Virus record (IMG/VR): IMGVR_UViG_3300035698_005236 | Span: 1-35,904 of that record | Reading direction: 5' to 3' (one strand) | Source of the DNA: a virus | DNA: 35,904 nucleotides | Position numbers and translations under genes: made by a program | Notes under the pieces: generated by a model | Database searches by the model: none | Seen by the model: only the letters and a program-made list of their open reading frames with translations | What the model was told of the DNA's origin: nothing | Shown here: positions 1 to 35,904 of the stretch, one piece after another | How the letters are laid out: every line of letters begins with the position of its first letter | Position numbering within the stretch: position 1 is the first letter of the stretch

Positions 1-2
1 TG

Positions 3-536
3 ATCCAGACTATCAACGGGCACTCCTCCGGGGATAAGACGACGTCAATTGCTTCTATCATGGAGCCGGTATGTCGAGCGATCGATCTCGGCTGCGGCAT
101 CGCCTATACCACGGCGGCGCTGACCCAGATATTCCCCCACGCTGATGTCTACGGAACGAACCTGCCGGGGAAGCAGTACGACTTCGGGGAGAAGATGGCG
201 AGGCGGTATGGATTCACGATGCTAGATGAGATCCCGAAGCTGCCGGTGGACCTCGTGATGGCGTTTGAATACTTCGAGCACATCGAGGCCCCACTCTTCC
301 ATCTTCAGGTAATCATTAACCGTTTAGAGCCGCGCATGTTCTACCTCGCAAATTCGTTCAATACGTTCTCTGCAGGTCACTTCAGAACCTACCGCCCGAT
401 GCGGAGAGACACGACGGCGGTGTGGAGCCAGGGAAAGATCTCAAGAGTCTTCAACCGCCTCCTCGGCTACAACGGATATGAAAAAGTGAAAACGGGGAAC
501 TGGAATAACAAGCCGGCACTGTGGAGGAGAAGTTGA
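3..536 (+). CDS. SAM-dependent methyltransferase-like protein, 5' end outside window
   Basis: The frame is open from base 3, and the first in-frame ATG (60) has no ribosome binding site. The visible 177 codons are therefore probably the C-terminal part of a longer gene. The stretch RAIDLGCGIAYTTAALTQ is a class I methyltransferase motif I (SAM-binding glycine loop), followed about 50 residues later by LVMAFEYFEHIEAP, in the place of motif IV. This shows a Rossmann-fold methyltransferase; the substrate cannot be read from sequence. It ends in a TGATG overlap with galE, so the two are probably co-translated. Lying beside sugar and radical SAM genes, it could act on a modified base, a sugar or a small molecule. 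Family call is fairly sure, substrate unknown. Confidence 0.7.
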   Translation: MQTINGHSSGDKTTSIASIMEPVCRAIDLGCGIAYTTAALTQIFPHADVYGTNLPGKQYDFGEKMARRYGFTMLDEIPKLPVDLVMAFEYFEHIEAPLFHLQVIINRLEPRMFYLANSFNTFSAGHFRTYRPMRRDTTAVWSQGKISRVFNRLLGYNGYEKVKTGNWNNKPALWRRS

Positions 537-1519
537 TGGAGAAGTCATCGAGAGTATTGGTTACTGGAGGAGCAGGGTACATCGGATCCCACGTGGTACA
601 GGAGCTATGCGATAGGGAATACCAGGTGGTCGTCCTCGATCATTTCTCTCTCGGTCGCAGGGAGAATGTGGACCCCCGGGCCGAGATCATCGGGGGGGAC
701 ATCTGCTACTCCGCAGATCTCGAACGAGCCTTCACCACCTACGGGGACATCGGAACCATTTTCCACTTCGCTGCGCTCAAGGAGGTGGGAAGTTCAATGG
801 GCAATCCCATCGAATATGCGAGGAACAATCTTGTCGGGAGTCTGAAGTTGATGGAGGCTGCGGTACAGCACAATGTCGAACGCTTTGTCTTCTCCTCCTC
901 CGCCTCGGTCTACGGGGCACCGCAATTCATTCCGATAGATGAGAGCCACCCGACCGAGCCGGTGAATTACTACGGGTACACGAAGCTGGCGGTCGAAGAG
1001 AACCTACGCTGGTTCAGCAAGCTGCACGGGCTCCGTTACTCCGCACTCCGATACTTCAATGCTGCCGGTTATGATCGCAGCGGTCGCATCATAGAGAGGG
1101 AACGGAGGCCGGCGAATCTTTGCCCTCTCGTCATGGAGGTCGGCGTCGGGATGAGGGACAAGCTCCAGGTCTTCGGGAACGACTACGACACGCCGGACGG
1201 TACTTGCATCCGTGACTATATCCACGTCGACGATCTCGTGCTCGCGCACATCTACGCAATGGAATATCTCATGGAGTGGAAGGACGAGGATCTCGTTGTG
1301 AACCTGGGCACGGGCCGAGGGTATTCCGTCCTCGAGATAATCGCGGCCGCAGAGTCGGTAACTGGCGCCAAGATTCCTTTTGAGTTCACAGATCGCAGGC
1401 CGGGAGATCCGTCCACGCTGGTCGCCAGTTCCTTCCTTGCGGAGGAGAAGTTACGCTGGAGGGCCGAGCACTCTGACCTCTCTACTATTTTCGAGTCGAT
1501 GCTTCGTGCCTATACTTGA
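536..1519 (+). CDS. galE: UDP-glucose 4-epimerase (NAD-dependent SDR family)
   Basis: Interconverts UDP-glucose and UDP-galactose with tightly bound NAD. At 327 residues it is close to the usual bacterial GalE length (about 330-340). The N-terminal NAD-binding glycine motif is VTGGAGYIGSH (G11, G14, G17). The catalytic Tyr-Lys pair is Y146/K150 in YYGYTK, preceded by the conserved FSSSASVYG serine strand and followed by LRYFNAAG. The ATG at 536 is chosen over the in-frame GTG at 521 because a GGAGGAG Shine-Dalgarno (522-528) sits seven bases before 536 and the ATG overlaps the stop of the upstream gene. A phage epimerase suggests local supply of UDP-sugar. The glycosyltransferase at 6955 is the obvious consumer, although another UDP-sugar epimerase activity is possible. 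Confidence 0.92.
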   Translation: MEKSSRVLVTGGAGYIGSHVVQELCDREYQVVVLDHFSLGRRENVDPRAEIIGGDICYSADLERAFTTYGDIGTIFHFAALKEVGSSMGNPIEYARNNLVGSLKLMEAAVQHNVERFVFSSSASVYGAPQFIPIDESHPTEPVNYYGYTKLAVEENLRWFSKLHGLRYSALRYFNAAGYDRSGRIIERERRPANLCPLVMEVGVGMRDKLQVFGNDYDTPDGTCIRDYIHVDDLVLAHIYAMEYLMEWKDEDLVVNLGTGRGYSVLEIIAAAESVTGAKIPFEFTDRRPGDPSTLVASSFLAEEKLRWRAEHSDLSTIFESMLRAYT

Positions 1520-1593
1520 CACCGCGCCTGTTTCTGGCAGGATAGAAGAGCAATGGAAATCTCATTGAGACAAGGAAACGGAAGGAGGAGAGG

Positions 1594-1986
1594 ATGAAGT
1601 GGACGAAACTGATCGTGATGCTTTGCATCTTCGCCGTGGTTATGCTCGCGCTCGTAGCTGGCACCACGTCGGAGGGAAGCAACTCGACCGATAACCTGGA
1701 GGTGTCCACCGATATTGTCGGCGGAGTTTCCGCGGCTCCGGCCGCAATCGAAGAGGAGGCCGAACTCGTCTACTACGACGAAGTCGGTACGCTCGTGATG
1801 ATCTGCTTTACGGTCAGCGCTGACGCGCAATCAGAACGCAATGTCAATTTATTTCATGACAGATCTGATGAGAGCCGAGGCACAACTAACAATAGAACAG
1901 ATTCTATTGTGGCGAAACACACGTTCCGCCTCCTCCCCGATCCATCGCTGGGCACAGACCTGAGAAATCCAGAACATCTCGACTAA
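1594..1986 (+). CDS. small membrane-anchored or secreted protein, unknown function
   Basis: 130 residues. The N-terminus has a basic start (MKWTK) and a hydrophobic stretch LIVMLCIFAVVMLALVAG at about residues 6-23, typical of a signal anchor or signal peptide. No lipobox cysteine follows. The rest is polar and acidic (IEEEAELVYYDEVG) with a short hydrophobic patch (TLVMICFTV), then a basic, low-information tail. A strong GGAAGGAGGAGAGG ribosome binding site (1579-1592) supports translation from 1594. It is separated from galE by about 75 bases without a gene. No family is recognised. It could sit in the host envelope, for example in superinfection exclusion, but only the membrane segment is seen. 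Composition becomes more AT-rich after about 1840. Confidence 0.55.
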   Translation: MKWTKLIVMLCIFAVVMLALVAGTTSEGSNSTDNLEVSTDIVGGVSAAPAAIEEEAELVYYDEVGTLVMICFTVSADAQSERNVNLFHDRSDESRGTTNNRTDSIVAKHTFRLLPDPSLGTDLRNPEHLD

Positions 1987-2004
1987 CCCCCGCCTGATTC
2001 CCTC

Positions 2005-2034
2005 TTGACATCCTGACCACGCTGCGCGTATATA
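2005..2034 (+). promoter_or_regulatory. sigma70-like promoter for the RHH-terminase operon
   Basis: A perfect TTGACA -35 box (2005-2010) is followed, 18 bases later, by TATATA (2029-2034). It lies in the only gap (1987-2043) between the membrane-protein gene and the ribbon-helix-helix gene. A start of transcription 6-8 bases after the -10 box would fall at about 2040-2042, two to four bases before the ATG at 2044, so the transcript would be essentially leaderless for that gene. It is the best promoter I see in the window. Confidence 0.6.
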
Positions 2035-2043
2035 CAAAGTGCA

Positions 2044-2247
2044 ATGTCTATACGCGAACGCAAGCGAACCATGCAGCTGAACATCAGAGTCACGCCCGAG
2101 GAACTTGCCCAGATCCGTGCTGCTGCCCAGGTCGCAGAAGTTACGATGACACGGTTCGTGGTGAAGGCGACCATTGACAAGATCAATGACAACGAAACTG
2201 GGTTCAAGGGTACGCTCCGCAGGATGAGAGAGGCGGGAGAGGTATGA
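2044..2247 (+). CDS. ribbon-helix-helix DNA-binding protein
   Basis: 67 residues. A basic N-terminus (MSIRERKRTMQ) leads into LNIRVTPEELAQIRAAAQ, a beta-strand plus helix pattern typical of ribbon-helix-helix (MetJ/Arc, DUF1778-like) proteins, then a second helix (MTRFVVKATIDKI). Such proteins bind DNA as dimers, often at their own promoter. The promoter lies immediately upstream, so autoregulation of this operon is plausible but inferred. No clear ribosome binding site precedes the ATG at 2044; a second in-frame ATG at 2071 also lacks one. The gene ends in an ATGA overlap with the terminase-like gene. Next to that gene it could alternatively help packaging-site recognition. Confidence 0.65.
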   Translation: MSIRERKRTMQLNIRVTPEELAQIRAAAQVAEVTMTRFVVKATIDKINDNETGFKGTLRRMREAGEV

Positions 2248-2903
2248 CCAAAAGAAAGCCCCCGACTACACCCCCCAAGAAAGCCGGTTCGGTCAAAGCG
2301 ATGCCGGCGGCGAAGGGTGGTAAAGGACGGCAACCGTCAGTCGCAAAGAAGGCAAAGAAAAAAACCAATGGGCCGAAGATAACTGCGGCGACTTACAACA
2401 CGCTGCAGGAGGCATACTTCGAGCACCAGTCCATCGACCACGCGGCGAAGGTGGCGAAGGTTTCCTTCAAGACTGCGAAGGTTTACATCAACGGACCGGG
2501 CAAGCCGGAGGTCGGGCTCGTGCCCATCAAGCAGCTGTGGCTGGACGTGCAGATGGAAGCCCAGGAGAAGCGCCAGCTGACCCTCCTCAACTTCCATAAG
2601 GAACAGCTGAAGGAGCTGGAGGAGATGCTGAACACCTCGCTCGGTGAGCTGAAGTTGATCCGTGCCGGCACGATGCGGCGAATGAAAAACTTCAAGGATA
2701 GCGGCGGCGTAAATATCGAGACGGCAGCTTCTCTCGGATCCGCGCTGAAGAGTTATGAGAGGGTGGCGCGATTGACGGAGAGGTTCCTCGGCGCGGCGGA
2801 TACTACGCTGGAGCATCGGGGTGACGATAGGTATCTGAATTGGAGCGACGACGAGATCGTTGAGTTTATGACCACCGGCAAGGTTCCGGACCACGCTCGG
2901 TAG
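2244..2903 (+). CDS. probable small terminase subunit (TerS-like)
   Basis: 219 residues. The N-terminal 45 residues are rich in Lys, Pro and Ala and probably disordered and DNA-binding. A helix-turn-helix-like segment at about residues 63-83 (SIDHAAKVAKVSFKTAKVYI) follows, then a long charged helical region (about 95-150) that could form the oligomer. The C-terminus SDDEIVEFMTTGKVP resembles the tail found in many phage small terminase subunits, thought to contact the large subunit. TerS marks viral DNA and directs TerL to start packaging. Position fits: it comes first in the structural direction, but about 4.9 kb of other genes separates it from TerL at 7845, which is unusual. Another HTH protein is the main alternative. 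Confidence 0.6.
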   Translation: MTKRKPPTTPPKKAGSVKAMPAAKGGKGRQPSVAKKAKKKTNGPKITAATYNTLQEAYFEHQSIDHAAKVAKVSFKTAKVYINGPGKPEVGLVPIKQLWLDVQMEAQEKRQLTLLNFHKEQLKELEEMLNTSLGELKLIRAGTMRRMKNFKDSGGVNIETAASLGSALKSYERVARLTERFLGAADTTLEHRGDDRYLNWSDDEIVEFMTTGKVPDHAR

Positions 2904-2915
2904 AAAGGGGCCCGC

Positions 2916-3002
2916 ATGCACACCAGATATAACGACTGTAGACCCGACGAGTTGGAGCAGGTCGGCCTCGACCAGATAGCAGCGCCAACAAAAAAAGCAT
3001 AG
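2916..3002 (+). CDS. very small ORF, 28 residues, unknown
   Basis: ATG at 2916 is preceded by AAGGGG (2905-2910) at five bases, a usable ribosome binding site, and the frame runs 28 codons to a TAG at 3000-3002. The peptide (MHTRYNDCRPDELEQVGL, then IAAPTKKA) is polar with one cysteine and has no recognisable domain. It fills the gap between the TerS-like gene and the next small gene. Evidence is only the start signal and position, so it may be chance. Confidence 0.3.
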   Translation: MHTRYNDCRPDELEQVGLDQIAAPTKKA

Positions 3003-3037
3003 GTGATCGGGTGGATAGTAGGAAGGAGTCAGCGCGC

Positions 3038-3256
3038 ATGGAACACATGAAGTACGAACTACCGAAGGTTATCACTACCGATGCCCTCCCTCCTGGGACG
3101 GTGATCCTGGTCAGCGGTATGCGCGAGTACGACCTGTCCATAGAGGAGCCTCGGCACATCTTTCCAGGCACCGTACACGCCCTCGAGGGAGGGACACCGA
3201 AGTGTCTCGGATTTCTCGATGCGGCGAAGGCTATCAACTGCGGAAGGAAGTCCTGA
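3038..3256 (+). CDS. small hypothetical protein, 72 residues
   Basis: ATG 3038 is chosen over the in-frame GTG at 3011 because GGAAGGAG (3021-3028) lies at proper distance only from 3038. The protein (MEHMKYELPKVITTDALPPG...) has a compact, beta-rich look: VITTDALPPGTVILVSG, a charged middle, then a glycine-containing HALEGGTPKCLGF and a short basic end. No family is recognised. It overlaps the next gene by TGATG, so it belongs to the same translationally coupled run of small genes leading into the radical SAM gene. Confidence 0.5.
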   Translation: MEHMKYELPKVITTDALPPGTVILVSGMREYDLSIEEPRHIFPGTVHALEGGTPKCLGFLDAAKAINCGRKS

Positions 3257-3549
3257 TGGCTCGCATGGAACGCACGGAAGAGGACTCGTGGATGGTCCGC
3301 GCAGCGTGGAAGGTGAGCGACTGGGTCAAGGAGGTTTACGCGGCCCATCTCCTCCGATGGATTGAGCGCGAGGCGAGGAAGCGGAAGCGATTGGAGGAGG
3401 CGACCCAGGACCCGTCAGACGCCTCTGTAATCCTCGTGGACTTCGGCAGGGTTGAGGCTACCTCCGCAGACGGCACTGGGAAGGGACAGGACGCAGCATC
3501 GGTCCCTGAGGATAATAGAGAGGACCGAGGGAGAGGAGAGGGGAAATGA
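3256..3549 (+). CDS. small hypothetical protein, 97 residues
   Basis: The ATG at 3256 overlaps the preceding stop (TGATG), and GGAAGG (3242-3247) supplies a binding site. An in-frame ATG at 3202 inside the preceding gene has none. The N-terminal half is amphipathic and helical with several tryptophans (WMVRAAWKVSDWVKEVYAAH), followed by a very basic stretch (REARKRKRLEEA), one hydrophobic strand (ASVILVDFGRV) and an acidic, disordered tail (EDNREDRGRGEGK). No family is recognised. It ends in an ATGA overlap with the next small gene. Confidence 0.5.
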   Translation: MARMERTEEDSWMVRAAWKVSDWVKEVYAAHLLRWIEREARKRKRLEEATQDPSDASVILVDFGRVEATSADGTGKGQDAASVPEDNREDRGRGEGK

Positions 3550-3641
3550 AGAGAAGAGTCGCACCGTTCAACACTCCTCGCGTGTACTCCGCACCCCTTT
3601 TTAGCGATGAGGCCATGCGAGAGGTACTGAGCCATGCGTAG
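3546..3641 (+). CDS. 31-residue peptide gene before the radical SAM gene
   Basis: A purine-rich GAGAGGAGAGGGG ribosome binding site immediately precedes ATG 3546, and the ATGA overlap with the upstream gene and an 8-base overlap with the radical SAM gene at 3634 argue that it is really translated. The peptide is basic at the start (MKRRVAPFNTPRVYSAPLFS) and mildly acidic after it (DEAMREVLSHA). There is no cysteine and no known domain. Its position could make it a translational coupler, a regulator, or a substrate of the enzyme that follows; none of these is demonstrated. Confidence 0.45.
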   Translation: MKRRVAPFNTPRVYSAPLFSDEAMREVLSHA

Positions 3642-4779
3642 CTGCGAGCCACAGCCTCCTTCTGGGATCCTTTCTGAAGAGGAGATGTTGGACCGACTCC
3701 GTGCTGCGCGGCGCGTCTTCCTCCTCGAGCCGAACTACAAACGGAAGTATCTGCCGCTCGGCCTCGCAAAGATTGCGACCTTTGTGAAGAACAACGGAGG
3801 GAAGGTTTGGTTCGGGCGCGACTACTTCGGGCCACCGGTAGATCTAATCTGCACGACCTCCCTGTTTACCTACGACTCAGCCCGGGTAGTTCACTCGATA
3901 AACAATGCGAGAGGAGTGAGCCGCGATACTCCGATTCTTGCTGGCGGGATCTATGCCTCCCTGATGCCGAAGGATCTGATGGAACGGACCTTCGAGAACG
4001 CTGAGATGTTCCTCGGGTATTCGCCCACCCTCGACGAGCTCGTGCCCGACTATTCCCTGGACTGGGGGATGGAGGATCCCTGGAACGATTTCAGCTTCAC
4101 GTTCACCTCTCGGGGATGTCCGAACAAGTGCCCCTACTGTGCCGTTTGGCGTATCGAACCAGAGGTCTGGGTGAACCCACGATGGCGCGACCACATTCTC
4201 CCCGATAAACCGTGTGCGATGATCTCCGACAATAACCTCAGTGCGGCGCCGACAGAACATCTCCATGAGGTTCTAAGCTACCTGGAGGAGACGAAAAAAA
4301 AGGTAGTCTTCGACAACGGCTTCGATGCGAAGCACATCACCGAGGAGATGGCGTTGCGGCTGGCGCAGCTGAAGTATACGCGCACGGGAATGCGACTGGC
4401 CTTCGACCGCATTGAGGAGGACGGCATCGTCCAGCTGGGCATCGAGCGCCTGATAGCTGCGGGAGTCCCGAAGGCCGAGATAATGGTCTACGCATTATTC
4501 AACTTCAACGACACACCGAGGGAGGCATTGTATCGGCACGAACAGGTACGGAAGTTCGGGGCCCGTCCCTATCCACAGATGTACACACCGCTGAACCAGC
4601 GCGAGGAGAAGAGGAAGAAACACTTCATCGGAAAGCACTGGACGTGGTCCCTCGCACGTGTCTTCAGAACCTACTGGTTAATGGCAGGGATCTACAGCAA
4701 GATGAGCTTCGATGATTACGCAAGGTCGCAGGACAAAGTTGAACTGAACACTGAGGACTGGGAGAAGCTGAACGCATAA
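3634..4779 (+). CDS. radical SAM enzyme with B12-binding-like N-terminus
   Basis: 381 residues. The [4Fe-4S]-binding CxxxCxxC motif is C162, C166, C169 (SRGCPNKCPYC), the mark of radical SAM enzymes, which cleave S-adenosylmethionine to a 5'-deoxyadenosyl radical. The 160 residues before it (LEPNYKRKYLPLGLAKIATF ... DTPILAGGIYASLMP) resemble the Rossmann-like cobalamin-binding half of B12-dependent radical SAM proteins, but I see no DxHxxG cobalamin ligand motif, so the cofactor may be lost. The C-terminal half fits a TIM-barrel and a helical tail. Start 3634 has GAGG nine bases upstream. It opens the enzyme cassette 3634-7848. Family certain; reaction and substrate unknown. A nucleobase, a sugar or a peptide are all possible. 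Confidence 0.85.
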   Translation: MRSCEPQPPSGILSEEEMLDRLRAARRVFLLEPNYKRKYLPLGLAKIATFVKNNGGKVWFGRDYFGPPVDLICTTSLFTYDSARVVHSINNARGVSRDTPILAGGIYASLMPKDLMERTFENAEMFLGYSPTLDELVPDYSLDWGMEDPWNDFSFTFTSRGCPNKCPYCAVWRIEPEVWVNPRWRDHILPDKPCAMISDNNLSAAPTEHLHEVLSYLEETKKKVVFDNGFDAKHITEEMALRLAQLKYTRTGMRLAFDRIEEDGIVQLGIERLIAAGVPKAEIMVYALFNFNDTPREALYRHEQVRKFGARPYPQMYTPLNQREEKRKKHFIGKHWTWSLARVFRTYWLMAGIYSKMSFDDYARSQDKVELNTEDWEKLNA

Positions 4780-4809
4780 CCCCGTCGAACGAAATGAAAG
4801 GAATGGGCA

Positions 4810-5568
4810 ATGGGCAAGGGCAAGCAAAAAGAGCGCGACCTATCCGCACCGAAGGCGGTCGCAAGCGGGGTAAAAGTTTTCTGTGCTCACGACGAGCTTG
4901 TGGATATCACAAAGCTGATACCGAATCCGAGAAACCCAAATAAGCACCCTCAGAACCAGATCGAGCTACTCGCAAAGATCATCATGAACACGGGGTGGCG
5001 AGGTCCGGTAACTGTCTCTACGCGCAGCGGGTTCATCGTGCGCGGTCACGGTCGGTACGAGGCTGCGAAAGTTATGCAGGTTGACGACATGCCGGTCGAC
5101 TTCCAGAACTATGCAAGCGATGCGGAAGAGTGGGCTGACCTCATCGCGGATAACCGAATCGCGGAGCTATCTCGAATGGACACCTCTGGCTTAAAAGATC
5201 TCCTGATAGAAATCGACAGCGGCGCGTTTGACATGGACCTCACTGGCTTCGATATGGGATCCCTCGAAGACCTCATGACCCTCGGCATGCCACCGGCAAA
5301 CGATGCGGGAAAAGAGTGGGAAGGAATGCCTGACTTCGAGCAGGATGACGTGGAACCGATACGCACTCTCTCCGTCCACTTCGTTGACGAGGAGGGCATC
5401 GCAGATTTCAAGAAGCTCATCGGCCAGGAGTTTTCCGACAAGGCGAAATACATCTATCACCCCGAGGCGGAGATAGACCACGTCGCTGATAGCCGATGGG
5501 TAGGGAAGGAAGGCGAGAAGCCTGAGAAGACTGAGGAGTCTGAGGAGACTGAGGTCGATGAAAAGTAA
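4810..5568 (+). CDS. ParB/sulfiredoxin-fold protein (phage ParB-like)
   Basis: 252 residues. After a basic N-terminus comes a ParB/Srx-type domain: LVDITKLIPNPRNPNKH (about residues 29-45), a helix (QIELLAKIIMNTGW), a strand turn (GPVTVSTRSGFIVRGHGRYE, with GHGR near 79-82), then VDDMPVDFQNYASDAEEWAD. In chromosomal ParB the box II arginine motif binds and hydrolyses CTP; here GHGRYEAAK occupies the same place. The centromere-binding HTH of plasmid ParB is not evident, and the acidic tail ends in Glu/Thr repeats. Phage ParB-like proteins often lie beside DNA methylases or modification genes and some have nuclease activity. Here it sits between two radical SAM genes and overlaps the second by 11 bases. 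A role in DNA modification or recognition is inferred. Confidence 0.8.
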   Translation: MGKGKQKERDLSAPKAVASGVKVFCAHDELVDITKLIPNPRNPNKHPQNQIELLAKIIMNTGWRGPVTVSTRSGFIVRGHGRYEAAKVMQVDDMPVDFQNYASDAEEWADLIADNRIAELSRMDTSGLKDLLIEIDSGAFDMDLTGFDMGSLEDLMTLGMPPANDAGKEWEGMPDFEQDDVEPIRTLSVHFVDEEGIADFKKLIGQEFSDKAKYIYHPEAEIDHVADSRWVGKEGEKPEKTEESEETEVDEK

Positions 5569-6940
5569 CGGGACATTGCATGCGAGCCTACTCGAAAGAG
5601 TGAGGAGCGACCTCCAGCTTTCTCTCAAGGACTTCTGCTCGCGCCTCTCTCTTTCTACAGAGGACTACAACGCATTTCTGTGCGCGGATAATATGCGGAA
5701 CTTCCCACCGCGTGCCATCAGCCACCTTCGAGATCTTATGCTGGAGATGGAGAAGGCGAACCTGGATAAGTTCAAGGTGCATTCGGCATCTCGGGCCACC
5801 GGCCACTTCCACTCGTCGAAGATACTTCGGCACATCGAGAAGATAGCTGGGCTGGACGGAGAGCATCCTGAATCCGTAGGTCCGATAACCATAGAGCTTC
5901 ACCCCTCGAACGTGTGTAACCACCGTTGTCCAGGCTGTACGTTCAGCATCCCGACACGTGCGAAGGAGCAGGGAGAGCAGGGAGAATTCTGGAAGGCCAA
6001 GTTCGACATGGACCTCCTTCCGAAACTCCTCGAGGACATGGTTTCGTTGGACGTGCGCGGAGTCACTCTGTCGGGAGGAGGCGAGCCGCTACTCCACCCT
6101 GAGTTGGCCGCTATCATCCGAGGCATTCACGCCGCAGGCATCGAGGTCGGCCTCGTTACCAACGGGTCGCTGCTACACAAGGACAGCGAGAACATGGCGG
6201 AGGTTATCTATGCGATTACAGAGTGTTGTACGTGGTGTCGTGTCAGCGTAGATGCGGGAGATCAGGAAGGGTACGAACAGATGCACGGTCAGGTCGCGGC
6301 CGTGAACTTCGAGAACCTCGCCGCCGGCATCGCTCGTCTCGGTATTGCGAAGGAGAATACGGGCTCGCAAGTCACACTCGGAGTGTCCTATCTCATGACC
6401 CCGGGGAACTATCTTGAAATCATCACGAGCGTGTTGAAGTTCCGCGAGATCGATGGGCTGGACTACTTCCAGGTGAAGCCGTTGGAGATCCCTCCAGTCG
6501 AGCGCGGGATGAGCATAGATTCGATCTACTGGGACCGAAGGATCTTCGACACGCTAATCATGTTGGGAGCCTATGAGCGCGACGGGTTCGCAATCTACAC
6601 TCCAGGCTACAAGTTCGCAGATATTCTTCTCTCCGAAACCGACGGTCTGCCATTCTCGCGGTGCTGGTGCCATCCCTTCTGTCCTACCATCTGTGCTGAC
6701 GGAACAGTCGCGGTCTGCTGCCACATGCTCGACTATATTTTCAGGGAAAATAAGATCGGGATCTACGGGAAGCTGACGAAGGATCTTCGGCTGTGGGATC
6801 TCTGGACTACGGAGGAGAGGTTCGCCGTGGGCAGGGACATTGTGGTACGCATGTGTCCGAGTAACTGTAAGCTCGCAGAGGCGAATAAAACCCTGGAACA
6901 AATGTACAACGACTCGCCGCATTCCAGCTTCATAAGCTGA
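5558..6940 (+). CDS. radical SAM enzyme with SPASM-like C-terminal cysteines
   Basis: 460 residues. An N-terminal helical region of about 100 residues precedes the radical SAM core. The core has the cluster motif C120, C124, C127 (SNVCNHRCPGC) and the following glycine strand GVTLSGGGEPLLHPE that contacts SAM. The C-terminus has many cysteines (C369, C371, C375, C379, C387, C388 and the pair C433/C437). This arrangement is like the SPASM/twitch extensions that hold auxiliary iron-sulfur clusters. SPASM enzymes mostly modify peptides or proteins (sactipeptide, quinone-cofactor and sulfatase maturation), although some act on other substrates. It is translationally coupled to the ParB-like gene. 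Unlike the enzyme at 3634, it has no B12-like domain, so the two are not simple duplicates. Confidence 0.87.
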   Translation: MKSNGTLHASLLERVRSDLQLSLKDFCSRLSLSTEDYNAFLCADNMRNFPPRAISHLRDLMLEMEKANLDKFKVHSASRATGHFHSSKILRHIEKIAGLDGEHPESVGPITIELHPSNVCNHRCPGCTFSIPTRAKEQGEQGEFWKAKFDMDLLPKLLEDMVSLDVRGVTLSGGGEPLLHPELAAIIRGIHAAGIEVGLVTNGSLLHKDSENMAEVIYAITECCTWCRVSVDAGDQEGYEQMHGQVAAVNFENLAAGIARLGIAKENTGSQVTLGVSYLMTPGNYLEIITSVLKFREIDGLDYFQVKPLEIPPVERGMSIDSIYWDRRIFDTLIMLGAYERDGFAIYTPGYKFADILLSETDGLPFSRCWCHPFCPTICADGTVAVCCHMLDYIFRENKIGIYGKLTKDLRLWDLWTTEERFAVGRDIVVRMCPSNCKLAEANKTLEQMYNDSPHSSFIS

Positions 6941-6954
6941 GAGGAAAAGCAGAG

Positions 6955-7848
6955 ATGAACCCGCAGTTTCCGATCTATATTCCGTCGAAGGGCCGATGGG
7001 ATAACGAGAAGACCATGAACAACCTCGAGGCTATGGGGTGCGACTATCTCGTCGTCGTTGAGGAACCAGAATATACGAAGTACAAAGCGGCGCTCGGGGC
7101 CCACCGTCTTATCGTTCTCGACGAGGCATATAAACGCGACTACGACACCCGCGATGAGTTCGGTCTGGACAAGCCTACGGGAGCAGGGCCGGCACGGAAC
7201 CAAGCCTGGGACCATGCGATCTCGATAGGTGCGAAGTGGCACTGGGTGATGGATGACAACATCGCAGGATTCTACCGCGCATATAAGAATCGGCAGATCA
7301 AATTTGCAGACGGCACCGGGATAAAAATCATCGAGGACTTCTGTCTACGGTATGAGAATCTCGTGCTGGCGGGGCCGCAGTATTTCATGTTCGTACCGCG
7401 CAAGGTAAAGGTCGCTCCGGTAGTCTTCAACACCCGCATATATTCCTGCCAGTTTATCCGGAACGACATCCCGTTCCGCTGGCACGGGAGGTACAACGAG
7501 GACACCCTTCTATCGCTTGCCGTGCTGAAGGCAAAGTACTGTACCGCACAGTTCAATGCCATCCTCCAGCACAAGACTCCCACGATGACAATGAAGGGCG
7601 GATACAACGACGAGATGTACAAGCATCAGGACCGTTTCGTAAACTCGGATATGCTCGTCCGTCTCCACCCCGACGTGGCTCGTCACTGCTACCGCTTCGG
7701 CAGGAATCACCACTACGTTGACTATACGAAGTTCAAGAAAACGAAGCTGATAAAACGGACTGACATCGAGATCCCGCAGGGACCGAATAACTACGGGATG
7801 GAACTTATCGACAGGGCGCCAGGGGAAGGGAAGAACGCCGCGGAATGA
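6955..7848 (+). CDS. TET-associated (GREB1-like) glycosyltransferase
   Basis: 297 residues, the whole protein being one glycosyltransferase domain. It matches my recollection of the TET-associated glycosyltransferase (TAGT) family: an N-terminal PIYIPSKGRWD, GAGPARNQAWDHA, a metal/nucleotide-sugar binding DDN (D100-D101-N102, WHWVMDDNIAGFYR), AGPQYFMFVPRK, NTRIYSCQFIRNDIPFRW, a likely catalytic NED (N181-E182-D183) in RYNEDT, and RFGRNHHYVDYTKF near the end. The family was described in phages that carry TET/JBP dioxygenases, where it is predicted to glycosylate hydroxymethylated cytosine in DNA; eukaryotic GREB1 has a related domain. A strong GAGAGGA site precedes the ATG. It is ATGA-coupled to the terminase gene. 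No dioxygenase is present in this window. Confidence 0.82.
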   Translation: MNPQFPIYIPSKGRWDNEKTMNNLEAMGCDYLVVVEEPEYTKYKAALGAHRLIVLDEAYKRDYDTRDEFGLDKPTGAGPARNQAWDHAISIGAKWHWVMDDNIAGFYRAYKNRQIKFADGTGIKIIEDFCLRYENLVLAGPQYFMFVPRKVKVAPVVFNTRIYSCQFIRNDIPFRWHGRYNEDTLLSLAVLKAKYCTAQFNAILQHKTPTMTMKGGYNDEMYKHQDRFVNSDMLVRLHPDVARHCYRFGRNHHYVDYTKFKKTKLIKRTDIEIPQGPNNYGMELIDRAPGEGKNAAE

Positions 7849-8159
7849 ATACCGTTGAGCCCAACGCACCGCTGGCCTCAGACCCAGGAGCTATCCCCGT
7901 CCAGGGGTTCGTTGAGTCCTCTTCTATCCACGATGACTACAAGCCCCCAGTACTCCATCTGCCCCGGGTAAATCGAGGAGCCTATCTCCACACTCACTCC
8001 CGGCATCTGCTCGTGGAGAGGGCCGAGGCAATGCGTGATCGCCAGATTAAAAAGGCGAGGGAATCCGCGTCGTCATTCTTGGAGTATTGCTTCGTCGAGG
8101 AGAACAGCGGACTCCCGTATCAACAGCAGTGGGTCCACGACGAATGGCATCGGGCCTGA
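7845..8159 (+). CDS. terL: large terminase subunit, N-terminal fragment
   Basis: 104 codons starting at an ATGA overlap with the glycosyltransferase gene. The end of the fragment (FLEYCFVEENSGLPYQQQWV, then HDEWHRA) is the segment that normally lies just before the ATPase core in phage large terminases. It stops at TGA 8157-8159. The same frame then has a codon pair, a second TGA (8166-8168), and continues directly into the Walker A strand and the rest of TerL. This fragment alone could not package DNA. It is either the start of a full protein made by readthrough or recoding, or the result of mutation or sequence error. Confidence 0.7.
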   Translation: MNTVEPNAPLASDPGAIPVQGFVESSSIHDDYKPPVLHLPRVNRGAYLHTHSRHLLVERAEAMRDRQIKKARESASSFLEYCFVEENSGLPYQQQWVHDEWHRA

Positions 8160-8168
8160 GATCGGTGA
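8157..8168 (+). other. two in-frame TGA codons interrupting terL before Walker A
   Basis: Both halves of terL are in the same frame (positions divisible by three). TGA codons at 8157 and 8166 are separated by two sense codons (Asp-Arg). After them the frame reads RRGRVIAPRDHAKTSNVVGR, with the Walker A loop PRDHAKT at 8190-8210. There is no start codon between the second TGA and the Walker A motif: the first, a GTG at 8217, lies after it. Translating the 9 to 16 bases from 8157 in the next frame (EIGDGVA...) also gives a plausible bridge, so a compensating pair of indels is an alternative to two nonsense changes. Confidence 0.75.
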
Positions 8169-8216
8169 CGGCGTGGCAGGGTCATCGCTCCTCGCGACCA
8201 CGCCAAGACCTCGAAT

Positions 8217-9497
8217 GTGGTAGGCCGAGTCATCTGGGAGCTTGGAAACAATCCGAACCTCCGCGTGAAGATAGTCTGCGCTTCAGACGGACGTGCGAAG
8301 GAGAGGCTGTTCGAGATCGATCAGCACATCATGACGAACCCGAGGGTGCGAGAAGTATTCCCAGATCTGATACCGGATCCGGATGCACCTTGGAACGCCC
8401 ACCGTCTTGTGCTGATGAGGACCGCGAGACACCGCGATGCCTCCGTCGAAGCTCTCGGTATCACATCGACCGCAACAGGTGGACGCGCCGATCTCCTCAT
8501 CGCAGATGACGTAGTCGACCGACGGAACGCTCTCTCTTTCCCCGCGCTGCGGGAGCAGATCAAGCAGGCATGGAAATCTGACTGGACGAACCTCCTCGAG
8601 CCCGACTCGCGGGTCTGGTATATCTGTACCCTCTGGTCGCCTTCAGATCTCTCACATGAGCTGATGGAGAACAAAGCGTACATGGTCCTGCGGTACGACA
8701 TCGATGACAACTTCGGATCTATCTGGCCGTCGAAGTGGGGAGAGGCAAACCTGCGAATGCGGTATGAGGAGATCGGCAGCATCGAGTTCAACCGAGCCTT
8801 CCGCAACCAAGCTATTGATCTGGAGTCTGCTCTCATCCAGCCGAACTGGTTCGCTTATAGCGACCTCCGCACGAACGCACGCTTCGCAGAAATCGTAGAG
8901 AAAGACACCGCCATTTTCCTCACCAGCTACGACCCCGCAGGAACGCCGACAGGGAATCGCAACCAGGACTATACGGGAGCATGCGTCGCAGCTATAGACC
9001 GGGAGCGCGGTGACGTCTACGTCGTGGACGCATGGCATCGCAGGATAAGTGTGAAGGCTCTCGCAGATATGATTCACGCCGAGGCCATGACGTATAGTCC
9101 CTGGCAGGTACTCATCGAGAAAGTAGGGCTCGCAACAGTAGACGAGTGGGTCATCAATGAGTACCCCGAGATGGCCTCCGTCCTGAAGGTGACACGTCCG
9201 AGAGTATCGAAGCAACAGCGTCTACTCGGTGCGACTCCTCTCCTCGAAAAAGGTAAAGTAATTTTCTCCGCACACCTCGATCCGAACGGAGAGTTATTCG
9301 ATGGGTCGAGAGGATCCCTGGTAGACGAATTATCCGAGTTTCCGTTCGGAAAGCATGACGATATGGTGGACTCGTTCTCTCAACTTATCGGCTCTGCCCG
9401 TGCACACTTCCTTGACGTGGATGCCGACGGAGGTGAGAATGTACCAGAGATACATTTCTTCAATGAAGAGGACGACAACGATGGATATGCTTTCTGA
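8217..9497 (+). CDS. terL: large terminase subunit, ATPase and nuclease part
   Basis: 426 codons from GTG 8217 as an isolated frame; the intact reading extends upstream to 8169 and includes Walker A (PRDHAKT, 8190-8210). Walker B with the catalytic acidic residue is ADLLIADDVVD. The RNase H-like nuclease domain shows FLTSYDPAG (first metal-binding Asp) and, near the end, FPFGKHDDMVDSF (later acidic residues). TerL translocates DNA into the prohead using ATP and cuts the concatemer. The coding quality after 8169 is excellent with no further damage, which argues against an old pseudogene. No good ribosome binding site precedes 8217, so translation from there as an independent protein is unlikely and would lack Walker A. 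Confidence 0.88.
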   Translation: MVGRVIWELGNNPNLRVKIVCASDGRAKERLFEIDQHIMTNPRVREVFPDLIPDPDAPWNAHRLVLMRTARHRDASVEALGITSTATGGRADLLIADDVVDRRNALSFPALREQIKQAWKSDWTNLLEPDSRVWYICTLWSPSDLSHELMENKAYMVLRYDIDDNFGSIWPSKWGEANLRMRYEEIGSIEFNRAFRNQAIDLESALIQPNWFAYSDLRTNARFAEIVEKDTAIFLTSYDPAGTPTGNRNQDYTGACVAAIDRERGDVYVVDAWHRRISVKALADMIHAEAMTYSPWQVLIEKVGLATVDEWVINEYPEMASVLKVTRPRVSKQQRLLGATPLLEKGKVIFSAHLDPNGELFDGSRGSLVDELSEFPFGKHDDMVDSFSQLIGSARAHFLDVDADGGENVPEIHFFNEEDDNDGYAF

Positions 9498-9564
9498 TTC
9501 CCCGACCCTTGTGGACACATCGACCGGCTCAGAATATTCGCGCTGGGAGATCGAAGGAGCAACG

Positions 9565-10137
9565 ATGACTATAGAGATCACGCAACACCCGTACCGGCAG
9601 CTTGCCGGGGCCTCCTTCATAACTCTCAGCGACGACATCACCGTAGGGGTTAACGATGATCTCTGGGAAAGAGTCCTCGGGCTGAGTCTTATTCTTCCCG
9701 GTGGGTGCGAGGTCCATGTGGACGATGTGGAGCTAGACCGGGCGCTCGAAGACATCGAAGAATGCGATGAGAACTGGCCTGATGCAATGGAGAGAAGGCC
9801 GGACCTATTCTGCAACACCAGCGGCCTCTCCGAGTTCAACGGCGCGTTGGGAAGGGCGGCGGTCGCAGCTGATGGCGTGGACCTCCTCGTGCCCGTAGTT
9901 GTGAACGATGCTGACCTCCCTCCAGTACGATGCCTCGTGCCCCTGGCCTCTCTTCTCGCAAGGTTCCAATCCACAGAGCGCGGCGCCGGGCCCCACGTTC
10001 GGGGTACTGCAGGCAAGGGGGACAACGAAACGATATGCCACCACGTCGGCAAGGATTTCGGCACTGCGAAATGTAGAGGATGTTTGCGGCGCTTCTGGAT
10101 GGCGAAAGGGCGAGAGCTGGGAGTGATCGATGGGTAG
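9565..10137 (+). CDS. hypothetical protein with C-terminal zinc-binding motif
   Basis: 190 residues from ATG 9565, chosen because AAGGAG (9554-9559) lies five bases upstream. An in-frame ATG at 9481, overlapping the end of terL, has a weaker GAAGAGGA and would add 28 residues. The first 150 residues are acidic and mixed alpha/beta (HPYRQLAGASFITLSDDITV, CEVHVDDVELDRALEDIEEC). The C-terminus has CHHVGKDFGTAKCRGC, a spacing compatible with a small zinc finger. No family is recognised. It lies between terL and another zinc-binding protein and overlaps it by 8 bases, so a role in packaging or portal assembly is possible but unproven. Confidence 0.6.
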   Translation: MTIEITQHPYRQLAGASFITLSDDITVGVNDDLWERVLGLSLILPGGCEVHVDDVELDRALEDIEECDENWPDAMERRPDLFCNTSGLSEFNGALGRAAVAADGVDLLVPVVVNDADLPPVRCLVPLASLLARFQSTERGAGPHVRGTAGKGDNETICHHVGKDFGTAKCRGCLRRFWMAKGRELGVIDG

Positions 10138-10669
10138 TAAAAAAGAGAACGCCCCGCCCCGTGTGAGACTTGCGACCCACATCGATCTGTCGAAGGCGAA
10201 GCCTGGATGCAAGCGATGCAATGGGAGAGGTATCAACGGATACAAAACTGCCGACCTCGGAGACGGGGAAGGAGACACGCAGATCCCGATCATCTGCCGC
10301 TGCGTGAGCCGCAACGGAGGAGTCGAACCTGACGAGCTAGATCGGATCCTCGCGGAGGCGAAGGAGCAGCTCGACGCCGGGGTATTCCACGAACGGTTGG
10401 CCGAGGACATTTACAGGATGCCGGTGGAGGCACAAGCCAGGGCGGTAGCGGGATTGATGCGAGGTGTTGTGGATAGGGGTAAGCCCCAAGCCTCTCGGGA
10501 TACACTCGGCCTTGCGCTGGACCTCATGGGCAAGGCTGAAGACTGGTCTGAGCTTCGCAGTCAGGCCATCCGAATTCTAATACGAGACGCATCTGACCCG
10601 CTTTGCGGGGAGGAGCAGAGAGAACTGGCGACTCGCGCAATGGCGAAGGCCCGCGCAGCGATGAACTGA
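10130..10669 (+). CDS. hypothetical protein with DnaJ-like zinc-binding N-terminus
   Basis: 179 residues. Residues about 27-60 have CKRCNGRGINGY followed by CRC, the CxxCxGxG pattern seen in DnaJ-type and related zinc ribbons; here there is one full CxxCxGxG and a partial second half. The rest is helical and charged (ELDRILAEAKEQLDAG ... RELATRAMAKARAAMN), probably a helix bundle. A GGGAG site precedes the ATG. It overlaps the upstream gene and is followed after 12 bases by another. No specific function is recognised; it sits between terminase and portal, where small packaging accessory proteins are common. Confidence 0.6.
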   Translation: MGSKKENAPPRVRLATHIDLSKAKPGCKRCNGRGINGYKTADLGDGEGDTQIPIICRCVSRNGGVEPDELDRILAEAKEQLDAGVFHERLAEDIYRMPVEAQARAVAGLMRGVVDRGKPQASRDTLGLALDLMGKAEDWSELRSQAIRILIRDASDPLCGEEQRELATRAMAKARAAMN

Positions 10670-10681
10670 AGGAGAAAAAAG

Positions 10682-10996
10682 ATGTCATTCCCCGAAATCA
10701 GACACATGGACTTTCCTATCGACGGAGCCGGAACAGCCCTGGAAAAAAGAGCCGGCGAGGTCTTTGATGCGAGACAGATGAGCGAGAAGGGTTACGACTT
10801 CACAGCCGTAGTAGCCTCGGCCTTCACAGCTGACCTCGAAGGAAGCGTGACCGGCGACCAGTGGACTGTCATCATTGGCCTCGCGGCCTCGGGTCAGGGC
10901 GCTGTTGCGAACCACTACAACTACCTCCGCATCAACTGTACCGTCGTTGGTGCATATGCCGGGGATACATTGAAGGCCGCAGGGAAGGTGCTGTAA
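10682..10996 (+). CDS. small structural-like protein upstream of portal
   Basis: 104 residues, with a very strong AAGGAGAAAAAAG site before the ATG, which suggests high expression. The sequence is beta-rich and of low charge (YDFTAVVASAFTADLEG, GDQWTVIIGLAASGQGAVAN, YLRINCTVVGAYAGDTLKAA) with a short helical, basic N-terminal part. This is the look of a small virion protein such as a decoration protein, but I cannot assign a family and it does not resemble the decoration-like paralogues at 22055 and 22469. Its stop shares one base with the portal start codon. Confidence 0.55.
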   Translation: MSFPEIRHMDFPIDGAGTALEKRAGEVFDARQMSEKGYDFTAVVASAFTADLEGSVTGDQWTVIIGLAASGQGAVANHYNYLRINCTVVGAYAGDTLKAAGKVL

Positions 10997-12963
10997 TGGC
11001 CGCGACAAAGCCGAGGAAATCGAAGGCGAGGAAACCCAAGAAGCCGCCGGCAAACGACAAGCAGCCGCCTCGTCTCGACATCCGTGAAGCTCTCGCCAAA
11101 GCTGCGGTCCTGACGGGTCGGGAGGTCTCCGAATCCTCCGCCATCGCCTCGATGAATACACGCCGAGATGCCTACGGGGATTCAGGCGCGGTCGAGCCTC
11201 CTTACGATCCCGAGTCCCTGCTCAATTACGTCGAGTTGACCCCGCACCTCGCGCCCAACATTGCGAGCTACCAGACCAACATCGAGGGGTACGGGTATCA
11301 GGCTGTACCGGTCGAACCGTGGCTCAGAGATCTGGATAGCGAGGAGGCACGGGAGGCAATCAAGAACGCACTGCAGATCGAAGCGTGGATTGACGAGGAG
11401 GAGGCGGCACTCGATCAGGAACAGAAGAAGTCCGCCGGGGAGGATTCCAACGATCCTCCCGCAGACGGAGATGGCGAAGAAGGCGAGACGGTAGACGACG
11501 ATGGGGAGGTCAACGAAGAGGACGTGTCCGGTACGGTCCTGGCGCTGGAGACGCAGCTACGCCGAGACAGGTTCCTGTTCGATGCTTTCTTCCGCAACGC
11601 ATGTTCCACGATGAGCTTCACGAAGCTCCGCCGCATCACGCGCTTCGACATCGAGGCACACGGATGGGGATCCTGGGAGCTACTTGCTGACGGGCTTGGC
11701 AGGCTGAAGCGGCTGAACTACATCCCGGGCTATACCGTGCGACCCCTGAAGGATGAGGGCGAGTTGGTTCAGGTCGCAGAACCCGATCCCGTGACTCCTC
11801 TCTCGGAGGGTAGGGAGGTCATCGTCCATCGCAGGTTCCGTCGCTACGTTCAGATCGTAGGAGAGAAAAAGGTGTACTTCAAGTCGCCTGGGGATCCTCG
11901 CATCATCTCCCGTACCAGCGGGAAGATCTTCAACGACGAGAAGGCGATGAAACTGCCGAAGGAGGAAGGCGGGGATGGACCGGATGCGATGCTGGCGAAT
12001 GAGCTAATCTATATCCAGCTACATGACCCGCGCACACCGTGCCCTCCTCCTCGCTGGATCGGAAATCTCCTCGCTGTTCTCGGCGTGAGAGAGGCCGACG
12101 AAACGAACTACTTTTACCTCGACTCATCTGCTATTCCACCAGGGATCCTTTTCGTATCCGGAGGGAAGGTGCCCCGCGAAATGAAGGACCGACTCGAGCA
12201 GCGCATGAACCAGGAGTTTGCGGGGTCGGATAACCGGCACAAGATCCTGGTAGTCGAAGCACATCCGATGAAGCTAAAGGGAGAGGAGCGCACGATGATG
12301 CCGTCGATGGAGTTTGAATCCCTCCGTGACGCGCAGCAGACCGACGCCACCTTCACGAATTACGATGAGAGAAGTGCTGACCGAATCGGCGCTTCCTTCC
12401 GTCTCCCTCCCATGCTCCGAGGCTACACTCCGAAGACGCTGAACAGAGCTACTGCGTTCGCCGCGCTCGACTTCGCGGAGGCACAGGTGTTCGAGCCTGA
12501 GAGAGAGGATATTGACTGGGTCGTTAACAAATATATTCTCCCTCGAATTGGGGTGAAGCTCCACACGTTCAGATCCAACTCTCCTCCCACTCGTTCGCCG
12601 GAAGAGATTGCGGAATTGATCCGAGTTGCGGCGCCGCAGGGTGGACTACTTCCGCAGGAAATCCGCAGCCTACTCGAGGACGCACTGAACCGTTCCCTTA
12701 CGAAGATAGATGAGGAATGGGCGTCCTGGCCGATGCCTATGACTCTCGCAGGTATCGGAGGAGGAGGAGGAGGAGCGCAGCCCGGGGAAGCAGATGAGGA
12801 GGGCATAGCCAGCCTCGCAGAATTAACGAACCGCCTCGACCAGATGCAGAAGCGGGTGGAAGCTATTATCACAACCGAGCTTCGCAACGCAGGCTTCGAT
12901 GGGGACGGCGTGAAGGCCAGCTGGATGGAAGTCGACGAGGACGAGGACGACGACGGTGAATAG
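10996..12963 (+). CDS. portal protein
   Basis: 655 residues from ATG 10996, which overlaps the preceding TAA by one base and has AAGG upstream; the longer frame from GTG 10861 lies inside the previous gene. The portal is a dodecameric ring at one head vertex through which DNA passes and to which terminase and connector bind. Diagnostic stretches: NELIYIQLHDPRTPCPPPRW, the helix-strand LAVLGVREADETNYFYLDSS, AIPPGILFVSGGKVP, and later RSADRIGASFRLPPMLRG, all typical of PBSX-type phage portals. It has a Lys/Pro-rich basic N-terminus (about 25 residues), an acidic insert near residues 135-170, and a poly-Gly then highly acidic C-terminal tail (DEDEDDDGE). Portals are usually 400-550 residues, so this one is long. 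Confidence 0.9.
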   Translation: MAATKPRKSKARKPKKPPANDKQPPRLDIREALAKAAVLTGREVSESSAIASMNTRRDAYGDSGAVEPPYDPESLLNYVELTPHLAPNIASYQTNIEGYGYQAVPVEPWLRDLDSEEAREAIKNALQIEAWIDEEEAALDQEQKKSAGEDSNDPPADGDGEEGETVDDDGEVNEEDVSGTVLALETQLRRDRFLFDAFFRNACSTMSFTKLRRITRFDIEAHGWGSWELLADGLGRLKRLNYIPGYTVRPLKDEGELVQVAEPDPVTPLSEGREVIVHRRFRRYVQIVGEKKVYFKSPGDPRIISRTSGKIFNDEKAMKLPKEEGGDGPDAMLANELIYIQLHDPRTPCPPPRWIGNLLAVLGVREADETNYFYLDSSAIPPGILFVSGGKVPREMKDRLEQRMNQEFAGSDNRHKILVVEAHPMKLKGEERTMMPSMEFESLRDAQQTDATFTNYDERSADRIGASFRLPPMLRGYTPKTLNRATAFAALDFAEAQVFEPEREDIDWVVNKYILPRIGVKLHTFRSNSPPTRSPEEIAELIRVAAPQGGLLPQEIRSLLEDALNRSLTKIDEEWASWPMPMTLAGIGGGGGGAQPGEADEEGIASLAELTNRLDQMQKRVEAIITTELRNAGFDGDGVKASWMEVDEDEDDDGE

Positions 12964-13186
12964 TTTATTCGCAAGGCCGGAAGGCGTGGAGGTCGGAGAC
13001 TACTTCATCAACATCGACATGGAGAAATCCGACGAGCACCATCCGATGCGGAAGGTCAAAGTGATAGGCATCGACAACACCGGCATGGTTCATCTCATGT
13101 GTGCGATCCCTGGCCTCGGCGGCATGAGCACAGTCATATCTTCAGAGGGGCTGAAGACCGAATACCGCAAGTACGAGGAGGTGTGA
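12956..13186 (+). CDS. small beta-barrel-like phage protein
   Basis: 76 residues from GTG 12956, overlapping the portal stop by 8 bases, with a GAGGA-rich sequence upstream. The pattern VGDYFINIDM ... MRKVKVIGIDNTGMVHLMC ... GGMSTVISSEGL ends in TEYRKYEEV. This resembles the small SH3-like barrels found in many phage head modules, where a Gly-Asp-x-hydrophobic start, a central hydrophobic strand pair and a threonine/serine-containing turn before an arginine or lysine end are usual. Function unknown. It is kept in register between portal and a probable virion protein. Confidence 0.5.
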   Translation: MNSLFARPEGVEVGDYFINIDMEKSDEHHPMRKVKVIGIDNTGMVHLMCAIPGLGGMSTVISSEGLKTEYRKYEEV

Positions 13187-13187
13187 C

Positions 13188-13688
13188 ATGGCCTTTCCGC
13201 CAACGCCCTTTCCTGCCGTAGCAGCTGAGTTCACGATCCCGCTGCCCATCTCAGTACCGACACGGATAGGCGATCCGCCGCTGACCGAGATAGTCTGCAC
13301 TACCGCGAAAACGGACGAGAGAGGATACACAAAAGACGGGCACGATATGTACGCCGTGACCTACCTCCTGACTACGGTTATCGGGGTTCAGCAGATCTCT
13401 CTACTTGCCAATGCACGCACGTTGCGGCTCACCGAATCCGTGGACGCCATCGTGAAGGCTCAAGCTCTTTACCTCGCATCGCAGAACGCCTATGCGTATC
13501 AGGTGCCTCCTCAGACTCCTCCTGATAACCCCGGCATCGGATCTCCGTACACGAGGGATGTGATTGCAACTGAAGATGGCACGCAGCGATTCCGAGGATC
13601 CTGTGGAGGTATCACCTCGATCTCCGCTGCGTTAGTTGCGACGGTAGACGTAGGATTCGATCCCGTGTGGCAAGCTGAAAGACCGTAG
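13188..13688 (+). CDS. hypothetical head-module protein
   Basis: 166 residues with a GGAGGTG site at 13177-13183. It starts with a proline-rich hydrophobic segment (MAFPPTPFPAVAAEFTIPLP), then mixed strands and one helix (ESVDAIVKAQALYLASQNAY), a second proline-rich linker (QVPPQTPPDNPGIG) and a glycine- and threonine-containing end (CGGITSISAALVATVDVGF). There is no signal peptide. No family is recognised. Position between portal and MuF-type protein suggests a virion component. Confidence 0.55.
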   Translation: MAFPPTPFPAVAAEFTIPLPISVPTRIGDPPLTEIVCTTAKTDERGYTKDGHDMYAVTYLLTTVIGVQQISLLANARTLRLTESVDAIVKAQALYLASQNAYAYQVPPQTPPDNPGIGSPYTRDVIATEDGTQRFRGSCGGITSISAALVATVDVGFDPVWQAERP

Positions 13689-13704
13689 AGTCGAGGAGGC
13701 TATT

Positions 13705-14070
13705 GTGGTCGAACAGGAATTTTTCAAAGGTCCGTATCGTATCCTCTCTGGTGTCAGTTCTCTCGTACAGAAACGGATGCCTGGGAGAGGAGAGATCATC
13801 CTGCACGAAAGCGGCGCGATAGTCCTCCGCTGCCCGAAGTGTGCCGCGCTCCAATTCACTCGTGCTGACGTTCTAAATAGTCCTGACACGCCGACCCTGG
13901 ACCGTCCCGTTCACTGCGGTTCTGGTCACTGCAAGAAATGCGGAATTTGGTTCGTAATTCGGAACGGTATCGCGACCATCATTGATGAGCCAGCGCCGAA
14001 GGTGCGAGAGATCCCGAAAGCCCTCGCCCGAGCAGGAGTCCGACGCGCTCCGAAGATAGAAGAAAAATGA
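13705..14070 (+). CDS. zinc-ribbon protein upstream of MuF gene
   Basis: 121 residues from GTG 13705, five bases after GAGGAGG (13693-13699). Four cysteines in two pairs (RCPKC and HCKKC, with a further CGSGH in between) over about 40 residues form a zinc ribbon in the middle of the protein; the C-terminal 30 residues are basic and probably disordered (REIPKALARAGVRRAPKIEE). It is ATGA-coupled to the minor head gene that follows, so an adaptor or chaperone role for that protein is a reasonable guess. No family is identified. Confidence 0.55.
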   Translation: MVEQEFFKGPYRILSGVSSLVQKRMPGRGEIILHESGAIVLRCPKCAALQFTRADVLNSPDTPTLDRPVHCGSGHCKKCGIWFVIRNGIATIIDEPAPKVREIPKALARAGVRRAPKIEEK

Positions 14071-17000
14071 TCGGCATTTACTCCAGGCCAGCGAGTGGGT
14101 TCATGTCTGTCGAGCCCGTCGCGGATCTCGGAGAGGACGCAGCCGTCGCATTGTGGAAAGCGGGGGTGAGGAGCGGCAGTCCGATCCAGGCCGCAAAGGG
14201 TCGTGCGATAGTAATCATGGCCCCTTCAGGGCCGATAGTCGCGCACCTCTCCTCCACAGACTCCCAGACGGCACGGAGAGAGGCGGTACGTTCTATCCCG
14301 ATAGGGGAGGTCATCCTGCTGGAGGCGACCTATAGGGGCCAGTATACAGTCTTCAGCCGGGTAGAGGTTCTCAGCGTTATGACGCCTGAGGAGGCTGCGA
14401 AAGATGACTCCCTTCGCCTCGTCTCTCCACACGGGGTGCTCGTATCGAAAACCCTCTCTCCAGCCAATCCTGTGGACGCAAAGATCATCAGCGAACGCCT
14501 CGCAGGACAGCTCCGACATGCTGAGCGCATTGCCTTCCAGCCGGAGCTACAAACCTACGTGGAACGCATGAACGTGAACTGGGGGAAACTGAACGCAACG
14601 CAGACGGCGGAACAGCTGGCAAAGATCCGCACGGACCTCCGGTCGATGCTGAACGGTGCGGCGCGGAAAGTTATGCCGACGTGGACTACCAGTTGCGAGA
14701 CTTCTCTGAAGGGAGTCTTCAACGGAACGCGTAAAGTGCTCCGCAACAACTTCCTCCCTTCCGTCGGGCTTTCCCTTCGCCAACCAGACGTTCGAGCTAT
14801 CCAGGCCATCTCTGATCAGCAGGGATTTTGGATGCGAGATTCAGCAGGGTACCGCAGCGACTTTCTGACACAGAAGGCTCGCGTGATTGTGCACGATGGG
14901 CTGAAGGATGGGCTCGGAAGAAATGCAATCGGAAGGAACCTTCAGCACGCACTTCCGAAGGCGTGGAAGGCGATGGGCCAGCGGTACTTCAACACGGTCG
15001 CAGCCAACGCAGTGAGCCGGGGTCGTTCCTACTCCGAGGTGTCCGGCTACGTGGAGGTGGGTATCGAGTCCCTGGAGATCCAAGCTGTCTTCGATGAGAG
15101 GACCACGGAGATCTGCCGATGCCTCGACGGGCAGATCATCGACACGCATATTGTGAGCCAGCAGATCATCGGCGCGATGAACGTGGCAAGTCCGGAGGAT
15201 ATTCGAGAAGCATCTCCGTTTTTGAAGGAACAGTTCAACCAGAAGACCGGACTCAAGGAGATAGTCACCGCGAATAACGGAACGAAGATCGCGGAGGTTC
15301 TGAGGAGCGGAGTGGGCAGGGTAGATGATAGGGGCAAGTTCAATATGCACCGTCAGAACAACGGGCTTGCCGAAGCGAACATTGGACCTCCTCCGTACCA
15401 CCATCTCTGTCGCTCCTGGACGATACCTGTGACCTCCACGGTATCGGTGCCACGCGGCAAAGCTCCACGAGCTATGGGGCCAGCGACTCCTCCGGTGATG
15501 CGACCGAAGCCAGCGCCGAAACGCGGCGGAGCTATGCCGTTCAGACCTCTGGCCAGTCGTCCGCTGGAGAGCGTTCCAAAAGCTACGCCAAATAATCCTG
15601 CCGTCGTAGGAGAGGATGCGCTACTGGACCGTTACCCATATACAGAGGACTTTCTTGTGCCGTCTGCTCTCCCTGCAGGTCAGGTGGTTGGAGATACGCT
15701 CGGCAGTGCAGCAGGCTATTTTCAGCAGTACCAATTCGACATCGGGACTCGTGCGATTCGCGCTATCGGAAAGATGACGAGAGCGAAGATGCCGACCTGG
15801 GCCGACCTCGTTGCTGGGAAGCATAAACTGCACGGGCTATCCGGCCAGTTGAAGCTGACCGCTGATACGTCGGGAGTGCTCCTGCATGTCGATGCAGTTG
15901 GCTTCCCAACCCTCCGCCAGGTTATCCTCGAGGAGTCCCAGACCATCGCTGCAAATCGTGTCTACTCATTGCGATCCCAGACCAGCGGAAAGTCTCAATA
16001 TCTGAAGTTCAATCCAGATAAGAAACGGCTCGCAACAGACGGGCTGAAGAAGCTGAAGGCGGCGAAGACCGACGCGGAGATTCAGGCCGCGCTCAAGTCG
16101 CTGAGAAAAACAGGATACGTGAAGAGAGAATCCCAGTGGGAGAAGGTAAACTTCGGGCAGCCAGCCCTGCCTCTTCCGCCGGCGCCGAAGCCCAAGCCCA
16201 GGCCCAAGCCGAAACCGAAACCGAAGCCGCGGTCGATCACAAATCCGAAGCCGAGGCCGAAGCCGAAACCGACCACTACGCAGGTCTCACCGACAGGACA
16301 GATCATACGTCCGAAGCCGAAGCCGAAGACACGGGCTGGTGCGTTCCAAGAAGCTGTGCCGACATCTCCGCCGATCATGACAACGACGGAATATAATACG
16401 AGAACCACCTACGATGAGTACGGGCTACTTAGTTCCAAGGCTCAGACGATGAAACAGCAGGTCAAGTACCGTTCTAAATTCGAGACGAATAGGATCAAGG
16501 ATGCGATGAAATCGGTCGAGGCAAAACTACCATCTGGCCTCTCCTCAATCGAGAAGGAGAGGCGCATGGCGAAGGGGTTACAGGACTTCATCGCAGCCGA
16601 CACTGGAGCCGTCGAACACGTCTCATCTAAAATGGTTCGGGAGTTTACCAAGAAGCTGCCAGGGAAGGATTCCCTTCCTCATATGATCAGCAATGCGAAG
16701 AACAGTGCGAAGAACAGTGCGAACAAGGGGATGATGCGGCTGAAGCCCGGGAAGACGGCCGCTGATATTACACTCGAGAAGGTTTCTGATAGTGAAGTCG
16801 CAGAGCTGATGAACGGAACTTTCAAAAACCTCAGTCAGAGAGTAATGGAAGCGTCGAAGCATCAGGGCTTTCCGCATGTTTATCGGGCCAAGAATGTTAC
16901 CGACGGAGCATTCTATCAGGAGTTTGAAAACATCATCGTATTGCCGGAGGCTTCGGCCTATGCAGTGTCGATGGAGTCGACTTTTAAGCACGAGTTTAAC

Positions 17001-17300
17001 CACTTTATTGATCGTGTCTCGCACCAATTCTCTGGCGAGGCCGGTGTCGTTTTCCGGCAGCAGAACTTCACTTCCACAAAGTCACTTCATTCCCCGTCCG
17101 GGTATAGTTATCGCCAGGGGAAATGGGGCGATGAGTACTGCGGTCGGATATCCACCTACAACGCGGTAAGCGAGATCCACACCACATTTGCTGAGGTAGT
17201 AGACAAGAGCCGACTCGATGACCTCTGGCGCATGTACAAAGCGAACCCAGAACACGCCGGCCAGTTTTTGGCCCAGGGCAAAGGAGCGTATATCCCATGA
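14067..17300 (+). CDS. MuF-type minor head protein with C-terminal HExxH metallopeptidase-like domain
   Basis: 1077 residues, far longer than the usual 300-500 for SPP1 gp7/Mu gpF minor head proteins. A Mu F-like core is at about residues 270-360 (RVIVHDGLKDGLGRNAIGRN, VAANAVSRGRSYSEVSGY, FDERTTEICRCLDGQII), which in relatives binds the portal and enters the cell with the DNA. A central region (about 500-700) is followed by a Lys-Pro linker (about 701-757). The C-terminal domain has an HExxH motif, H975-E976-F977-N978-H979 (KHEFNHFID), then EYCGRISTYNAVSEIHTTFAE with candidate third ligands E1036 or E1043. That looks like a zinc metallopeptidase. Fusion of MuF to toxin or effector domains is known in other phages. 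Peptidase activity is inferred from the motif. Confidence 0.82.
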   Translation: MIGIYSRPASGFMSVEPVADLGEDAAVALWKAGVRSGSPIQAAKGRAIVIMAPSGPIVAHLSSTDSQTARREAVRSIPIGEVILLEATYRGQYTVFSRVEVLSVMTPEEAAKDDSLRLVSPHGVLVSKTLSPANPVDAKIISERLAGQLRHAERIAFQPELQTYVERMNVNWGKLNATQTAEQLAKIRTDLRSMLNGAARKVMPTWTTSCETSLKGVFNGTRKVLRNNFLPSVGLSLRQPDVRAIQAISDQQGFWMRDSAGYRSDFLTQKARVIVHDGLKDGLGRNAIGRNLQHALPKAWKAMGQRYFNTVAANAVSRGRSYSEVSGYVEVGIESLEIQAVFDERTTEICRCLDGQIIDTHIVSQQIIGAMNVASPEDIREASPFLKEQFNQKTGLKEIVTANNGTKIAEVLRSGVGRVDDRGKFNMHRQNNGLAEANIGPPPYHHLCRSWTIPVTSTVSVPRGKAPRAMGPATPPVMRPKPAPKRGGAMPFRPLASRPLESVPKATPNNPAVVGEDALLDRYPYTEDFLVPSALPAGQVVGDTLGSAAGYFQQYQFDIGTRAIRAIGKMTRAKMPTWADLVAGKHKLHGLSGQLKLTADTSGVLLHVDAVGFPTLRQVILEESQTIAANRVYSLRSQTSGKSQYLKFNPDKKRLATDGLKKLKAAKTDAEIQAALKSLRKTGYVKRESQWEKVNFGQPALPLPPAPKPKPRPKPKPKPKPRSITNPKPRPKPKPTTTQVSPTGQIIRPKPKPKTRAGAFQEAVPTSPPIMTTTEYNTRTTYDEYGLLSSKAQTMKQQVKYRSKFETNRIKDAMKSVEAKLPSGLSSIEKERRMAKGLQDFIAADTGAVEHVSSKMVREFTKKLPGKDSLPHMISNAKNSAKNSANKGMMRLKPGKTAADITLEKVSDSEVAELMNGTFKNLSQRVMEASKHQGFPHVYRAKNVTDGAFYQEFENIIVLPEASAYAVSMESTFKHEFNHFIDRVSHQFSGEAGVVFRQQNFTSTKSLHSPSGYSYRQGKWGDEYCGRISTYNAVSEIHTTFAEVVDKSRLDDLWRMYKANPEHAGQFLAQGKGAYIP
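16180..16335 (+). repeat. Lys-Pro repeat linker in the MuF-type protein
   Basis: Runs of CCGAAG/CCCAAG/CCGAAA codons encode alternating Pro-Lys/Pro-Arg (PKPKPRPKPKPKPKPRS, then NPKPRPKPKP and RPKPKPKTR). This stiff, positively charged, probably extended linker separates the MuF half from the metallopeptidase-like half. Such low-complexity DNA also expands or contracts easily. Confidence 0.8.
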
Positions 17301-17605
17301 TCGGAATCCTTCCAGTAACCGACCGCAATGGTAAGACGGTGGCGACGTTGTCGTGGGACGGTACGATGTGGCGCGGCAAGGGAACTTGGATCGACTACGC
17401 AAGCCACCAGATCCGGACCAAGGTCGAGAATGCAATCCTGGCCTACGAAAGTCTCAAAATAAACCGCTTCTCCGATATGGTTGGGGATGCGACCAGAGTC
17501 CGCGGCTGGCAGGGTTTTGCGGGATGGTATCAGGCGTTAGCGATTGCCCTTCCGGCATACGGCCTGGATATAGATCGGGAAAATATCACTTGGCCACACG
17601 GCTGA
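17297..17605 (+). CDS. small protein coupled to the MuF-metallopeptidase gene
   Basis: 102 residues, beginning in an ATGA overlap with the stop of the 1077-residue gene. The first 35 residues are strand-rich (MIGILPVTDRNGKTVATLSW, DGTMWRGKGTW), followed by a helix (IRTKVENAILAYESLK) and a tryptophan-rich C-terminal half (VRGWQGFAGWYQALAIALPA). No signal peptide. I recognise no family. The tight coupling to a gene that ends in a putative effector domain makes an immunity or chaperone role possible, but this is only from position. It is followed by a gap with a hairpin. Confidence 0.5.
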   Translation: MIGILPVTDRNGKTVATLSWDGTMWRGKGTWIDYASHQIRTKVENAILAYESLKINRFSDMVGDATRVRGWQGFAGWYQALAIALPAYGLDIDRENITWPHG

Positions 17606-17611
17606 TAGATC

Positions 17612-17632
17612 AGATGGTTCTCACCACCATCT
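17612..17632 (+). terminator. hairpin after the MuF operon, weak terminator candidate
   Basis: AGATGGT (17612-17618) and ACCATCT (17626-17632) form a perfect 7-bp stem with a 7-base loop, a few bases after the stop at 17605. The tail is TCCTCTTC and not a run of T, so Rho-independent termination would be inefficient. The rest of the 74-base gap holds a ribosome binding site-like AGAGGTAGG before 17680. Confidence 0.3.
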
Positions 17633-17679
17633 TCCTCTTCAGTTGACAGTGGTGCCCAAACAGAGGTAGGTTTATATCA

Positions 17680-17949
17680 ATGGAAGCCCTGATCCCCAAT
17701 TCGTTTAAAGCAACGAAGAGTCCGTTCTCGGACATGCTCTTCAGCCCTCGCCAAGCATTACGGGCAGCGAAGATTTTCGAGAACACTCTGGCTGAATCCT
17801 TTGTTGAAGACGAGCGGCAGATGGGGCTCGAGTTTAGGCGCAGGATCCAGACGGGGACAGAGATGAAGCGACGCGCTGAAATAATGGCGCGATGGTTCCG
17901 CGTATTCCGTGGCGACCTCGGATATTCAACTACCGAAAATCGAGGCTGA
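17680..17949 (+). CDS. hypothetical head-module protein, probably frame-disrupted
   Basis: 89 codons. The start is supported by AGAGGTAGG about nine bases upstream. The first 65 residues look like a normal helical protein (FSPRQALRAAKIFENTLAES, FVEDERQMGLEFRRRIQTG). After about 17885 this frame becomes arginine-rich and poor-looking (RWFRVFRGDLGYSTTENRG), while the next frame (17885-18046) becomes protein-like and ends in an ATGA overlap with the following gene. The intact protein may therefore be about 120 residues, joined by a +1 shift or an indel near 17880-17890. No family is recognised. Confidence 0.5.
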   Translation: MEALIPNSFKATKSPFSDMLFSPRQALRAAKIFENTLAESFVEDERQMGLEFRRRIQTGTEMKRRAEIMARWFRVFRGDLGYSTTENRG

Positions 17950-18046
17950 TCTCGGACGCGCATTACGAAGTGAACTGGATGGTGGAATTTACTCGCCCGC
18001 GCCGGCCGGAAGGTCGTACTGCGCGCCAGAAGGAGAGACACAATGA
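17909..18046 (+). CDS. out-of-frame continuation of the 17680 gene (or very small gene)
   Basis: This frame is open from 17885 to a TGA at 18044-18046 and reads DGSAYSVATSDIQLPKIEAD then LGRALRSELDGGIYSPAPAG, which looks coded. Its stop overlaps the ATG at 18043 (ATGA), the same coupling used throughout the window. The only start inside is a GTG at 17909 without a binding site. The simplest reading is that it is the C-terminus of the preceding gene in a shifted frame. A programmed +1 frameshift, a sequencing indel or a real mutation cannot be told apart here. Confidence 0.4.
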   Translation: MATSDIQLPKIEADLGRALRSELDGGIYSPAPAGRSYCAPEGETQ

Positions 18047-18930
18047 CCAAGAAATTTCTGGAAATCGTAAAGCGTCAGACCGTGCTCGCCGCCAAGGCTG
18101 CCGACGGTAAAGCGACAGCCGAGGAGCTGACCGAACTCGTGAAGCTCAACACGGCGATCAAGGCCGCAACCGAGCCGGTCGAGCAGAGGGTCGACACCGC
18201 GCTCAAGACCATGACGCTGGCAGAATTCCGCGTGTGGCATGAGAAGGCGGTGAAGGCTATCGAAGACGGCGACGCCGACGATTCCCTCCTCGCAATCGTG
18301 AAGCGGAATATCGCTTCCGTAAAGGACCAGGGAAAGACCAAATCCGAGGACGTCGTGGCAGTAGAGATGCCGGTCGAGAAGTCCGATTCGGATAGGGTCT
18401 CCGCCCTGGAGCAGCGCATCGCAGAACTGGAAGCGAAGCGCGATGCAGTGGACGATACCGACGCCGACGCCGACGCCCAAGAAGGTGACGATGAAGACGA
18501 CAAGAAAACCGCCCAGGCTCTCGCCATCGCGGTGATCGATGCGCTCCTCGCGAAGTATGCCGCGCTCAAGAAGGACGACCTCGAAGGTATCTTCGAGGGT
18601 GACTTGGAGCTGAAGGAAATCATCAGCAACGCCACCGCGTTCACAGCCAAAGTCGACGAGGTGAAAGCTGCGGTCGACGACGACAAGGGCGAAGGCGACA
18701 AGGCCGACGATGACAAGGGAGACGACGACAAGGGCGCGGACGATAAGGGAGACGACGACAAGGGCGCGGACGATAAGGGAGAGGGAGACAAGGGCGACGT
18801 CGACAAGGGAGACGACAACGACGATGACACGCCGTCAGGATGGACCTCCGGCCTAGATATCGCGCCGCGCCAGTCTGCTACGGAGCAGCACCAGGAAATC
18901 AGAGCGCGCAAAGAAAAATTCGGATACTAG
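18043..18930 (+). CDS. acidic repeat protein, scaffold-like
   Basis: 295 residues, strong AAGGAGAG site. The N-terminal 115 residues are helical and near neutral (LEIVKRQTVLAAKAADGKAT, VEQRVDTALKTMTLAEFRVW). A coiled-coil-like segment (SALEQRIAELEAKRDAV, about residues 120-136) and acidic stretches follow, then a region of tandem DDKGDD/DDKGAD units at about 210-260 and a short basic C-terminus (QEIRARKEKFGY). High charge, low complexity and a coiled coil placed just before the protease and capsid genes are usual in head scaffolds or in internal proteins. No homologue is recognised. Antisense ORFs here are a by-product of the repeats. Confidence 0.55.
   Translation: MTKKFLEIVKRQTVLAAKAADGKATAEELTELVKLNTAIKAATEPVEQRVDTALKTMTLAEFRVWHEKAVKAIEDGDADDSLLAIVKRNIASVKDQGKTKSEDVVAVEMPVEKSDSDRVSALEQRIAELEAKRDAVDDTDADADAQEGDDEDDKKTAQALAIAVIDALLAKYAALKKDDLEGIFEGDLELKEIISNATAFTAKVDEVKAAVDDDKGEGDKADDDKGDDDKGADDKGDDDKGADDKGEGDKGDVDKGDDNDDDTPSGWTSGLDIAPRQSATEQHQEIRARKEKFGY
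18721..18780 (+). repeat. perfect 30-bp tandem duplication (Asp/Lys/Gly repeat)
   Basis: Bases 18721-18750 are repeated exactly at 18751-18780, with degenerate copies on both sides (about 18676-18820). Each unit codes for ten residues of the DDDKGADDKG type. The perfect match suggests a recent duplication by slippage, and copy number probably varies between isolates. Confidence 0.85.
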
Positions 18931-18952
18931 CCACACTCCTCGGAGGTGATAC

Positions 18953-19987
18953 GTGATCGACATCGGAATTTTCCAGTCGAGTCGAACGAACGGAGACGGC
19001 GTACCGATCTCCTTCTTCGGTTATGACGATGAGGCGTTGTTGGCTGCTCTGTATAAAGCTGCTTCGGAGATCACTGGACCCGGCCTGGAGAGGTTCGATC
19101 CCGAAGAGGGCATGCGCGTTCAGAAGGTCGCGCAGATTGCCGTAGCTGCGATTGAAGATCCGTCTACCTACGTTGTTCAGGCTGATGCCGCAGCGAAGCC
19201 CGAAGGCGGTCGGACTCCCTCTGGCGCCAACGGGACGTGGACTATTCAGTCTCTCATTTTCGCCAAGAGCAACTTCTCATTGGAGGAGGCGAAGCAGTGG
19301 ATCAAGGATCACTCTGGCTTCGGCAATTACGGTGCAGATGAGACGGGTACCAGCTACCGCTTTCGGCAGTACGATCCGGAGCATTTCTCCGAGTACCGAA
19401 CGATCACAATCGACACCGGCATCTCCGCAGCATACGGAAAGATCTCGAAGGACACCGAGCGCACCGAGGACGATGCAAAGAAGTCTCTGGCCTCATCTAT
19501 CCGTCACTGGGAAGCTGCCCACAACGTAAACAAAGCGATCATGGCAGCTGGCCTGAAGGTACTGCGCGAGAGCGCGGTGATCTCCAAGGCCGAGGGTGGA
19601 GAGGAGGAGGAACGCTTCGTTCTCTCCCTCGTCCTCGAGCCGAACGACGGGAAAGATGGCGTACCTCTCAAGCCAGATACCCAGGACGATGTTTACAGCG
19701 TGGAGGACGTGCGGAAAGCCGCCCACGCCTGGATGGAATTTCACGGCGCGATCGATCTGAACCACTCGTGGAAAGCTCTCGGGAAAGAGAAGGTACGAGT
19801 ACTCGAATCCTTCCTCTCGCCTATCACCTTTGAGTGCGGCGAAGGCGACCAGAAGTACACCGTCCTGAAGGGCACCTGGATGCTCGGTGTCCGTGTCGTA
19901 GACGATGAGTTGTGGAAGGGTATTAAAGGCGGACAGATTGGCGCATACAGCATCGGCGGAACAGCGATGCGAGAGCCCGTAGCGTAG
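18953..19987 (+). CDS. XkdF-like prohead protease
   Basis: 344 residues from GTG 18953 behind GGAGGTGA. The C-terminal 130 residues fit the XkdF-type putative serine protease domain: SLVLEPNDGKDGVPLKPDTQ, DVYSVEDVRKAAHAWMEF, then H271 in IDLNHSW, the strand VRVLESFLSPITF, GTWMLGVRVVDDELW and S333 in GAYSIGG. His and Ser are the expected catalytic residues. The N-terminal 200 residues, including a helical WIKDHSGF segment and YRTITIDTGISAAYGKI, are an extra domain. Such proteases cleave scaffold and capsid proteins during head maturation. The gene lies between two scaffold-like genes and before the capsid gene, which is consistent. Confidence 0.75.
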   Translation: MIDIGIFQSSRTNGDGVPISFFGYDDEALLAALYKAASEITGPGLERFDPEEGMRVQKVAQIAVAAIEDPSTYVVQADAAAKPEGGRTPSGANGTWTIQSLIFAKSNFSLEEAKQWIKDHSGFGNYGADETGTSYRFRQYDPEHFSEYRTITIDTGISAAYGKISKDTERTEDDAKKSLASSIRHWEAAHNVNKAIMAAGLKVLRESAVISKAEGGEEEERFVLSLVLEPNDGKDGVPLKPDTQDDVYSVEDVRKAAHAWMEFHGAIDLNHSWKALGKEKVRVLESFLSPITFECGEGDQKYTVLKGTWMLGVRVVDDELWKGIKGGQIGAYSIGGTAMREPVA

Positions 19988-19997
19988 GAGGATAATG

Positions 19998-21008
19998 ATG
20001 TCACGGAAGACCAAAATCAAGAAGTCGGCCGAGACGGTAAAAGAAGGCGAGAAGCTATTCCGCCTCACCGAGATCGATCCCGAATACGTGAGCCTCGTAA
20101 GCGCCGGCGCAAACCGACAGAAGACCTTCATGGTGGTGAAGGAAGATGAAGCTGGCCTCGGTCCTGGGGGCGTATGCGTATGTCCCGAATGCGGACATGA
20201 GGTAGCTCACACGAACCGTCGCGAAGGCGTCCAGTGCAACAAGACCGAATGCCCGAAGTGCGGCAAGATGATGACTCGCAAAGACGGTGGCGATGAGACT
20301 GAAAAGATCATCCCGGGCATGATGCCTTCGCCAAGAACGCCCGGTAACACATGCCCGAATTGCGGGAAGAAATTACCGAGGCCGACGCCGAACAAGTGTC
20401 CTTTCTGCGGCGCTCCACTGAAGATCGGAGAGGGCGGGAAATCAGACGACGATACGACCAACAGCGGAGACTCCGCTGACACAGATAGCACCGACAAAAA
20501 CGACGATGGTAACAGAGCCGACGCCGACGGGACTCCCGATCAGGGCGAGACAGATCTCGCGCCCTGGCTCAACGAAGCAGGGGACAAGGTCGATGACCTC
20601 TCACTGGATCATGCGATTCAGCGAGCTCTCGACGCCCAGGACGACGGCCACACCAGCGACGACGGTGCATCAAAAGGGGCAATAGAGATCGACAGCGACA
20701 CGGACCTGCCCGCCGTGAAGAAGGTCGGGGATGAGGCACAGAAAGAGGACGAGTTGAAAGCGGAAATCGCCGCGCTCAAAACCGAGCTTGAAAAAGCACG
20801 GAGCGAGCTTAGAAAGACGCGACGGGAAACCCTTGCGTTGAAGGCGAAGAACGCACGGCTGTCCAAGGGTATCGGCAAGTCCAGCGTTATGCTCACCGGA
20901 GAGGTGACAGCGAAGGGCGACCAGCACACCGATACCGATGGCGAGAGTCCATCACGCGGGGCGTTCCTCTCCGGAGGAGATATTTCCGCAGCAGTGGTGG
21001 AGGAATAA
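19998..21008 (+). CDS. scaffold-like protein with zinc ribbons
   Basis: 336 residues. The ATG at 19998 is preferred over the ATG at 19995 because GGAGGA (19987-19992) is too close to the latter. The N-terminus has EIDPEYVSLVSAGANRQKTF, a pattern found in phage proteins beside head proteases. Next come four zinc-ribbon-like cysteine pairs in CPECGHEV, CPKCGKMM, CPNCGKKL and CPFCGAPL (about residues 60-140), a very acidic Ser/Asp segment (about 150-225), and a coiled coil (ELKAEIAALKTELEKARSEL, about 255-285). Acidic spacer plus coiled coil before the major capsid gene suggests a scaffold or internal core protein. Zinc ribbons in such a protein are unusual. Confidence 0.6.
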   Translation: MSRKTKIKKSAETVKEGEKLFRLTEIDPEYVSLVSAGANRQKTFMVVKEDEAGLGPGGVCVCPECGHEVAHTNRREGVQCNKTECPKCGKMMTRKDGGDETEKIIPGMMPSPRTPGNTCPNCGKKLPRPTPNKCPFCGAPLKIGEGGKSDDDTTNSGDSADTDSTDKNDDGNRADADGTPDQGETDLAPWLNEAGDKVDDLSLDHAIQRALDAQDDGHTSDDGASKGAIEIDSDTDLPAVKKVGDEAQKEDELKAEIAALKTELEKARSELRKTRRETLALKAKNARLSKGIGKSSVMLTGEVTAKGDQHTDTDGESPSRGAFLSGGDISAAVVEE

Positions 21009-21042
21009 AAAAACCGACTTCAAAACGACGGAGGAAATCGAA

Positions 21043-21978
21043 ATGGCTACAGCAAACAAAACAATCATGGCGAAGGCCGACATGGAGGTCGCGGACCTCA
21101 TTGCCGACGGTGGGTATCTGCAGGACGAACAGGCGGAGATGTTCATCGTCGACATGATCAAAGAGTCCGTGCTGATGCGGCTCGTAAACGTGCAGGGCAT
21201 CAAGTCCCACACGAAGCTGATCGACAAGGTCGGCATCAACGGGCGCGTCCTTCGCCCCGGCACGTCCGGTCACGCGCTGGCGGCAGCGGATCGTGTACAG
21301 CCGACCACGGCCCAGGAGACTCTGACCACGACCTTGATGAAGGCGGAGATTCGTCTCAACGACGAGCTTCTCGAGGACAACATCGAGAATGGAAAGTTCA
21401 AGCAGACCGTCATGTCGATGATGGCCGAGCATGCCTCCATCGACCTCGATGATCTCCTGGCCAACGGAGACACGACCAGCGCGGATCCGCTGCTCGCACT
21501 CTTCAACGGCATGATCGCCGCAGCCGTCTCTCACATCGTCAATGCCGGTGGCGTACCCATCGCAAAGTCGATGCTGAAAGATGCGATCAAAACGATGCCG
21601 GGACAGTACAACCGCACGAAGCGCAACCAGAGGTTCCTGACCTCCGAAGACGGACAGATCGATTACCACGACTATCTGGCGGATCGCGCCACTGGCCTCG
21701 GTGACACGAAGGTTCAGGATGACTCGCCGGACAAGTACGGCAACAGGGCCATCCTCGGGATCCCTGTCTTCCCCGATGACCTCGGTGGCGGCGACGAGAC
21801 GGCAATCCTCCTGCTCGATCCCAAGGAAGCCCTCTTCGGGTTCTGGAGGAAGATCCGCGTGGAAACGGACCGGGACATCACGACCGGCGAGTGGATCATG
21901 GTCACGTCACTGCGGGCTGGCTTCCAGTACAAGGAAGAGGATTCCGTCGTGAAAGTCATCGGCGTCAAGACCCAGTAA
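21043..21978 (+). CDS. major capsid protein
   Basis: 311 residues from ATG 21043, nine bases after GGAGGA; the longer frame starting at 20938 lies inside the preceding gene. It is called from a typical capsid pattern: a helical N-terminal arm (MATANKTIMAKADMEVAD), FIVDMIKESVLMRLVNVQGI, a middle region SMMAEHASIDLDDLLANGDT, the strand-turn GIPVFPDDLGGGDETAILLL and the C-terminal FGFWRKIRVETDRDITTGEW followed by SLRAGFQYKEEDSVVKVIG. This is the HK97-like fold pattern, with a C-terminal end like that of many capsid proteins. Hundreds of copies form the icosahedral shell. Its place after protease and scaffold agrees. Confidence 0.85.
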   Translation: MATANKTIMAKADMEVADLIADGGYLQDEQAEMFIVDMIKESVLMRLVNVQGIKSHTKLIDKVGINGRVLRPGTSGHALAAADRVQPTTAQETLTTTLMKAEIRLNDELLEDNIENGKFKQTVMSMMAEHASIDLDDLLANGDTTSADPLLALFNGMIAAAVSHIVNAGGVPIAKSMLKDAIKTMPGQYNRTKRNQRFLTSEDGQIDYHDYLADRATGLGDTKVQDDSPDKYGNRAILGIPVFPDDLGGGDETAILLLDPKEALFGFWRKIRVETDRDITTGEWIMVTSLRAGFQYKEEDSVVKVIGVKTQ

Positions 21979-22054
21979 TTCTGGTGTCCTGGTAGGTACG
22001 AACTGAAAACGAAGAACGCCGTCGACTAGGTGGCGGAACTAAGGAGAAAGCAAA

Positions 22055-22411
22055 ATGGCACTTGGAGCAATCACCATCGCATCTGTCCGAGAAAGCAAGG
22101 ACGGCGGTCAGGAAGTTCTGATGAGTTGTCCCGGTGACGGAGCGTATCCCACCGGAGGTACGGTCGGATTCAATGCGCTACTGCGCGCAGCTATCAAGCT
22201 GGCAGCCGCAACCGCATCCGACTCGAATATTCGCAACGCCGAGCGCGTGGCGGTGATGAGCATCGTGCCAGTAACTGCCGGCGCATATGTGCCGAGTCTC
22301 GACTATGCAAACGACAAGCTGTTCGTGTACGACAACGGCGCGGACGCTGAAGTAGGTGCCCTCACCGATCTGAGCGGAACCACGTTCAGCTTCGTTGCGA
22401 TTTGCAAGTAG
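22055..22411 (+). CDS. decoration-like protein, paralogue 1
   Basis: 118 residues, AAGGAG site upstream and 76 bases after the capsid gene. Beta-rich, low charge: MALGAITIASVRESKDGGQE, VAVMSIVPVTAGAYVPSLDY, ANDKLFVYDNGADAEVG, ending SGTTFSFVAICK. About 60% of positions are identical, by hand alignment, with the next gene, so it is a tandem duplicate. Small abundant-looking beta proteins directly behind the capsid gene are commonly capsid decoration or stabilising proteins. I do not recognise the specific family. Confidence 0.6.
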   Translation: MALGAITIASVRESKDGGQEVLMSCPGDGAYPTGGTVGFNALLRAAIKLAAATASDSNIRNAERVAVMSIVPVTAGAYVPSLDYANDKLFVYDNGADAEVGALTDLSGTTFSFVAICK

Positions 22412-22468
22412 CAGGGAACTGAAACAGAAAGTAACAGTCGGATAGTCGGCTGAACGAAGGAGAAAAAA

Positions 22469-22822
22469 ATGGCTCTCGGAACCATGACCATTCAGGCCGT
22501 TCGGGAAACCCGCGACGGTGGACAGGAGCTTCTGATCAGCTGCGACGGCGACGGCGCTTACGGGGCTGGCGGAACTGCTGATTTCAACGCGGCGATCCAG
22601 GCCGCAATCAAGACAGCTCACGCTGCGGCGACCGATAAGAATGTCCGCGGCGAAGAGGAAGTGGAGTGCATGTACATCATCCCGGTAACGGCCGGCGTGT
22701 ACGTGCCGAGTCTCGACTTCGCAAACGACAAGCTGTTCGTCTACGACAACAGCACCGATGTGGAGTCCATCGTCGCGAACATGAGCGGAACCACGTTCAC
22801 GTTTGTCGCGGTCTGCAAGTAG
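22469..22822 (+). CDS. decoration-like protein, paralogue 2
   Basis: 117 residues, with AAGGAGAAAAAA before the ATG. It shares the start MALG, the block DGGQE, PVTAG plus YVPSLD, ANDKLFVYDN and the end SGTTF with the preceding gene, and differs mainly in the helix at about 35-65 and near residue 95. The second copy has more acidic residues (GEEEVECMY). Both reading frames are intact and both have their own ribosome binding site, so the two were probably kept for different positions on the capsid or as a mixed complex. A 111-base gap with a strong hairpin follows. Confidence 0.6.
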   Translation: MALGTMTIQAVRETRDGGQELLISCDGDGAYGAGGTADFNAAIQAAIKTAHAAATDKNVRGEEEVECMYIIPVTAGVYVPSLDFANDKLFVYDNSTDVESIVANMSGTTFTFVAVCK

Positions 22823-22849
22823 TAGTTCGCAGTAAAGGCTTTCGGTGAC

Positions 22850-22891
22850 GCGGTGCTCCTCGTATGCCCCCCACATCCCGGGGAGCACCGC
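22850..22891 (+). terminator. 10-bp hairpin after decoration genes
   Basis: GCGGTGCTCC (22850-22859) pairs perfectly with GGAGCACCGC (22882-22891) around a 22-base loop. It lies in the 111-base gap 22823-22933 between the decoration-like gene and the next gene. There is no T-run after it (the following bases are AGATCCGTTACGG), so it is not a textbook Rho-independent terminator. It may reduce read-through, protect the 3' end of capsid-region transcripts or be a processing site. The rest of the gap contains only the AAAAAAAAGGAG site of the next gene. Confidence 0.45.
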
Positions 22892-22933
22892 AGATCCGTT
22901 ACGGGGTAGTAGTAAAAAAAAGGAGAAAAGAAG

Positions 22934-23539
22934 ATGACCATCACAGCAGTAAGACTCAGCCCACGAGACAAGCGAAAAGGATTCGGAATGGCGACCTACG
23001 TCTCAGCCAACAGCAGGACAAAATACCTGGCAGGGACAGACCGCAGCCCGTCACCCTTTCGCGTCACGAACAGCCCGAAGGAAGTCACCGAGCTTTCTCG
23101 TTTCCCGCAGTTTGAGATCCTCGAATTCAACAACATGGATCACCTGCGAGGTTTCATCCAGAGCGAGATGGAGGAGCGTGCTCGAGTCGGTCTGCCGGCA
23201 GTCCGTGCCGCAGTAATGACCGGCCTGGGAGCAGGGAAGGTTTCGAGCGATCAAGTACTGCCGAAGAAGGCTGTCCTTCAGCGTCTCCCTGCCGCAGCCG
23301 ACGGCCCCAACTCCGACCCAAGGAAGACGCACACCGGGCGCACACCAGCGGGTGAGACTGCGAGAGCGGAAGCCCCGGCGCCGTCCAAACCGAAGCCCAA
23401 GGCGAAGGCCAAACCGAAGGCCAAACCGAAGGCCGAGCCGATAGCCGAGCCGAAAGCCAAGAAGGGCAAGAAGGGCAAGAAGGGCAAGGTCAAAGCGCCG
23501 AGGAAACGTTCCACAAAACCGGCCTCCGACAACGAATAA
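22934..23539 (+). CDS. hypothetical head protein with Lys/Ala/Pro-rich tail
   Basis: 201 residues. The N-terminal 110 residues look folded (MTITAVRLSPRDKRKGFGMA, FRVTNSPKEVTELSRFPQFE, FIQSEMEERARVGLPAVRAA). The C-terminal half is low complexity: repeats of KPKAKAKPKAK, AEPIAEPKAK and KKGKKGKKGKVKAPRKR, with a strong positive charge. The tail is likely disordered and could bind DNA or the acidic capsid surface. No family is recognised. It lies between the decoration-like genes and a DUF5659-like gene. Confidence 0.6.
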   Translation: MTITAVRLSPRDKRKGFGMATYVSANSRTKYLAGTDRSPSPFRVTNSPKEVTELSRFPQFEILEFNNMDHLRGFIQSEMEERARVGLPAVRAAVMTGLGAGKVSSDQVLPKKAVLQRLPAAADGPNSDPRKTHTGRTPAGETARAEAPAPSKPKPKAKAKPKAKPKAEPIAEPKAKKGKKGKKGKVKAPRKRSTKPASDNE

Positions 23540-23552
23540 ACAGGAGGTCGTT

Positions 23553-23825
23553 ATGGCGAATGCACCCGAGCCACGTCACGCCGCGCACAGAGATACTGGA
23601 GATCTTGCCCTTGCCGCGTATGCACACATGCGGGGCTTTCGAGTAATGAAAGCAGAGGAGATGAAGAGAGGAAGGATCACCGAATATCGATTCACAATCG
23701 AAGATCCTTCCGAGCAGTGGGATGGACTCTGCGTTGACTTCGCAAACTCAGAAGCACAGAAGCACGACGCGTCCGTGAGGACGCTGAAGAGGCTCTGTAA
23801 GCGAGCTACAAGAAACGCTGGCTGA
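23553..23825 (+). CDS. DUF5659-like small phage protein
   Basis: 90 residues with AGGAGG at five bases. The pattern DTGDLALAAYAHMRGFRVMK (strand and helix), EYRFTIEDPSEQWDGLCVDF and finally ASVRTLKRLCKRA fits my recollection of the DUF5659 family: LAAY-x-hydrophobic-x-GF, a strand pair, then a short helix with paired Leu-Lys. Members are small phage proteins of unknown function found in head and tail gene clusters. The match is by eye. Confidence 0.55.
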   Translation: MANAPEPRHAAHRDTGDLALAAYAHMRGFRVMKAEEMKRGRITEYRFTIEDPSEQWDGLCVDFANSEAQKHDASVRTLKRLCKRATRNAG

Positions 23826-23837
23826 TAGGAGATTGTC

Positions 23838-24890
23838 GTGACAGCTATCGCCAATCTGGCATGGGAAATCGATGCGACAACACTCAGCGTTCTGGTAGCT
23901 GCCGGTTTCGATGCGTGGTTGGTTCAGCGCGAAGAAGCTGGGCCCGTCTGGGTAGACATCGCCTACACTACAACGCTTCCTCCTCTCGTCTCAGATGTAT
24001 TCCGCTACGTCTTCTCAGATGCCTCCGCGCCAGTCGATGCCAGCGAGGATCCTTCAGCCAATTATCAGGCCGTTCCGTACCGTATTAGCGACAGCGTGAC
24101 CGATGCTCCCGTAGCAGCGACCGCAGTCAGGCGCGGGTATATTTGTCCGACTGATATTTGGAATGAAGGCTATGTCAATCCGCCGTGGACGCCAGCAAAA
24201 ATATGGCGTGGAATCGACCGTGCGACCGCGCTGATCGATGCAGTTTGTCGGCAGTGGTTTGAGCCTCGGTATTCTCAGTTCACGTTCGACGGAACAGACC
24301 ACTCGCAACTCTGGCTCGACCTCCCGATCTGTGCCCTCCACGCAATCATTCAGGACGATACAATTCTGGACCGTGACGACGTGGAAGTTTACAACCGCCA
24401 CCTGACCCGAGGACAGCTGTCTCCTGACGACCGAAACAATCCCAAGGTATCTTATGCCCTTGACTATCCGCCGGGATACAGAGGGCGACAGAGACGCATC
24501 TACGCAGACTCCGCATTATTCGGCGCTGGTCGAAAGAACGTCCTGCTGAAGGGCGTCTTCGGATATACCGAAATCGGGCCAGGAGACTTTCCTGCGGAGA
24601 CGATAGCGAATAGCCAGGTCCCGATAAGCTACGGTCAGACGCCGGCAGAAATTAAACGGGCCGCGCTCCTCCTCTCTCTCAACTTTATGCTTCCGGCCGG
24701 AGATCAACAGGACGCCTTTCTTGCAAACCGCGTCACGCGGATCCAGACCCGCGACCAGTCGATTGCCTTCTCGGACATGGGTAGCTCAAGCGGGGGTGAT
24801 TCTTCCTACGGACTGACAGGAAATATCGAAGTCGATAACATCCTGATGCGGTACGCAGGACCGATGCGGATAGGGGCGGCTGGTCTATGA
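23838..24890 (+). CDS. probable head-tail connector protein
   Basis: 350 residues from GTG 23838, six bases after AGGAG. The stretch GIDRATALIDAVCRQWFEPR, then YSQFTFDGTDHSQLWLDLPI, CALHAI, is characteristic of phage head-tail connector (gp6-like) proteins, in which a helix pair is followed by a strand and Leu-x-Leu-Pro-Ile. The N-terminal 130 residues form an additional domain (LSVLVAAGFDAWLVQREEAG). The C-terminal half (ADSALFGAGRKNVLLKGVFG, EIKRAALLLSLNFM) resembles the same family, though longer than usual. These proteins form a ring under the portal. It is ATGA-coupled to the next gene. Confidence 0.55.
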   Translation: MTAIANLAWEIDATTLSVLVAAGFDAWLVQREEAGPVWVDIAYTTTLPPLVSDVFRYVFSDASAPVDASEDPSANYQAVPYRISDSVTDAPVAATAVRRGYICPTDIWNEGYVNPPWTPAKIWRGIDRATALIDAVCRQWFEPRYSQFTFDGTDHSQLWLDLPICALHAIIQDDTILDRDDVEVYNRHLTRGQLSPDDRNNPKVSYALDYPPGYRGRQRRIYADSALFGAGRKNVLLKGVFGYTEIGPGDFPAETIANSQVPISYGQTPAEIKRAALLLSLNFMLPAGDQQDAFLANRVTRIQTRDQSIAFSDMGSSSGGDSSYGLTGNIEVDNILMRYAGPMRIGAAGL

Positions 24891-25411
24891 GCATCATCAC
24901 CAGAGGGAGGCTCATCAACAAGTTTGTGGCGGTGATTATGCGGCTCGATACCGTTGCGACCGCAGCTGTTGTCGGAGGAGGATACGACCCCGAGTTCGAT
25001 GCGGTAATTCCTGTCGATGACGGAAGCCAACTCGGACTTACCTCGCGCCGCGAGATGGCCGCGCTTCGCCTCCCTGCCCAACTGGATCGCAAGAATTGGG
25101 GGGAGCAGACACAGGCTCGCGGAGGTCGCCAGATCTCTGCGGATATTGTCCTGACTTTCCACTGGCCTGACCTCGAGAATAATGGACTGATCGGTGCAGA
25201 CGGGGAATGCCTTTTGAAGAAGGGCGACCGCATCGAAAAGATCGAGACTGTGATGGGTACGGTAGAGGCCACCTTCGACAATCCACCCGGGATGTTTATC
25301 ACGGATTTCGAGAGGGCTGGACACGGCCAATCACCGTTCGGAACGCCTCGGACAAATCTCCTGTATACCTACTGTGCGTATGAGCGCGTAGCTACTGAAG
25401 GAGTCGGCTGA
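24887..25411 (+). CDS. head-closure/tail-adaptor-like protein
   Basis: 174 residues, in an ATGA overlap with the connector gene and a TGATG overlap with the next. Mixed alpha/beta with a start (MSIITRGRLINKFVAVIMRL) and a central strand run (RQISADIVLTFHWPDLENNG, LLKKGDRIEKIETVMGT) typical of small beta-barrel adaptor proteins. The assignment rests mainly on order: connector, this gene, then a virion-morphogenesis gene. In many phages this slot holds the head-closure (stopper) protein. No direct family recognition. Confidence 0.4.
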   Translation: MSIITRGRLINKFVAVIMRLDTVATAAVVGGGYDPEFDAVIPVDDGSQLGLTSRREMAALRLPAQLDRKNWGEQTQARGGRQISADIVLTFHWPDLENNGLIGADGECLLKKGDRIEKIETVMGTVEATFDNPPGMFITDFERAGHGQSPFGTPRTNLLYTYCAYERVATEGVG

Positions 25412-25944
25412 TGGCTGTCCGTGTTCGCATAACCGAGTACGGGATGAAGCGTATTGTCAAGTCCGTAAGTAAATGGGCTCGACGTGCCGAAGGTGCGGTA
25501 GGAAAGGCGACCGGCAAGCTGGCCCACGAGCTTCGCAAGGACATCGTGACCGGCATCAGAAGTCAGGCGCCAGGAGGCATCAGATTCAAGCCATTGAAGC
25601 GAGCTACTATCAAGGCCAAGGGAAGTAGCAAAGCACTGATCGATGATGGAGACCTCCTCCGTTCGGTGAACGTCACGAAAGTCGGAAAACTTTCCTATTT
25701 CGTAGGTGTCCATCGCTCTGTGATCTCTCCCAGCGGAAAGCCGATGGCAAACATCGCGGAGATCCACGAGTTCGGGTCGAAGAAGGTGAAAGGTAGACCA
25801 CCGAAGCGACCGTTCTTGGTGCCGTCTTATAACGCCTGGAAATGGGGCGCACAGAAACGATTTGCAGAGTGGGTCGCAAGGGATATTGGCGTACCGCTGC
25901 TCGGTTCAAAAATGGGCAGTATCAGCGTCGGGGGTAATGGCTGA
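25411..25944 (+). CDS. tail completion / virion morphogenesis protein (HK97 gp10-like)
   Basis: 177 residues, strong AAGGAG about eight bases upstream. The segments SKALIDDGDLLRSVNVTKVG, LSYFVGVHRSVISPSGKPMA, IAEIHEFGSKKV and PPKRPFLVPSYNAWKWG follow the pattern of the HK97 gp10/Mu gpG-type tail-completion proteins: a Leu-x-Asp-x-Gly-x-Leu-x-x-Ser start, a Val-Gly strand, Ile-His-Glu-Phe-Gly and Arg-Pro-Phe-Leu. These proteins join the finished head to the tail. The N-terminal helix is basic. It is TGATG-coupled both upstream and downstream. Confidence 0.8.
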   Translation: MAVRVRITEYGMKRIVKSVSKWARRAEGAVGKATGKLAHELRKDIVTGIRSQAPGGIRFKPLKRATIKAKGSSKALIDDGDLLRSVNVTKVGKLSYFVGVHRSVISPSGKPMANIAEIHEFGSKKVKGRPPKRPFLVPSYNAWKWGAQKRFAEWVARDIGVPLLGSKMGSISVGGNG

Positions 25945-26912
25945 TGGCTATCCCAACGGTCAGCAGCGTAAGCCCGAATAGTGGCCTGACGCGAGGACAG
26001 AACATAGTCCGTATCGCAGGTACGAATTTCCGTCTTCCCGATCCGCCTTCTGCTACCGGTCCCATCCAATCGGACCAGCAGAAAACAGTCAGCGTGAAGT
26101 TCGAGGGCGTAGAGTCCGAATGGGCATATTCTGCCAGCGCCGAACTCATCCTTGCTCGAGTACCGATCTGGGCTGGCCCGTATGATATTTCCTTCCCCGC
26201 CGACCTCGATGTTCGGGTCGCAAACTTGGACAATAGCGAGGTCGAGATACCGGGGGAAAATGCCACGCTGGTAGACGGCTACGCAATCGGCCGCCCGAGC
26301 CTCGCGGAGGAGTCGTACCTTCAGCGTACTGTGCGCGAAGTCATCAAGTTATTTCGGCGCCACGTCCTTCAGAATGCGCACCACACCACGTCGCGTGATT
26401 ATTCGTTGACGCCGGCACAACAAAAGACTCTGCGCGCCAGCGGCCCGTTGCTTCAATTAATGGGTCCGCGCCTTCCGATAAATCGTTTCTATTCGCTAAA
26501 CAGAGAGGATCCGGAAGCAGACCCTCTGGGCGGCGTAAACGGAATGATGAGGAGGAGGCCACCGGTCACTTGCGACGTCGAGTTTACCGTCATCGCGTGG
26601 GCGAATAATATCAGTCACCTCAACGGACTGGTTGAGGCGATCCTCCTCTTCCACCGAGACATCAAATTTGTGAAGGTCGCAGTCGACCCGACCGACCTCT
26701 CAAAAGGTACGAAGGATTACGAGTTCGCACAGCCGTGGGACGGCTACCCCGAGGTGAGCACTGACCCGACGGCGGACGATTTAATGTATGCGAGATTAAT
26801 TAGTGTAATTCGGGGAGTGCATATTGACGAGGATCTTGGTACCATCATCGAACGGGGCTGGATTGTAACGCAGAATGATGGAGATCCCACGCTGCAGATC
26901 ATGAGCCCGTAA
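25944..26912 (+). CDS. tail-terminator-region protein with N-terminal IPT/TIG-like domain
   Basis: 322 residues, overlapping the preceding stop (TGATG). Residues about 2-110 begin PTVSSVSPNSGLTRGQNIVR with IAGTNFRL and VRVANLDN, which is the IPT/TIG immunoglobulin-like pattern (Pro-x-Ser-x-Gly, Gly-x-x-Val-x-Ile-x-Gly-x-Asn-Phe) found in surface-binding and transport proteins. The remainder (TCDVEFTVIAWANNISHLNG, AILLFHRDIKFVKVAVDP, TADDLMYARLISVIRGVHID) has the strand pattern of a tail-terminator protein that caps the tail tube. The order, just after the completion gene and before the sheath, agrees. A fused Ig-like domain on such a protein is unusual and could be exposed on the neck. Confidence 0.55.
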   Translation: MAIPTVSSVSPNSGLTRGQNIVRIAGTNFRLPDPPSATGPIQSDQQKTVSVKFEGVESEWAYSASAELILARVPIWAGPYDISFPADLDVRVANLDNSEVEIPGENATLVDGYAIGRPSLAEESYLQRTVREVIKLFRRHVLQNAHHTTSRDYSLTPAQQKTLRASGPLLQLMGPRLPINRFYSLNREDPEADPLGGVNGMMRRRPPVTCDVEFTVIAWANNISHLNGLVEAILLFHRDIKFVKVAVDPTDLSKGTKDYEFAQPWDGYPEVSTDPTADDLMYARLISVIRGVHIDEDLGTIIERGWIVTQNDGDPTLQIMSP

Positions 26913-26923
26913 CGGAGGATTCA

Positions 26924-27337
26924 ATGAGCGGAACTATCATAATCGAGAATCTGACAGGACAACATCTTCAGTACCGCGTAGAGCACCAAGTCGTCTGCGT
27001 GAAGTTCGGGAAATGCTTCTGTAAAAAGGGCCGTAGAGGTTCGGTCACGATGACCGTTCACGTGCCCGGCGGAGCCGGGATGAGGACAGAGCCGTTGAAT
27101 CCGTTGCTCTCGAAAGTTCCTGAGATACAGCGGGATGTAACGGGACCGAAACCCAAGATTAAAATCGTCGGATCTTCGGCGGTTTCAGCAAAGGCGAGAG
27201 CGGCGACAAAGCCGACAGTCAAGGCGGAAGTTGAGACGGAAGTTGAGACGGAAGTCGAGGCGGCAGTTCGGGCGAAGGTAGACTCCACCCCATCTGGAAA
27301 AAAAGGCGGCGGTGGACGGAAGGGCAAGAACAACTAA
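26924..27337 (+). CDS. hypothetical protein with Lys/Ala/Glu-rich tail
   Basis: 137 residues, CGGAGGA site before ATG 26924. A short strand-rich N-terminal part (SGTIIIENLTGQHLQYRVEH) is followed by a cysteine cluster (VVCVKFGKCFCKKG) and MTVHVPGGAG. From residue 75 onward it is low complexity: basic KPKIKIVG, alternating Val-Glu-Thr repeats and a final GKKGGGGRKGKNN. No family is recognised. The following 56 bases contain the AGGAGGA site of the sheath gene. Confidence 0.5.
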   Translation: MSGTIIIENLTGQHLQYRVEHQVVCVKFGKCFCKKGRRGSVTMTVHVPGGAGMRTEPLNPLLSKVPEIQRDVTGPKPKIKIVGSSAVSAKARAATKPTVKAEVETEVETEVEAAVRAKVDSTPSGKKGGGGRKGKNN

Positions 27338-27393
27338 GCGGGAGACTACCCGGAACTACCGCCCCAAATTAGCAGGGCGACAGGAGGAATCCG

Positions 27394-29664
27394 ATGGCAG
27401 CTGCGCTTCTGGCAAGTAGAGTGGTCATCCTCGAAGAGGAGTCGTCAATACCGACTATCGCAGCGTTACCTTCAGCGGTTACGTTGTGTCTCGGGATCAC
27501 CGAGCGTGGGCCTATTGCTGACCCGCAACTCCTGACGTCCTTCGAGGAATACCAAAGAAATTTCGGCGGCTTCACAACGGAATCTGACGTCTGCATCGCA
27601 GCGTATGGATTCTTCAGACAGGGCGGTACCTTCATGTGGGTGAGCCGTACCTGCCACTTTGTCGATGTGCTCGACCCGACGACGGCGACCGCAGCGGTAG
27701 GGAGTGTGATGCTGAACAACGATGGGTCGCTCGCGACCCCCGCTTCCGTCGGCCCAGGAACCGACGTATCACCGTTCATCATGACAGACGGACTACACGC
27801 TGACATCGACGTCGGTGCTGGCGCCATCGTTGTGACCTTCAACGGTGTGCCGGCGACCCTAAATAACGCGCCGACAGTCGAGCCGTATGCCCTCGTCGGC
27901 GGTGAGACTCTTCTCGTGACCGTGAACGGAGTCGCACAGGTCGTAACCTTCGCAGCGCCTGACTTCGCAATCGGTGGTGCGGCTACCTCCCTGGAAGTCG
28001 CAGCGAGGATCAACTCCGACCTCACACAATGCCACTGTGACCGAACAGGCGTAGGCCCGTGGGGTTTGGAACTGACAACGGATGGCAGTGGTAACGACTA
28101 CTCGCTAGCAGTAACAGGAGGCACGGCGGCAGCTGTCCTCGCCTTCGCTGCCGGTCCGGTTGTCGGTGCTGGCAACGTAGGAGACATCGCCGCGGTTACC
28201 GATCTGGAAGTGGAAGCGATCATCGAGGCGACTGCCGGTCTTATCGGTGTCGTCGATGTGGTTGTGGGCGCCGGAGTAGCTGGCGACATTTCCATCGAAA
28301 CAATCGCTACCGGAATCGCGGCAGAAATCCAGGTGGAGGTAACTTCGACCGTAGACTTCGGTCTGGATAACCTCCTCCACAACGGCGCCGCAGCCGCAGT
28401 CCAGCCGACCCTTCTTTGCTCCGGAAAATATGCCGGCGCGTATGCCAATGATCTCACGATCATCACCGCGTTGGCGACGGACGGACAGGCCGAGCATTTC
28501 AATCTCCAGGTTCTCGACTCGGGGGTGGTAAAGGAGACTTGGCCGAACCTCTCGATGCTCGACACGGCCGTGAGTTACGTGGAGACGGTCATCAACAATA
28601 TCAACCTCGGATCCCACCTCATAGAAGTTGCTGATCAGCTGCTTGCTCCGATAGGGATCAAGCGTCCTGCCAACGCCACTTCGGCGGCAATGGCGGGAGG
28701 CGATGACGGGCTCGCCGCAATCGCGGATTCCGACTATGTCGGGAACATCGCGGGGCCGACGGGACTCTACACTTTCGACCGCATCTCAACGGGTCGCATC
28801 CTCATCGTTCCCGGCATCTACACTGAGGCGGTTCACAAGGGTATGCTCGACTACGCCGAAGTAGATCGCAACGGGTCAATGTTCTGTCTCCTTGACTGTC
28901 CTCCCGCCAACACGAAGCTCCAGGTCGTCACGTACCTCACCGGTGCGGGCCTCCTTGAGTACAGCGAGTTCGGCGCAATCCACTGGCCGTGGATCAAGGT
29001 CGGAAATCCGCAGCCTTCGGTCTACGGAACTGACGACACGATCACGGTCGCGCCGTCCGGTTGGATCGCAGGCAAGTGCGCTGCGAATGACCAGAAGCTC
29101 GGAGGGGTGTACGAGGCCCCGGCAGGGTTCGGTGATGGCTGGGGAGTTATCCGCGGGATGATGGGAGTAGAGGACGATCCCGCTGGCGCCTCAACGCACC
29201 AGTGTCTCGACGAGAAGGCTCGCGACTACGTCTACCCGTACCGCATCAACCCGTTCAATCGCACGACGGGTGGACTCTGGTACATGGACGGATCGCGTAC
29301 TCTCAAGAGCACCGGAAACTTCCCGAGCATCGGGGAGCGGCGCGGCGTCATTTTCATCGGAGAGTCGCTGAAGGAAGGTCTCCAGATCTTCCGGCATCGT
29401 TTCAACAACCGCACGAACCGGCAACGGGCAGGGAGGTCGATCACCCTGTTCCTCGTGACCGAGATGAACAAGGGCGCATTCAGGAGCACGGATCCTGCCA
29501 CAGCCTTCTTCGTCGACGTCAGCGATGCACTGAACCCGGTCGCCAACGAATTCGCGGGCATCATGACCATCCGTATCGGGCTTGCCACAAACAAGCCGAC
29601 GGACTGGATCATCCTGCTCATTACACAGGACACCAGGGCGCTCGAGGAAAGCCTCGCAGCGTAG
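27394..29664 (+). CDS. contractile tail sheath protein
   Basis: 756 residues; phage sheaths are commonly 390-660. N-terminal SRVVILEEESSIPTIAALPS and AVTLCLGITERGPIADPQLL with TSFEEYQRNFGGFTTESDVC are the typical sheath start. The C-terminal FPSIGERRGVIFIGESLKEG, LQIFRHRFNNRTNRQRAGRS, and GIMTIRIGLATNKPTDWIIL are the conserved end with the sheath core. About residues 100-340 are an inserted, strand-rich, Val/Ala/Thr-rich domain that probably decorates the outside. A strong AGGAGGA site lies upstream. Contraction of the sheath drives the tube through the host envelope. It identifies the phage as a myovirus. Confidence 0.9.
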   Translation: MAAALLASRVVILEEESSIPTIAALPSAVTLCLGITERGPIADPQLLTSFEEYQRNFGGFTTESDVCIAAYGFFRQGGTFMWVSRTCHFVDVLDPTTATAAVGSVMLNNDGSLATPASVGPGTDVSPFIMTDGLHADIDVGAGAIVVTFNGVPATLNNAPTVEPYALVGGETLLVTVNGVAQVVTFAAPDFAIGGAATSLEVAARINSDLTQCHCDRTGVGPWGLELTTDGSGNDYSLAVTGGTAAAVLAFAAGPVVGAGNVGDIAAVTDLEVEAIIEATAGLIGVVDVVVGAGVAGDISIETIATGIAAEIQVEVTSTVDFGLDNLLHNGAAAAVQPTLLCSGKYAGAYANDLTIITALATDGQAEHFNLQVLDSGVVKETWPNLSMLDTAVSYVETVINNINLGSHLIEVADQLLAPIGIKRPANATSAAMAGGDDGLAAIADSDYVGNIAGPTGLYTFDRISTGRILIVPGIYTEAVHKGMLDYAEVDRNGSMFCLLDCPPANTKLQVVTYLTGAGLLEYSEFGAIHWPWIKVGNPQPSVYGTDDTITVAPSGWIAGKCAANDQKLGGVYEAPAGFGDGWGVIRGMMGVEDDPAGASTHQCLDEKARDYVYPYRINPFNRTTGGLWYMDGSRTLKSTGNFPSIGERRGVIFIGESLKEGLQIFRHRFNNRTNRQRAGRSITLFLVTEMNKGAFRSTDPATAFFVDVSDALNPVANEFAGIMTIRIGLATNKPTDWIILLITQDTRALEESLAA

Positions 29665-29678
29665 GAGGAGAATGAACA

Positions 29679-30134
29679 ATGGGTACTCCGACCAACTGGG
29701 ATAAAAAATTCTCCTTCGTCGTGGAAATCGACGGGGTTGCACGCGCTGCTTTCGCTCGCTGTAGCGAGATTGCAGGCGAGGCCAACAACGTCGCCTACAA
29801 AGAGGGCGGGAGACTTCATCCCCACAACGCACCCGGCACGGTGAACTTCCCAGAGTTCACGCTCGAACGTGGTGCGACCGATGACTACGATCTCTACAAC
29901 TGGTTCCGCGATACCTACGATGCGGCGGCCGGCACAGGGATGGTACCACCCGATCTTTTCAGAACGCTGGATATTGTCCAGCTTGACCGTGCCGGTGATG
30001 AGCTGAAGCGATTCCGTTGTTTCAAGTGCTACAACCGTCGCTGGTCTGCCGGCGACTGGGATAACGATGCTGACGAAGTTCGCATCGAATCCGCCATCGT
30101 CGTTTTCGATTACTTCGAGCAGGTCGCGGTCTGA
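29679..30134 (+). CDS. tail tube protein (T4 gp19-like)
   Basis: 151 residues, immediately after the sheath behind AGGAGGAG. The sequence follows the T4-like tail tube family: start NWDKKFSFVVEIDGVARAAF, ARCSEIAGEANNVAYKEGGR, TVNFPEFTLERGATDDYDLY, NWFRDT, and the end IESAIVVFDYFEQVAV. The tube is stacked hexamers inside the sheath. The size (about 16-17 kDa) is normal for the family. Confidence 0.9.
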   Translation: MGTPTNWDKKFSFVVEIDGVARAAFARCSEIAGEANNVAYKEGGRLHPHNAPGTVNFPEFTLERGATDDYDLYNWFRDTYDAAAGTGMVPPDLFRTLDIVQLDRAGDELKRFRCFKCYNRRWSAGDWDNDADEVRIESAIVVFDYFEQVAV

Positions 30135-30142
30135 TCGAAGCT

Positions 30143-30156
30143 GCCGCTTTTGCGGC
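30143..30156 (+). other. short GCCGC hairpin after the tail tube gene
   Basis: GCCGC (30143-30147), a TTTT loop and GCGGC (30152-30156) form a 5-bp hairpin eight bases after the tube stop codon. It is short and lacks a T-run after it. Together with the following hairpin it fills part of the 118-base gap 30135-30252. Confidence 0.35.
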
Positions 30157-30180
30157 CAGGGTATAGGCAACAGCTGACGA

Positions 30181-30203
30181 GGGGCGCGACTTATCGCGTC
30201 CCC
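30181..30203 (+). terminator. GC-rich hairpin in the gap after the tail tube gene
   Basis: GGGGCGCGA (30181-30189), loop CTTA, then TCGCGTCCCC (30194-30203): nine base pairs with one bulged T. No T-run follows. A partial terminator here would lower transcription of the assembly chaperone and tape measure compared with the abundant sheath and tube, which is a common phage arrangement. The rest of the gap holds only the AAGGAGGGG site for 30253. Confidence 0.45.
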
Positions 30204-30252
30204 GTTGGCCGGTCCCACAAGGGATTAAAAAAGAGAAGGCAAGGAGGGGTGA

Positions 30253-31122
30253 ATGAAACGTCAACCTGTAAAACTTCCATCCGGCGCAATCATCGAAATG
30301 CGTCAACTCACGATGAAGGAAGAGAACTTCATGGCCTCGGCTGCGAGGTCGCGTCGTGGGTCGCAAGAGAAGGTGTTGATTGACATCCTCTCCCGCTGCA
30401 CCGAGGGCTTCATTGATCCCGGTCCCTATCCAGGGAAGGATCAGCAGCAGAGCGTGAAGTGGAAAGAGATGTTGGCGGGTGATTTCTACGCCGCCATGCT
30501 GGGACTTCGCAAGCTCTCGTACCGCGAGGGTGCGGCATATGACATCGACGTGAAGTGCCCGAACCGAGGCTGTAATAATAAGTTCGGCTGGACGGTAAAT
30601 CTCGATACTGATCTCGCGATGAAGCCGCTTCCTCCGGAGTCTGCGGAGAAGTTCAAAAACGGCGAGTCGTTCGTCGTGGAAGCTGACGGCAAGAAGGTTC
30701 ACTTCAAGCTGCAGATGGTCAGCGATACCGAGTTCCAGGATAAGCTGGAGAAGCGATACCAGCATCGCGAAATGGCTTGTATGATGAGGACGCGGATCAC
30801 CTCCATAGAAGGAGTCGAGTCGCAGCACCTCATGAACTGGCTCGATGGCGAAGGTAAAGGGCCATACGACGGGCTGACCAGCGACGATGCCGAGGACATC
30901 CGGAGCGCGTTTGTCGAGGTAGACTGCGGCGTCGATACAGAAGTGGAAGTTGAATGCACCCGGTCTAGCTGCCGGAACGTATTCACAATTGACCTCCCTT
31001 TTTCAGGAATCTTCAGCCCGGGTCGCGCAGCGGCGAAGAGGAAGGTTTCGAGGGAGGAGGATCCGGAGATGGAGCTGGAGGAGAAGACGGAGAGCAATGG
31101 TATTATCCCATCGGAGGACTGA
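30253..31122 (+). CDS. tail assembly chaperone (zero-frame product)
   Basis: 289 residues with AAGGAGGGG at the start. The first 90 residues are helical and basic (MKRQPVKLPSGAIIEMRQLT, MKEENFMASAARSRRGSQEK). A cysteine ribbon is split between VKCPNRGCNNKFGW (about 100-113) and VECTRSSCRNVF (about 234-245), a layout seen in T4-like baseplate/tail assembly proteins between tube and tape measure. The C-terminus is acidic. In the same slot, long-tailed phages usually encode chaperones for the tape measure, often with a frameshifted longer form; a -1 extension is visible here. Family call is moderate; role is mainly from position. Confidence 0.6.
   Translation: MKRQPVKLPSGAIIEMRQLTMKEENFMASAARSRRGSQEKVLIDILSRCTEGFIDPGPYPGKDQQQSVKWKEMLAGDFYAAMLGLRKLSYREGAAYDIDVKCPNRGCNNKFGWTVNLDTDLAMKPLPPESAEKFKNGESFVVEADGKKVHFKLQMVSDTEFQDKLEKRYQHREMACMMRTRITSIEGVESQHLMNWLDGEGKGPYDGLTSDDAEDIRSAFVEVDCGVDTEVEVECTRSSCRNVFTIDLPFSGIFSPGRAAAKRKVSREEDPEMELEEKTESNGIIPSED
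30996..31002 (+). promoter_or_regulatory. CCCTTTT -1 ribosomal frameshift site (predicted)
   Basis: The zero frame reads ctC-CCT-TTT here, so the heptamer C CCT TTT is a perfect X XXY YYZ slippery sequence. It is the only such site I find between 30993, where the -1 frame becomes open, and the zero-frame stop at 31120-31122. A -1 slip gives a 348-residue protein ending at 31298. No search for a stimulatory structure was possible. The gene position (tail assembly chaperone before tape measure) is where phages are known to use this device (lambda G/GT). Confidence 0.5.
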
Positions 31123-31133
31123 CCGAGGCGGAC

Positions 31134-31298
31134 GTGCGGACGCTCCGCTTCCACCTCTCTTGGCTACCTCTTTTTGGGTCGGGATTGCACCTTGATTATA
31201 TGAACACGCTGGACCTAACAATGGTGGAGGCTGTGGACTTGGTGGACGAGATTTTCGAGACGCGAGAACGGGAATCGAAGGCCGCATTTAAGGGATAA
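31134..31298 (+). CDS. tail chaperone -1 frame extension (GT-like), shown from first internal start
   Basis: The -1 frame is open from 30993 to TAA 31296-31298. From about 31098 it reads like protein: WYYPIGGLTEADVRTLRFHL, then DYMNTLDLTMVEAVDLVDEI, ending ERESKAAFKG. There is no ATG before the middle of this stretch; GTG 31134 (GAGGCGG just before it) could start a 54-residue protein but would cut off the well-formed WYYPIGGLTE. The better explanation is production by -1 frameshifting at 30996-31002, giving a Gly-rich joint (GGGSGDGAGG) to this domain. It ends five bases before the tape measure start. Confidence 0.55.
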   Translation: MRTLRFHLSWLPLFGSGLHLDYMNTLDLTMVEAVDLVDEIFETRERESKAAFKG

Positions 31299-31302
31299 TC
31301 CG

Positions 31303-33981
31303 ATGGCTATGAACAGCATGGGAGCTGGGTTTGTTCTGAAGGCATATGATGCCGCAACCCCAGTGATCCGCCGCGTGGGCCGAGGCTTCGGCTGGCTGCG
31401 CGGTCAGGCTCGTCGCATGGCTGGCGGAATGAATTCCGCACTGGGATCCACAGCCACTGGTTTCATGGCCTTACACGCTGGCCTCGGCATGATAAAATTG
31501 GCGAAGACCGCCGCCGATGCCGCAGGAAAATTCAGTCAGAATGTTCAGGCTGTCGGGAAGGTCGCTCGAGCTACGGTGCCAGAGTTGAAGCTGTTGAGAG
31601 AGACGGCTATCTCGGCCGCGCTCGGGACGCAATTTTCGCCGGATGAAACTATCGAGGGTTTGAAAACTCTTTCTGCGATGGGCCTGAAGGCCGCGCAGTC
31701 CGTTAAGGTTTTGATCCCAGTCCTCAACCTTGCCACCGGCTCGCTCGGGCAGCTTGGTGTTGCCGGCGCCGCTGACGCAGTTATCGGTACCGTCAAGGCA
31801 ATGGGATGGGAGATGGAGAAGGCGACCGAGGTCACGGACAAGCTACTCAAGATCACGCAGATGACGAACTATCAGACGAAGGATTTCTCCACCTCAATGG
31901 GTAGGGTCACGTCGACTGCAAAGCTCTATAAACAATCGTTTGAGGATGCACTCATTACGATGGGCCTGACGCGGAACATGAACATCGAGGCAACCGTTGC
32001 CTCGACCTCCCTTCGCGAATCGTGGAGACGACTAGCTACTGACCAGCGTTCGCAACAGGCTGTTGAGAAACAGGGCATCAAAATATTCAGGGATAGCGAC
32101 GGCAAGATCAAGGACATGCTGGGGGTGATGTCTCAGCTTGCTGAGAAGACAAAAGACCTCACGGACAAAGAGTCGATGCGGCTCGTCACTGTTGCCTTCG
32201 GAGTCCGTGGTCAGGCGGCATTCAACGCCGTAGCCAATGCCTCGTATACCGTGATGAAAAAGGGTGAGGAAGTTAATCTGAAAGGGGCCGACGCAATCAA
32301 CGCGATGCGGTACGAGCTCTCCCTGGCCGGTGAGACTTTGGACGATACCCAGAAGGCAAGTTTGCGCACCGCTCTCGGGGTTCACGATCTGAGCAAGGTA
32401 CTGCAAACATCGACGGGCGTAGCTGAAGAATTCAAGGACGCTCTTCTCGAAACCTACGAGGGCCAGAAGCAACTCGTCAGCGGGGCGTGGCAGACATTAA
32501 TGGTTGTGATCGGAGAGGACTTTGCGAAGTCGATGAAGCCGGCAGCGAAGGCACTCTACGAGATGGTTTCAGCTATCGCCCAGTTCGTAAAATCAATGTC
32601 TCCGCAGGCGAAGTCTGCGGTCTTCAAATTCGTCGTCGCGCTCGGCGCCCTCATCACGGTAGGCGGTGGGCTGATGCTCCTCTCAGGGGCGTTCTCGATG
32701 CTCGGAGGATCGATCTTCGGCTTCGTCTTCTCCATCGGGAAACTCCTGGTGATCGGCGTTCCATTGGTGATGCTCCTCTCCGGACTCGGGATCGGTTTTT
32801 CATCGCTATTCAAGGCAATGGGGATGGTCGGCAAAGAGGGCATGAGCCTCACCGATATTTTGAAGAAAGTTCGGTACGCTGTGTCCGGTGCGTTCTCGAT
32901 CCTTACCGGCGAGGCATTCTCAAAAGACCTCCAGGAAAATCTGAAGGAGGCGGAGAACAAAGGCGTGGTGAGGTTCCTGAATAAGTTCCGCAGTTGGATC
33001 GATAAATTCAAATCTTTTTGGGCAGGACTGAAGGCGGGGTTTGAAGCTGGAGTAGCTGCGTTGTCGCGGTCGTCGGCATTCAATCAGTTCAAGGAGAAGC
33101 TGGAAGGAATCATCAAGATCTTCACCGGGGCTGATGCCAAAAACTCGCCGGAGGTTTTGAAGAAGTGGGCTGAGCGTGGAGAGGCTGCCGGCGTGAAGCT
33201 GGCGCGGCTCGGTGAGAGCGCCGCCGACATGATGGGGAAACTCATTGAATTCGGTTCAGCTTTTGCGTCATGGATCTCGGAGATCTCCGCTGAAGATGTG
33301 AAGTCAACCATCGACGGATTTGTAGATGGGTTCCGCACCATCGGGGATGTCTTCTCTGGGGTCGGAGCTACACTCGGAGTGATTTACAATTCCGTGAAGC
33401 TGATCCTTTCCGCCATCGTTGAGGGTCTGTACTACGCCGGCACCGGACTCTCGAGTGGAATGAATACTATCTACCAACGGATCTTCGGATCTGACGAAGA
33501 CCTCGCGAGGACGCAAGCGCATTATGATAAGTTGCTCGACTCCAATAACGCCTTCTCCTCCACCAAGGGTGCTGCGGGATCTCTGCAGGATATTGATGCG
33601 GGATGGAGGGAGAGGATGGCAGCGAATACGAAGCGCGACCGCGAGGCATCGGCAGTCGAACGAGGTCGACAATACGGTAAGAAGTTGGGCCAGAGAAAGA
33701 TGGATCTGGAGCAATGGATCAATGCCTCTCCAGAAGCATGGGCCAAGATGACAAAGGGCACCGGGGCGGAGGGCAACGTAGCGTTCTCGAATGCCTCCTC
33801 TGAGATGCAAACAAGATTCCTGAAGGAGTTGGAGAACGTCAACAAATCGATCACGAAGATCATGGGTAAACCGGTCGTCGTAAACCTCGACGGAAACAAG
33901 GTCGGGGAGATCATCGGGAACACGCCAGCCGCAACTGGAGAGGACTCGCTCGACGACACTCCCGCAGTTACGAATTTTTAG
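31303..33981 (+). CDS. tape measure protein
   Basis: 892 residues, the longest gene of the tail module and just behind the chaperone. N-terminal VLKAYDAATPVIRRVGRGFG with LRGQARRMAGG, then TAADAAGKFSQNVQAVGKVA and LGTQFSPDETIEGLKTLSAM, match the TIGR01760-type tape measure pattern. Hydrophobic segments at about residues 440-505 (ALGALITVGGGLMLLSGAFS, VIGVPLVMLLSGLGIGFSSL) could insert into the host membrane. The remainder is helical. It sets tail length: at the usual about 1.5 angstrom per residue the tail would be roughly 130 nm long. Start 31303 lacks a classical AGGAGG but follows AAGGGATAATCCG. Confidence 0.85.
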   Translation: MAMNSMGAGFVLKAYDAATPVIRRVGRGFGWLRGQARRMAGGMNSALGSTATGFMALHAGLGMIKLAKTAADAAGKFSQNVQAVGKVARATVPELKLLRETAISAALGTQFSPDETIEGLKTLSAMGLKAAQSVKVLIPVLNLATGSLGQLGVAGAADAVIGTVKAMGWEMEKATEVTDKLLKITQMTNYQTKDFSTSMGRVTSTAKLYKQSFEDALITMGLTRNMNIEATVASTSLRESWRRLATDQRSQQAVEKQGIKIFRDSDGKIKDMLGVMSQLAEKTKDLTDKESMRLVTVAFGVRGQAAFNAVANASYTVMKKGEEVNLKGADAINAMRYELSLAGETLDDTQKASLRTALGVHDLSKVLQTSTGVAEEFKDALLETYEGQKQLVSGAWQTLMVVIGEDFAKSMKPAAKALYEMVSAIAQFVKSMSPQAKSAVFKFVVALGALITVGGGLMLLSGAFSMLGGSIFGFVFSIGKLLVIGVPLVMLLSGLGIGFSSLFKAMGMVGKEGMSLTDILKKVRYAVSGAFSILTGEAFSKDLQENLKEAENKGVVRFLNKFRSWIDKFKSFWAGLKAGFEAGVAALSRSSAFNQFKEKLEGIIKIFTGADAKNSPEVLKKWAERGEAAGVKLARLGESAADMMGKLIEFGSAFASWISEISAEDVKSTIDGFVDGFRTIGDVFSGVGATLGVIYNSVKLILSAIVEGLYYAGTGLSSGMNTIYQRIFGSDEDLARTQAHYDKLLDSNNAFSSTKGAAGSLQDIDAGWRERMAANTKRDREASAVERGRQYGKKLGQRKMDLEQWINASPEAWAKMTKGTGAEGNVAFSNASSEMQTRFLKELENVNKSITKIMGKPVVVNLDGNKVGEIIGNTPAATGEDSLDDTPAVTNF

Positions 33982-33990
33982 GAGGACGAA

Positions 33991-34629
33991 GTGCCCAACC
34001 AGACAGGTAGCCCAGCAGTGACATCGGTTCCGAACCTGGGTGCGAGCGCGGCCAATAGTCCGAGCACAGTGACGAAAGGCTACGTTAAGAACCTACTGTT
34101 GGAGGAGACTGGAAGTCCGGATTTTCCCGACATGATTACGTTCCCATTTCGGCCTACCATAGTGAACGTCAGTACGTCTGTGAACGACGAGTCGATGGAC
34201 GTGATGGGGATGAGTCACAGCTACGAAAGTTATACGAATACGACAAACCCCGAGGTCACGTTCGAGCTGTATTATAACGCGCTGATGATGATCAAGGAAC
34301 GGACCTATCAGAACGTAAAAAAATCGCTGCTCAACCAGATGTCCGAGGAGATAGAAAAGCAACGGCGCTGGCTCCAGTCATTACTATACCCAGGCTATAC
34401 TCCGGCGGGGGTTATCGGGGCGCAACAGCCACCCTGTATTCTATGCCTTCCTGGTATCGTTACAATCCGCGCCAAGCTGAAGTCGCTAGGTGAGGTCCAC
34501 GACCGTGTAGACATCGACGGGAACATCGTTGAGCTACGTCTCCCAGTCACGTTCCGCGAGGCTCCGATGGCACGAATCACGATGGAAGATGTACTGATGA
34601 ACGGCATGTTCAGAACGTGGGGTGCCTGA
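33991..34629 (+). CDS. tube-initiator/baseplate hub adaptor-like protein
   Basis: 212 residues from GTG 33991 behind GGAGGA. After a Ser/Pro/Ala-rich start it reads MITFPFRPTIVNVSTSVNDE, SMDVMGMSHSYESYTNTTNP, EVTFELYYNALMMIKE, resembling the phage and contractile-injection-system proteins that sit between tape measure and LysM protein and start tube assembly (XkdN/Pvc7-type region). The C-terminal half (CILCLPGIVTIRAKLKSLGE, HDRVDIDGNIVELRLPVTFR) adds strand-rich sequence. The role is mainly from gene order and overall pattern. It is TGATG-coupled to the LysM gene. Confidence 0.5.
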   Translation: MPNQTGSPAVTSVPNLGASAANSPSTVTKGYVKNLLLEETGSPDFPDMITFPFRPTIVNVSTSVNDESMDVMGMSHSYESYTNTTNPEVTFELYYNALMMIKERTYQNVKKSLLNQMSEEIEKQRRWLQSLLYPGYTPAGVIGAQQPPCILCLPGIVTIRAKLKSLGEVHDRVDIDGNIVELRLPVTFREAPMARITMEDVLMNGMFRTWGA

Positions 34630-34973
34630 TGCCGATGTACGAGTATAGCCGCTATCGATACTGCACCGTTCTGACTGCCAGCGACGGCGTCACAAAGTAT
34701 CTCGACGAGCGCGAGCCGTTCCGTTTCCGCGACGAGTCCGACAACCGTTTCTATGTCGCGAAGGAAGGCGATACTTGGTGGGGAATCGCGTGGAGGTTTT
34801 TCCCCTCATTTCCGAACAAGTCATTGCTCTGGTGGCTCGTCTGCGAATACCAGCCCGAGCCCATAGTTGATCCGACAATTCGCATCGCCCCTGGAATGCA
34901 GATTGTCGTGCCGAGTGAGCGACTCCTTCGCAACAATGTTTTCAGCCGAGAAAATCGCCGGTTCCACCACTGA
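34629..34973 (+). CDS. LysM-domain baseplate protein
   Basis: 114 residues from ATG 34629, overlapping the preceding TGA; the in-frame GTG at 34617 has no binding site. The middle (FYVAKEGDTWWGIAWRFFPS, LLWWLVCEYQPEPIVDPTI, RIAPGMQIVVPS) is a LysM-like fold: Tyr-x-Val-x-x-Gly-Asp-x-x-x-x-Ile-Ala at the start and Pro-Gly-x-x-Ile-x-Val-Pro at the end. Small LysM proteins in this position join the tape measure to the baseplate hub and may contact peptidoglycan (T4 gp53-, P2 gpX- and Pvc7-like). Confidence 0.8.
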   Translation: MPMYEYSRYRYCTVLTASDGVTKYLDEREPFRFRDESDNRFYVAKEGDTWWGIAWRFFPSFPNKSLLWWLVCEYQPEPIVDPTIRIAPGMQIVVPSERLLRNNVFSRENRRFHH

Positions 34974-34979
34974 GGAAAA

Positions 34980-35904
34980 ATGCCTTACGGTAGCGCACAG
35001 GTCATCATCCAGCTCATCGATTTCGATGATGGCGATAATACCTATTACGGTGACTACCTAAAGATGAACGAGTACCTCCAGACCCGCATGCTATCGATGA
35101 AAGTTGTGGACCGCGACCGCGGTAAAGACCGGCTCGAGATTAAGTTCCGCAACGATGATTTTGTGATGATCGATTCCCCTATTTTCGCGAAGGGTCAGAA
35201 GCTACTTGTCACCTGGGGCTGGCCCGGGGAGATGGTTGTGCCTCGGCGCTTCATCGTGCAGTCTGTAAAGGGTGGAGCCGTAATCACGGTCGCAGCCCAC
35301 TGCCGCCTCGCCCTCATGGACCGAGAGAAGATGTCGCGCTTCGAGGAGAATATGACCCACAGCGAGTTCTGTGCCATGCTCGTTGAAGAGTATGGATATA
35401 GCGGAACCTTCCAGTGGATCGAAGCTACAAATGAGAGATGCGATGTCACGCAATCGCACATGACCGACGCGAGGATCCTACACCGTCTTGCCAGGAGAAA
35501 TGGATTCGTCTTTTACGAGGATGCAACGGGGATCCATTGGCATGCTCGGAACCTCAAAGGCGAGCCGGTGCGCTGGTTCTTTTACCGCAACGATGAAGGG
35601 CGCGGAGACATCCTCGCGCCTCCCAGGTTCGACATCAATATGAGCCGAGGGATCTCAAAGGTGAAGGTGACGTACCGCGACCCGACGACGAAGGAATACG
35701 GCGAGGTATTTGGAGGTCCGGACGATACTGAGATCGATAGTCTCGGTGAAGAGACAGAGATGGGCGTACTGGACGATTCCTCGCAGGGAAAGCGGGCGGA
35801 TCGAATGACCCGCGTCGATGTCCGATACGGTGGGCTGATGACGGCAGAGGAGGCACAGCGCGAGGCGAGCGCGAGGTACTACGAGACTGCGAATAAGAGA
35901 TACA
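34980..35904 (+). CDS. baseplate hub protein (late control gene D-like), 3' end outside window
   Basis: 308 codons visible, open to the end. The start is ATG 34980, after GAGG. The sequence QVIIQLIDFDDGDNTYYGDY, VVDRDRGKDRLEIKFRNDDF, VMIDSPIFAKGQKLLVTWGW, FIVQSVKGGAVITVAAHCRL and later TDARILHRLARRNGFVFYED, INMSRGISKVKVTYRDP is characteristic of the phage late control D (P2 gpD, T4 gp27/VgrG N-terminal) family. Trimeric hubs of this type join the tail tube to the spike. The spike, gp25 and gpJ-type wedge genes would be expected to the right. Confidence 0.85.
   Translation, partial: MPYGSAQVIIQLIDFDDGDNTYYGDYLKMNEYLQTRMLSMKVVDRDRGKDRLEIKFRNDDFVMIDSPIFAKGQKLLVTWGWPGEMVVPRRFIVQSVKGGAVITVAAHCRLALMDREKMSRFEENMTHSEFCAMLVEEYGYSGTFQWIEATNERCDVTQSHMTDARILHRLARRNGFVFYEDATGIHWHARNLKGEPVRWFFYRNDEGRGDILAPPRFDINMSRGISKVKVTYRDPTTKEYGEVFGGPDDTEIDSLGEETEMGVLDDSSQGKRADRMTRVDVRYGGLMTAEEAQREASARYYETANKRY

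Follow-up and report, generated by a model that had tools for sequence, protein, structure and literature searches.

Radical SAM enzymes carry out steps of the thymidine hypermodification pathways of the phage ViI/M6 type. Glycosyltransferases of the TAGT family, in turn, act in TET/JBP-TAGT hypermodification operons, the systems to which the name of the Pfam family PF20691 refers. In phages T2 and T6, a TAGT of this family adds a second glucose onto glucosyl-hmC in DNA (PMC13216743, PMC13390438). Moreover, a 2026 study found solitary TAGT homologues in 288 out of 753 phage genomes and termed them potential novel transferases (PMC13216743).

The locus described here lies in a window of 35,904 nucleotides, an incomplete contig (35.9 kb) of a tailed virus. 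Between positions 3634 and 7848, four genes encoding a radical SAM enzyme (rSAM1), a ParB-like protein, a second radical SAM enzyme (rSAM2) and a TAGT are closely spaced on the + strand and lead into the large terminase gene. The ParB-like gene shares 11 nt with rSAM2, a gap of 14 nt separates rSAM2 from TAGT, and the TAGT stop overlaps the start of the next gene by 4 nt. The four-gene cassette of the initial annotation was thus recovered, with + strand open reading frames at or adjoining these positions. Its location between small and large terminase is firm on one side: the TAGT gene adjoins the DNA-packaging motor gene, a large terminase identified by PHROG search (7845..9497, + strand), which in this record is broken by in-frame stops into 7845-8159 and 8217-9497. 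On the other side, the gene at 2244..2903 (+ strand), for which Pfam and PHROG searches returned no match, is a probable small terminase judging from its position and its 74% identity to the gene at the same place in L272, a sister phage with an 84% identical large terminase. Further upstream, family search revealed a GalE-type nucleotide-sugar epimerase (521..1519, + strand), which could supply a donor. This gene was not counted as part of the module; its linkage in relatives is loose, and in L272 and four others it is found elsewhere, unlinked to the cassette.

The glycosyltransferase (6955..7848, + strand) was assigned by Pfam and PHROG searches and matches PF20691 with an E value of 1.5e-34 (120.2 bits; curated cut-off 27.5), in agreement with the earlier TAGT-type call. 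It carries the motif HWVMDDN, of which DDN is kept in 152 of 153 relatives. A GT-A fold is indicated by the fold of a natural fusion protein from a relative (see below); a solved-structure search with the TAGT sequence itself gave nothing useful. The T6 protein likewise scores above the PF20691 cut-off (37.2 bits versus 27.5), but BLAST returned no match between it and the window TAGT. Due to this distance, the acceptor of the window enzyme could differ from that of T6.

The ParB-like gene (4810..5568, + strand) encodes an N-terminal ParB-like domain and a C-terminal domain, here termed PartC, as delineated by Pfam, PHROG and comparison with relatives, among them a 71% identical homologue in L272. 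It matches phrog_498, a ParB-methyltransferase family, with an E value of 4e-39, whereas the match to ParB_N (PF02195) stays at 15.9 bits, under the cut-off of 26.3. Family searches with the larger ORFs of the window revealed no ParA, and the gene shows neither of the two features, a ParB_N match above cut-off and a ParA partner, that define a ParB partition protein. PartC (about 5314..5472, + strand), delimited by motif comparison (EWxGMPEF...VHF...F..LIGQ....K.K.I..P), matched no family in the Pfam search. It is an undescribed domain of about 50 residues and, within the ParB-like gene, the real link to TAGT. Of 149 TAGT genes from viral and prophage loci, 133 have PartC upstream, and partner genes are present in 88 out of 114 independent groups, counts being given by groups where IMG/VR loci are partly redundant. 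Since the loci were collected by motifs of the window subfamily, these statistics are silent on T6-type TAGTs. Several phages encode natural PartC-TAGT fusions, among them Vibrio phage 1.076.O and Aeromonas phage phiAS5, and in most phages PartC is fused to ParB; a Chryseobacterium prophage is one carrier of ParB-PartC with TAGT.

The partner proteins bear either a ParB domain or, if ParB is lacking, often a motif resembling those that bind sliding clamps. An N-terminal QxxLF occurs in 9 of 48 ParB-less partners versus 0.37 in shuffled sequences and in none of 65 ParB-bearing partners; when redundancy is filtered more strictly, 5 of 43 ParB-less partners retain it (0.18 in shuffles). In addition, phage beta clamps, recognized by a profile match to solved DNA polymerase III beta (E 1e-20), adjoin 8 of 41 ParB-less but 0 of 65 ParB-bearing partners (Fisher p 3e-4). 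This alternation of ParB and clamp in the sequences is suggestive of an adaptor recruiting the glycosyltransferase to DNA. PartC would bind TAGT and the ParB domain would carry the complex to DNA, a role that in ParB-less relatives might be filled by the short clamp-binding-like motif or by a neighbouring phage sliding clamp. A literature search for ParB in combination with TAGT found none.

The second radical SAM enzyme, rSAM2 (5558..6940, + strand), contains the motif CNHRCPGC (residues 120-127) with Cys120, Cys124 and Cys127 in CX3CX2C spacing, matches PF04055 above cut-off (E 9.1e-13) and ends in a cysteine-rich C-terminal part. SPASM (PF13186) gave no Pfam match in rSAM2, but the C-terminal cysteines and a predicted fold similar to those of DesII, BlsE and SuiB are present. 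The nearest solved structures to the predicted model, which is of moderate confidence (pLDDT 71), are DesII (Z 24.4) and BlsE (Z 23.7), followed by peptide maturases with Z scores of 20-22, and the top match of a profile search was BlsE (E 8e-17). On the basis of model and profile, rSAM2 most resembles the sugar-acting enzymes DesII and BlsE, bearing in mind that fold alone proves no function. Distant relatives (24-32%) are located in phage clusters of sugar and glycosyltransferase (glycan) genes. The N-terminal 106 residues of rSAM2 (5558..5875, + strand) form an extension with four predicted helices, which is without family match and common only to the 82% homologue in L021; a helix-turn-helix is not claimed.

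Radical SAM enzymes with SPASM-type folds often modify peptides, and the fold matches of rSAM2 include SkfB and SuiB. The module might accordingly glycosylate and radically modify a protein or peptide such as PartC, the terminase or a capsid protein, in a RiPP-like or virion-glycosylation system. The solved fold neighbours of TAGT, searched with the PartC-TAGT fusion of a relative, include protein glycosyltransferases, the partner gene, small and conserved, might encode a substrate, and in MW202801 genes for an rSAM2-like protein, a glycosyltransferase and a dioxygenase come after the capsid gene. However, no candidate RiPP precursor was recognised, and many loci have PartC fused to TAGT or to ParB, which is unlike a precursor peptide. 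With the ParB and clamp links pointing to DNA and a DNA-acting member in the TAGT family (PMC13216743), protein or peptide modification appears quite improbable.

Few TAGT loci contain radical SAM genes, which indicates that these are accessory to TAGT modules. They are recurrent partners of TAGT. The sister phage L272 displays the order rSAM1-rSAM3-ParB-TAGT-TerL, and the order rSAM3-rSAM2-TAGT-TerS-TerL occurs in a phage whose terminase is unrelated (23%) and whose rSAM2 is 82% identical to that of the window. Comparison of these loci shows an interchange at the sequence level, rSAM2 of the window being replaced in the sister phage by rSAM3, which belongs to a different family and matches SPASM above the Pfam cut-off. 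An unbiased search with rSAM3 yielded 16 independent groups, 14 of which have TAGT in the locus; a 15th group, a 305 kb phage, encodes a PartC-TAGT fusion at another place in the genome. In L273-275, radical SAM and TAGT appear fused, but this was not accepted as a natural fusion: roughly the first 45 residues of TAGT are missing, as is the SPASM end of the radical SAM part, and because both parts are incomplete, a deletion is likelier. A literature search for radical SAM enzymes with TAGT found none.

Comparing neighbourhoods had been proposed in the initial annotation as a means to refute a joint function, and the outcome is linkage for rSAM3 and the 82% rSAM2 homologue and a mixed picture for rSAM1. 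The interval between TerS and TerL often gathers accessory genes, and rSAM1 usually occurs without TAGT, as would be expected if the four genes were morons inserted independently beside the terminase and shared no pathway. Yet for ParB-PartC with TAGT and for rSAM2/rSAM3 this explanation is already contradicted by the PartC and rSAM3 frequencies given above and by the same combination turning up both next to unrelated terminases and within replication regions. For the cassette as a whole it is very improbable.

The first enzyme, rSAM1 (3634..4779, + strand), carries CPNKCPYC (residues 162-169; Cys162, Cys166 and Cys169 in CX3CX2C spacing) and matches phrog_9298, a 'radical SAM domain protein' family (E 7e-40); the match to the Pfam radical SAM family is weak (19.8 bits, cut-off 29.5). 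The cassette thus indeed holds two radical SAM enzymes, as previously proposed, but the B12-like N-terminus ascribed to rSAM1 was not substantiated, the match to PF02310 being partial and below cut-off (19.7 versus 32.1 bits). A 68% identical homologue occupies the same operon position in L272, and a solved-structure search with the rSAM1 sequence gave nothing useful. Most relatives lack TAGT and are found near DNA methyltransferases or clamps. One lies in an operon of ParB, C5-cytosine methyltransferase and rSAM1, and suggestively, the close relatives L040-L043 have a DNA methyltransferase within 250 bp.

Radical SAM enzymes modify nucleobases in RNA. The gene neighbours of rSAM1 relatives are consistent with a DNA-glycosylation module in which the handle on the nucleobase is formed or changed by the radical SAM enzymes and then capped by TAGT, as is the absence of a known handle-making enzyme from the virus records examined. 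For the window such absence weighs little, because the record is an incomplete contig. The thymidylate-synthase family (PF00303), which includes the dCMP hydroxymethylase that makes the handle in T-even type glucosylation, was absent from the window, itself a fragment, and from 19 related records in a search that detected its control. However, most TAGT modules are devoid of radical SAM enzymes, which hence cannot be the general handle maker, rSAM2 is closest to sugar-acting enzymes, and proximity of rSAM1 to methyltransferases was observed just 13 times versus 7.5 expected at random, so that no such link is claimed. Radical formation or alteration of the base handle is therefore rather unlikely.

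The reading that is somewhat favoured is a phage DNA-glycosylation module with radical SAM tailoring of the sugar; the same gene set, recurrent in many unrelated viruses, probably decorates DNA with an unusual, altered sugar. TAGT would use a nucleotide-sugar as donor and attach its sugar to a handle carried by a DNA base, and rSAM2, like DesII and BlsE, would use radical chemistry to remodel the sugar, either while it is still part of the nucleotide-sugar or once it is attached to DNA. Counting against this reading, the records examined revealed no gene for making a base handle. Less certainly, rSAM1 may contribute another tailoring step, perhaps with the base as its substrate. Modification would follow replication and could protect DNA against restriction or CRISPR; the suggestion that it is made before or during packaging was derived solely from gene position. 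The theme of DNA hypermodification is well supported, since a DNA glucosyltransferase belongs to the TAGT family, the ParB domain also occurs in DNA methyltransferases, partners are clamp-linked, and radical SAM enzymes and TAGT recur together in unrelated phages. The associated link to TET gained no support: PF12851 had no match in the window and 70 other TAGT records, which are mostly fragments and in which the control stayed silent.

Most of a large TAGT subfamily hereby gains a partner protein, for which ParB and the sliding clamp are proposed as two different ways of reaching DNA, and a group of radical SAM enzymes is found to travel with TAGT. Acceptor and chemistry become directly testable with few proteins. 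If the proposed function is right, radical sugar chemistry joins phage DNA modification, widening the range of base modifications that face restriction, CRISPR and DNA-glycosylase defences and suggesting new DNA-labelling enzymes. More tentatively, the cassette might represent a new class of viral DNA hypermodification, in which TAGT is tethered via an exchangeable adaptor of ParB or clamp peptide and PartC, and the sugar is rebuilt by radical SAM enzymes before or after its transfer; DNA would then bear previously unknown deoxy-, keto- or decarboxylated sugars.

Among known systems, the beta-glucosyl-HMC-alpha-glucosyltransferase of T2/T6 shares with the window enzyme the phage origin, the family PF20691 and the GT-A fold, and the T6 enzyme glycosylates DNA. 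However, PartC is present in the window subfamily and absent from T6, no alpha-glucosyltransferase or dCMP hydroxymethylase was seen here, and there are radical SAM partners. TET/JBP-TAGT operons likewise use TAGT as glycosylating enzyme, whereas no TET/JBP was detected in the 71 TAGT records, and a ParB-PartC or clamp-linked partner and radical SAM enzymes are found with TAGT instead. Pathways of the ViI/M6 type have in common the use of radical SAM enzymes in phage DNA modification, but their 5hmdU synthase, kinase and pyrophosphorylase-like gene are unseen here and a sugar transferase is central. In phage ParB-DNA methyltransferase fusions (phrog_498), ParB is also joined to a DNA-modifying enzyme, and the window ParB domain is 57% identical to that of the ParB-N6/N4 DNA methyltransferase fusion of Faecalibacterium phage FP_Lagaffe; the methyltransferase domain is replaced in the window by PartC and a separate glycosyltransferase. 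Finally, rSAM2 matches DesII and BlsE best in fold and profile, and the substrates of these two enzymes are sugars or nucleotide-sugars. At about 16% identity, rSAM2 differs from them in its own N-terminal helical extension and in its location in a phage encoding a probable DNA glycosyltransferase.

The window constitutes a complete IMG/VR record of 35,904 bases without terminal repeats and represents an incomplete tailed virus, in which sheath and tape-measure genes are present. As claimed by the initial annotation, its plus strand carries four tightly packed open reading frames (ORFs), which lead into the gene of the large terminase (TerL). The radical SAM protein rSAM1 (3634–4779; phrog_9298, E 7e-40) and the ParB-like protein (4810–5568; phrog_498, E 4e-39, a family of ParB-DNA methyltransferases) score below the Pfam cut-off, and the second radical SAM protein, rSAM2 (5558–6940), and the TET-associated glycosyltransferase (TAGT, PF20691; 6955–7848) score over it. 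The match to a B12-like N-terminus, also attributed to rSAM1, lies below the cut-off. By its position, the gene upstream of the cassette is probably the small terminase. The TerL frame (7845–9497) is broken by in-frame TGA codons at 8157–8159 and 8166–8168, whereas it forms one uninterrupted ORF in the phage most closely related to that of the window (locus L272; 84% identity in TerL and 74% in the small terminase-like gene); the split may reflect either a sequencing error or a real break.

At the gene level, the cassette is a real, conserved and widespread module. An alignment-based TAGT search yielded at least 595 loci from viral contigs, together with 55 from bacterial genomes, where Pantoea, Erwinia, Chryseobacterium and Xenophilus are among the named isolates. 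At all 19 loci retrieved with the window TAGT, the ParB-like gene or its C-terminal part is situated directly upstream of TAGT or overlaps it. This part, a domain of about 50 residues termed PartC, displays the conserved pattern E-W-x-G-M-P-E-F ... V-H-F ... F ... K-T-K-x-I-W-x-P and has no match in Pfam. Among 149 TAGT genes that do not lie at the edge of a contig, PartC is found upstream of 133 (95 with and 38 without a ParB domain), and several of those lacking it upstream are natural PartC-TAGT fusions. Further fusions occur in Aeromonas phage phiAS5 and in a 305 kb phage; the model of a natural fusion is well folded (pLDDT 89.7) and shows a GT-A glycosyltransferase preceded by an N-terminal domain. 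Counted by independent TAGT groups, the partner gene is present in 88 of 114 and a large-terminase cluster in 45 of 114, at a median distance of 612 bases. Partner and TAGT together are the core of the module.

A cytidylyltransferase-like gene (PF01467) immediately 3′ of TAGT, observed in L193 (8912–9367) and six other groups, perhaps makes the activated donor. Tandem TAGT genes in L197 (9944–11859) and L239 (2–1539) could add two sugars one after another, and in L229 (7749–9476) a distant second TAGT-family protein is encoded directly 5′ of a TAGT whose N-terminus is greatly extended.

The window's ParB domain shares 57% identity with that of a ParB-N6/N4 methyltransferase fusion, indicating that this domain also serves another DNA-modifying enzyme. 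ParB-less partners often begin with a short motif resembling the β-clamp-binding consensus, e.g. QPSLFDE, QRCLFDD or QKELFEL. QxxLF is found in 9 of 48 ParB-less partners, compared to 0.37 expected from shuffles (5 of 43 under a stricter redundancy filter), and in none of 65 ParB-bearing ones. Phage sliding-clamp genes, assigned by profile to DNA polymerase III beta (E 1e-20), adjoin 8 of 41 ParB-less partners but none of the 65 with ParB (p 3e-4). Judged from sequence, PartC may be an adaptor with exchangeable DNA tethers, which fits the ParB and the clamp data alike. As cited in PMC13216743, T4 α-glucosyltransferase reportedly associates with the T4 replisome, and the work behind this statement describes how the enzyme interacts with the T4 clamp, gp45.

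Among viral contigs, rSAM2 has a single close relative (82%). It comes from the phage L021, whose terminase is unrelated (23%) and whose genes run in the order rSAM3 - rSAM2 - TAGT - small terminase-like gene - TerL, where rSAM3 belongs to a different radical SAM family. The order in L272 is rSAM1 - rSAM3 - ParB - TAGT - TerL, with identities to the window of 68% (rSAM1), 71% (ParB) and 59% (TAGT). Both arrangements indicate that rSAM2 and rSAM3 are interchangeable, with the core staying fixed. With rSAM3 as the sole query, 16 independent groups were retrieved, 14 of which harbor TAGT within the locus; the fifteenth is the 305 kb phage, which carries its PartC-TAGT fusion elsewhere in the genome. 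In L273 (5968–7317), L274 and L275, a single ORF joins the rSAM3 radical SAM core to a TAGT minus its first ~45 residues, probably as a result of deletion.

Relatives of rSAM1 mostly lack TAGT and are often found near phage clamps or DNA methyltransferases; both genes co-occur in L015, L064 and L272. In the window virus, rSAM1 likely belongs to the pathway, but not generally. L040 (6510–9414) has overlapping genes whose products are a ParB-like protein, a C5-cytosine DNA methyltransferase and a homologue of rSAM1 (48%); next comes a fragment that looks like the C-terminal end of a methyltransferase. L015, a phage with PartC-TAGT and rSAM1, encodes at 697–2752 QueD and a QueE that is split by an intein-like insert (PT-HINT, HNH), which suggests that it also carries 7-deazaguanine DNA modification.

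The substrates of DesII and BlsE are sugars bound to a nucleotide or nucleobase. The rSAM2 model (pLDDT 71) matches the folds of DesII (Z 24.4) and BlsE (Z 23.7), and BlsE also ranks first in the profile search; a peptide substrate is possible, with peptide maturases placed behind these two enzymes (Z 20–22). For rSAM3, the closest matches are BtrN and a lipid synthase. Distant rSAM2 relatives are located in phage sugar clusters or next to glycosyltransferases. In L022 (MW202801; 11989–16652), one run after the capsid gene begins with an rSAM2-like protein and continues with a family 2 glycosyltransferase, a PhyH-type dioxygenase, a methyltransferase, a NodB-like protein and another glycosyltransferase. 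The resemblance to DesII and BlsE, the relatives in sugar clusters and the adjacent sugar transferase make a sugar the likeliest substrate. The base itself is a serious rival, because no enzyme making the handle, the chemical group to which the sugar would be attached, was found in any record examined. Tailoring by radical SAM enzymes would be confined to a minority of modules, with that of the window virus among them.

Taken together, the sequence data point to DNA glycosylation as the most likely function of the module, which is not a ParB partition system. Literature on PartC, the alternation of ParB and clamp or the radical SAM association was not found, though the 2013 paper naming TAGT may already describe part of this; solitary TAGTs are regarded as potential novel transferases in the 2026 literature (PMC13216743). 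The window shares the TAGT family with the DNA enzyme of T6 (PMC13216743; PMC13390438), but its subfamily is remote from the T6 TAGT, and the present evidence does not mark the module as a TET-TAGT operon.
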